The position numbers and the translations under genes are program-made. Positions 1 to 64,000 of a stretch of 64,000 bases of DNA are shown one piece after another; the first letter of the stretch is position 1; the number at the start of each line of letters is the position of its first letter. This stretch comes from Beverwykella pulmonaria (taxonomy: Eukaryota; Ascomycota; Dothideomycetes; Pleosporales; Melanommataceae): positions 1,805,552 to 1,869,551 of the forward strand of contig BCHH01000005.1 in assembly GCA_001599595.1 (NCBI GenBank). Reading direction: 5' to 3'. The notes under the pieces were generated by a model. The model was not told the origin of the DNA. It was given only the letters and a program-made list of their open reading frames with translations, and did no database searches.

Positions 1-343
1 TGTCTTTATCGTGGTTCCGGAATCCGCAAACGATGTTGCCGTTGGGTAGTTGGTGCACGTAGCCGTTGTCAAGATCGCGTGTTGCTGACGGGGCGGTGTC
101 GACACGGCCGATGGGTGTCCAGGAGGCGCCGTTGTCGGTCGATTTGACGGTTGTTATCGAGCTGTTGCCGCTGTCGAAGTGTGTGTATACGCCCAACAGA
201 GATCCATCCGCCAGTTTTGTTGCCCGAGGATAGGTTCCGCCCGCTCCTAATACTGCGGCCGTACCGGCGGCCGCAGGTGCTTGCGCATGAGCAAGAGATA
301 CAAGCACCGCAGCTGTTGAGCCCAGTTGGCGAAGGAAATGCAT
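1..343 (-). CDS. Secreted Asp-box (BNR) glycosidase, 5' part only
   Basis: Reading the minus strand from an ATG at 343, the frame stays open to the window edge, so about 114 N-terminal residues are present and the rest lies outside. Residues 1-22 form a signal peptide (basic start, hydrophobic core, AHAQA cleavage-like end). The mature start has a TYPRATKLADGSLL segment, a typical first blade of a sialidase-like beta-propeller, followed at residues 68-75 by a complete Asp-box (STDNGASW). It then reads DNGYVHQLPNGNIVCGFRNH, again propeller-like. Secreted fungal proteins of this kind include GH93 exo-arabinanases and GH33-like sialidases. The family is inferred from the Asp-box and the signal peptide; the catalytic residues are out of view. 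It probably acts on plant or fungal cell-wall polysaccharide outside the cell. Confidence 0.75.
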   Translation of the reverse strand, partial: MHFLRQLGSTAAVLVSLAHAQAPAAAGTAAVLGAGGTYPRATKLADGSLLGVYTHFDSGNSSITTVKSTDNGASWTPIGRVDTAPSATRDLDNGYVHQLPNGNIVCGFRNHDKD

Positions 344-2481
344 ATCGAATTCGAAATTCGAAGTATTAAACAGAAATGGAACACAGATTTGGCGCGCAAG
401 TGCCAAAATCATCGACGGGAAACCGCATCCTTATAATCTGTGTTCCAAGGCGGAAATTGAGGCCGTGCTAGACGAGGCTGTGTAGAAACTGTGCGTAGTG
501 CAAGGTGATGATGAAACACCTGGCCGTCTTAAATGGCATAGTGCGCGCTTGAAGAGTAAAAGAACAGGGGCGCGTAGAAGGATTTTTGTAAGACTTATTG
601 ACTAACAGCTGGCTAGGGGACCTATCAAATCGCTTTTTGTGCAACAAAACGGAACCGCACCGAATCGGAGACATTTTTGTACGGGGCCGTTTAAGTACGG
701 ATACAGGGTTGTAGGGCCGGTGCGGATCTCTATACGGCAATTAGGAGAAATAAACGGATTGAGAAAGAGTTTCCGCGAAACAGGTGAAGGTCACGTTAGT
801 TCCGCGAGTTGCCCGTTAATAGTCGAGGGATGGACGATGTGAGGTGATGTTGGAGAGGAGGTCGAGATTACAACGTGGTGTTGCGGTGACGTCATGATGC
901 TATTTTTTTGGCTTCATTCCTGCGAGCGAGCCAGTTCGAGGGACAGGGGAAAAGTATGAATCTAGCCTTGCTAAATCGCGTCGTATGTGCCAAAGGGACC
1001 TATTTGTTCGCTCAGAGGTGACATGGCAGCAAGTCTTCGTTCGTCCTACCCGCTCGCCCGCAGTAGAGAATACCGCATTTTCTTATTCCCAACAATAGAA
1101 TTCAAAGGGCCAAGCGCTATCACATTACTAGCATGGTAGCCAGCTATCATGGTCGTTCGCAACTTGTTCGAACGACACTACTCCCTTAGTCATCAAGAAC
1201 TTGGCGTCGTTGCTCCACGCCATTATCTTTATCTTCAGCCGTCAACCTCTTCTCACCAACCAAATCGACCTCGCTTCTCTGCAAACTTCCCAGTGCACGA
1301 AATCTCACCTGCAGAAATAGCCAGACCAAACGGCCTGCCATTCTCTCCCGTGCACCCAAAATGGACTGCATTCCCCTTCCGATCGTCTGTTTTCAATGTG
1401 GAACGTGTGGATACTCTACATCTTCTGCCTTAGCCTCCATTAATCCAAGACAGAGACCAAAACCCCTGCCATTGCAAAGTCGTGGGCCCAACTATAGGAT
1501 TCGCAGTCACGGTCGTGATGGCGGTATGTCGAGCATTTGCCTCGTAATTTGAGCACTGGCCACTGACACCCGATGAGGTCTTTTGCTGGCCAGCCAGCCT
1601 TCTCTGCTGCTGTTGCGCAACGGATACTGGGAAAGCGTGCGTGCACTACTTCCAAGATTCTTACACGAGCAGGAGCATTGATATTCCTAGTGTTCTCGCT
1701 GCTCCGGTCGATACGGGAAACGCCATCAGCAATGCAATCCCATTCTGACGAGTCGACGGTGAATGGAAGTCAATATCACTGATGAACATGCGGATATGCG
1801 AACATGACACTCAATATACGATCAATGGACGGCCTCATGATATGGGATAGCTTTAGCTTATGGTAATGAAGGGCGTTTTAGGCTGCGTCTTGCTTCATCC
1901 TTGGCTTCGCAATACAGCTACCTGCACTGCATGGCGTCGATCACGTGTACTCGCCCTCTTTCACCTCGAACAGCATGTCAATAACAGCGCTCACCATGCT
2001 CAATATACTCATCGTTATCTCCAGCGTTCTTTACTCACCTCACCCTCAGCCAATGGGGGGCTTCGAGAGGTGTATGTTTCTTTTCTGGTGCGTGTTCTTC
2101 TATGCTTGTGCTCTCTTTTGTCCGCCTTTCACCTCAGATTTAGTGCGTCTGGCCACACGAATTCCTTCATGCTGGCCAAACTTCCCCGCACTCTTAGATA
2201 GCTTGGAGAGGATTCTGCAGAGTCAGATTGGAGAAAACTGTTTGCTGTGGGTGGACTTGGGCCCTTTCCCTATGACGCTGTATACCCTGGGCAGACATTT
2301 GCATCTTTTGGTTTCGGAAAAAGCGGGCTAGAGAGGGGCAGGGGGTTGTTTCTTGGCTATGTTTCTTGAAACAGAACAAGCTTTTTCACCGTCGACTGAG
2401 CTTCCGCAAGGAATTGTGGTATAACGAGTATCTCTATGGTGTGATGAGAAGTATATATACTTGAGAGCGATACTCGGCGTG
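344..2481. other. Intergenic region, no supported gene
   Basis: This 2.1-kb gap lies between the start of the glycosidase gene and the 3' end of the alpha/beta hydrolase gene, both on the minus strand. It contains only short overlapping frames on both strands with no recognisable domain. Bases 344-900 presumably hold the glycosidase promoter. A small perfect 8-bp hairpin stem (GTCGTTCG/CGAACGAC) lies near 1152-1176. I see no RNA gene or repeat. Confidence 0.5.
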
Positions 2482-3537
2482 CTATATCTTACTGCTCACA
2501 GGCGCTTCACCCCCTTTCGCTAGTATATCGCATATCCATGCCGTCGCTTTCTCAGCCATCTGGGCCGGAAACGCATGCCCGACACCATCGAACAACACAT
2601 CCTCCAATTGAATATCCAGACTGGGCTCCTCTTTCAATACCTTCTTGAACACGTTCAGAAAGGGCTCGCCGGCCGCATACGGCACCAGTTTATCGTCCTT
2701 TCCACTGAGATTCAAGATGTGTTTCCCGTGCAGCCGCTCGCGCAAGAGGATCTTGAAGCGGTCCAGCGTCGCCTTCGCGGGCTCGGGGTCTGAGCCTGTG
2801 GGGTTGAAAAGGCCCGGGAGAAGCAGGCCCGCGGGGTCGTATTTGGCTACCGCCTCAAGGAGCGCTGGGGGAAAGTCTGGCGAGCCGAGGAATGCGGCGC
2901 CTGGGGGCGAAGAGGCCGTATACGTCTCCCTCTTGGACAGCCGCGCGCGGTCTGTCATCAAGCGCGTGTAGTCGGGACACCCGATGCCGACCACGGCTGC
3001 GGTGATCCGCGGCTCAGAGAGAAGACAGTGCCATGCTGCGTGGCCGCCCAGCGAGACGCCGAGAGCGAGGTGTTGCGTGATGCTGGGAGACGAGGGCGCC
3101 GTGAAGATGTAGGACTCGAGGTGGTGGAGAAGCTGCGAGACATCGGTGGCGGTGCCGTGGTAGCAGCTAAACATGTCCTGGGCATGTCGCGGGTTCCCTT
3201 GGCGCCAGGCCTCGTTGTGCAGCTTGTCGACGAGCCGCGTGCCGTGGTTGCGCTGGTCGAAGGTCACGGCGATGAGGCCGGGGGGTGTCTTGCCGGCGCG
3301 GTTCTCGGCGATGCGCGTGTTCCAGGCGTGGATGACTTGGGCGGCGATGGGGGCCATGGTTTCTTTCGTCTGGAGGCGCGGGTGCAGGAGCCAGAGACAG
3401 GAGACGGAGGGGGCGGACGGGGGGAGTTCGAGGAGTCCATGGACGGTAGCGAGGATGCCGCCGATGGTGAAGGTTTGCGACGAGACGGTGGGGGACGAAG
3501 GCGGGTGGGTGCTGTGGAGGGGGTTTGTGGCGGCCAT
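2482..3537 (-). CDS. Alpha/beta-hydrolase fold protein
   Basis: A single-exon gene of 351 residues from the ATG at 3537; a GTG three codons upstream is in frame but not needed. The nucleophile elbow is GVSLGGH with Ser162. The likely acid is in GKDDKL (Asp281/282) and the catalytic histidine in DGVGHAF (His321), so a full Ser-Asp-His triad is visible in the canonical order. A DQRNHGTR segment after strand 4 resembles the oxyanion region of serine hydrolases. There is no signal peptide or membrane segment, so it is probably cytosolic. The substrate cannot be told from the sequence; the long variable stretch between Ser and Asp fits the cap domain of small-molecule esterases. It is divergently transcribed from the phospholipase D gene, with about 690 bp between the two starts. 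Confidence 0.85.
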   Translation of the reverse strand: MAATNPLHSTHPPSSPTVSSQTFTIGGILATVHGLLELPPSAPSVSCLWLLHPRLQTKETMAPIAAQVIHAWNTRIAENRAGKTPPGLIAVTFDQRNHGTRLVDKLHNEAWRQGNPRHAQDMFSCYHGTATDVSQLLHHLESYIFTAPSSPSITQHLALGVSLGGHAAWHCLLSEPRITAAVVGIGCPDYTRLMTDRARLSKRETYTASSPPGAAFLGSPDFPPALLEAVAKYDPAGLLLPGLFNPTGSDPEPAKATLDRFKILLRERLHGKHILNLSGKDDKLVPYAAGEPFLNVFKKVLKEEPSLDIQLEDVLFDGVGHAFPAQMAEKATAWICDILAKGGEAPVSSKI

Positions 3538-4227
3538 GGCGAGCACGATTGGGCCTGTCGCTAGCGTTTATGGGAGGTCAATGGGAGGTGCGGTTCGTGA
3601 TGGATGATGGAGGAGAGAGGGGATGCATTCGAGGAAGAGGTTGAGTGGGGGGGACCCTGGCGTGGCCGAGGTCGTTTGCCGGCTCTGGGGCTGCCATCGT
3701 GGGGGAGGAACATGCTACCAGGTGATTCTGTCGTGTTGTCATCGACTCGAGCAGCGTGTGGACAGCGTATATGCGCGCGAGGTGCAGACTCAAGGGCGAA
3801 ATATGCTGTGAAGGGCGCCGACGTCGTGATGGCATAGCGGGGAGTCGGGGGTGAGCGAAACAGGGATGGGTGAGACGGCAGGGATGTTCCTCGGCGCTGA
3901 GACCACGACCCATACTCCCAGAAATCATACAGATGCACCAATGCACGCCTTGTCCTTTTTTGCCTTTGCTGTTGTTGTTGTTGTCTCGCATAGTTTCTGC
4001 TTGGAGTCGTTCCTGCCTGGCTCGTTCATGTGAACCCACGAACCTACCTCCATCTCGAATTTCCTACCCAGCTGCGAGCTTCGACGCCCCGACCATCATC
4101 ATGACCTGGTAGCGGACACGAGCATCACGGAACCACAGCATCCTCAACACCAGCACAGCGCGCGCACTCTTTCTGCGTCCCCGCATCCCCGCGTCTCGGC
4201 GCCCTCCCATACCACTGCTTCGCCGCC
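3538..4227. promoter_or_regulatory. Divergent promoter region, hydrolase / phospholipase D
   Basis: The 690 bp separate two diverging start codons and so must contain both promoters and 5' leaders. A CT-rich stretch with a short GTT repeat (about 3965-3985) and the C-rich leader before 4228 are typical of filamentous ascomycete 5' regions. Overlapping small frames on both strands show no domain. No defined transcription factor site was identified. Confidence 0.5.
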
Positions 4228-7200
4228 ATGGCGGACACGCAGGACGCCAGCATCTCTCCCATGGCCCGCAGCCCGCTCGCCGTGTCGCCCTCGACAAAGG
4301 GCGATGGCCTGAGTGACAAGCACAAAGACTCGACCCGCATGTTCTCCCCCCTGAGAGTCGGCCAGAGCGCCACCGAGACGCGCGAGGACCCTGCCGCGGC
4401 TACGACACGCAACGGTGCGCCCATCATCACGAAGACGGTCCCGACCGCCGACGCCCTTTCGGACAAGGAGCCAGACGAGTTCCCGTTCCATTGCCCGCCT
4501 GAAGCGGGCGAAAACGGCGAGCCCACAGCCAAAGCACCCTCCTCTACTCGCACTGCCAACGGCACCATCACGCCGCATCCGTCTATTGCCCCGGTGTCGC
4601 GAAGGCCTACGGCCGAGGGCGAGGAGTCGGATGCACCCAAGGGACGCCGCAGCGTTCAGTTCGTCCGCTCGGCAACCACTGCCGATTTCAGTCGGCCCCA
4701 GGCACATTCCCGGCAGCAGTCGTGGGATACGGACGACGAGGGCGCGAAAGGCAAGGAGCGGGAAAGGGAGAGACATGGCTCGTCGCTCATTACCAAGCTC
4801 AAGGCGCTGGCAAGTCCCATTGGACTGCAAGGACTACAAGGACACAGCCGGAGCCACAGTGCGTTCGCGGCCGGAGCCCCGTCCAACCAGGAGGGCTCAC
4901 CCTACGGCCCACTGTCGCCCACGGCGGAAAGAGACGAACTGCAATACGACGGCCACGAGAGCGATGCGGACGCGGAAGAGAGTGCGGGCGAAGGCCCTTC
5001 TCGCCCGCAGCGGCGGAGAAGGAAGAGCCGGCGGTGGTTTGACGATGGCACCGAAGGGACGCAAACCGCACCCACCACCCCTAAGGCGGCCAATGGGTCT
5101 GGCCATTTTTTCTCGCGAGACTCCCCTACCGGTACCCCCACGAGCAGCAACCCCCCGAGAGCCGGCTTCTTGCGCCGTAGCACCATGAGCGATATCCCAG
5201 AGCACCAGCGGCAAGGCGTATCAGAGGATGAGGGCCGCGACAGACTGGCCAAGGAAAGCGCGTGGACCCGGGGACTGCATAGTGCAAGAGGCCTTTCGTA
5301 TGGCGGCTTGCGGAGGCATGACCCCAATGCCAGTGGCAACGCCGACGAGCCGCACGAGCGGCGACCCAGCAATTTACGAAGACTCACGGCCTTTGGAAGC
5401 GCCAACGGCGGAGATGGACAGCCCTCGCCATGGCGCATCCGCAGTGAACGCACCTCCAGTCTCAGCGCGCAAAAGTGGAAATCTATCAAGAATAGCCTCA
5501 AGCTGCTGGGCAACAAGGCCACGGTCGAGCGCCGCGTCGACCATGCCAAGTCAGCCGAGCTCATGGCTGAGCTGTTGGCGGGAGCCCCTGCCGCCCTGTT
5601 TCTCGCCAGCATGTTCCAGCGCGACGAGCACGGCCACAAGCGCATACCCATTCTCCTCGAGCAGCTCAAGGTCTCGATAACGGATACGGACAAGGGCTCC
5701 ATGGAGAAGGAGGGCGACCGCCATGCTGCCATGCGGATCGAATTGGAGTATGGGAGTGGACTTACTCGCATGAAGTGGGTCATTTATAGGTCCCTGAGGG
5801 ATTTCGCCAATCTGCATCTCAAGTTCAAGATCCAGGAGAAGCAGAACTCCCTCATCAACCGCAATAAGTCCAAGGACAAGACCAAGGAGAAAGCAAAGTC
5901 CAAGACAAGCAACGGGAAAGAGAAGGCGGACGAGGCCAACGAGAACGATTCAGCACCCAAGCTACCACGATTTCCAAGAAGTGCCTTGCCTTATTTGCGA
6001 GGCTTACGGGGCTATGGTGACTTGGAGGATGAAGACGAGGAGGAGGAAGAGGCCGCTGCTCCCGCTCACGCGAGTGGTCCAGACGGCGAAGCCAGCGGAA
6101 CGGATCGGCCAGCCAAGGTCAAGCGTCAAAAGTCCTCCTTCCAACTTACCCGCAGAAAGTCAAGTATTGGCAGCCCTGAACAGCCAGGCAGTGCAATAGG
6201 ACACCTGGGCGCTAGACAGGGTAGTTTCGCAGGCGGCGTCGGCGCACCGCTTCACAGCAAACAAAGCCATGCGGAGCGACAGCGGAGAAAACTGGAGACG
6301 TATCTTAGCGGCCTGGTATCCTACCTCATCTTTCGCCCGGAGAGCAACCGACTCTGCAAATTTCTGGAGCTTTCTGCCCTTGGTGTTCGGTTGGCCGCAG
6401 AAGGTGGCTATCACGGCAAGGAGGGATATATGATGATCAAGTCCACAAAAGGGGTCGACGGCAGGAAGAAGTGGGGCCCAACTCCGATGATGCAGCGCCA
6501 CTGGCCCAAGTGGTTCCTCGTTAGGCATTCCTACGTCGTGTGTGTTGATTCGCCCGAGGAAATGAACGTGTACGACGTCTTTTTGGTCGATTCCGACTTT
6601 TCCATAGACTCGACCAAGCAGAAACTCAAGGACAAGAAGGCTCGAGACATTGCGAGCGAGGCAAAGGCGTCTGCGACCGGTCACCATCAACTACGACTCA
6701 CCAATTCCGAACGCCGCATGAAGATGCTCGCCAAAAACGATAGACAATTGCAGCAGTTCGAGGATTCGATTCGATTCATGGCCAAGAACACGAAATGGGG
6801 AAGCCCACAACGATTCGGCAGTTTTGCACCCGTTCGGCACAAGATCTACGCACAGTGGCTCGTGGATGGGCGCGACTACATGTGGAACGTATCTCGCGCT
6901 ATCAACATGGCCAAGGATGTCATCTATATCCACGATTGGTGGCTGAGTCCTGAGCTGTACATGCGTCGGCCAGCGGCTATCAGTCAGAAGTGGAGGCTTG
7001 ACAGGCTTTTGCAGCGCAAAGCGCAAGAGGGCGTCAAGGTCTTTGTTATCATGTACCGCAACATCAATACTGCCATACCCATTGACTCGGAGTATTCGAA
7101 ATTCTCCCTCTTGGACCTTCACCCGAATGTCTTCGTTCAGCGGTCTCCGAACCAGATTCGACAAAACACCTTCTTCTGGGCACATCACGAGAAAATTTGC

Positions 7201-9981
7201 GTCATTGATCACACCATTGCCTTCTGCGGAGGGGTAGATCTCTGCTTTGGCCGCTGGGACACGCCTCAGCACTCTGTGGTTGATGACAAGTTGACTGGCT
7301 TTGAGCTCGACGATACGCCCAAGGATGCCGACCACTGCCAACTGTGGCCTGGTAAGGATTACTCTAATCCCCGCGTGCAAGACTTTTACAACCTTGACAA
7401 GCCCTACGAGGAAATGTATGATCGCAGCAAGGTTCCCCGGATGCCTTGGCACGATATTGGCATGCAAATCGTTGGCCAGCCCGCTCGCGATTTGACCCGA
7501 CACTTTGTTCAAAGATGGAATTATCTCCTTCGCCAGCGCAAACCCTCTCGCCCGACTCCATTCCTTCTTCCGCCGCCCGACTTCAATCCGGCTGATATTG
7601 AAGCTCTCGGACTCGATGGAACATGCGAAGTGCAAATCCTCCGATCCGCCACCGCCTGGTCTCTTGGTACTCCAAATAAGACCGAACACAGTATCTTGAA
7701 TGCATACCTCCAGATGATCTCGACCTCGGAGCATTTCGTCTACGTCGAGAACCAGTTTTTTATTAGCAGTTGCGAAGTGTTGGGTACGAAGATCGAAAAC
7801 CGGATTGGCGACGCACTTGTTGATCGTATCAAGCGCGCACACAAGGACCAGGAGGATTGGAGGGCATGCATCGTCATTCCGCTTATGCCGGGTTTCCAAA
7901 ACACGGTCGACCAGCAGGAAGGAAGCAGCGTCCGCCTTATCATGACTTGCCAGTATCGCAGCATCTGCCGAGGAGAGACATCTATTTTTGGGCGCCTACG
8001 AGCCATTGGCATTGAGCCCGAAGACTACATTCAATTCTACGCCCTGAGATCGTGGGGCGCACTTGGTCCGAATAAGACCCTTGTAACGGAGCAGCTCTAC
8101 ATCCACGCCAAGTGCATGATTGTAGACGATCGGGTAGCTATCATTGGTTCAGCCAACATCAACGAGCGTTCTATGCTTGGCTCAAGAGACTCTGAGGTTG
8201 CGGCCATTGTTAGGGACACTGAAATGATTGATTCGTACATGGGCGGCGAGCCATACAAGGTCGGAAAGTTTCCACATACACTTCGCGTTCGGCTGATGCG
8301 GGAACACCTCGGCGTTGATGTCGACGAGGTCATGGAGGATGAATGGCTCAGCGAACGGTCAGATGTTGAGAGCCAACCATACCACACCGATTCGTCCGCG
8401 CCTTCCTCTCCCACAACAGATCGGGCTACGGAGCAAAAGTTGACCGAAAACAAGCACAAGCTGCAAGATGACCTGATCGCACGGGCGGAGCGTCTACACA
8501 GCTTCAATCACGACATCGATTGGGAGCAAGAGAACAACCCCCATCTCAAAGCCAATAAAAAACCCACAACAGATGCCAGAATTTCTAACAATGCGGCTCA
8601 TGAGAAGGATGTGCGTGGCGATGGCGTAGATCATATGCGTGAGATTGAAAATGCACGTCCTACCGCCGCGCGCGGACGAGATTCGTACATCAATGAAAAG
8701 GGCCACGAAGTCTTGGTCTCTGATGTTGCGCCTGAAGGCACACCACCAGACCAGAGAAAGCATTCCAAACAGGGCCGTGGACGCAGCAACACGGCTGGCA
8801 CCAGAACGAGCGGTCACAGCAGTTTGCCAGACTATGGAGGACTTCCACCACCCAAGCTACCTCGCATGGATACCAGGGCACTTGGCTTGACACAACTCAG
8901 TCAACTACCTGCTCTACCCATCTCCGACGACACTGACATCGGTGGACCACCACTCCAGCGCACATTCAGCTACGCATCATCCAACATCATCGCACCTCTC
9001 CTCGCCGAAATGCGCCGACCCGTTGTAACCGACGACTGCATGCGCGACCCACTTAACGACTCCTTCTACCTCGACACGTGGCACACGGTCGCAGAAAACA
9101 ACACCAAGCTCTTCCGCCAAGTCTTCCGCTGCCAGCCTGACAACGAAGTCAAGACCTGGAAAGAATACAAAGAGTACTCTGCCTTTGGCGAGCGCTTCAG
9201 CCAAGCCCAAGGCGGCGGCAAGTCTTCCCAACGCAAGCAGCAAGAGAACCCCGGCAAGACTGGCCCACCTGGAACGGGTACCGCTGACAAGATCTCTGCC
9301 CTCCCCGGCCACACGACCAAGCAAATGGAAGCCCTGGGCGAAAAAATCAGCGAAAAAATCAGCATCGACCATACCGAGCGCGACAAGATGGGCGGCATCG
9401 AGCAATGGGCCCGGGACCAAGAGAAGAACGCTCCTATCCCTGCAACACAGCAAGTCAACAGCCCGGCGCTAGACAACGACGAGAAGCGCGCGTTGGACGA
9501 CGCAATCGTCTCTCCCATCAACGGTACTCCAGCCAGGAACCTCGAGAACTTTCCTCCCCCACCGCCCATCCCGACCTCAGTAACAGACTTTGCGCACTCG
9601 GGGCCCGACTCAGCAGCCAACCTTGGGCGAGCACGCACAGTTACTATTAGCGAACCTGCGCGCGAGCCTGCACGCGAGCCTGGCCGCGCGCCCACCGGGT
9701 CAAAGAAAGGACGGCGGAGAGCGACAACGAAGAGCAGTACAAGGGCTTTTCATCACAACGATGATAATATTTTGCTCGAGAAGGAGGATGCGAAACGGCT
9801 GCTGGAACTGGTGCAGGGCCATTTGGTCGTGTGGCCGTACGATTGGCTCGAGAAAGAGGAGAAAGATGGCGGATGGTTGTACACTGTGGACCAGATTGCG
9901 CCGCTGGAAATCTAGTAAGTGCCCCAAACCAATCCTTGATGTGTGTGGTTGAAAGGATGCTAACGCCTTTGTAGTACTTAG
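4228..9981 (+). CDS. SPO14: Phospholipase D1 (Spo14/PLD1 type) with PX and PH regions
   Basis: Hydrolyses phosphatidylcholine to phosphatidic acid and choline; the fungal enzyme acts on membranes in secretion, sporulation and PIP2-dependent signalling. The ATG at 4228 sits in a strong context (GCCGCCATGG). Residues 1-450 are low-complexity and basic/serine-rich. A PX-like region begins near residue 460 (RIPILLEQLKVSITD) and is split by a charged insert. A PH-like region (WPKWFLVRHSYVVC) is near 750-800. Two complete HKD motifs follow: H987-x-K989-x4-D994 and H1293-x-K1295-x4-D1300, so the enzyme should be active. The 5687-base main exon runs into an in-frame TAG, but splicing a 60-nt intron (9915-9974, GTAAGT..GCTAAC..TAG) onto a 7-nt last exon gives a C-terminus PLEIYT and 1897 residues. 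The C-terminal tail after residue 1390 is long and disordered-looking. Convergent with AROM. Confidence 0.93.
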
Positions 9982-10566
9982 AACTTAGCACCAGATAAGG
10001 TGTGATTTGGCGTACGGGGAAGTAGGGGTGTTTTGCATAGATAGAGCAGCGAGATTGCTTCTTTTTCTTCTTCTTCTTTCCCTTCTTTCTTTCTTTCTTG
10101 ATGATTTGATCTGAGTGGGGTTTTGCTTTTTCCTCGTGCTCTCTTCCCACCATGTGCGAGTACGTGTACGTGTACGTGGGCAGTCCCGTCCTTGTCAGTT
10201 GAGCATTTCGTGGCGTTTTCAATCAATCTTCTTCTTCTTCGTGGATGCTTGCCTCTGTCGGTTACCTAGCGTTGTATAAATTGTGTTTTTTTCATTCTGT
10301 ATATGTACATATGTCGGGTAGGGTGGGTTGGGTTAGTGTAGAGAGGTTGAAGGAGCATGAGGAACATTAAAATGCAACACGCTCTGTCACTCGTCGCGTG
10401 CAACAATGTCATAAATATGGGCATTCGAATGGTGAATTCTAGAAGGAAACTCAATGTTTGATGAAAATTTTCCCGTTAAACTTTTGCCTCGGACCGATCA
10501 ACCTCTCTCGCCCAAAGACCGAGGCATTTAAATCCCAAAATCCGATTGAACGTTGAATAACACGCA
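9982..10566. other. Shared 3' region between convergent PLD and AROM genes
   Basis: This 585-bp stretch separates two convergent stop codons and must hold both 3' UTRs and polyadenylation regions. It contains a long polypyrimidine tract near 10055-10100 (CTTCTTCTTTC runs) and several AT-rich blocks. I see no additional gene. Confidence 0.5.
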
Positions 10567-16621
<6,055 letters not shown>

Positions 16622-17630
16622 ATGTATTCAAGATCCGTACTCCTAGTAGTTCTCAGTGCGCTGCCCAATCTCAGTACGGCCGCATTTCGATTACCAAAAC
16701 CAGCAGAGCCCGAGATACCCGAAGCTCCCCCGTCATTTAATGAACCGCATATACCGAATGGACCTTCCGTACCTCAGAGTCCCCATCAAGCTCCTCCTCC
16801 TCCTCCTCCTCCCGAAATACCGCCACAAAAGCAACTCCAGATGAATATGCAACAGATGGAACAGAGACTTGAGGTTGTAAACCAAGCTCTAGATATAGGC
16901 CAAGAAGTGGTAGGGGCAATTTTAGCAGCGAGCACCGTGACAGATATAGTGGCAGATGTGACCTGTACCTAACTCTCTTGTATTCAACGTTATATACATG
17001 CTAATCAGAATTTAGTTACACCAACATCCATCCTCCCAAGCTCTTCCTATTCAGCATGTCTACACTACGCAAGAGCCCTCAAAAGTTGCGCCTCTGACAC
17101 CGCATCTTTCTACTACCTCCCCCCCACCGCTCAAGCATCATGCGCATGCTACGTCAACGGCCCCTCCACTTCAATTACCTGCCCCGGAGGAGGTTATCAA
17201 AGTGCCGTCATCCCTACCCTCGATATAACCAGCTTCGACAACCAGGCAAAACAATGCCACGACTTCTTCGACCTACAAGGCTACAAGAAAGCAGGAAAAG
17301 CACTTGCGGGCAAGAAAGGGAATCAAACAGTACTGGGTGCCGGGTTTTGTGGTAATATGAATGCGGAGGCGATGAAGAGTGGGAATGCAACGACAGGCTT
17401 GGATTTGAGGTTAGCGGCTAGAGCGGTTGGATCCTGTGAGAGAGAGACGAGTTACGGCGGTTACAGCGGCCAGGTCATGAGTGGTGCGCCATTGTCTAAG
17501 CTAGCAACATTTGATCACGCGGTTTTCGTAAGTGCTTCTGCGTAGTTAAGACGTGTGCAAATTTTCTAACGGCTAATAGTTCACTTCTCCAGTTGTTTTG
17601 GGATTATGGTTGTGGCTCATGTTTTCGTGA
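16622..17630 (+). CDS. Secreted cysteine-rich protein with proline-rich N-terminus and GPI-like tail
   Basis: Three exons, 16622-16964, 17016-17527 and 17580-17630, keep one frame and give 301 residues. Both introns have GT..AG ends and CTAAT or CTAAC branch points. Residues 1-20 form a signal peptide (LLVVLSALPNLSTA). Residues 22-70 are very proline-rich, with a run of seven prolines, followed by a glutamine-rich helix. The second exon carries at least eight cysteines (for example SCACYV, TCPGG, KQCHDF, GFCGN, SCER), consistent with an extracellular disulfide-bonded fold. The last exon ends in a hydrophobic segment (SPVVLGLWLWLMFS) as in GPI-anchored proteins, preceded by small residues. No enzyme family is recognised. 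A surface or secreted role is inferred from the signal peptide and tail; an effector-like role is only a possibility. Confidence 0.75.
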
Positions 17631-18034
17631 GACACTGCATTGCAACAACATAATGAAGTCATGAACCACGAGGCGCACATGCAACACCGCCTACACAGAT
17701 TGGAGATTGAAAAACGATGCATTCTCCGGAACTATGAGTGGCACGTTCGAAGCGAGATAGTTCTCGGAAATAAAAAGGATGCTCTGGCGATGAGAAACCC
17801 CAGAAAAGGCTTGATCATGAAAACCCATCAGATCGAAGTAAATAGATACCGGAATCATTGAAGAACAGGAATATAGACAAAAATCACGTTACGCAATATC
17901 TGCGCACATAAGCAGAACCCCTCACGATGACTCAGACGTGCACAGTCTCCATGAACATCAAATCTTCACCTCCATTCGAACGTAAGTATACTTTTAATCC
18001 CATCCTAATCAACAAACCAATCTCTACCTCAGCA
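17631..18034. other. Intergenic spacer with possible upstream exon of the peptidase gene
   Basis: This 404-bp spacer contains an ATG at 17927 followed by a 55-nt open stretch ending in a good donor (GTAAGT, 17982) and an acceptor (CTCAG) just before 18034. Spliced, it would add an in-frame N-terminal extension of 19 residues to the pyroglutamyl peptidase. It may equally be a 5' UTR intron. Confidence 0.45.
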
Positions 18035-18837
18035 ATGGCAGACCCCAAACACCCAAAAATCCTAATAACCGGCTTCGGTGTCCGTCTTCCATCCCTTCCC
18101 ACCCTCCTTCCCCCAACTTACTCATCTAGCCCTTCCTCGACATAACAATAAACCCCTCCTGGGAAATCGCCCGCCGTCTCCCTCCCACTCTTCTCACCCG
18201 CACCAACACCCCCATCCAGCTCATTGTCCCCACGAATCCAATCCCAGCAAAATACCATGACATTTTATCCACGACAAAAGACTTGATTGCGCAACATACC
18301 CCGGATTTAGTTGTGCATATCGGGCTCGCATATGGGAGGACGTGGTTTGCGATCGAGAAAGGAGCGGACAAGGAGGGGTACCATGAAGTGCTTGATATGG
18401 GGAGAAGGGTCTGGACGAGGGCGGAGAATAAGAAGGTTTGGGGAAAGGAGGCGGAGAGGTTGGATAGTACTCTGGATTTGGAGAGTGCGGTGGAGGAGTG
18501 GGGGGAGGATGTAAGGGGCGTGATGTTGCCAGTGAAGAATGCTGGGTTAGCGAGTGAAGCGAAAGAGAGAGGAAAGGGGAAGCAGAAGCAGAAAGAGAGT
18601 AGCGGCGGGAGAGCTTATTTGCAACAGGTCGATGTTAGACTGAGTGACGATGTGGGAAACTATGTTTGTGGACTCATGTACTATGTTAGTTTGCTGGAGA
18701 TGCAGAGGGCTACTGGGAGGAGAGATTCGGTCTTCTTCCATGTGCCATATTTGGAGAGTGAGGAGGAGATTCAAGTTGGTGTGAGGGTTACGGAGGTGTT
18801 GATCAGGGCATTAGTGCAGGTGTGGGAAGGGCGATAG
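18035..18837 (+). CDS. Pyroglutamyl-peptidase I (peptidase family C15)
   Basis: Removes N-terminal pyroglutamate from peptides in the cytosol. Exon 1 (18035-18079) encodes MADPKHPKILITGFG and ends after the conserved GFG. A 50-nt intron (18080-18129, GTCCGT..CTAG) joins it to PFLDITINPSWEIARRLP, the family's substrate-loop signature. The total is 250 residues, slightly longer than the usual 200-230 because of a lysine-rich insert near residues 150-175. The expected catalytic residues are present: Glu91 (FAIEKGA), Cys195 (GNYVCGL) and His219 (FFHVPY). The intron phase and these residues leave little doubt about family or activity. An upstream in-frame exon at 17927 could lengthen the N-terminus. 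Confidence 0.9.
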
Positions 18838-21800
18838 TTGGGAGTATGGAGCTACTAGCGGTAAGGTTGGATATGGATATGGAGATGGAGATGAGCATGA
18901 GGTTGGAGGTGAAGAGTCAGGTGTGAATTACTCCGAACTCTGCATTGATATGACATAAATGACTCAGTACGTTACTGCATTATAAATTCAGAGTGATAGG
19001 TGCTGAGTCTTCATTCGCTTTGACAACCGGAAGGACGATATATCTGTTTTACTGCGATGTTATAAACAATTAGGCTCACCAGATGCTTTGAATGGTTTCT
19101 TTTGAAATATGTTTCGCTGACGCTAAAATTTAGTTTGATCGAAGGGCTCTTGGCTGGTATAGAGATACACTGGTTCACAGTTGAGAGCAGATTATTTCGC
19201 CCAGGATAGAAGAAACCACCAGCATAGCCACGCAAAAGCATGCAAAACTCTCGTTGGATATAATAGAACTGCAACTGATTAACTGAACCATGTCTTCGGT
19301 TATTAAGAACGACCGGGAAATGCGAAAAGTTGGTGTTATTCATAGCTACTAAAGCCAATGACAGACCTCAATGCTACTCCCTTCTTAAGACTGAACCGAA
19401 ACCTTCGGATCTTCATCACTGGGCGTTCCACTGAATTTAGATAATTTCGATGAACAAAAAATTGTTGAAGATGGGCTTGCACTAACCTCGTATGCTGAGG
19501 CCTCTACTGGCAAACCTTAGAAGATCTCATTAGGTCAATATTGGCCTTCTGCTCGAGGAAATCCCCCAATTCCCCAATCATAAGCAATCCAACGAGTATC
19601 CCACAACATGAGAAGTGGGGCTGAGGCTACTGGGGATACTGGTATTGCGTTTGCACCTTTTAGCGTGAGTTCGCCACACATGGATGCTATAGCATCAAAC
19701 CCAGAGTAACTGCTAAGGAGGAAATGCAAGTTTTCACCGTCGTTGCCGATATCAGTAAACTTCAAAGCAAGGGTCTCACACCAGGAGAGAACTTACCCAA
19801 AGAGCAGGAGACGAACAAGTGACAAAGCTCCAAAACAGTCCACAGGTATCATCCCCATCTCCTAAAGGTTATGTTACTGCGCCTTCTACGCCTACTCTGG
19901 TCGCCGATGTATATTCTACGACATTGCCAGCCTTAGCACGTAATATAGATTCCGCGATAATTAAAAAAGGCTGGGTAAGTGGAGCATAGAATGGATTTCC
20001 AGGAGGAGGTCCGGACAGAGAAATCAAAATCTCCACCCAGGGGTCATGCGAGAACTTCTACCGATGGGAGTTCGACATAGCCGCGCAAGAGACCATCCAA
20101 GATGGCCTCTACGCCCTCAAAGGGTGCTTTTCATGTAAAGTCGCCGCATGGAGAGACATCCCATTGTCCATCAAGTAGTGGATCTTCTGGAACGGTGGTT
20201 GCCAGTAACAAAGCAAAGCCACCAAAACTGCGCAGAGAGCTGAAATAGCCCCTTGACCGAGGACAACGCCTCTCCCTCCATCAGATGATACGCTTAAAGT
20301 AGCTTCGCTGAATTTCAGAAAGAAGGTATACCACCCTCTATCTCCATCTCAAATCCCACGATCTTCCTGGAACCGCGAAGTTGCGCAAGCCAGCACTTCA
20401 TCCAGACAAATTCCCTCGATCGAGTCCCGGATGAACAAGATACCGATACGATAGCATGCCGAAGAGCAGGTCGACTCCTCGCATAGAACTAGGTGAAGAG
20501 GTAAGAAACCCATATTTTGAAATCTTGATAGCCCCCTCTTTCAGCCTATAGCCCAAGACGCCCACATAGCCCTACCCTCAGCCCCAGCACCAAACTCCAA
20601 ACAACCTTCAGCGTGAACAGTTCACGAAGAACTCCTCCAAGCCATTAATTATCCGCCTCGCATGAATCCCCGGCCGCCAAACCCTCTGAGGTTAACTACC
20701 ATGTCTTGAACGGCTCCCCTCCACCACCACACCAGATTTGACCTCACGAAGTCGAAGCCTAACGAGAATTTTGGCCCAGTTCTAGCATCTGAGTCTAGCT
20801 ACGAGACGTGGCAATTCGGGCACCGCGTGAATCCGAAATTGAGAACGAGGAGAGCGCAGTCGCCGCTGTACGGTGAAGCACATGCGGCATTTAGACCCTC
20901 GTCCAGTCGCTATACCCGCGCCGTCGGCTAGCGCGAGGTGGAGTGTTGGCGCGCATTTTGTGAATGAGACGAGGTCAGGGCTGCTGAGGTTTGCGTATAG
21001 AATGTAAGTTTCGTTGTGATGTCGGGGCTTGCTTGCTGATGTTCGAACAGGACTCTTGTCTAAGTAGAGGAGAAGGTAGAAGTGAAGCACGAGATTAAGA
21101 GCGATTTTTAGAGCGCGGAAGGAGTGACAACATCTATGGAGTAATTAGTGATGGCGTTTTGATGTTTTGGCGGGCTTCTGCTCGGGCACCGTTTGACTGA
21201 TATGCGCAATGATTTTGGTTGCATCACTTGTAGTTTTGCACGGCGTTAGTATTGGGTCTAGTTCATGTGATTGTGAGTCACTTCCTTTCCCTCATGAGTC
21301 TTGCATACTACCCCGCGTTACCCCTTTTCCTGGCTCATAATTCGTGTGTTGAACTCAAGTATGGTATAACAGCGGTAAAAAGAACCAACATAATCACGCC
21401 GAGTAAGCTGTTCTTTTTCGACAGGCGAATGGAGTACTCGATGTACATATGCTATTTAATACATCAGTTTGTCGATGAAGGTACTTTGGTTGGGCATCGG
21501 TTCGGTGGAAATTGCCGGAAGGTATGAAATCTCGAGCAATAGTGGAAGACGCGTGCCGACAGCCCTTAGACATTGATATCCAACACATTATCCCCCTCTT
21601 GCCTTTTCTCTTTGACGAGATAGTCACATCCTCCTCCTTCAACCATATATGTTGTTATGTCTTCAGTCGTTGGACACTGAACACATCTCAACGAGGCGCT
21701 CCTCTGTATTTCCCCCACTTTCTTGATTATGGTATAGCGTTTGTGAAGGAATGTTCCTGAGTTTAGGTGGTAATAATTCGTCTTTTGTAACAGCGTTGGT

Positions 21801-24800
21801 ATGGCATGGGCTCTGCACTCGGAAATGTGAATATGCATTGTGCTCTTCTTGGTAATTAATCGATAAATGGATTAAAGTGCCTATATTTATGAGTAGACAG
21901 TGTTAGGAATGTAAAATACTTACTTATGAACAAGTGAAAATACTTTCGTACGTGTCGTGTTGACTTTGCGGTCAAGAAACCCTGAATATATGCAGTATAA
22001 TGCCTTGATGCCCGTATTAACATATCCAAATGGATAAAGAGTTTTGAAGTACGGTCCATATTATCTTGGATTTCGAGTCGGTACTTGCACCGAGGATTCG
22101 ACGAGGTTTGATCGAGAAGTCTTAGGCGCTGCTGCGTTGTCTGGACAGCATAGGACAATTCGGCGTTGTGATCGAGAGGGAAAATATACGGAAGTCGACA
22201 AGGTAGAACGTTCGAGTATACTTGGGTCCATCATTATCGCTTTTTCGTCGAAGGTAGTTGCCACTGGTGACCTCCACTCCATGTCGGTTCGGTTGGCGAG
22301 TTGTGTATAAATATGAAATGAACGGCCCTAGTGAGTCCCCTCAGCGTGAATGATCCCTCCGACCAGTGTTTTCGTCTTCCTTCTCGTTCAAGAGTCTCCC
22401 GTTGAGCCGCCTACCTCCTAATCCATAATTGTTGGGTTGCAATAGAAGTCCTGGGCATAGAGTATTCCGCAGTCGACTCTCCGTCCAGCCATCGTCTGCC
22501 TAGCTTGCATATCTAGTCCAGCACCATGAAATCGGAGGTTGTCCTCATTATTTTCCCCCGCATACTTCTCCATTCCATCTATCCAGAGCCTACGCCCGGT
22601 TTCGATCGAAAAGGGACATTCTATCGAGGATCCAGTAATCGATAGTGAGCATCCCACGAAAGTGGAGAGGAAATAGAAAGACAAAAATTGTGCAAAGCAA
22701 AGATAAGGGGGAAGACGAGCATATGTAAGGCCGCCGGACACCGCACGTGCCCACAAGTTGCAGATACGCTCAGCCTCGTTTCGTTTCGCCGGGGTCCTGA
22801 CTGATTCCTGATGTTGGCGGTTTGGGTTATATAGAGATGAGCAGGCATGTGCGTCGGATGTAGGCTTTGTACGCTGGTCCTACATTACACGGTTCCAGTG
22901 TTCGTGGTTGTGGTATACTTTGAGAGTAGTATTAGTAGGTTTATCGCGCTGGATGTATGGCGTATCGGTATATCAACCCCAGCAGCCAACATGGAATTCA
23001 ATATACAGTAACACATCAACTGGAACATCATGGTTATTAAAGGTTGAGGACACTGTCGGCATGTCTATGACTGTTGGGAGTTAAGAGTAGCATGGCATGC
23101 TTTGCTATATTCGCTATATTCCCGAATGCGTTCGCTTTGCGAAAAGCGGTCGGACTAGGGTGGTGTGTTGGCGTGGACTTCATGCACGTTCAGAGGCTTG
23201 TTCATCATGCCGGGAATTTTTAAGTGTGGCTGCAGATGAGAGATCGCTGGGGACAACATGGGAAGCATGTATGTTGCAAGATTGGATCTGTAAATTGGTG
23301 ATCTCAAGTCGGAAGAGTAGGGATAAAATCATCCGAAGTTCCAACTGTCTTCATATTTACTATACATTTGATAGCTCCTACACGATAATGAATGCAAGAA
23401 ATGAACAGGAAAGGTAGGAGAAAAAGCGACAGTATGGATAATGACAAACGAGTGATAAGAAGAGCGAACCTATCTCGTTTAAGCAGATCCTTTCCATGGG
23501 ATTCCACGCCTACATAAAGGCCACCCGCAAAGCCGTCCATGATCTCTTTTCAGTACCAAATGAGGCTGGACCCAACTGCTCTGACCGCACAAGAAAATCC
23601 TCCGTTGACTTGGTTTAACCATAACCTTGGTGATGCTTGCAGCTGCGGGAAGGAGGGTATGCTTAAATCCTTAACTTTTCGCGTGTGGCTCGCGCACTCT
23701 GAAAGTGTGGCTATGAAGAAAGGGTTAGCACGACGAGATGGGTAAACTGGCGAGGCTGGTACCTTGCACATCCTAAACAGGAAGATTGGAGAACAACGGA
23801 TCGCGGGTGGTGCGAAAGGTCTAGTCTAGCATTATTGAACGATAAGTGTCTGTTGATACTATTCCTTGTGGCCACTTCATCGAGTCACCTCGAAAATGAG
23901 CTGAAGTTCTCCTTGGACCGCTTCTGCGGCCAAAGAATGTCTGCCTCAGCTCTGCCTCGAAATGTCTCTCCCTGCGGCAATAGTCAACGCTGTCATCTCG
24001 CGATCCAGTGAACGACGGTCACGTGCTCTCAGACACTGCTAAGCGCCCGCGCGGACCACGCCACCAACACCTTGGGTTGTCGTCCGAAACCGCGTTACTG
24101 TACGACGCAGGAGAAACAAGAAGCACAACTCCGTGCTTCAGAATGTTCTCGGCTCTCCGTGACAACCGACACGTATGCAGGGACGGGCGAGATACGATTG
24201 TCCTTCACGAAGGTTCACGCGGGTAGAGGGAACAAATGGTCGTACAGAAGAGCCTTGGAAGCCATGGCAGCTTACGGTGGCAACTTAGGCAGTGGTAAGC
24301 TGTTCGATCAAACCAGGGAAGAGTTGGTAATGATGTGTAGTTGGAGCATTTAGTTTGCAGTGTACAGATGCGGTAGCGAAGTGGAGATACAGCCAGCGCC
24401 TACATAGGAAGTGAAGAAAAGGGAAGGGTATCGAAACAGACGATGATATTCCCGAAGGGGACTTCTGTAGGGCTGCATATACCATATGATGACTGCAGAA
24501 AGGAGCTGATACCGCAATCAGATCGCCGTCATCCTCCTGCTCTTACGGGGCGCTTAGAGCGCCATCGTGGCATGACGATTCTCATGGTAGGATTACTCAT
24601 GACGAAATGGATTTGAAATTGACTCTACGGCTTCATGCCACCCGTGGTGGAACTTGGTGGAATTTCGTAACTAATTTTGATCAAAGGCTATACGCATTTC
24701 TTGGGCGACATTACTAGATAGAGAGCGAGTCATGGGAAGCAGCCTCGCTGAAGATAGGGCTGGGAACTGTTGAACGCGCTTGAAAGGCTGGCCTCGACAA

Positions 24801-27800
24801 AAGGAAATAATTGGCGACTTGACCGAGATGAAGTTTGTAATTAACCTGTTTGCCTTCTTTTCGGACTGCGAATTGCAGGCCTCCACCCCCCCATCAGGGA
24901 CATGTCATGGCAAGGCAGACTGACGTTGGGTGAGGGGGTGGTGTGCGATCAGCCTCAGCCTCATGGGGTAAGGTGACAAGGGCAGGGGACATGTGATTGC
25001 CTAAGAATAGAAGCGGGCATCTTGGCGAATCCTTCAGGACACTAATCTGTTTTCGGCATGCGCTTGGTTAGCACACTATCGTGAAGATCGATGTTGGACT
25101 GCAGCAGGCGGCGAGGCTGTGAGGAGACGGGCGCGTAGAGACGGAGAGGATAGCAGGACGATCGTGAAGCAGAGTGCATGCTTGATGTTTCTTTCTTTAG
25201 CATTGAAGGCAAACTCAATGGTTGCGCGTACTGCGGGAGAAGTGGATCAAGTGAAAACAGTTGATGCAGAATTGCTAGCATCATGGATCATCTCAGTATT
25301 CGGCTTTCGGCAGGACATATGCGCGAGTATATAGCATGATAGTAATATTTCGCAGGATGAAGAAGGTTGAAGAAGGTTTGATGGGCCATTGATCCTAATC
25401 TTCCTCCCGCTCAAACAATGACTAGCTAGTAGCCGTACGGTCGGAGTCGCCATGAGCTGGCTCTCATAGTAATCTCCAGTCTCAACAATAACAATCTTAC
25501 TATCACAACGCTGAGGCACAGGGCGTTAAATGCTTTTTTAAGTGTCTTGAAGTTCGGGACGGTCCCGCAAGATGAGGCACGAATTCATTAAATGTAACAA
25601 TCATTTGTTGTGAAGTGAAGGAAGACCTACTCCGTCCGGAGTTAAGAGTCCGGCAGCTAGCAGCCCGCAATTTGGCTTGTGCCCCTAACTAGTGTGCCCC
25701 ACAGTCACGTGGGGCATCGCATTTTCTACCGCTTGTGCGAAAGTCTGTTTTCACCTCAGGCCTGAACGTCATTAAACCATCGACAAGTCGGAGACAGCAG
25801 CTGTCACATAGCGAGACGTTACTTGCTAATGTTCCAGACTGACAGTAGCGACGTGCAGAAGGATTCGATAAGGCGAGGCGAGCGTCGATAAGCCCTGGCC
25901 ACGGTTCGGATTTTGAACTCAACTCTCCGTCCAAGGTCCATGTCGTGAGTCAGGCGTGAGTCGTTCATCAATGAACCTCATGGTACTCAGGAGTACAGCA
26001 CTCTGGACTGCGATGAGTCCCGGACCCGATGCACCCCTTTTGCGTCCCAGGCTTCGCGCGCTCTAGACCTGATCATTAGTTCCAGTCCACGGTAGCGAGG
26101 TTGTTGAACTCCGTTTCATCGATAGAGCCATGGCACTCCATTGGTCATGTCTCAGCGCTTTGGTGTTGGATAGGGCAAGGTCTTTTGGCGGGCGGGTTGA
26201 CAATTAAGTATCGGCATCTGCACTGCTTGCCACTCGAGGTCGGAATCCCTCGGGGATATTGCGTTGGCTAGGCGCTGCAGTGAAGCTTCTCTGTCTTCGC
26301 CGCGCCGTTGCAGCGGGCTTCATGCGATATTCCTCTGCAGCTATCTGCCGATGTCACTCAGGCGGAGACAGAGCCTGCAAGTCAGCCGTCACGCATCACC
26401 GGCATGCAGAGTAGCACACGTGCAGGTTTATGGAAGGATTCCAGACGTGCTTCGAATTGATTGGTCTGTATCTAATGGTTGAGTGTCTGTCTCAGTTATG
26501 CTCCTTGCGGGCGTACAGTCGTCACACTGCCCAAACGGTGTACCTTCAAAATGCTTAATGCCCGTCCATATTGCAACCTCGCAGCAGGATCGCAGTGTGA
26601 TCGCGAAGCAATTAGCACCCTCGTCGCCGCTCTGCCTGCCCTGTGGTTTGGGTTCTTACAACGTCAGCCTCGCGGGCCTTCGAGAAGTTTACTCTGCAAG
26701 GAACACTGCAAGCTGAATTCCGAAACCCGCATACAGGCGAGAGTCCCAGGAACTGACGAAGCAGAGATTGCGATCCCGATGGGTGCCAAAGCGCATCCTC
26801 CAGACGCCTTCGGCCAAGCTTGTACTGAAGTGGCAAAAGGTTAAACTGATAAGTCAGCAGCACACGCCGTTTGCGGTGCCGGCGAAACGAACAGCCCATG
26901 TTTTCAGATTTCAAATGAAGTGCCCTGGGCGGGTTGGGTCGTCGTTTGACCCGTGAAAATGTTACGCGCTGGTCGTTGATCTGTCTGACCGCGTCACCAT
27001 TGGCTCATCTGCATCATGGAGGTGTGTGCTGGGACCCTCCCAAGACCACCATCTCGGTTGCGGAAGTGCAGGACCGACTCAAAGAACGGCAACCCTGCCA
27101 GCGGAAATTCCGACCGTCTGGGAGGCCATGCCCTGGCAACCGCTTCTGGCGACGTCGAATGCAAAAACGTGGAATGGAAGGGATTGCGAGCAGTTTGTAC
27201 AACCCAACGCAAACCCTTTCCATCAAACTCCAGGCGGCTCTTCCGGCTCAATCCTCCGTGTTGGGTCCCCTGAGTTTCCTGAGCAGAAAGATGCAAGCCT
27301 TCTGCAGTGTTGTGCAGGACGCGCTCGAGCCTCGAAAACCGGTGAAGAAGCTCCTGTGTGTCTGTGACGTGCAACGTGCAGTAGCGACCTTTTGCGCTCG
27401 ACTCGATAGTCGTGGCGGCAAAACGTCGGACATTATTCTGATACATTCCCATGGGCGGCGATGGGCGCATATTTCCACCGATTGTCGACACCGTTGTGGG
27501 CTGTTGCCAGTCGTCCTGCCCTACGATGGCGCGAAGCTTGGTTGACGTGTTCACTAAGGTGTCAGGCCACCCGTACTCACGCAGCGTTTTGCGGCCCATG
27601 CTGGGCAACGCTGTCCGTGTGGAGATTGGGGACGGGGGTTATGTTCAATAGCCGCACACTGGCGCGGAGAGACTGCACGCCGATGATGACGGCTTCAGAG
27701 CCCGAATTTTCAGTCTGATATTTGGCGGCAGGCCAATCAGCAGGCCGAAGAGGGGGTTTCAGCGCTGTTGGATTGTGCATTTCTCGAATCTCGTCGCGAC

Positions 27801-29204
27801 GCTGGCGATGTTGTCGCCGTCCCAGTGCAAGAGAGCCCGAGTATCGCGACGACGCGCGCTGTATTCATTTTGCAGCGGGACATGGAACCCCCGCCTGAGG
27901 CTACACATCTGCCGCACTCCAACAATACCCGCCTACTCCTCCACCCACCAATGGCCTCAGGATAGCCTCACCGTCCAGGATAGCCCGCTCAGAGTGTGCA
28001 GCGGCCTGCATCGTGATATCGACCTCGCGTCTGCAGGGGCAGCCCACAGCACGCCCACCCACATCGTCCGCTCCCCAACCAGCGGTCCCCGACGGCTGCA
28101 TCTCGACATCGACTCCACTTCTGCTCTGTTGACCTCATGACATCGCGACTCGGCGCCCTCGTCGCTGGTGTGGCAGCCGCCTCGCTGTTGTGCCGCCTCA
28201 GCGGTAAGCCGCAGCCCGGCGCAGAGGGGCTGAGGTGTGCGGCTGGCCATTCACACGTCTCGCTATTTTCGGGCTACCTACCCTCCATCGCACGCTTCCT
28301 CCTTGGTGGCCAAGCCACACCCATCTTAGCAACCCAAAGCGCCGCTGTGCTTGAGTGATGGTTTGAAGCGGGAACGGTCCGCCGCCTGGCGTTGCTGTGC
28401 CCTGTCCTCCGCCCACTCAGAGCCCGAGCCCGACAAGGTGTGTTGCAGGGCTCTTGCAGGGCTATTGCAGGGAAGTCTGCGCAAGGCGAGCCCGTTCCAC
28501 CCCAATTTTGGTGCTCGGATGCCTCCTTGTCCTTGCGGCTACTGGAACCGTTCGGTTGCACGCCTCTTGCCACGCCCGTGGGCTCAAGCTTTTCAAGGTT
28601 CTCCTCCATCATTCAGCATCTCTGTCATGAGAACCGCTGCCGCGATGCCCATTGGCGTGTGCCTGCTGCTCCCGTGCTATGCTTCCCAGCGTCAAGGGAC
28701 CTGCAGCTGCACCTCATCTCATCTGCCTTCTCTGCCACTGCCAGTGCTGCTCCCCTCCCGTCCCATCCCACTCTCACTAATATCAACTTGTGTGCTTGGC
28801 CCAGGCACAGCCCGCAGATATTTCAGTCTCCCCACAAGCAGCACATGTTGGCGCAGCAATCCCCTCTGCATCTATCGTCAGAATCGTCAGAGATCCCGAT
28901 TTGGAACGGCCTTGATCCCCATTGTGGACTGACGCCCACACGTTTCGCATCTGCCCTGGTCGCCAATCGTCTTTATTGTTGCGCTTCGTCCTCCGAGTCC
29001 GCCTACTTCTCCATGTCCACTCCGCTGCGCCTTTTCAAGACATGAGCCTTAGCCCATACCCATCTGCTGTACGACCGGATCTGGACCGTTCTCCGCAACC
29101 ATCTCTTCGCGCATCTCGTCCGGAGTCCCACTTGCGGCTCGAGTAATCCTTCCCGTCCCCTCAGCTGTTGAATATATACTCCTCCTTCGCCGCCTCAGTC
29201 AGCT
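18838..29204. other. 10-kb region without a convincing intact gene
   Basis: No frame in this stretch shows a recognisable domain, and most are short and overlapped on the opposite strand. The left part (18.9-25.6 kb) is AT-leaning with many stops. The right part (25.6-29.1 kb) is richer in GC and carries longer but unconvincing frames on both strands, for example 26934-27545 (plus) and 26994-27608 (minus). A decayed coding-like remnant lies at 19.8-21.1 kb and is listed separately. The last kilobase is presumably the promoter and leader of the transcription factor gene; an AATATATAC box lies near 29169. No tRNA, rRNA or tandem array was recognised. Confidence 0.5.
19800..21085 (+). pseudogene. 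Possible decayed gene remnant of unknown family
   Basis: Several stretches on the plus strand look translated but are broken by stops and frame changes. Examples are KGYVTAPSTPTLVADVYS near 19865, STQGSCENFYRWEFDIAAQE near 20035-20095 continuing to WRDIPLSIK and a stop near 20175, and SSYETWQFGHRVNPK near 20790-20840 followed by ETRSGLLRFAYRM near 20965. Amino-acid usage looks protein-like and the stops are mostly TAG or TGA. I cannot name a family. It could also be chance, since no intact copy is available in the window to compare. Confidence 0.35.
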
Positions 29205-32200
29205 ATGTCGGATCACAGTGAGACAAGCGGCCGCCCACTGGCCTCGAGCACCCACCAACTTGAAGCAACTACACAAACACAATCTCTTCGTCGCAAACGT
29301 CAACAAAGTTCGCCATCTTCGGATGAACGTGTTGGTGGAACCCAGTCTTCTTCCTCTCGTCGTCGTCCAGGAACCAGGAAAGAGGCGTTGTTTGCCGGCC
29401 CCCACACCGGCTCCTCCCGCGGGGATAGTTCCACCATGCAACGGTCTGCCAGCCCTACGCAAATGTCACCGGAGCTATCGTCAGTTGCCTATACCAGGAC
29501 TGGTCGCATCAGCAAAGCGAAGAAAGGAAGGAAGGTGCACAACTGCGAGTGCGGTAGAGTAAGTTATACCCATCCCACCACCTCAGCTCCCTTCCTAGCA
29601 TGAATACCTGGCTGGCTGAGCACGACGTGTCTCAACGCCTCATTCTCCTTCATGTACCTTCCTTTGGCATCAGCCTCTTCAGCTTTGCATTGTCCTCTGA
29701 TTCAACTTATTCTTCAATGTGGTCACTGACCCTTTTCATAGTCCTACACGCGAGCAGAGCATTTGAGGTAAGGCAAACCGCTGCTCGATTCGGAGATGTG
29801 TCTAACATGAGTTTGCTTCGTAGGCGACACCAAAAGAATCATGCTCAAGAGGCACTGATATGCGAGTTCCCAGATTGTGGGAAGACCTTTTACAGGATCG
29901 ATCTCCTGCAACGTCACCAAGAACGACAGTAAGCCACATAAAACATCAAAAACAAATGGCAATACTGAGTGATCGCAGCAACGAAATTGGCAAAGATGGA
30001 GACTCACGTCGACCCTCACTGTCTAGTCAGGGAGGGACTATAGAGTCAGGACCTCAGGTCTCTCTGTCGGTCTCTTTACCATCACCGATGGTGACCACGC
30101 CTCCCCAGAACACTACGTTCTATCAACAACCCATTTCCTCTTTGCCAGAACCGGCATCAAATCCAAGGTATAATTCCAAACAGTTTCGTACTCCTCAGAT
30201 TCCTTCCTCCGTTTTTGGTCATATTCTTCGTTCTTCTCCAACTTCCAAGTCTGCTTTCAGTTCCAAGTGAGTTCAACTGTACATCAGAGATCATATTTCG
30301 TTCCTTTCCTTGCTCTTCTTGCCACAATCTTGTTATTGTATCTTAGCTGACACTTTATTTGCAGTCTTGGGAAGCAGCAGAGACCATCGTATTCTACGCA
30401 CCAAACGTCTGTACCAATCCAGGTCCAGGTCGACGGATTACAAACAGGTGTTACCTGGCACGACCCTTTCAACCAATCCCCATACTCTTCCTCCAGTGGA
30501 TACGCATCGCCCATTCCCAGCGCCGGCGATTATTCAAACATGTTCGCCAATCCTCCCTACGGCGCTCCAGCGAATCGCACCCGCACTTCCTCTAATGCTT
30601 CTTTCATTCAGCCTTGGGAATTCCCATCGCGGTCACCAACATCCGCCACATCGACATTGGCATACACATGGACATCGAATGATAAAAGCCCAGTGCCAGT
30701 CAGCCTTCCCTATCTGACTACATCTTACCCGATGACGAGCATGCCCTTATCAGCTGGTGTGGACCCGATGTCCGCATATGGGCATTTTGGTCCAAAGTCT
30801 TTGGCACAAAGGGATGAGGAGGAGCAGGCGTTCCTGTTTCCAGAGCAGTCTTTCGGTATGGGCCAAATCGCACACACCTATCCGTTTGAACAATATCTTG
30901 ACAATTACTGGAGACTGTTTCACCCCTCTTTTCCCGTCGTCCATCGACCTACCATTGACGGCATAAGCGAGCCACCAATGCTCCAAGCGGCCATGATTGC
31001 TGTTGGCGGACAATACTCGAACGATCCCAGCGTCAAACGAAAATCTCGAATTCTTCACGACCGATGCATGAAGTTGCTCGACAAGGTATGATAACGAGTC
31101 TGAATGGCCATACCCAGCGCTAATAAGAAGTAGAGGAATCTAGATGTTATCGTCGAACCGGAGCGACTTTCCGATCAGCAAGCCCTATTTCTCGTTGAAG
31201 TCCTATCTCAATATAGAGCCCGACGCGCTGCTAAGACTCTCTCCACCCGGTTCGAAGGCTTGTACCAAAAGGTAGGCATTAAACGAATTCCCCGCATAGG
31301 CTCGTGCTGACTTCATTAAGCTTTGTCAAGGTTTTAGTGTCGTGGCTTCTAGCATCGTTGACATTGTGTCTGCTCTTGTACGACCAGAGAACGCCACCTA
31401 CGAACGTTGGAGCCAATGGATAGAGCTTTCCGGCCAACAGCGTCTGCTCCTCTGTTGTTACATCCTAGAATCTCAACAAGCCACTCTCCTAGCCCGCAAC
31501 CCTCGACAATCAGTTGCACCATTATCTGGCTTTGATCTACCCTTCCCTGCCCACTCTGCCTTGTGGGACGCTACTGGTCCCTCCGAATGGGCAATGGCCG
31601 CGCAACAATACTCGCACCTCCCGAATTTTGTGTACGATGTGGATCCAGAGATGAGCATCGGCCCCTTTGATTGCTTCCAGTCCTCTCTCCTTATTGCAAG
31701 CCGCTACAATTACTTCAACAACCCTACGCCCTACCTGGAACCCTCAACACTCCCTACGATCGACCATCTCCTTGACGGCTCCGCAATTACCAAACATCAG
31801 CTTCTCACTGCAAAGCTTCTCCAAGTAACGCCTATTCGTGCCTTGCTTGCTGTGTCGGGCGAGTCGTGGATTCTCTCAGAGAAGGTGCCTTCTCCTCAGG
31901 CGTTTGCAGCCTTCAAAGGGACACTGAGGAACTGGGTCAATGGCCTTTGGGCGCCAGCACAGGAATCACACATTCAAGCCGCGAATGAGGCTCTCAAAGT
32001 AGCCATCGAACTGCTTCAGCATGCCATGATATCACCTGTCCACGACCTTCGCCTAGAACTCGGTGCGGACATGGGACTCTACTTCGCCGCGCTGGTCATT
32101 TGGGTTGTGACTGTTGCTGCCAACACACGTATAAATGCACCCCAGTCTCAAGCACAACCACACCGATTCCAATCTGTTTCCCCCCTCCCTTCAACCCACT

Positions 32201-32649
32201 TTCCCTCAACTCCGACACATCTCTCGGCCAACACGTCCCAACCTTCTCAGTCTCCAAATCCCTCTCATGCCACATCGCTTGGCCTGCTTCCACATTCCCA
32301 CACTTCTCCTGCTCTGCCACCTACCGCTGCTAGCATGCTGCACTCCGAGATTACGATGACGTCCGTAAGCTTTCTTAATAGCGCGCTCCTCGAACTCGAC
32401 TTCCTCGGCACTGTGGCTCAGTGGCCTCGCGATGTCGCGCAGTGGCAACAAGGCTGTGCAGCCTTGATGCGCTGGGTGAAGATGCGACTTCGCAATGGAG
32501 CATTTGAAGGCCGAGACAGTGTCATTGGGAGTGGCCCCACTAGCGCCGGCACCGGGCGTGGTGGTGACGGACTCGGCGAGCTTCTCGATGGGGTCATCGG
32601 CGTCTTGGAGAAGATCATGTCACGCGGTTGGGAAGGCTGGAGTGTCTAG
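29205..32649 (+). CDS. C2H2 zinc-finger / Fungal_trans transcription factor
   Basis: Predicted nuclear DNA-binding regulator. Seven exons, 29205-29558, 29742-29767, 29824-29928, 29979-30266, 30365-31085, 31134-31271 and 31321-32649, keep frame and give 986 residues. All introns have GT..AG ends. Finger 1 is C114-x-C116-x12-H129-x3-H133 (CECGRSYTRAEHLRRH), with only one residue between the cysteines. Finger 2 is C140-x4-C145-x12-H158-x3-H162. A 26-nt microexon encodes the helix of finger 1, so splicing is required to build the DNA-binding domain. Residues 165-420 are Ser/Pro/Gln-rich. From about residue 432 (FEQYLDNYWRLFHPSFPVVH) begins a fungal-specific transcription factor homology region, which continues with FLVEVLSQYRARR. 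The C-terminal third contains another Ser/Pro-rich insert. The target genes cannot be inferred. Confidence 0.9.
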
Positions 32650-33573
32650 CCTCCCAATTTCACTTTTCATTGCCTTCTAGATACGGATTATGTTTTCCGC
32701 AGCATAGGGATTGTGAGGACAGTGTGGGGATACACACATGGATTGAAGACTCAGTTTCTTTTGCTCACATCTCTCGCAATTTTCTTTTCCTTTTCTCTCT
32801 TTTTTCTTTTGTTCTTTCCTTCCCGCGATTGTTGGATAGTGCATCGGCATAGCGAGGTCTGAACATTTTCAATTCATAAAACGGTACAAGGCATAAACGG
32901 CATGGGACGACGTATTACCTCACGAATGATGGATCTTTTGGAACGGCTTTGGATTTGGATACCCTCTTCTCTTTCTCCTTTTTATGCTGCTCTGATTTAT
33001 TTTTATTCGCGCTATTTGTTGAAGTTTCTATACGTCCTTGCCGCAGATAGCTTCTTTTGGTGCTCTTTGTGCTGTACTGCCCTCTGCGTCTTCTGCGGGG
33101 GTTGTATCACTCGTTTCTATTCTATGATCTTCTTTATGATTCGGACAAGCTGGGTCTATGTATTTGAATGTGTAAATGTGTATTTCTAGTTGCATGAAAG
33201 CTCTCTTATATCGTTGTATAATAGTTCAAAACCTGATGCTTTCGGACTAATCCGGCAGATTGCCAGGTTTGACGCTCTTCATATCCTTTTCAGCGTAGTC
33301 TTTTCCGGTGCAGTGGTAGCCTTCATCCTTCTTTCACCCCCACGGTAGGTGTTACTCAGCTCGTGTTCTTACCGTAAGCCAGGCCCCGTCGTGGTGAACA
33401 ACCCACCGACTAAATGTCAGAGCTAAATTAGGCCTCCCGCCGTACACGACCTCTTATACGACATCCCGCCCCATCGCGACCTTAATTGAACATCACACTT
33501 TTTATGCCAACTTTGATCCCGCTCGGATAAGTACAGTGCATTACAGTCTACACCGACATTAAGTCCAAGAACG
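32650..33573. other. Intergenic, no supported gene
   Basis: This 924-bp stretch holds the 3' UTR of the transcription factor gene and the promoter of the next gene. It is T-rich on the plus strand, and the only long frame (32902-33189) is hydrophobic low-complexity sequence without a domain. Nothing else was recognised. Confidence 0.5.
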
Positions 33574-34608
33574 ATGGCTACCACGATCTCACTACCGCGT
33601 CACAACATCGTCTTCACGCTCCCACGAACAAGCTCAAACCTTCTAACACAGATCCTCAACCTCCCCGCCCAGCCAAATATACTTCGCCACCCCTCAGACG
33701 GGTACATCTTCTTTCCACCGACCATCCACCGGTTTACACACAATCTCGCAGGCAAGAATGTGGATACATGGACGGATGAAGAACGGCGTGGAATGAGAGA
33801 AGCGTTCCAAAAGGCATATTCCGACCTCGAGAAGTGGATGGGAGAAGCGCAGGAACAAGGAAAAGGTATTTTTATTAAGGAGCATATCAATTGGCTTGTG
33901 GAGCCTGGCCGAGAATCATGGTACCTCTGGGACGAGGAAAGCAGTACTGAGGAAGACGCATTCACAATCACACCTTCCGACCATTCCTCCTCGCGCTCCA
34001 GATCTATAGCCAACGAAACGTGTCTTCCCGACGTCATCCTCGGTCGCTTATCCCCAACAATCCTAATCCGTAACCCACTCCTTACGTTCCCGAGCCTCCT
34101 CCGCACTAGCATCGATAACGAGGGCTTGGAAACTGTTTTAGCAACTCCGACGAAGCAGTGGCTCTGGGAATCGGCATTCCCTTGGTCGAGGTCCCTCTAC
34201 GATTTCTACACCACCACCTTACCTGCCACCGCTCGCGCGACGAATACCCCGGGGATCGAATATCCGATCGTTCTCGACGCAGATGACCTCTCGAACCCAG
34301 AACTTATGAGACGCTACGCGAAGGCTGTAGGACTGAAAGAGGATTTGGTGCGGTTCCAGTGGGATGCAGCGAGTGAAGAGGAGGTAAAGAATATTGGGGC
34401 AGTAGAGAGGAGAATGAAGGATACGCTGTTGGCTAGTAAAGGGATTGTAGAAGGGAAGATGGCGCGGGGGTTGAGCGTGGAGACGGAGAGGGGGAAGTGG
34501 CATGAGGAGTTTGGTGGGGTTTTGGCGGGTCGGTTAGTAGAGATTGTTGGGGTGGTGAGGAGTGATTATGAAGAGTTGTGGAAGAGGAGGTTGGGGATGA
34601 CGCTGTAG
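33574..34608 (+). CDS. Sulfotransferase-like P-loop protein
   Basis: Single exon, 344 residues, ATG at 33574. The N-terminus HNIVFTLPRTSSNLLTQIL matches the pattern of the 5'-phosphosulfate loop of PAPS-dependent sulfotransferases (a beta strand, then PR-x-S-S-x-L-L). Near residue 165, TILIRNPLLTFPSLLRTS resembles the 3'-phosphate-binding R-N-P..F-P-S element. There is no signal peptide or membrane segment. Many fungal members are annotated only as P-loop NTPases or sulfotransferase-family proteins and some sit in secondary metabolite clusters, but no cluster genes flank it here. Loop residues are degenerate relative to classical enzymes, so activity is not certain. Confidence 0.7.
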   Translation: MATTISLPRHNIVFTLPRTSSNLLTQILNLPAQPNILRHPSDGYIFFPPTIHRFTHNLAGKNVDTWTDEERRGMREAFQKAYSDLEKWMGEAQEQGKGIFIKEHINWLVEPGRESWYLWDEESSTEEDAFTITPSDHSSSRSRSIANETCLPDVILGRLSPTILIRNPLLTFPSLLRTSIDNEGLETVLATPTKQWLWESAFPWSRSLYDFYTTTLPATARATNTPGIEYPIVLDADDLSNPELMRRYAKAVGLKEDLVRFQWDAASEEEVKNIGAVERRMKDTLLASKGIVEGKMARGLSVETERGKWHEEFGGVLAGRLVEIVGVVRSDYEELWKRRLGMTL

Positions 34609-36438
34609 GTTTGGCGGATTGATTGGAGGAATTGTAGGGATGGGGGCTTCGACATGTTGGGAAATTCTTACTCCATTTGGTCACCATGCTTACTTGACAG
34701 CTATTTGGTAACAAATCTCAAGAAACTTTATGGCTTGGTTGCTGATTACGACCTACTAGCATTCGAAGGTATACGTATAAACCCTTTCTTAAGGAAATAG
34801 AGCTAATTAAGGGCATTAGTACAGGAAGGAACGAGAGAGGAAGCAAGGAGTGATTACCCACCTCCTAATTTCGAGAGAGAGACTAAAACGATAAGAACAG
34901 CCTAACATAGTGGTCATGTATGTGCCAGCATTGATTTTGAATGGGTAAAGATTCTTGCTATCACCTCCTATTCCCAAAAGGTCGCCGGTAAAAGTGATAA
35001 GCGCTACAAATTACCGAAAAGAAATTACGAAATTCCTGTATACAGCTATGCCAAAGTGAGCTTGTAAGATCTGCGCCGCAACAAAAGATATATTTCATAT
35101 CCTAGTGAACAGCTAGGAGTGTTGAATCTTTAGCGAGGCCAGAATACCCCAAGATCGTATTAAGGTTTAAAAGCAAGGACGCCTTTAATCGTAGATTTTG
35201 ATAGGCTTATCTGGTATATTTTATCTTCTATTGATGTGAATGATAAACTGCAAAAAAGTGGTGTTCCGTGGGGCGTAAAAAAAAGCGCTAGGCTAGACCG
35301 CATTCTTAGCAGATGACTCAAAGTACAAAATGTAACACCTGTGTAGTTCAAGATCACAACTATCCTGCTTGCATGACAATCGCTAAGTCTTCATACGATG
35401 CGTGTACTATTAGAGCTCCTCCGCACCATTCTCGAATATGCGGAAAGCATCTACGCAGTGCCAGAGATTTTGAGTTTAAGACTTGTCTGCAGTACGTCCT
35501 CATTTCTCCATATACGCAGCGTCCTCTAATCTCAATCCCAAGGGCTCTTCAACGACGAGGTTCTGCCCATAATCTCCACCAGTCGACGTTCTGTACACGA
35601 CAAATGTGTCTTCAACACTGACTCGTGGAAGCAAATCCCGTGGAGTCTGAGGTACCAATACATCCAGTACAAGATGGCGAAATTTAAAACTGAGCCGAGC
35701 TTATTCTCCTACCTTTTCCTCATAAACCATATTGTATCGGCTTAGAATCTACCATATCTTGCAGATTTTGCCTCTGAAAGTAGAAATATTGTGGGCCCTA
35801 AACCCATGTTTCGAACACAATTCTGGCAAAGCTGTAGGATTAATAAGTACTATCTGTACCTATTAACATTTCTTACTGTTTACTTCCTAACTGTTTCGCT
35901 CCGCCTTAGTATATCCTACCGTTGCCTTCGATTCTACTCCTGCGAACTTGATACAGGTAGGCGTATAGGGGCTACACGCTTTGCCAAACACTAGGAGAAG
36001 ACTAGCCTGTCAGCAAAACGTACCTCTGTGCCTTGTTCGGACCACAATATAGTGTGATAGTGTATATAACAGTATACCTTCGCTTGGAGGCTGTTATGGT
36101 CTGATTCTGAGCTTCGGACAAACCCAAAATTTCCCAGTCACAGCGTGTTGAAGTGTATTCTTTTTCCATGGTAATCGGATCTGAGTTGGAATCATAAGCT
36201 GGAAAAGTTTACTAGAGCAATTGACAGCTTCAAGAAGAGCACTGCAACATGCGCGGCGTGTTCCAGCCTTCTCATTGCAATAGAGCTCGAAGGATGTGGC
36301 GCAGCGTGGCGCAGCGTGGCTATGCAAAGCCTTGCCATGACATACCTCCAAGGTATAAGTACTGCACCTCTTCGAGCAAGAGAGCATACATTAATTCTCC
36401 TCTCTTACACCTCTCCCACAACAACGGGTTGCTGCAAA
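34609..36438. other. AT-rich intergenic stretch with a possible decayed coding fragment
   Basis: This 1.8-kb region is AT-rich and stop-rich on both strands. One short segment, about 35547-35680 plus, reads GLFNDEVLPIISTSRRSVHD then KCVFNTDSWKQIPWSLR and looks like a fragment of a former gene. I do not recognise its family. Bases 36301-36320 contain a tandem duplicate of GCAGCGTGGC. Bases just before 36439 probably hold the leader of the gasdermin-like gene, possibly with an intron starting at GTATAAGT near 36354. Confidence 0.4.
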
Positions 36439-37263
36439 ATGTCTCCAAATATTCTACTTTCCCAGTTTTTCCTTCCCGTATCAGCCGTCAGCCTTGGACG
36501 CTTCGTTACCAGCTTAGACGACCCTCTTCAAGACTTCCACGATCCTATACACACTACTGGTCCCGTGGTCATTGAGAATTTCCAGGCCCAGTATCATAGT
36601 TTTCAACACTCTGTCAAGCATCGAAGTGTGGCATCACAGCTTACCACCTTCCTTTCCTCGTCTTTTTCGAAGCGTCTCAAAACGTCAGTTGAGGTTTCGG
36701 CCCATGAGATTAAGACGTATTACTTGAACAATGCCGGGCAATATTTCCGAGATGCAGTACAGTCCAAAGAAACTCGGAAGTGGATTGAAAGAACCATTGA
36801 CGAAGGAGAGGACATTTATGTCATCGTAGCCTGTCACACATTAACCAACGCTCGAATAAGAGAACATATGGGTGATCAAAGCGCCACTGCCGGAAACTTG
36901 ACGATACCTGTGTCAACAGCGCTGACAGCTTCGGGCGTAGTTGTACCGGTCAACATTGGGGACCCTGGGCTCAGTGGCTTTCACGGCCATTCAGAGAACG
37001 AACAAAGACAATTCACAGCACCAGGCGAACAAATATTTGCAGTACAATATCGCAAGGTTTGCTGGAGGTGGTTTTCAAGCAATAAGGTAGATAAGATGAC
37101 GCTTGCGAAGAAAGCAGGGTGGGAAAGATACGATAGGCTAAGGGATATCGGGACCGAGGCTGAAGACATGATTGAAGTGGAGCTAGAAGATGAGATGGCA
37201 TTGGAAAGAGACCATGACGAATGCGTCGTGGAGTCTGGGGAGGTTTTCGTCTCAACTGCATAA
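36439..37263 (+). CDS. Gasdermin-like pore-forming cell-death effector (predicted)
   Basis: Single exon of 274 residues from the ATG at 36439 (MSPNILLSQFF); the frame is open further upstream but only with GTG or ATG codons in non-conserved sequence. No signal peptide or classical membrane helix. The N-terminus (SLGRFVTSLDDPLQDFHDP) is followed by predicted beta-rich sequence. The centre contains a strand IYVIVACHTLTNARI, a variable loop, a second strand GVVVPVN and then APGEQIFAVQYRKV. This strand-loop-strand-PG-strand layout is what gasdermin N-domains show around their long membrane-inserting hairpins. The last 40 residues are strongly acidic. Length matches fungal gasdermin-like proteins (about 250-280). 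The next gene, same strand, 644 bp downstream, encodes a CHAT caspase-like protease, and such gasdermin/protease pairing is known in fungi. Assignment rests on layout, length and context, not on a profile search. Confidence 0.6.
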   Translation: MSPNILLSQFFLPVSAVSLGRFVTSLDDPLQDFHDPIHTTGPVVIENFQAQYHSFQHSVKHRSVASQLTTFLSSSFSKRLKTSVEVSAHEIKTYYLNNAGQYFRDAVQSKETRKWIERTIDEGEDIYVIVACHTLTNARIREHMGDQSATAGNLTIPVSTALTASGVVVPVNIGDPGLSGFHGHSENEQRQFTAPGEQIFAVQYRKVCWRWFSSNKVDKMTLAKKAGWERYDRLRDIGTEAEDMIEVELEDEMALERDHDECVVESGEVFVSTA

Positions 37264-37907
37264 TTCGCATTTTGACATTTAGTCAATGTTTCGACAGAAA
37301 CACTTTGTAACATTTGCTTAGACAAAGCATGGCAAAGCTGTAAGCTTTACATTATCAGCAAAGGTTAAGAGGGTGAAATGCAGTTTATATTATCGTTGGT
37401 GAATCCTGTTACTGTCTCAACCTTACGGGACCGACTGCTGTGCTTCGAACCATACATGCCTGCCACAGCGCCTTAGTTAGCCGGGCTGCGCCACGTTCGT
37501 CGAGCTAAACTAAATCTCATGACCGGGTCTAATACCGGTACCACAACCCTTCTCTATCATACGGCACCAACTACACCGAAATTCTTATTAACATAGGCAA
37601 CATTAACAGTCTCCTCCGATCTCAACTTACAACACGCTTAACTTATAGGCCATTATTCTGATACTTCTAGCGCCATCATTAACAATTTTCGAGAATTTGC
37701 AACCACCGACCCTGTGTGTGGCTGGGATTACCGGTAATTAAGTGATGCATGCCAAGGCATCCCCCAGTTTATGAATAGGGCCGATTGCCAGAGCAGGTTT
37801 AACACACGCCACGGTTTACCGTACTAGTAAGCTGTAATCTTAAACAGCCTCGTTATAGGTTTTTCAGTTGCCTCTGCATCTCACTTCCTGCAACTTTTTT
37901 CGACAGC
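37264..37907. promoter_or_regulatory. Spacer between gasdermin-like and CHAT genes
   Basis: This 644-bp spacer has no open frame of note. It should carry the terminator region of the gasdermin-like gene and the promoter of the CHAT gene. The sequence just before 37908 is T-rich and ends in a short CGACAGC leader. No shared motif upstream of both genes was identified by eye. Confidence 0.4.
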
Positions 37908-40900
37908 ATGGAAGATAAATTCGATCTCGACACGCACATTCTCCAAAACTTCGCGCTTTTCTCGAGCTTAGCAGCTAACAAAGATGACAGTTTCCGAACA
38001 TCCTTGTATATGCACTACGCTGTGCTAAAATTCAAGTTATTTGAGCGTTGGGGGCGAACAGAAGATATTGAGGAAGCGATTGAGAAGGGGATGCATGCGG
38101 TGAAGGAAACACCAGCAGAGGATAATGCCTATGTCGAAAGATTAAACGGCCTAGGGAACATGTTCGAAAGTCGATACGAACGCCTAGGAATCATGGAGGA
38201 TCTTGAAATGGCGACTCGATTGGCACGCCAGGCCGTTGATATTACGCCCAAAGACTGCCCAGATCTTGCAATCTACCTGAACAACCTTGGAAACAAGCTA
38301 GAACTCAGATACGAATGCACCAGGAAGAAAGAAGATCTTGAGGAGGCAATTCGAATAGCGCGACAAGCCCTCAGTATTCCGACTAGAGACTCATTAGCTC
38401 TAGCAGGGATGCTCAATAATCTAGGGACCAAACTTGAAAACCGATACGAATGCACAGGAAAAATAGAGGACCTTGAAGAGGCGATTCATTTAGCGCAGCA
38501 GGCCATCAAGGCTACGACAGAAGCTCTTCCAGATCTCGCGGCCTGGTTTAACCAAGGAATTCAACACAAAGACCAACGTAAACGTACAGAAAATACAGTG
38601 GACATAGAGGCGAGTCAAGTGGCACAGCAGCCCGATATCCTCATGCCTGAAGATAGTGGAAGTCTTTCAGGGATACTACACAATCTAGGAAATAGACTTG
38701 GTCGCCGATATGAGTTCACAGGGAACATAGGGGACCTCGAAGAGGCAATTCAAGTAGTTAGACAAGCTGTGAGTATCATGCCTGAAGATCATCCAGATCT
38801 AGCAGGGCGGCTTGACAACCTTGGAATTAAACTCAGTCACCGCTACGAACGAACAGGGAGGACAGAAGACCTTGAAGAGTCGATTCAAGTTGCTCAGCAG
38901 GCCATTGACATCACTCTCGATGGCCATATAGACCTAGCAGCCAGGCTAAATAACCTCGGAAATCATCTCTCAAGACGATACAAACGTACAGGGAAGATAG
39001 AAGACCTTGAAGAAGCGATTCGAGTAGCTCAGCAGGCTGTTAACGTCACCCCTGAAGAGCATTCGGATTTTGCAATGTGGCTAAACAACCTGGGAAACAA
39101 ACTTGAAAACCTATACATACGCACAGAAAAGATAGAAGACCTTGAAGAGGCAATTCGAGTATCTCAGCAGGCTGTTGAAATTACGCCTGAAGAGCATCCA
39201 GATCTTCCAATGTGGCTAAACAACCTGGGAAATAAACTTGAAGGACGATACGCACACACAGAGAATATAGAGGACCTTAAAGAGGCAATTCGTATAACTG
39301 AACTAGCTGTCAATCTAACGCCTGAAGGTCATCCAGATCTTGCAGCGAGGTTGAACAATCTTGGAAACAGTTTGGAAAGCCGATATAAGGTTACAAAACA
39401 GATAGAGGACCTTGAAGAGGCAATCCAGTTGACACAACAGGGTATCAGCGTTACGAATGAAAACTCTCCAGACCTTGCACTCTGGTTGAGTAACTTAGGA
39501 AGCAAACTGAAAAGCAGATATGAGCACACGGGAGAGGTGAAGGATCTCGAAGACGCAATCAAGATGACTCAACAAGCTTGGAGATGCGAGAACGCAATTC
39601 CCTTTGTTCGTATAAGTGCCTCTGTTCTCGCTCTCCAGTTGCTCCAGACCCAAGAGGACTTCGAGAGCGCCTATAACCTCTCAGTTGAGACTTTAAGCCT
39701 GCTACACTACGTCCACAACAGGTCTCTAAGCCACGAAGATCAAAAGTACGTCCTCTCGCACTTTTCTGGACTAGCTACATCTGCCTGTTCTCTTGCTCTA
39801 CAAATAGGAAAGGGTCCAGATACAGCCTTAGAGTTGCTAGAGCAAGGGCGCGGAGTCATCCTCCGTCTTCTTTTCAATGACCGAAGCGATACCTCTAAGT
39901 TAAAGGCCACCCATCCCGAGTTGTGGGCCCGATACGAGAGTCTTCGCTTGGAAATAAACCAACCTGTCGAAAATATCAGACAAGATCGCACGCGGAGGAC
40001 TGCCTCAACAAGACGAATAGAAGCAATCACAAAGCTAGAGGAGTGTATACAAGATATCCGGCAGCTTCCCGTGTTCAGTCAGTTTCAGAAAGGCCTCACT
40101 GCCAAGCAGATGCAGGACTGCTCTACGGAAGGCAGCATTATTATAGTCAACGTCACGACTCTCCGGAGCGATGCCATAATCATTACTCCTGGCGCATCTA
40201 AGGTCGTTCCGATTCCCGATTTGAGTGCGCGGCAATCCATGGACTGGACTAATCAGGACCTTACCACTTTATCGAGCGACCGCGGTCGCAAGAACAGAGC
40301 CTACCTAAAGTTCTTGTCGTGGCTCTGGCACGGATGTGTAAAGCCTATCTTTGAAGAGCTTCAGTACCACGTACAGCCTTCGGCGGAAGACCTACCGAGG
40401 GTTTGGTGGATTGGCACCGGCCTTGCTAGTTCCTTTCCCTTCAATTCTGCAGGAGATTTTTCTGCTGGGACGACTGAAAGTGCGTTTTACCGAGCCATTT
40501 CGTCCTATACGCCAACAATCAAAGCCCTTCAATATTCTCGCGAGCTTAGAGGAACCACTCTCTCATCACGCTGCGATTCTTGGAAAGTACTTGTGATAAG
40601 TATGCCTACAACCCCTGGTGTAGGGAGAGTTTTAGCGAGCAGAGAAGAGGCATCTGAGGTTATTGCAGCTCTGGGGGCTTCTGCTTCTGTAGAGGTTCTA
40701 GAGCACCCAGACGTCCCAAGCACCATGATTCAGCTCCAGCAGTGCGACATTGCCCACTTTGCCTGCCACGGGATTTCGGATTCGATAGACCCGTCTAGTA
40801 GTGGTCTAATACTGCAGACCAATGGGACAGTGACTGAAGAGCTGAAGCAGGACATACTGAGCGTTCGCGAGGTATCCCAGGCGCACCTCTCGCAGGCGCA

Positions 40901-41210
40901 GATTGCATATCTCTCTGCCTGCTCAACCGCGCAGAACAGGGCAGAAGAGCTGTCAGACGAAGTGCTCCACGTTGTCAGTGGATTCCAAGTTGCTGGATTC
41001 AGGCATGTAATTGGGTGTCTGTGGCCGTCTGAAGATCAAGTATGCGTAGATATTGCAAAATCTTTTTACTCTGAGCGGAGGAAAGCTGCGATGTACGACG
41101 ACAAAGCCACTGCATTGTCATTACACAAGGCTGTTATGAGGGTTCGAGAAAATCGGGAGTTCTGTAAGCGCCCACTGTTCTGGGCGCAGTATGTGCATTT
41201 TGGGGCGTAA
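37908..41210 (+). CDS. TPR-CHAT protease (caspase-like, NLR-like sensor)
   Basis: Single exon, 1100 residues. Residues 54 to about 546 are eleven tandem TPR-type repeats of 45 residues (two of 44), with consensus LEEAI..AQQAV..TPE..PDLA..LNNLGNKLE.RY..T..IED; repeats 4 and 5 are degenerate. After an alpha-helical linker (about 550-800), the C-terminal CHAT domain shows both catalytic motifs: His954 in HFACHG and Cys1005 in YLSACST. Conserved GFRHVIGCLWPSED follows and the end (LFWAQYVHFGA) is the usual CHAT terminus. CHAT domains are caspase-fold cysteine proteases, and TPR-CHAT proteins resemble NLR-like sensors in which repeats detect a ligand and release protease activity. Its position next to a gasdermin-like gene suggests it cleaves that protein; this is inference. 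The repeat-rich, intronless gene appears intact. Confidence 0.88.
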   Translation: MEDKFDLDTHILQNFALFSSLAANKDDSFRTSLYMHYAVLKFKLFERWGRTEDIEEAIEKGMHAVKETPAEDNAYVERLNGLGNMFESRYERLGIMEDLEMATRLARQAVDITPKDCPDLAIYLNNLGNKLELRYECTRKKEDLEEAIRIARQALSIPTRDSLALAGMLNNLGTKLENRYECTGKIEDLEEAIHLAQQAIKATTEALPDLAAWFNQGIQHKDQRKRTENTVDIEASQVAQQPDILMPEDSGSLSGILHNLGNRLGRRYEFTGNIGDLEEAIQVVRQAVSIMPEDHPDLAGRLDNLGIKLSHRYERTGRTEDLEESIQVAQQAIDITLDGHIDLAARLNNLGNHLSRRYKRTGKIEDLEEAIRVAQQAVNVTPEEHSDFAMWLNNLGNKLENLYIRTEKIEDLEEAIRVSQQAVEITPEEHPDLPMWLNNLGNKLEGRYAHTENIEDLKEAIRITELAVNLTPEGHPDLAARLNNLGNSLESRYKVTKQIEDLEEAIQLTQQGISVTNENSPDLALWLSNLGSKLKSRYEHTGEVKDLEDAIKMTQQAWRCENAIPFVRISASVLALQLLQTQEDFESAYNLSVETLSLLHYVHNRSLSHEDQKYVLSHFSGLATSACSLALQIGKGPDTALELLEQGRGVILRLLFNDRSDTSKLKATHPELWARYESLRLEINQPVENIRQDRTRRTASTRRIEAITKLEECIQDIRQLPVFSQFQKGLTAKQMQDCSTEGSIIIVNVTTLRSDAIIITPGASKVVPIPDLSARQSMDWTNQDLTTLSSDRGRKNRAYLKFLSWLWHGCVKPIFEELQYHVQPSAEDLPRVWWIGTGLASSFPFNSAGDFSAGTTESAFYRAISSYTPTIKALQYSRELRGTTLSSRCDSWKVLVISMPTTPGVGRVLASREEASEVIAALGASASVEVLEHPDVPSTMIQLQQCDIAHFACHGISDSIDPSSSGLILQTNGTVTEELKQDILSVREVSQAHLSQAQIAYLSACSTAQNRAEELSDEVLHVVSGFQVAGFRHVIGCLWPSEDQVCVDIAKSFYSERRKAAMYDDKATALSLHKAVMRVRENREFCKRPLFWAQYVHFGA

Positions 41211-41458
41211 ATTGGCAGAAATTTTTACCTGTCTATGTAGTAACGCGAGAGGCTGAATGCTAGTCTTGATGGGAAATAGGAGGGTAGTAGGATAATTTGT
41301 AGTATATATAAGGGGGTAACATGAGCGGGCCAGCTGCACTCCCTGCTAGCACTTCCGTTGCCACCGCCGTTGCCAGTAATAAATACTTCGTTGGGCCTCT
41401 ATCTGCAGTAATTACAGCGAGGCAGCGCACCCTCATATTGCAAGTATACTTCTCAAAC
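41211..41458. other. 3' flank of the CHAT gene
   Basis: A short AT-rich flank, including TATATATAAGGG near 41305, leads into the solo LTR. It contains no gene that I can support. Confidence 0.4.
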
Positions 41459-41655
41459 TGTTGGGAGTATATAGAACATGATGATCACGTGGTGGTGTCG
41501 TGATCACGTGGCGATCACATGAGACACTAGCTATGCTTGGCGGAAAAGGGATGATACAACCTCCTGAGCCTCACCTCACATAGACATATATACGAATCAA
41601 CACCTTGTTTAGAACCCCCCCCCATTGCTATTGCAATAGTCCTGTGAGACCAACA
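41459..41655. repeat. Solo LTR of a Copia-type retrotransposon
   Basis: The 197-bp block begins TGTTGG and ends CCAACA, giving the 6-bp inverted ends expected of an LTR with TG..CA termini. It is flanked on both sides by the same 5 bases, CAAAC (41454-41458 and 41656-41660), a perfect target-site duplication. The interior carries several CACGTG-containing repeats (GATCACGTGG) and a C9 run. No internal retroelement coding region is attached, so it is a solo LTR left by recombination or deletion. Confidence 0.75.
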
Positions 41656-41697
41656 CAAACGAATGCCAACAATCCCACAGTCTTGACCAACTTCGGT

Positions 41698-42050
41698 TGT
41701 TGTGACTCTTACCTTACGTCTATTATTATGCAGGGATTTCACAAAAGCAGTCACTGCATATTCATGTACATATACCACCCTTGAGGAAAAGGTCTTACAC
41801 GCGGTGGTGATCGTAGCGATCAAATGTGTGACTGGGCCCGGGGGGGTGGGGATTTGTATAATATATGTTAAAATGTGAGAGCTCTGAGTGGGAGGAGGCT
41901 TCATAATATTGCTTGAGGTGCCAACCTAGAACCAGGCTGGTACTATATATACTCGGACATCTGTCCGGCCATCTTGGTCACGTGCCTATCATGTGCCTAT
42001 CACGTGGATGTCACGTGTCCTAGTCTCGGCAAGCCGGCTGCCCTTCAACA
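41698..42050. repeat. Second LTR-like block
   Basis: A 353-bp segment begins TGTTGTGACTC and ends CTTCAACA, so its ends are TGTTG and CAACA. Read on the minus strand it has TATATATA, a conserved-looking GTACCAGCCTGGTTC stretch and CACGTG repeats like the neighbouring LTR. Its right end abuts exactly the start of the decayed gene copy at 42051. I see no clear target-site duplication, so the left boundary is provisional. Confidence 0.4.
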
Positions 42051-42800
42051 GTTATATCTATCATCCCACAACTTCTATCCACAAGACATGTCCTCAAGCT
42101 CCACAAGCCTAGCATTGGGCTTGGGAATGAAGTTGAAATACTTCCTGTCCGCTTTGATCTTCTCCCAGTGGCTATTATTAGGGCTGTGCTTGTGCTGTAC
42201 ACGCACGTATCTTTGCTCAACAGGATTCTTAAGATACAACTAGAGGTTGCTAATAACTCTAGAAAATATATTAAGAGTCTTTTTCTTAAACTTGAACTAA
42301 ATACTCCTCTAAAATTTGTGTATTACGTGTTGTGTTTGCTGGGCTACTAAAGTTTGGCTATTTAACCTTATCTTTTGTTAAAGCCTGTGCAGTATCTGTT
42401 CCTCTTAGTAGAACACAAGTTGTAAGCTGGAGGATGGAGAAAAAGGTGTCAAGATGTGTATTGTATGTGATGTATGTACAGCTGATATATATATGTGACG
42501 GAGTGATTAGTCAGTGGCATATCCACGTGACATGATGGTGTCCTGGGCTTACACAAGTAGAACTCCTTCTAGTTGAACTAAACCTCCTTCTGGGCAGGAA
42601 AAAACCCAAGGCCTGGAAGCTTAGTACCATTTATTAAACACGAACCTAAGAACTTTGTCCCATATCTCTGTCGGAAGGCTAGGTAGAACTGATGATGGTA
42701 GTGCAGCTAGCGCAGGGGCGCAGGCGGTAATATGGCTGCGGTTGCCAAGGCTTTACCTGGTGGGTGGGTGACGATAGAGTCTTCATAAAAACGACCCCTC
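42051..42800 (-). pseudogene. Inverted, RIP-like decayed copy of the 53-kb F-box-like gene
   Basis: Read on the minus strand, this block matches 53270-53880 over nearly its whole length, including the segment KALATAAILPPAP and the F-box-like region, in the opposite orientation to the intact-looking copy. In the stretches aligned by eye most differences are C-to-T or G-to-A, for example GTCGCCGATAACTCC against GTTGCTAATAACTCT. The copy is interrupted at 42421-42553 by a 133-bp element with a target duplication. Premature stops are numerous, so it cannot code for a full protein. The first part of the gene (before about 53255) is not represented. Confidence 0.8.
42421..42553. mobile_element. 133-bp TG..CA element, copy 1
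   Basis: Begins TGTAAGC and ends GCTTACA (7-bp perfect inverted ends) and is flanked by a perfect 5-bp duplication CAAGT (42416-42420 and 42554-42558). It sits inside the decayed gene copy; removing it and one CAAGT restores colinearity with the 53-kb locus. TG..CA ends plus a 5-bp duplication fit a small solo LTR or TRIM; a short inverted-repeat element is the alternative. No coding capacity. Confidence 0.8.
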
Positions 42801-43761
42801 TGGCACAGCCCCTCACCGCCCCCAAAAGATAGTGCTGTAGACCAATTAAACGTGAGTGAACGTACTATAACGCGCAATTGTGTCCTCATCATGCACATTT
42901 GGGAACGCTAAAGCCATCACTGCTATCAATAGTATATCCACGGTGACCTTTGTATGGCTGACAGGGGGGACGGTGCGCTTAGCATGTTCAAATATCCACC
43001 CATGTCCACTGCCCACCTCTATGAGGTATACCGGTATTAACGCCGCCACCTGCAGAAATAACCTGATTTTTGAATTAGATGGGGCTATAAGGCTGCTGCT
43101 GCGCTGCTAAGGTGCTGCGCTAAATTTGAGCGCCTGTTGCTGCGTTAAGCTCGCGTGGTAGTAGTAGTAGATACATACATGACACCACCCTCCTTCCTAG
43201 CAGCTCTAAGCTGCTTGAAAAGCTGGTCTAGTGAACACCTTAGCTGCTGCTGTTGGTGGCTTACCTGCCACATGGCTGCCTCTTTACTGCGTCTCTGCGC
43301 TAGAGCTATACTGTCAGGAGTAAGCTCTATACCACTCGACCTGCGCTACCTAAAAAGGTGCAGTGAACCCAATAGGGTGAGGTGCATATAGAATAGCATA
43401 TATACTGTGACATAATCCCCCTCTCTCCTAGGACTCGTCCCGAGGACTGCGTAGGTAGAGGGTAGAGCGCGGTCCCAGACCCTTTATTGTATAGTCCTAG
43501 ATTGTCTCTCTATCCTATCAACCTTATGGAAGTGTGAGAGGGCTTTTAGCAAGGGCAGAATGACTGTTACTGATGATAGAAATGGACTTAGAGGTGCCTT
43601 AATTAAGGCTCTTTAACTGCAGAAGAATTGGATCCAAAACAAGGCAGTGGAGAGTCACCTGATTAACGTTTCACGATTTGTTTCACGATTTGTTTCCCGC
43701 CAAGAATGAGGCTAAATCTACCGTATACAGCATATACGGTGGTCACCGTATGTAAAAATAT
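42801..43761. other. Repeat-derived, gene-poor stretch
   Basis: No intact gene is visible. The sequence has GCTGCTGCGCTGCTAAG repeats near 43095-43125 and a (GTA)n run near 43155. A block near 43410-43460 (CCCCCTCTCTCCTAGGACTC) looks like retroelement-derived sequence, though I cannot prove it. A short tandem repeat of GTTTCACGATTT lies near 43668-43693. On the minus strand, 42846-43049 is open but unrecognised. Confidence 0.4.
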
Positions 43762-43893
43762 TGTAAGCTGGAGGGCGGAGGAAAGAGGTGTCAAGATGTG
43801 TATTGTATGTGATGTATGTACAGCTGATATATATATGACGGACTGATTAGTCAGTGGCATATCCACGTGACATTATGGTGTCCTCGGCTTACA
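43762..43893. mobile_element. 133-bp TG..CA element, copy 2
   Basis: This 132-bp copy is closely similar to copy 1, has the same TGTAAGC..GCTTACA ends, and is flanked by its own perfect 5-bp duplication AATAT (43757-43761 and 43894-43898). The different duplication proves an independent insertion. It lies within a block rich in CGTA and CCGTAT motifs (43715-44015). No coding capacity. Confidence 0.8.
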
Positions 43894-44322
43894 AATATAC
43901 ACCCATTTACGGCTCCGTATAGCCTGCCCTCATATCAGCCCTCGTACGTACGTACGCCAAAATTGACCCGTACAGCTTTTTCAAATCCTACGGTTATACG
44001 GTGTACGTACTGTTGACAACGCTGGTAGTTCGCGTTTTTAGGTATTAGAGTTTCGAATGACGGCTAACACGGAGTAATATATGAGGATTGACTAGATATA
44101 TATTACCAGAGTGGCGGGAAGTGAATATGCTTCGCGCAATTCATCTAGTCAACGAATGAATCCCCCAACCACTCAACCATTCTCCCCAACACCGAAAAAT
44201 GCATACAACGTCTAATATTATATCTACGGTAACCTCCCACCGGAACACCACCGCGATGCAAATAGCAGCAATAAACCGAAGGCTTTTTTCCCTATCCCAA
44301 AAGGTCCTCCCTAGATCATTGT
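43894..44322. repeat. CGTACG-rich repeat block and 3' flank of UBE2O-like gene
   Basis: Bases 43894-44015 contain GTACGTACGTACG and several copies of CCGTA or TACGG in both orientations, resembling the block at 59040-59215. Together with 43715-43756 it appears to be one older repeat split by the TG..CA element. Bases 44020-44322 are the 3' flank of the UBE2O-like gene and contain no gene. Confidence 0.4.
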
Positions 44323-47300
44323 TTAACCTTGCTCTGCTTTCAACGCTTCCAGCTTCTGGACCTGCCGCCTCAGCATCACCATAGCACCCAGACTAATCCT
44401 TCTCAATCCGTCGCGCTCCGCTCCATCCTCGGCCCTCTCGCTACGCTCTAGGATGTCTTTTGATGCGGCGACAGCCTTTTCGAGCAGTTTTGGTGCATCG
44501 TCCCTTTTACTAAGATACAGATATTTGACTTCGTTCTCGAATGGATCAACGTCAGCGGTGAGGGCGCGAACAATGAACGCTCGAGCGCGGAAGTATGCTC
44601 GCTCAGTGTACAGCGCGCTGCTGAGTTTTGTTTCTGGAGCCTCGCGGTGGACGTCGTAGCCAGCTTCATTGTAGTATGGCTCTTTGACGAGAACGAGACC
44701 CATGATGGACACAAGGACTTGGAGCAGTGTGCTTTTCGCAGGGCTCCAGTTTTCGTTTCGTTCGTCGGCGTGCCAGGTTCCTAACAAGCTGAGGCAAATC
44801 TTGCCGTCTTCGTATAGATTCGGGTTGACAGGGCCTTCAGCATTTGTCCAGGAGTGGAAAAATGCTTTGGGTGGCACTTGAGGGTAGGAGGAGTCGAGGT
44901 GGAAGTCGATAACGAAGGGGGCATATTCGTAAGGCGTGTCCGAGGGGCCGATCATGAGAACACGGATGAGATCGAGACGCGACTCCCAGGTCCGGACGAA
45001 GATTCCAGGAGGGAGGGATGAGCGTAGTATTTTGTGCTCTTTTGCGACTCGCCGTGTGAATGTGGACGAGGAAGCAGAGGACACATTCAGGTAGTGGTGA
45101 TTTGTTGGCGGTGGGGCGTCGAGGATCAAGAATGATGAAGGGGGGTCATCGGCGTCTGTGCGAGTGTTGTGAAGGACAGGGATGGAGACGGAAGGATCAT
45201 CCACGTCCATTTCACTTGTATTGGCCTCCGATGTGATTGCAATGTTGGTTGGATGGGTAATCTCCAATGGTGATTTTTGTTCCCCCTCCGAGTGCAGCTC
45301 CGGTGTTGTTTTCGAGGTCTCGATGCCATCTGGTATGACGAGATCAGGCATAGAATCGTCGGAGTCGTCTCCATCATCCTCATCTTCTGTAGACCAATCT
45401 TCTTCATTGCCGATGCTCATTGGTTCTCCATCCATGCCCTCGTACTCGATCCACGTCTCATTGAAAAATGCAGAATCGAAGTCGGAGCCATCTTCGTCCG
45501 AATCTTCCACAGATTCTCCTTCCAGCGTTGGCATGTCGAACATGTGGTTGTCCATATCACTGCTATAAACAAGCGTCACGCGCTCCGCGGCAATTCGGAT
45601 GTCCACCACAGGCTTCGCGGCACCCAGCCTAACCGTGACCTTCCCGTCAAGACCCAAGTCAATTATTTCTCCAAACCAGTCTGGGCCAAGAGAGCGAATG
45701 TTGCGCACCGCCGGAACGGAATCTGGATGTATCAAGACAAAATCTCCTCGACGTCGGGTCAGGCTAGGAGTCGATCGTATGTCGTAGAGGCTGACATCCT
45801 CGGTTGCGTCACAGAGGGGACCTGTCTCGGATGGCGGAATCAAGTCATCACCAAGGAAGTGGATGTTTGCATGCTTGAACCAGCGGACAGTTGCTATGCG
45901 ATCGTGCGGCTTAACGGATTGCACCACGCCCGTTCTCGCAGGTTCAAATGTCCACGTTGTGTCGGGATTCTTCTCTTTCCGCTGTTCTTTTGTGCAGACA
46001 ATCTCCCCGGGCCAAACCTCATCATCGTCCTCCACATTGGGATCGGGAACTAGCGACGGGCTCATGTCTTCTGTGATGGAAAGATCTTGCCACTGCACGG
46101 TGACTTGGGTGTGAGTCTGCATGACCAAGAACACGTTCAAGTCGTAGCCTAGAGATTCGGTCCGCGGTACTCTCGTTAGCCTTCCTTGTGGGTGTCCATC
46201 CGGCAGTATGCGGCTCCCGTCATACTTGACAGCCGCTCCCGTCAAGTCTTTGAAGCGCACACGGTCACCCACAGCGATTTCAGCAACGTGGTATGACCGA
46301 TCTTGGCCGTTGGTAGACACGGGTAAGGTGGCGACGGCACCGCGGGAAGCATCGTAGACATAGAAGTTAGGGCTTTCCAAGTCGTCGGTAGTCAGCCGGG
46401 GAGAGGGCTCCAAGCCATGTGAGAGGATGGAGCTTCCTGCGAATCTCTTGGCCAGCCAGTGTACATCGACCATGACGGTGCGGGTTTCCACAACCATGCC
46501 CTGGGGCCGGATGTTCGGCTCGTAGGCACCGTATCGCCAACGCCCTCGCCGCAAGTTGACCTTTTTCGTCTTGACCGTATCGCCGACGCTGATTCGGTCG
46601 AGCATGGGGTCATCGTTGTCCAAGTCGTCCGGGTTCTCGACAATGACTACCGAGTTGTTGGACAGCCTGAGGGCCACCTCGTCGTGCACCTGGTCTATTC
46701 GTCCGATCCAGTCATCGTAGACAACCAGGGCTCCCTCGACGTACTCGTGGACATTCAACAGCTCGTCTGCGGGCACGCCGCGTATGGAGAGGTCCTCGGC
46801 CAAAACCTGGGTGAGCTGGCCGCCATTGAAATGGGTTGCTGGGAAGAGCGTGCAGGTGGCTTTGGTGCCAATGACGGTGCCGCTCATGGGGTCTTTGGCG
46901 TTCCGCTTGACCACATCTCCCACATACAGCGCGCGGTCGAGGAGGTCCAGGCGCGGCTCCGGTATGAGTTCCGTCTTGAGCTGTGTTTGCCACGACACCA
47001 GCACGGTGCCCCGCGGCGGAATGCCTGTCTTGAGGAACTTGGAGAAAAGGTCTCGCGGGATATCGTCGTGGCGCTCTATATCATCGCCGTAGTCGCGCTG
47101 GGGGCGGGGCTCGTGGGAGTCGACATCCCCGAACGAGCGGTCCACGACGCCCACCATGTACTTGTCGTCTTTGAGACTGACGGTGTCATCGACGCAGAAT
47201 CGCACCGCGTCGGCGGCCATGGCAGGCAGCGTGCGCGCCGCGAGAGAGCTGGGGATGGGCGGCGCTTCGGAGAAGCTTGCGGGTTCTGAGCGGCGGCGGG

Positions 47301-47454
47301 CGCGGTGAAGGCGGGAGTTTTCGGCGGGGGCGGAAGACGCGGTGGAGAGGAGGAGACGGTCCTCGAAGAGCTGGCGGAGCAGGCGTTCGAACCAGCTGGG
47401 CGACGCGCGAGCGATGTGCGAGTGCGTATTTGTGGCGTCGTTATCACGGTCCAT
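44323..47454 (-). CDS. UBE2O: UBE2O-like E2/E3 hybrid ubiquitin-conjugating enzyme
   Basis: Transfers ubiquitin to substrate proteins, acting as combined E2 and E3. Single exon, 1043 residues from MDRDNDATN at 47454; the frame is open 50 codons further but that would run across most of the divergent promoter. Residues 80-680 contain several small beta-rich modules (for example [16 protein letters not shown] and [14 protein letters not shown]) like the SH3-like repeats of UBE2O. An acidic low-complexity segment follows (about 680-800). The UBC fold starts near 825, with the active-site Cys887 in the motif [16 protein letters not shown], preceded by [14 protein letters not shown]. After the UBC fold a C-terminal helical region ends in a coiled coil. 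Large E2 enzymes of this layout are widespread in fungi and animals and this one looks complete. Confidence 0.9.
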
Positions 47455-47608
47455 CTGGAAATAATAATTATCGAAGCGCCGACGACAAAAAAGGGCTGAA
47501 GAGCCGCATGTGAATGGGTCCCCACCATGCTTGCTGTCTGCCCCATCCGCCAGCGACCACGCAGCAGCCGCGACAACCACCGCGACGGCCCGCGAGCAAA
47601 CCATACCA
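47455..47608. promoter_or_regulatory. Bidirectional promoter, UBE2O-like / COG8
   Basis: Only 154 bp separate the chosen start codons of two diverging genes. The sequence includes an AT-rich AATAATAATTAT stretch near 47460 and GC-rich leader sequence towards COG8. Both frames remain open into it, so either start could in principle be further upstream, but the genes would then overlap. Confidence 0.6.
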
Positions 47609-49126
47609 ATGGCCGACCCGCTGTACGAGCTGCTGATCCCCTACTTCGACGCCCACGACGTGACTGAGCGCCCGCCGCCGCACGATGCCGTGACCGCGAC
47701 GTACCTCGCGCGCCTGACGACGCTGCCCCTCGCCGCACTCACCTCTTCCGAGCAGCAGTCGCTGTTGCAGAGCTCGCAGTCCGTCCTGCGGTCCCTCCAG
47801 GCCCTCTCGAGGCGCTCGCACAAGCCCATAATATCCTCGACGGGCCACCTCGCCCGCCTGCGCACCTCCCTCCCCAGAATCGGCCACGATGCGGGCGCCG
47901 TGCGGGCGGAGCTCCCCAAGCTCGAGACGGCCGCCCAGCACTTTGCAGACAAATACAGCAAGAGCACGGAGAACCCCATCCTGGACCGCCGGCGAAAGGC
48001 CATGTTGTTAGCCCGGAACATGGACAGGGTGTCGGATGTGCTGGACCTGCCCACGCTCTTGTCCTCGGCCATCTCTTCCTCGACCGCACCTTCCCAAGCG
48101 GCCGCATCCGCAACCTCGTCCACCACGAACGCGAACTATGCCTCGGCCCTGGACTTGCACGCGCACATCAAGCGCCTCCACAGCCTGTACCCCAATTCGA
48201 AGCTCATTTCCTCGCTCTCGGCCCAGGCGGAGCAAGAAATGAAGACCATGACGACCAATCTCATCGCCAGCCTCCAATCCCAGGGCATCAAGCTTGCGGG
48301 CGCCATGCGCACAATAGGATGGCTGCGTCGCGTGGCCCCCGAGCTCGATGAAGCGTGGTCCGTTCGACAGCCATCGAGCATCAACAGCGGGGAAGGGAGT
48401 CTGGGTGCACTGTTCCTGGTCTGTCGGCTCGGCTGTCTCGAAACTATGCTCTCGGCCCTAGACCCGTTGCGCGAGCTTGCCGACCAGGAAACCGAGAGAC
48501 GACTGAAAGGCGACGGCAACGGCAGCGGCAACGGCAATGCAGCGTGGGCCGTCGGCCAGCAGACAGAGAAGTATCTGAAGAAGTACCTCGAGATCTTCCG
48601 CGAGCAGAGTTTCGCCATCATCTCCATGTATAAGTCCATCTTCCCATCTGCGCTCCCTGCGCCTGGCCCAGGCCCGGACGGAGAGAAGGCTGCACCACCC
48701 GTCAGACCCGCTGCAGGTCCGGAGAACAACCCACTCCAACCTATACCCTCCGCCCTGGCCACGTTCCCGCTGCATCTCGTCGGGATGCTCTTTGACACGC
48801 TACGCTTCTATCTCCCGAATGTTCAAGATCGCTCCAGTCGAGACTCCATCCTCACCCAAGTTCTGTACAGCGCAGGCTCCCTGGGAAGGCTCGGCGGCGA
48901 CTTCAGCATGATGATTGCGCTCTTAGAAGAAGATCTCAGGGAGGAATTCGGTGAAGAAGAGACTGCCGATGGAGAAACAGAAGAAAAGGACGTAGAAGAA
49001 GAGTGGGTGGAAGTCATGAAGAAGCACCGTGTACAAGCTAGTCGGCTAGAGCTACTCGCAAGTGGCGTAGGAAGCGGACGGACGGTTACCAGTCCAGTAG
49101 ATAGGGTCGTGAGCCCCAGCCATTGA
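47609..49126 (+). CDS. COG8: Conserved oligomeric Golgi complex subunit 8
   Basis: Subunit of the COG tethering complex on Golgi membranes, needed for retrograde vesicle traffic and glycosyltransferase retention. Single exon, 505 residues from MADPLYELL at 47609; an in-frame ATG at 47510 would place 33 extra low-complexity residues in the shared promoter. The Dor1/COG8 signature is clear: [20 protein letters not shown] at residues 31-50, then [40 protein letters not shown], and the helical [20 protein letters not shown] Pro/Gly-rich loop lies near residues 345-375. The protein is helical throughout and the acidic C-terminus is normal for fungal members. Confidence 0.9.
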
Positions 49127-50164
49127 AGGGTACATGGACTTGTCTCTGTCTTCTATCTACGATACACCGAGCCGCTCATTCCAAGTCGTCCATGCTATGT
49201 CACCCACGTCTCCACCCCTTCGTCTCCCCGAGCCAAAGCGCTGAGAAATCCAAGTCATTATCCATGAGAATAGGCAGCAGGTCGACAGCCACACCTGCCG
49301 CCGACGAGCTGTGCCCCGCAGTCGTAACTCGTACGAAGTTCGTTGGTGATGGCGAGTGTGCACTTGTCGGTGGTGAATGCAGTTCCTAGAGTGAAAAGGA
49401 TGCGTGAGACGCCATGTAGTTGTGAGGAAGTGCGGAGGCTGGATGGGGAGGGAGGCGCGAAGTGCGAGTAGTGCCAAACCTTTGGAGCCGGTGTGGCGTG
49501 GCGGTGGATGGCAAGGGTGGTGCCGATAATTTATGGGAGGAGTGGTTTGGTTGTTGTTGGGGGATTAGATGGTAAGAGAGGATTGGGAGAAATTCGTCAT
49601 TCTGTGAACAAGCTTGAGGGCTGTACTGTGCTGTGATCTAGGTTGATGTGGGTGAGGTCTTCGCACATGCTGGGGGAGTCAGTGAAAGAGTGAAACATAT
49701 ATCCTCATTTCCGCCAATTCTGCAAACGGTAACCCTTTAACATTATTAAGCCCAGGGCACACCATACCAGTCACGTGGATATGCCACTGACTAATCAATC
49801 CTCGCATATACATCACAGTTTTACGTGCACACATACAATACATTTCTTCATACCCTCTTACTCACACCGTACTTACAGAACAAGAGAGCGGTTTCTGGCA
49901 GATGCAGTAGGGATTAGAGGTACGATGTCAATCCTTTCGCCCTCTCATTATAGGCAAGATTCAAAGCCATCGAAGCAACTCTACATAGCTCCATCGTGTC
50001 TGCCAGAGGCTGCTATCCGTACCTCATACTTTAGTGCCGTTTTGGGTTGTAGTCACCCTACGCTCCTCAGTGAATGGGGTCTCGGCTTCTACCCAAAACA
50101 CTCAATACAAACTCCAAGGTCGTCAAGAGTGAGAACTAATGTTGTGAGAAGCTCCAAAGACAAC
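49127..50164. other. Intergenic with a diverged TG..CA element
   Basis: This 1-kb stretch follows COG8. Bases 49745-49877 are a third copy of the 133-bp element (listed separately). A frame at 49775-50263 starts inside that element and is not considered a gene. No other feature was recognised. Confidence 0.45.
49745..49877. mobile_element. 133-bp TG..CA element, copy 3 (inverted, diverged)
   Basis: In reverse orientation to copies 1 and 2, this block keeps the core GTCACGTGGATATGCCAC and GACTAATCA and the end ACTTACA, at the same overall length. The other end is changed to TTAAGCCC and no clear target duplication remains. It is therefore older than the other two copies. Confidence 0.6.
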
Positions 50165-50857
50165 TCAAAACTCTTGTATCGGATTGGCCCCAACTGCAGC
50201 TGCTATCAGAACGCCCAATATTGCGCCGCGAAACTTGTCTGGAGGCTGAACATCGCGATGTGACAGCGGTACATAACCACGTCCGAGTTTCAGATAAACT
50301 AACTTATTGTACATTATACAGCCATGTTCTGCACCGTACTTTGCTTCTCCAGCGAGTGCCTTCATGACATTCTCGCCATCATCTCCAGCCCCAGGGCCAA
50401 AGTCGCTGACTGATCCGCAGTTCTTGCAGAGCAGACTCATAATGGCCTTTTCATCGGCTCCATCGTCGAAGAGAAAATAAATATAATGGCATCTGTGGTC
50501 GTCAATGTCCCCGCCTCTTTCCACCATGATCTCTTTCTTGCAGGACCTTGTTAGATAGCACCGCATCAGGGCGATGATGTCGAATCCGATGGCTCCGCGA
50601 ATGTCATACGCGCTGTGAGACTCGGATGTTGGGCAGATTGCGAGAGGGGTTTTGATTAGTTCATTTGTCTCCTTTAGGTTTAACACGTTCGTGTACTGCA
50701 ACATGGCCAAAGAGAGGCCGGAGATTGGGCCGTACCGCCACTTTTGGTATCCAGTTGGGTGTGGGCGAAGATAATCTTCAGTGGAACATGTTGATGGAAC
50801 TAGAAGACTCTGTAAACAAGTGGCAAATCTTTGAATTTCTTCGTAGCGTTGTGGAGG
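50165..50857 (-). CDS. Uncharacterised fungal protein, 5' end uncertain
   Basis: From an ATG at 50704 the frame gives 179 residues, but it stays open upstream to 50857 and that extra stretch (GYQKWRYGPISGLSLAM) looks coded. A TTCTAAACTTAG sequence just before 50857 could be a splice acceptor with a branch point, so an upstream exon is likely; another coding-like stretch (LETLKHCDPATGD) lies near 50880-50920 in a different frame. The protein has several cysteines (CKNCG), an acidic middle and a hydrophobic C-terminus (GAILGVLIAAAVGA). No family is recognised. It could be an intact spliced gene or the 3' part of a broken one. Confidence 0.45.
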   Translation of the reverse strand, partial: PPQRYEEIQRFATCLQSLLVPSTCSTEDYLRPHPTGYQKWRYGPISGLSLAMLQYTNVLNLKETNELIKTPLAICPTSESHSAYDIRGAIGFDIIALMRCYLTRSCKKEIMVERGGDIDDHRCHYIYFLFDDGADEKAIMSLLCKNCGSVSDFGPGAGDDGENVMKALAGEAKYGAEHGCIMYNKLVYLKLGRGYVPLSHRDVQPPDKFRGAILGVLIAAAVGANPIQEF

Positions 50858-51073
50858 CTAAGTTTAGAAACAAAATCGCTGAATCGCCTGTAGCGGGATC
50901 ACAGTGCTTCAAGGTTTCTAATTTACAGTCGTGATGAAAGATAAACCTCCGCAACGTCTCGTGTTGTTATTTTAAAACCATGGTTAGACAAGCAGTCAAT
51001 CCTGTCTAGAGGGTATGGAAATCAACATGACTGAGGTGTTTAAGAGCAACCATCGCGATTCTTTCGCTTAATT

Positions 51074-51702
51074 AGTTCTTGGGTGCATTCTCAACATTTC
51101 TGACAGCCTCCACACCAATCACTCCTTCCTCTGCCATCTTGTCCACTACTTCCTTCACCCAAGTCTGACAGTTCTTCAACTCGATCCGTCGGCGCCTCGG
51201 TCCCTATATTACACGGAATGGAAGTTAGACAAGGTCACATTGGTTCCTACTTCACAATCACAAGGGACGATGTACGCTTACTCAGAGCTCCTCTTTTAGA
51301 TACATTATAATTGAAGCCCCGTTGATCCATTTGGATACTTGCTGGCATTACATTTGTAGACAAATAGTCTCGATAATGAGGTTGTGCACGGTCATGAGGG
51401 TTCGTTACTGCACTCACCGTGTCAGATGCCGGAAGCAAGCTCTTCCCTGGTGCATCGATACGTCTTGCCACGCGCTCTAGTTCCTCTACTTCTACTACGC
51501 CAAGTTCGATGATTTGATAACTCTGTGCACATTCTCGAAGGTCGTACTCAGGCTCAAAATGTACCTCGAAACCGCTCGCTGGGCTGCCGTCGGCGTGGAT
51601 GCGCTTTCCGATCTTGTCATTGGTGTGTCGGGGTAGGAAGAGCGCCCAGTGAGCGGCAAAGAGCGGGGAGTGATATACTACGAGATTAAGTGGACAGGTC
51701 AT
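51074..51702 (-). CDS. Small fungal-specific protein of unknown function
   Basis: Exon 1 starts with MTCPLNLVVYHSPLFAAHWA at 51702. It belongs to a recurrent type of small fungal protein with an N-terminal LFAAHWALFLPR segment and IGKRIHADG. The continuous frame stops at 51247, but a downstream segment at 51074-51160 on the same strand reads RIELKNCQTWVKEVVDKMA in a compatible phase. This fits the usual C-terminus if a 52-58-nt intron (donor GTGATT or GTAGGA near 51245-51260, branch TCTAAC, acceptor near 51187-51197) is removed. The exact splice is ambiguous. No catalytic motif is visible and the function is unknown. Confidence 0.65.
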
Positions 51703-52045
51703 GACAGCACATCGAAAGTTGGGTGGCGAGTAAAATTGTGGCTGCCATCACGATTGAGGTTTGCGTTGGATGCCTGAAGCTCGCTAAAGGAACGGAGGTA
51801 TGAGAAGAACAAGGAAAGAATCGTTTTCTTGCTATTTTCCAAGTAGCAAAAGACGATAAAGTCTGACTTTCTCACTTCGTATGCACCTACCTTCGTTCCA
51901 AATTCACGGTCAACTTCATCGCTGGCATGGATACACGTGGCCGCTGACATAATCAAGCTAGCCTAATCACCTTGAATAGCTCCGCTCCTCCGACTTGACT
52001 CCCTCCCCTCACATTTCCATCACTCGCCACCTCCTTCCTATAATC
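51703..52045. promoter_or_regulatory. Divergent spacer between the small orphan and F-box-like gene
   Basis: The 343 bp lie between two diverging starts. An 85-codon minus-strand frame (51699-51956) covers part of it and overlaps the downstream start by four bases, but shows no domain and is treated as promoter sequence. Confidence 0.4.
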
Positions 52046-53146
52046 ATGTCGGAACTGGCTATGAACTATGGTACCTGTGGCTCAGATATCGACAAATCTA
52101 TCGATATTGACAACGATGAATCAAAATTTTTAAAAGTATCTTCTTGTCCAAGGCTGCCAGCAGAGTTGTGGGGCCAGATCTTTTCCCTTATTACCTATCA
52201 GCCCTACGCCTCAGACGACTGCTTTCTCTGGATGACTTGCCGACAGGTCTGCAGAATGTTCAGATCCGAAGTCGAACATCTTTTCTTAACACAACGTCTT
52301 CCGCAAACGACAATACAGTTCAACCTATACATGGCTCACCCAAAATTCGATTCGTCTAACATAACCCCCGACGTCCGCGCAAGCTATCATCACGTCACAG
52401 AGGATAGAAGTCAAGCTGTTTTTTGTCTAGCAGAAAAGTCTAAGTCCTATAACATAGCACCAGTCCAAATTGTTTCTGAATCGCTTCGAAAACCGGATGG
52501 CACCCCCAGTACGTGGTATCTGAACATTTTCAAAGAGTGGAGCCAGGTCTACTTGCCGAATCCTAGATCTCTGGGCGAGCGTGGGCTCGGCAGAACTTTC
52601 TACGAGGTCGCAGTGGGCCCAACAGTAAACAGTACGGAAATCCCTTGTCTGCATGTCGACGACAATATCCACGAGCTCACCTTCGACTGGCGCGGAATGT
52701 ATACCAATATGTTCAGGGAAGAAGAGTACGTACGCCGCTTGAAAGCAAATGCAGCTCCCAAAGCAGACCGTAGTGAAGAATTAGATTTTCCGTCAAGCGA
52801 CCGAATCCGTATCTACGATCGATTGTTGCGAAAACATGAAATCATCATGTGGCGCGTAGACAGAAAGTTTTACCAACAAGCGTTGCTCCATCGACTTCGG
52901 AAGTATTATAGACAGCATTATTGCTTCGATCTCAACATAGACGTACCGCCTGGGGACTTCCACTATCCAGTAGATGTGAACAACTGGTCCTGGGTTCGAC
53001 AATTCGGTGCTTGGAATTGTAGAAGGCGGGCAATTCAACGTCTCAAAAAGGCCTGGATTGAAAAACATAATATAGAGTCTAAATGGTGTCCTGGAAAAAC
53101 TTTTGTGAAAATTTGGTCCAATGATATGGAAGCAGAGAAGCAATAA
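52046..53146 (+). CDS. F-box-like protein
   Basis: Single exon of 366 residues starting MSELAMNYG at 52046. Residues 34-50 read CPRLPAELWGQIFSLI, an F-box-like helix (L-P-x-E-L/I-W-x-x-I-F) followed by WMTCRQVCRMFRSEVEHLFL, consistent with the rest of an F-box. The remainder has no recognised repeat; it carries an aromatic-rich C-terminal segment (NWSWVRQFGAWNCRRR). Such proteins usually recruit substrates to SCF ubiquitin ligases, but many fungal members are uncharacterised and belong to expanded, variable families. The gene lies 50 bp upstream of a second F-box-like frame. Confidence 0.7.
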   Translation: MSELAMNYGTCGSDIDKSIDIDNDESKFLKVSSCPRLPAELWGQIFSLITYQPYASDDCFLWMTCRQVCRMFRSEVEHLFLTQRLPQTTIQFNLYMAHPKFDSSNITPDVRASYHHVTEDRSQAVFCLAEKSKSYNIAPVQIVSESLRKPDGTPSTWYLNIFKEWSQVYLPNPRSLGERGLGRTFYEVAVGPTVNSTEIPCLHVDDNIHELTFDWRGMYTNMFREEEYVRRLKANAAPKADRSEELDFPSSDRIRIYDRLLRKHEIIMWRVDRKFYQQALLHRLRKYYRQHYCFDLNIDVPPGDFHYPVDVNNWSWVRQFGAWNCRRRAIQRLKKAWIEKHNIESKWCPGKTFVKIWSNDMEAEKQ

Positions 53147-53195
53147 GTGCGAGGGTATCCACGAGAAGCCGGTCAAGTTGCTGCGTGAAAGAGTT

Positions 53196-53985
53196 ATGGA
53201 AATTGGTGATGGTGCCTTTTACGACTTTCGCAGCGCTAAGAAAGCCTCGCTTTTATTCGTCAATGACACTATTCAACTGCCACCAGGTGAAGCCTTGGCA
53301 ACCGCGGCCATATTACCGCCTGCGCCCCCTGCGCTAGCTGCACTACTATCATCAGTTCTACCTAGCCTTCCGACAGAGATATGGAACAAAGTTCTCAAGT
53401 TCGTGTCTGATAAATGGTACCGAGCTTCCGGGCCTCGAATTCTGTCCTTCCCAGAAGGAGGTTTGGTTCGACTAGAAGGAGCTTTACTCGGTGTTCTACC
53501 GAGAGGAACAGATACTGCACGGGCTTCAACAATAGATAAGCTCGAACAGCCGAACTTTGGTAGCCCAGCAAACAAAACATGTGATGGGCGAATTTCAGAG
53601 GAGTATTTAGTTCAAGTTTAAGAAGAAGACTCTCAATATATGTTCTGGAGTTATCGGCGACCTCTGGTCGTATCTCAAGACTCCTGTTGAGCAAAGATAC
53701 GTGTGCGTACAGCACGAGCGAGACCCTGATGATAATCACTGGGAAAAGTTCGAGGTGGACGGGAAGGATTTCGAATTCATTCCCGAGTCCAATGCTGAGC
53801 TTGTGGAGCTTGAGAACATGGCTCGTGGATGGCAGTTGTGGAATGATGGGTATGACCATGTTGATGAAATCGATGAGTATGATCAGGACAACGAGGACGA
53901 TGGAGACGATGAAGATCATGAGGAGCGATGGATGGGCAGTGATGCGACTTCTATTCGCAGCATCATAAGCTTTGAGGGTCAGTGA
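53196..53985 (+). CDS. Second F-box-like gene with an internal frame change
   Basis: The first part (ATG at 53196, open to 53621) contains LPSLPTEIWNKVLKFVSDKW, an F-box-like start, after an alanine/proline-rich stretch. The second part is in another frame from about 53611 (FKFKKKTLNICSGVIGDLW) to 53985 and ends with a very acidic segment (DEYDQDNEDDGDDEDHEE). A TATTTAG acceptor-like site at 53610 suggests an intron, but no donor of matching phase is convincing, so a frameshift is possible. The minus-strand frame across this region is a shadow. The gene's decayed inverted copy at 42 kb keeps the same arrangement, so the frame change predates the duplication. Confidence 0.5.
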
Positions 53986-55197
53986 GAACCAATATTCTCG
54001 TGGTGCAAAGACTTTTTTGGGTTCAGCGAATTGCATTTTTTTGGCCTCGCTATTTTGCTTGGGCGTTCCGGTTCGAATGTTTAGTGACATGATCACATTG
54101 ACTCGTGGTTAACTTCCTCACGGTGAGTCGATACAAGTGCACAATGAGGGCAATGTACGTTTGTACGCCCAAATATACTAGCTCATTCTTTTCCTGGCTT
54201 ACCTTTCTGCAAGTACAAGGCATGTGGAAAATTTCATTTTGAATTAATATGCATGAATAACTGTATATGCTGCGTCACTCAATCCTGACACTAATTATCT
54301 CAGTTTCCCGTGACATACTCGTCGAATACACAGCTAAATGAGTGACACTTGCGCAGTATCTTCCAATTTTGTTCTGTCTCACCGTTTCTTACATTCCTTA
54401 TTCTGTTACAATGTATATAACATCCCCCACCACGTAGCGAGAAGTACTCCGTAGCGAGAAAATTCACAGGTACTTAGACTTCAAAGTAGTCGACACCGAT
54501 CCACATCTGACTATCTGTGCTGCACCGTTCAGGGTAGCTGCTAGGGATATTCCTCTACCTGCCCAGCGCCGCCTATAGCAAAATTACTAATCTCGTTGTT
54601 GCCTTTGCAGCCTCAAGAGTTATAATAATGCTCTATCGCCAACTTAAAGCCTGACTAGCACGCTAATAGGTCATTATCAGCCCTATGGCGGCTAGAAGAA
54701 GAAGATTCATGCAATGTTGCCACGCTGATCAGTACCTGCTACTAAGTGAGATGACCCTGGTCGTCCAAAACGCCTTCTGCGTATCCACGTAATAATTACA
54801 GTGTAATATAAGTTATGCCTGCTGACAAGCTAAGTCTGTGGCTACAAGTAGTAAGCTTGTGGCGGTACACACGCCCGCTTTGTTTGACGCACTTTGGAGC
54901 TTCGCAGCGCTTAAGGTGCGGCTGAGATGTACAGCCACGTTCAGGTTGCTACGCAGCACCTCAACAGTCTTCAGCCTGATGACTGGCATTGCACCCAGCT
55001 TTACTCTCCATCCCGCTCTACGCTCATCGCCTTTGTTCACACACGACTCGATAGCCTATCCCCTTCGGTGCTGTACAGCCACTCATCTTCTATTGCATAT
55101 GCTGACCAAATAAGTGAATCTTCTTACCAAGCTGCCGCATCAAGCCTCTCATGTCTCGTTCCCACCGCATGCGCCTACCACGCATTCACACAAGTCA
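53986..55197. other. Intergenic, upstream of the NLR gene
   Basis: This 1.2-kb AT-rich stretch contains no supported gene. Short frames at 54838-55113 and 54927-55256 overlap the leader of the NLR gene and have no domain. A short CGTAGCGAGAA repeat occurs near 54433-54460. Confidence 0.45.
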
Positions 55198-58100
55198 ATG
55201 CGTCTTCTAAAGAACAAAGAAGATGGAGAGCTCACGATCATCAGCTTCGACGATAACGCGATACCTCCATATGCGATACTTTCGCACACTTGGGGAGCAG
55301 ATGAAGAGGAGGTGACTTTCGCGGACCTAGAGAAAGGTGAAGGCAAGAACAAGCCTGGCTACGAGAAGATTAGATTCTGCGGAGAACAAGCACAGCATGA
55401 TGGTCTACGGTACTTCTGGATTGACACATGCTGCATTAATAAGGCAAACAAGGCTGAGCTCGCCTTTGCTATTAGGTCAATGTTCCGCTGGTATCGCAAC
55501 GCAGTTCGATGTTATGTTTACCTATCAGATGTTTCGGATGACGCTATTGGCTCTAGTAAAGCAGTAGAGTTATTACACAGGGAGACAGCCTTCCGCAATA
55601 GCAGATGGTTCACCCGTGGCTGGACACTGCAAGAGCTTCTTGCCCCACCATTAGTAGAGTTCTTCTCTAAAGATGGGGAAAAGCTAGGTGATAGATTATC
55701 ACTCATACCACTATTACGGGAAGTCACAGGCATACCTGATTCAGCTTTGCAGGGTGCGCCCTTGTTCGACTTTGATGTTAATGAGCGAATTTCATGGAAC
55801 GAACACCGAACAACAAAAATTCCAGTAGACCGCGCATACTCTCTGATGGGAATTCTCGGCGTCAGTTTGTCTCCGTTCGACGATGAAAGTCCAGCTGAAG
55901 CATTGAAACGACTTACGGATGAGGTCGACAAGCAGAACAAGTGCCTTCAAGACTTGCGCCCTAGTAATCCGCGCGACGATAAGAAGCGGATTGAGGAAAC
56001 AAAGGGTGGCCTTCTGGAGAATGCATACTGCTGGGTCCTAGGAAATGCCAGCTTCCAACAATGGCGTAATGACGCAAACAGCCATCTGCTGTGGGTGAAA
56101 GGCGATCCTGGTAAAGGCAAGACAATGCTGCTCTGCGGCATTATCAACGAACTACAGAAGGCAGCAGGTAACACCGTTACTATCTCGTACTTCTTCTGCC
56201 AAGCAACCGACTCGCGCATCAACAGCGCCACGGCTGTGCTACGAGGGCTATTATACATGCTCTTGAATCAGCAACCCTCACTTGCATCTCGCGTCCGCAG
56301 AAAGTACGATCACGCAGGCAAAGCCCTGTTTGAGGACGCAAATGCCTGTATAGCCTTGACGGAAATCTTCGTGGATGTCCTACAAGATCCAAGCCTACGC
56401 TCAACATATCTGATCATCGACGCGCTTGATGAATGCGTTACTGGGTTACCAAAGCTTTTAGATTTTGTCGCAAAGCAGTCGTTGACGTCTAACTGTGTAA
56501 AATGGATCGTTTCTAGCCGCAACTGGCCTGATATTGAAGCACAGCTAGAGCAGGCAGGACACAAAGTAAGACTAAGCCTTGAGCTGAACGCGAAGTCGGT
56601 CGCTGATGCGGTTGCTGTCTTTACCCAGGAAAAGGTGGACCAGTTAGCACAGAAGAATCGGTATAAAGCAGCGACTCGAGATGCTCTGCTCAAGCACTTG
56701 AAGTTAAACGCGAATGACACCTTCCTCTGGGTAGCTTTGGTGTGCCAAGACCTGAAAGAGACGGCGGACCGGAATGTACTAAAGAAGCTAGCTGCATTCC
56801 CGCCTGGATTAGACCCTTTGTACAAGCGGATGATGCACCAGATGAGCAAATCAGATGACGCCGATAACTGTCGACAGGTGCTGGCTTCAGCTGCGATTCT
56901 GTTTCGACCTGTTACGATATCCGAACTGGTTGTGCTTGTTGGGCAGCTTGAGGAGTTTGTTGATGACCTAGAGTCGATGCGAGAGATTGTTAGCCTTTGT
57001 GGATCATTCCTTACAGTTCAAGAAGACAAGGTCTATTTTGTGCATCAGTCTGCAAAAGACTTTCTCTTTGCAAAGGCGTTTAATGAAGTCTTTCCACAGG
57101 GAACTAAAGATGCTCATCAGGTACTCTTTTTAAAATCGCTGGCAATTCTGTCTGGGACATTGCACAGGGATATGTACAGGCTAAAAGCTCTAGGATTTCC
57201 TGTTGCGAACGTTAAACCGCCTGATGTAGACCCATTAGCAGTATTACGCTACCCGTGCGTCTACTGGATTGATCATCTACACGACTCAGAACTTAAGTTT
57301 TCAGCAAACAGTGTTGGCGACCTGCAGACTATTAGCGTAGCCGACGAATTCCTAAGAAAGAAGTTCCTCTACTGGCTAGAGGGGCTCAGTCTCTGCAAGA
57401 GTATGCCAAAAGGTATACTCTCTATGGCTAAGCTGCAATCACTTGTCCATGTATGTTAAAGATAGGCAACATGTAGACTATTTGCATGCTGACAAGGACA
57501 AGGGAACAGGACACCCAGATCCTCTCAGATCGCTTGTCAACGATGCCTATAGGTTCATTATGTATCACAAAGGGGCGATTGAGAGTTACCCTCTTCAAAC
57601 ATATGCATCTGCGCTGTTGTTTAGTCCAAGAAGTAGTCTGATTAGGCAGCAATTCCAATACGAAAATCCAGAACGAATCACGATTAAGCCAGCCATGAGC
57701 GATGCTTGGAGCGCGTGCCTACAGACGCTCGAGGGCCATAGCAGCGACGTCAACTCAGTGGCCTTCTCTCACGACTCGACCCGGCTGGCATCGGCGTCGN
57801 NNNNNNNNNNNNNNNNNNNNNNNNNNNNNNNNNNNNNNNNNNNNNNNNNNNNNNNNNNNNNNNNNNNNNNNNNNNNNNNNNNNNNNNNNNNNNNNNNNNG
57901 GGACAGCACAGTCAAGATATGGGATGCGAGCAGTGGCGCGTGCCTGCAGACACTTGAGGTTGGCAGAGTGCTCAGAAAGCTATCATTTGACACCACTGGT
58001 TTGTATATTCATACTGAAATTGGTACTATCAGCATGAGTGCAACATCAAATGCCATAGAGCCTCAGAATCCCAGATATCAAGGCCTAGGTTTGAGTTTAG

Positions 58101-58240
58101 ACCAAGTATGGATAACATATAATTCTAAAAACCTGGTTTGGATACCGTCAGAGTTTCGGCCATCATGTTCAGCGGTATTAGGGAACATAATTGGCATTGG
58201 TGTTGGAAGTGGAAGAGTTTGGATATGCAAAGTAGGATAG
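55198..58240 (+). CDS. HET-NACHT-WD40 NLR protein (vegetative-incompatibility type)
   Basis: Predicted cytosolic STAND receptor that triggers cell death after non-self recognition. From the ATG at 55198 the HET domain spans about residues 20-165 (AILSHTWGADEEEV, YFWIDTCCINK, RGWTLQELLAP). The NACHT ATPase follows, with Walker A GDPGKGKT (302-309) and Walker B LIIDALDE (405-412). After helical repeats, WD40 sequence begins (ACLQTLEGHSSDVNSVAFSH). It is interrupted by a 100-N gap (57800-57899) and resumes (DSTVKIWDASSGACLQTLE), ending with the usual C-terminal blade and a stop at 58238-58240. The frame changes near 57450; a 52-nt intron (57451-57502, GTATGT..GCTGAC..AAG) repairs it, otherwise it is a frameshift. 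All catalytic motifs needed for nucleotide binding are present, so the N-terminal half looks functional. Confidence 0.88.
57800..57899. other. Assembly gap (100 N) in WD40 repeats
   Basis: Exactly 100 N interrupt the WD40 array of the NLR gene. The round number is a placeholder for an unknown length. Highly identical WD40 repeats commonly collapse or break assemblies, so the true repeat number is unknown. Confidence 0.97.
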
Positions 58241-58406
58241 TAGAGCTTTTGTGTGTAGATAACTTATTATTCCTATTTTCTTTTTATCTCTATTTCATAG
58301 AGGGGCCGGGGATCAAGGTGCGGGGCAGCGCCCAGGAATCTCAACATCGTACCTCATCAGAAAGCTGAGGTTTAATAGCGATTTTGTAGTCTATCAATGT
58401 TCAAAT

Positions 58407-59000
58407 ATGCCTCTTGCACCTCAATACAGCCTTCCTACTCGTGCAGCAATTGTTACCTTACGTTTTGAGGGCCGCGGATGGACGTATATCTTAGAGAAGC
58501 TCTCCAACTGTTCGCCACAAGGCGTACAGCAGTTCTTCCGCCGTGCTCTTGCTCGCGCTGATTGCGATCCTAATAACCTCAACCTGCCTCTTATCCTTCA
58601 AGTACTTGAAGATCCACCTTACTGCAGTTGGCAGGAGCGCTTTCCTAAGGATTTAGTAGTTAGTAAGGCGCTAGCGCAGACGGCAACTATTAATGAGGCC
58701 CACCAGGACAAGCCCTTTAGACATATAATTGAGGAGGTAGAGGAGCAACAGGGTGTTTGGATACCATATACTACAGGGTATAAGGCTTTAAAGAAGGCAG
58801 AGATTGTTAAGAGAGTCCCTCCTTGCAAGATTTAACTCTGCCAAGACCTAAAAGATTATTACCTCTTCTTTGCTAAGTGGGCTCTAGGCAAGCTCTATCT
58901 CTAGTGTATATTTATCTTTAGTAATAAGATGTCTATTGAGACTAATTACCACTGCAAAAGGCTAAAGGTCTTAAGGCCTATTAGTGCCAATCCTTTCAAT
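58407..59000 (+). pseudogene. Truncated Tc1/mariner-like transposase (N-terminal part)
   Basis: The open part (58407-58835, 142 codons) shows the N-terminal helix-turn-helix layout of fungal Tc1/mariner transposases: YSLPTRAAIVTLRFEGRGWT, a second helical segment SPQGVQQFFRRALARA, and a GYKALKKAEIVKRVPPCK end of the DNA-binding region. After the stop the sequence still looks related for about 150 bases (DLKDYYLFFAKWALGK) but is broken. The catalytic DDE/D region is missing. It follows the NLR gene by only 166 bp. Confidence 0.75.
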
Positions 59001-59039
59001 TACGCTCACCCTGCTGCACAGCGTGGAGGTCCATACGTA

Positions 59040-59215
59040 GTACGGTCGTATTTTACGGCACCGTAAGTTCACCGTACACCGTACGTACGTAGCCACCTTT
59101 GTGGATATTTTTGACCGTACGTAAATAATTGAGATGGTGGATTTACGCGTACGTACGTAGGTGAAGCTGTATATATACGCGTATATGGTCCGTATAGGCC
59201 GATTTTTAGAGTCAT
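59040..59215. repeat. CGTACG-rich repeat block
   Basis: This block has repeated CGTACGTACG, ACGGT and CCGTA motifs in both orientations (for example near 59070-59100 and 59145-59160), similar in style to 43715-44015. It lies between two transposase remnants and may be an end of a decayed DNA transposon. No coding capacity. Confidence 0.45.
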
Positions 59216-59339
59216 AATTTGTCCGTGCGGAGGCTTGTGTTGGGGGCCATTTTGGCTTGTTTAGTAGGCTTGATTTGGTTAATAAGGAGTAGCAGGGCGT
59301 AGAGCCTACGATTCCAGAACCTCAAAGCTCTTCTATACG

Positions 59340-59860
59340 ATTCATACAATTTCGACGCAAAAGCAGCTTCTACAGTATGAGAATAAGGAGCTCTGAGAGG
59401 CGTTAACTAATAAGAAGAAGCGCCGCCAGCAGGGTAGGACCCTGCTGCTCAAGGCGCCGGAGGAGTATAACAGTAGAGCTGTTTTTTAGTCGCCAGCCAA
59501 GGTACAGTACGCGCGCGATCTCCAGGCACAAAAGGACGCGGAGGAGAGGGCAATACAGCTTTAAAAGGGCGAGGAGAGGAAGCGCAGAGAGTAGTAGAAG
59601 CTTGAAAAGGCAGCTCTACTAGAGGAGAGGCGTTGTGAGAGAGCTGCCGTCAAGCTAAAGCGTCTCTAGGAGCGCGAGCTCAAGGCCCTTGTAGCTCAGG
59701 AAGTGCGCCAAGCTCGCGTAGTCGAAAAACAACTCTGTAACGAGCTTAAAGCTTCCCAAAAGAGTAGTCAACGGAGAGTTAAGGCCCTAGCATAAACTCC
59801 AGAGGATATTAAGGTTGTACAGCCAGAGACCTCACCTATTAAAGATGGGGCGCCCAATAT
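59340..59860 (+). pseudogene. Decayed pogo/Fot1-type DDE transposase, C-terminal part
   Basis: One frame from about 59376 to 59795 reads as the C-terminal region of a pogo/Fot1 transposase: ENKEL then EALTNKKKRRQQGRTLLLKA, PEEYNSRAVF, SPAKVQYARDLQAQK and a long Lys/Glu/Ala coiled coil. In-frame stops (for example after the PEEYNSRAVF segment, where TGG appears to have become TAG) fit C-to-T and G-to-A changes, the RIP pattern. The DNA-binding and catalytic regions are absent. Confidence 0.8.
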
Positions 59861-60169
59861 AGGGCCCTGAACGCGCACACGCAGGATACGCCTCCCCGAG
59901 CGATTTCGGTAGCAAATATTGTGCTAGAATTACTTACTAAGCTCCTCTAATTATTACTCTAAAAAATCAGGCAATTTTACAATATATATACAGCTCTACA
60001 GCCTCAAGTTTGTAGGTGGCGACCATCTAAAATCGTGCGCTGGCTGAACCCGTGCGTTGGCTGACTCAACACGTTATTCTGCCGCCACTCTCCGCGCCAA
60101 TCAGCTCGGGTACCCGGCCCGGCGTTAACCTCATTGACGTCACGCTTTGTTCCCGACAGAGCTTTCTTA
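59861..60169. other. Short spacer with an imperfect direct repeat
   Basis: Bases 60035-60066 contain two neighbouring copies of a CGTGCGYTGGCTGA motif. No gene is seen. The stretch leads into a TA-flanked inverted-repeat element. Confidence 0.4.
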
Positions 60170-60475
60170 CAAGGTGCCCTCCTGAACGGGCGGAGGCGAG
60201 GGTGGCAATACATCAGTGCGTATGCTCGTGCATGGAAGGTTCGGGATACTATACCTGAATTGTAAGCAGAACACTATAAAGCCAAGGTATTTTATCCCAA
60301 ACTCGCCGTACCAACTCATCGCCGGCTCACCTGGTAGAGCTCGACTAACTGCATCTCGTTACATTGCTACCAAGTGGTAAACCAAGTGGTAGTAATCAAG
60401 TGTAATAGAAAAATAACAGGACGTAAACACTGCTGTAACCGCCGCTCGCGTCCGCCCGCACAGGAGGGCACCTTG
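60170..60475. mobile_element. 306-bp TA-flanked inverted-repeat element (MITE-like)
   Basis: The ends CAAGGTGCCCTCCTG (60170-60184) and CAGGAGGGCACCTTG (60461-60475) are perfect 15-bp inverted repeats. The inverted match extends with few mismatches to about 36 bp (CGGGCGGA..GCGAG on both arms). Both ends are flanked by TA (60168-60169 and 60476-60477), as expected for the Tc1/mariner/pogo group. The interior does not encode a transposase. It sits about 600 bp upstream of the RHS-like gene. TA flanks are short, so chance cannot be excluded for the duplication itself. Confidence 0.65.
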
Positions 60476-61068
60476 TACCACTCTTCATCTCCCCATATTA
60501 AAGCCCTGACTCTTCTATTGTCTGCTGCTTGGCCGTTGCGCGCCTTCTCTTTCTGCTGCCTATCCCTCTGCCGCCACTCGTACACCTGCTGCTGGTACTC
60601 GCCTCTACTCTCCCTTTTACTTCATCTATTTCGCCCACCGCTCGCCGTCCTTGTGATGCCAACACTGATCAGTGGTTGAACCCAAAACCACAGACAGCAA
60701 GGTTTCTCAGGAAGAGGCAGGCCTAGTAGGACACGTCATCTCCTTTTGCAGATGTGTGTGTCTGAAGACCCTGTGCTAAAGGAAATCGGCTTTTGAGCGC
60801 TGAACGTTTGAAGCAAGTTCTCCAAGACTCAAGCTCAAGGATCGAATGAGCTGAGTTGCGTCCATCACGCAGACTACGACCGCTCGCCGCCACGAACCCT
60901 GGCGACGAGAACCCAGTGTCACCACCACCACCCAAACCGCATCGACCCCGAACACACTCGCAGACTACGAACAATTAGTCAACACCACCGTACGCGCTGT
61001 ACACGCCGATTACCCTCCTTCAACCGTTTTCCTCGACTCCCAACCTACATCCCGTACACCTAATCAAG
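60476..61068. promoter_or_regulatory. Upstream region of the RHS-like gene
   Basis: This 593-bp stretch is CT-rich (60500-60660) and then C-rich just before the start codon, as in expressed fungal 5' regions. Short frames overlap but show no domain. Confidence 0.4.
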
Positions 61069-63552
61069 ATGTCATTCGAGTACTCAAGCGAATGGAAGGA
61101 CGAGCTATATCCTGCCACTTGGCAAACGAAGCGTCCCGACGTATCAAACCCTGATACTGTTGATCCCAAGGACCTTACTGGTTACGTAGTACAGCGCCTG
61201 GAGGAATACAAAGACTGTGGATATGCTGGCGATGAACTCTGGTACATTCTCACAGACGATTTTGATGGATGGACTGAGCCTATTTGGAAGAAAGTGTTTG
61301 ATGACGCCGTCAAGGTGTTCCGAAGCTTTCTCCGCAAAAACGGAGTGTTTGTAGAGCTAGAGAAAGGCCCCAACACCGCCCCAAAGAGCATGGCACTCAT
61401 GCTCGCGAGGGATAAGCCATCACTCAGACTGCCACAACAGAGTGAAGATGTGGAGATGACCGATGCCGTCAATATAAAGAGCAAGTTACTCTCTTTCATA
61501 CCATGTACACCACGTAGACAGCAAACTAACAACGTCACAGGCCCGAGGAAAGCAGTAGATGCGTTCAAGGCCGGAATCAAGTACAGGCCCCCACTTCCTC
61601 TGGTAAAATCGAGCGGCGCGGACTGGGAATTTCAGCCACATCCGGATCTATACAACGCACTCGCGCCGAACCTTCTCGAGCATTACACCTACTACAAGAA
61701 AAATAAAGTTGACAAGACATACGCCCCCACCTATTTCTATCTAGGGGGAGCCGGAACTGGAAAGTCAAGGCATGGCTCAGAGTTCGCCTCTTCGGTCCAA
61801 GAAGCAATTAAGGCCGATACTAAACTCCACGCTGAGTTCCACGCTAAGCTCCACGCTGAGCTCCACGCTGAGACCCATGGTGGACCCCGCACTGATGACG
61901 ACTACTGCAACCGGTGCGGCGTTTACAATGAGCTCTCGCAGAGATTGAAAAAAGCCTTCGTATTTCATGTTTCGTTTGAGAACGGAACATCCTTGCGCAA
62001 CGAAGAAAAGAGTAACCTGTTGAATGCGGTCGGTGCAAGAATGCTAGTACAGCTACTTCAACAGAATATTCATTCTGTCCGCGAAAAATACATCGCAAAC
62101 CCTGTCGACATTTTCCAACTTGTCGCGGCAGCCGAAAATGTTGACTTGTGCAACGATTTCACTGGAATTTTGGTTGTTGACGGAATTCAAAAGGCTAGTA
62201 CGGGGGACGGTGAGGGGAAAAATAAAAGCAGTGGCTTTTATTCATTCTTGACTGACATCAGCGATTTAAGTATAATGCCATACGAGGAAGGAATGACACA
62301 ACCACCCTTTATTATCAGTTGCGTCACTGCAACCTTCTTTGGGCCTGCAGACGAATTTTTAGCTGAGACGCACCGCAAGCGCGTATTTCTACCACTCAAC
62401 TTGTTAGATATGCCGACTTGGAAGGGAACCAACTTAAACGTTTTTAACAATGATCCTGGCACCCGTCTTCTCGTGAAAGACGTTGGTGGGCATGCGCGGG
62501 CGATAGAAGCAATTGCTGACGAGCTGGCTGTGTATGAAAATGGGTTCCAACGAAATATCACTGAATTGGCTAATGCTGTCTTCCTCAAATTATCGGACCG
62601 CTATAGCGAAACTATCCTAGTTATAGGAGGTGCTCTCCTCTCTGTCGTACAGTGTATCCTCTCTAGGCAACTAATTCGTCTCCGAGAGTTTATCCCTAAC
62701 TCGACCTTGCGGTGGGAGCATATTATAGCGCCTGGACTTCTCTGGTTTGAGAAAGTTTCTGGTAACCAATTTACTTATGACGCAGAGGGGTACCTTATAG
62801 CACCATACATGTGGCTCTGGTTGTTTGCTAGGGTGCCACTCCAAGTAGATAAGCACCTTCACCAGTTCCTAACAGAATGGGAATTTAACGATTACCAAAA
62901 ACTTCTCTACCTTGAAACAGGTAAAGGAATTACTGGAAATATTACTTGGCAAGACTTTGAGACATTCTGTAGCTACTTTCGCATTTTGCGGTCGCTATGG
63001 TTTAAAGAAGGAGAGGAAGTGGAGTTCAAGCGCTTGCACGAAGGATGCCAAAAATTACGAGATGATGCAAACACGAAAGTGGTAAATCGACGCCTTAGTT
63101 ACGCAGCAGCGGCCTACCAGTATAGAACTGAGGCGACGTCGGCCAAAGATGTTGTTACCAAACATGACGGAACTTTAGACGCGGAATGGCAATTATACCT
63201 CCTCAACGGTCAATCAGCGTCGGCTGGCGATTTCTTCCTTAGTGTCCAGACTTATACACGGCAATTCCCACCATCTTCGCCTGATCATTACGAAATTGTG
63301 CGCGAGGTAGGACAGTCTAAATTTGTCAATGGGAAGTTGAGCCAGAAAAAGTACAATGAGGAAAGAAATAAGTCTGCTGGGCCAACCGATTTCTTTATAT
63401 TGTACACAACAGCCGAAACTCCGGATGACATTGTCTTGCCAGACCGGTCTGGGCTTGTTGATAAGAGTAGCTGGAACTCCTATTTTGGTCCATTTGCCGG
63501 TCGTGCCTTCCGGTACTCCTGCTCTCGCTCCCAACATGAAGAACCGCAATAG
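61069..63552 (+). CDS. Crinkler/RHS-like P-loop NTPase protein
   Basis: Single exon, 827 residues, no signal peptide. The N-terminal part (1-200) includes an LTGYVVQRLEEYKDCGYAGD helical region. A P-loop NTPase follows, with Walker A GGAGTGKS (226-233) and Walker B GILVVDG (366-372, Asp371), and the segment FVFHVSFENGTSL between them. Around residues 460-500 the motif LLVKDVGGHARAIEAIADEL resembles the sensor/arginine region of these ATPases. The C-terminus (TDFFILYTTAETPDDIVLP, then SYFGPFAGRAF) matches the end of the fungal and oomycete Crinkler-RHS type, in which an NTPase is joined to a nuclease-like domain. A four-copy 12-nt tandem repeat lies between the Walker motifs. Family members have been linked to effector or conflict functions; the role here is inferred only. 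Confidence 0.65.
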   Translation: MSFEYSSEWKDELYPATWQTKRPDVSNPDTVDPKDLTGYVVQRLEEYKDCGYAGDELWYILTDDFDGWTEPIWKKVFDDAVKVFRSFLRKNGVFVELEKGPNTAPKSMALMLARDKPSLRLPQQSEDVEMTDAVNIKSKLLSFIPCTPRRQQTNNVTGPRKAVDAFKAGIKYRPPLPLVKSSGADWEFQPHPDLYNALAPNLLEHYTYYKKNKVDKTYAPTYFYLGGAGTGKSRHGSEFASSVQEAIKADTKLHAEFHAKLHAELHAETHGGPRTDDDYCNRCGVYNELSQRLKKAFVFHVSFENGTSLRNEEKSNLLNAVGARMLVQLLQQNIHSVREKYIANPVDIFQLVAAAENVDLCNDFTGILVVDGIQKASTGDGEGKNKSSGFYSFLTDISDLSIMPYEEGMTQPPFIISCVTATFFGPADEFLAETHRKRVFLPLNLLDMPTWKGTNLNVFNNDPGTRLLVKDVGGHARAIEAIADELAVYENGFQRNITELANAVFLKLSDRYSETILVIGGALLSVVQCILSRQLIRLREFIPNSTLRWEHIIAPGLLWFEKVSGNQFTYDAEGYLIAPYMWLWLFARVPLQVDKHLHQFLTEWEFNDYQKLLYLETGKGITGNITWQDFETFCSYFRILRSLWFKEGEEVEFKRLHEGCQKLRDDANTKVVNRRLSYAAAAYQYRTEATSAKDVVTKHDGTLDAEWQLYLLNGQSASAGDFFLSVQTYTRQFPPSSPDHYEIVREVGQSKFVNGKLSQKKYNEERNKSAGPTDFFILYTTAETPDDIVLPDRSGLVDKSSWNSYFGPFAGRAFRYSCSRSQHEEPQ
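61825..61872 (+). repeat. In-frame 12-nt tandem repeat in the RHS-like gene
   Basis: Four consecutive units close to CTCCACGCTGAG encode LHAE, FHAK, LHAE and LHAE (residues 253-268), followed by a partial unit (THAE-like). The repeat keeps frame and lengthens a loop between Walker A and Walker B. Such repeats expand and contract easily and could vary between strains. Confidence 0.9.
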
Positions 63553-64000
63553 GGCTGCCAAGATTAGCTTGCAGAGGCAAGAAGGGACGAAAGTAGGAGG
63601 AGATGAGTGATGGTGTTGGTACCTCTACTAAGAGCCTGTTCGGTAGAGATTCTTTTATTTAAAAATACAGGTGATTTTGGCTGACTGATGGGAAATTACG
63701 ATGGCTTGGTGGCGTTTGAAATGTCGGTGGAAAACAATGAGAGGTGGGATAAAGATCACGTGGTAAAGATATATCGCCTGAATCCTCGAAAAATAGCTCT
63801 GGGGCTGTTTTTTGCATATATCGACTGTCTCTGGCCAAAGAGGTAATAAGTGGGTCAAAACTACACTCAGCAGGGTACAGAAATTGCTCATTTTACATAC
63901 AAAATATATCGTTATATATGTCGATTTTGGATTACGGTAACCGAACGCCCCCGTAATTTCAACCACTGAAATCGAGCTTGGCGAAATACAGCATATATAT
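63553..64000. other. 3' flank of the RHS-like gene
   Basis: The last 448 bp are AT-rich and contain no supported gene. A second frame overlapping the end of the RHS-like gene (to 63610) may reflect an older, longer C-terminus. Confidence 0.4.

Follow-up and report, generated by a model that had tools for sequence, protein, structure and literature searches.

A probable gasdermin gene and its TPR-CHAT protease neighbour in the fungus Beverwykella pulmonaria

A stretch of 64,000 nucleotides from Beverwykella pulmonaria contig BCHH01000005.1 (positions 1,805,552 to 1,869,551, forward strand; hereafter the window) carries two neighbouring genes whose predicted products resemble a gasdermin and a caspase-like protease. 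Do they form a two-component cell-death module? A preliminary description of this DNA had proposed so, and the reading is supported here within the limits of sequence and modelled structure. The source genome comprises 45.6 Mb in 31 contigs. The features of the pair, in window positions, are as follows.

36439..37263, + strand: gene for a fungal gasdermin-like protein, one uninterrupted frame of 274 codons and a stop (homologues, start conservation, fold)
36439..37074, + strand: putative pore-forming domain, residues 1-212 (fold model; homology to the second gasdermin of the genome)
37075..37260, + strand: residues 213-274, C-terminal tail that may inhibit and be cleaved (alignment column counts)
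37264..37907, + strand: intergenic stretch of 644 bp between the gasdermin and TPR-CHAT frames
37908..41210, + strand: gene for the TPR-CHAT protease, one uninterrupted frame of 1100 codons and a stop (Pfam, fold)
37986..39704, + strand: TPR superhelix, residues ~27-599 (Pfam, repeat profile, fold model)
40311..41204, + strand: CHAT domain, residues 802-1099 (Pfam)
40767..40769, + strand: catalytic His954 codon, in HFACHG (sequence and alignment)
40920..40922, + strand: catalytic Cys1005 codon, in LSACST (sequence and alignment)

The two frames, their shared strand and the gap between them lie exactly where they had been placed, and neither frame needs an intron. The border at residue 212 is our own placing; homology to the second gasdermin spans residues 1-207. 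The stretch upstream of the pair (34700-36430) has only three partial copies in the rest of the genome, of 65-68 bp each.

The two predicted proteins

At E ≤ 0.01 the 274-residue protein has 140 homologues, and the 120 listed are mostly of similar length; its first methionine is invariant across 90 aligned homologues. The small frame is therefore a real gene. The species names read among the listed relatives were fungal throughout, and the named genera are presumably all ascomycetes. Residues 1-26 appear fairly hydrophobic by eye. No PDB chain matched the sequence or its profile at E ≤ 10, and the Pfam family DEAD_assoc (E 0.049) was rejected as falling below that family's cut-off. The gasdermin-like fold that had been read from the letters was recovered in structure searches: with a model of mean pLDDT only 58.8, Foldseek and VIA both ranked gasdermins first, with RCD-1 at the top. 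Bacterial gasdermins have a similar fold and mostly ranked lower. They carry a palmitoylated N-terminal cysteine; the first cysteine of the 274-residue protein is residue 132, so this bacterial feature is lacking. A protease gene within 10 kb, as expected of a fungal gasdermin, is present in the form of the CHAT gene.

A small protein of gasdermin-like or other MACPF/CDC-like fold might instead form no pore and serve to regulate or inhibit the CHAT protease. We regard this as very unlikely, since gasdermins ranked above cytolysins in both fold searches and the tested fungal gasdermins described in reviews provide a precedent for pore formation (PMC10197012, PMC12881547, PMC10989679).

The tail, residues 213-274, follows the last long strand of the fold model. 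In an alignment of the window protein with its 120 listed homologues (121 rows, counting rows that bear a letter), W228 was found in 118/118, Y231 in 115/118, R235 in 116/118, D243 in 112/117 and L249 in 116/117. Such near-invariant columns indicate that the part of the tail from W228 to L249 is under constraint, while the last 14 residues are more variable than the rest. In HET-Q1 of Podospora anserina, a protein of 278 aa, a cut at F238 removes a tail of about 40 residues, according to reviews (PMC10197012, PMC12881547, PMC10989679). Given this precedent and the conserved columns, the tail of about 62 residues is a natural candidate for an inhibitory piece that would be cleaved. Three conserved hydrophobic residues, L237, L249 and L255, are candidates for the cleavage position, among which no single site can be named. 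One relative, P0122 (on a 3922-bp contig), has a TPR-like segment in frame before its predicted start that by eye resembles the repeats of the CHAT partner; this may reflect recombination or an erroneous gene model.

The neighbouring protein had been described as a TPR-CHAT protein with an intact catalytic pair, and both points held. CHAT (PF12770) matches residues 802-1099 at E 4.6e-34, and TPR_10 matches six stretches. The repeats have a 45-residue period, with 10 repeats by profile and 11 register hits, and form a predicted superhelix ahead of the CHAT domain in an overall TPR-CHAT fold. By VIA Z the closest solved structures are of the bacterial TPR-CHAT protein Csx29 (Craspase). Across the window protein and its 120 listed relatives (the best 120 of 1785 matches), the His954 column holds 120 His and one gap, and the Cys1005 column 117 Cys and four Ser. 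A PDB sequence search with the full protein returned nine rows, all kinesin light chains and designed proteins matching the TPR part; five weak rows for residues 765-1100 (best E 0.0046, a leucine-rich-repeat protein) were taken as chance.

In nine of 25 CHAT proteins compared (P0125, P0127, P0133, P0139, P0143, P0158, P0168, P0180 and P0192) the TPR repeats are more alike within the protein than to the closest other protein, the mean identity reaching a maximum of 0.78 in P0133. This likeness resembles the high-internal-conservation repeats of fungal NLRs. Concerted repeat evolution was rejected for the window protein, in which repeat identity is 0.60 inside and 0.64 to Zopfia P0163.

Linkage across fungi and within the genome

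Linkage in relatives was judged from gene numbers and matching contig sizes among the best 120 rows of each homologue table. Of the 120 gasdermin rows listed, 19 lie on a contig whose length equals that of the contig of a listed CHAT row. Every one of the 19 comes from the 66 gasdermin rows whose contigs measure 5 kb or more; the other 47 of those rows have no such match. The 19 linked CHAT rows rank between 5 and 70 of the 120 listed, none falling at 71-120, and all have both His and Cys intact. Gene numbers are consecutive in seven of the linked pairs: FGG08_004320/4321 (Glutinoglossum), MGYG_02591/02590 (Nannizzia), FQN57_004573/4572 (Myotisia), N7507_003716/3717, N7479_000695/694 and VN97_g390/g389 (Penicillium), and CNMCM5623_004430/4429 (Aspergillus felis). 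The CHAT neighbour is thus kept in seven other genomes among the listed rows. Matching contig sizes also indicate linkage in Zopfia, Lindgomyces and Xylogone. The listed CHAT gene is not adjacent by number to the listed gasdermin in P. cosmopolitanum, P. riverlandense (23 apart), Trichoglossum (two records) and Wetmoreana; these genomes possibly hold an unlisted CHAT partner. Over 20 pairs (the 19 and the window pair), gasdermin distances correlated with distances of the last 420 CHAT residues (r 0.83; none of 9999 permutations as high), a correlation that common species descent would likewise yield.

These data bear on a reading in which the gasdermin acts independently of a cut by its neighbour, through an encounter with a divergent allele, and the CHAT gene, although linked, is an immune gene in its own right. 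RCD-1-1/RCD-1-2 of Neurospora crassa, the closest solved folds to the 274-residue model, are activated by the mixing of two alleles and not by a protease, according to reviews (PMC10197012, PMC12881547, PMC10989679). Such a mode is nevertheless improbable here, given the CHAT linkage and co-divergence across several fungi and a conserved tail, some 62 residues long, for which it offers no evident use.

A protein search of the B. pulmonaria genome revealed three gasdermin copies: the window gene, an interrupted copy (C3) and a divergent copy (C2). The divergent copy belongs to a second pair:

L014:4153-9213, divergently transcribed: second gasdermin-CHAT pair (protein search)

The gasdermin of this pair (L014:8341-9213) has 290 aa, and 708 bp separate its gene from that of the TPR-CHAT protein (1159 aa), which is transcribed divergently. 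The gasdermin matches the family profile at 1.6e-17 in a search of six-frame pieces. BLASTP aligned it with residues 1-207 of the window protein at 20% identity, ending before the tail. No Pfam family was found in it at E ≤ 0.01, and its homologue search gave only five relatives at E ≤ 0.001, none of them a bridge to named gasdermins. That both pairs are intact and their gasdermin tails unrelated suggests separate circuits. The interrupted copy (L015:5236-6312) is about 50% identical to the window protein and runs through three frames with stops and frame changes, although introns are possible; the nearest of the 12 CHAT matches in the genome is about 226 kb away. None of the 23 S8 protease stretches found in the genome is within 10 kb of any of the three copies.

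Could the adjacency be chance, or an effect of fast-evolving immune families gathering in the same genome regions? A HET-NACHT receptor gene does lie about 14 kb away in the window (55114-57459; PF06985 2.8e-15, PF05729 7.9e-16). However, two of the three gasdermins are within 10 kb of a CHAT match, for which a simulation of uniform positions that ignores islands gave P 6.5e-5, and consecutive gene numbers recur in the seven other genomes; we consider this explanation extremely unlikely. Elsewhere in the window, the HET-NACHT gene is followed to about 58240 by a frame of WD40-like repeats (by eye) with 100 N at 57800-57899, and an open frame of 827 residues at 61069-63552 matches no Pfam family at E ≤ 0.01.

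CHAT genes beside C14 caspase genes

C14 caspase genes were first found by Pfam on 20 hand-picked frames, taken from the longest frames around other CHAT genes. PF00656 matches at 10 places, counted as nine genes (two matches on C1 being in series). Seven of the nine, spread over six CHAT loci (L017, L025 and L029-L032), have a CHAT match no more than 10 kb away:

C5:788517-790472: C14 gene near CHAT
C2:4660663-4662225: C14 gene near CHAT
C15:989158-991587: C14 gene near CHAT
C4:2334285-2336255: C14 gene near CHAT
C9:1617151-1619211: C14 gene near CHAT
C6:1845180-1847207: C14 gene near CHAT
C6:1852358-1854325: C14 gene near CHAT

Uniform placement, a model that ignores gene islands and block duplication, expects 0.05 C14 genes near CHAT and reached at most three of nine in 200,000 trials. 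Between stop-to-stop frames the C14-CHAT gaps are 58 bp (C5), 245 (C15), 454 (C4), 728 (C2) and 2847 (C9); on C6 a C14 gene stands on each side of a CHAT match with two internal stops, where introns are possible. Six of the seven proteins have a common design (643-806 residues, intact [HY]xSGHG and D[CS]C motifs and a shared C-terminal part); in each of their 15 pairings BLASTP aligns some 600 residues or more, with E no higher than 5.7e-18. The seventh (C2, 521 aa) matches them only weakly. SGHG and D[CS]C are kept in all seven.

Gasdermins accompany two of the 12 CHAT matches in the genome and C14 proteins six. A tree of the twelve CHAT domains, weak with 12 rows and five open forks, is not sorted by partner (C14 needs 4 changes, against a shuffled mean of 4.2), so effectors may have been exchanged. 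The solitary CHAT genes L018 and L022, which stand apart in the tree, have variant motifs around His and Cys by eye. Comparable CHAT-caspase cascades occur in bacterial CRISPR systems. We tentatively propose, at somewhat less than even chance, that in this fungus TPR-CHAT proteases are one sensor family coupled to gasdermin or C14 neighbours, with effectors maybe exchanged, the second kind being a eukaryotic CHAT-to-caspase cascade. The CHAT-C14 neighbourhood is the freshest observation here; no description of it was found among the titles and abstract beginnings listed.

Proposed mechanism and relation to known systems

The window pair is, with high probability, a two-gene death switch made up of a fungal gasdermin and a TPR-CHAT protease dedicated to it. 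The small protein is a probable membrane-pore protein, and the caspase-like neighbour probably cuts it, killing the cell. The gasdermin would be made silent, its tail restraining the pore domain, and the TPR superhelix of the neighbour would sense a trigger, such as a foreign protein encountered when cells fuse or during infection. Recognition would free the caspase-like His954/Cys1005 site, CHAT would cut off the gasdermin tail, and the released domains would assemble into plasma-membrane pores and kill the fused or infected cell. We infer the trigger, cut and pore from the known family; the supports seen here are two intact genes, predicted gasdermin, CHAT and TPR folds, the catalytic pair, conserved linkage and co-varying divergence.

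According to reviews, about 80% of some 1900 mined fungal gasdermin genes adjoin protease genes, and for 17-19% the neighbour is a CHAT gene (in one review, a cysteine protease gene, CHAT included) (PMC10197012, PMC12881547, PMC10989679). In a two-gene cluster of P. anserina, a TPR-bearing CHAT protease activated its gasdermin (same reviews). The gasdermin-CHAT clusters of Clave et al. 2022, as cited in reviews, share the gene adjacency, short tail and inferred mechanism of the window pair, which, unlike the tested Podospora pair, is known here from its sequence and modelled folds. As is proposed for the window pair, the gasdermin HET-Q1 is under the control of a protease encoded at its own locus; HET-Q2, however, is a subtilisin-like serine protease, and HET-Q1/HET-Q2 are idiomorphs rather than neighbours in one strain. 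hetB of Aspergillus fumigatus, a CHAT protease gene that causes heterokaryon incompatibility, differs from the window gene in having as its idiomorph a short gene whose function is unknown, and any gasdermin partner is still to be tested, according to PMC11138114. Csx29 combines a TPR superhelix with CHAT as the window protein does, but belongs to an RNA-guided CRISPR complex and cleaves Csx30, not a gasdermin (PMC11106740).

Cell-death gene pairs of this type have already been described in other fungi, and the window pair is a well-preserved instance. It adds a well-conserved clade of gasdermin-CHAT pairs to the known fungal set, which could serve the biochemistry of pyroptosis-like death in fungi. 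With two such pairs intact in a single genome and their tails unrelated, protease-partner specificity can be tested directly, and the CHAT-C14 neighbourhoods, if functional modules, would widen what CHAT sensors control in fungi.
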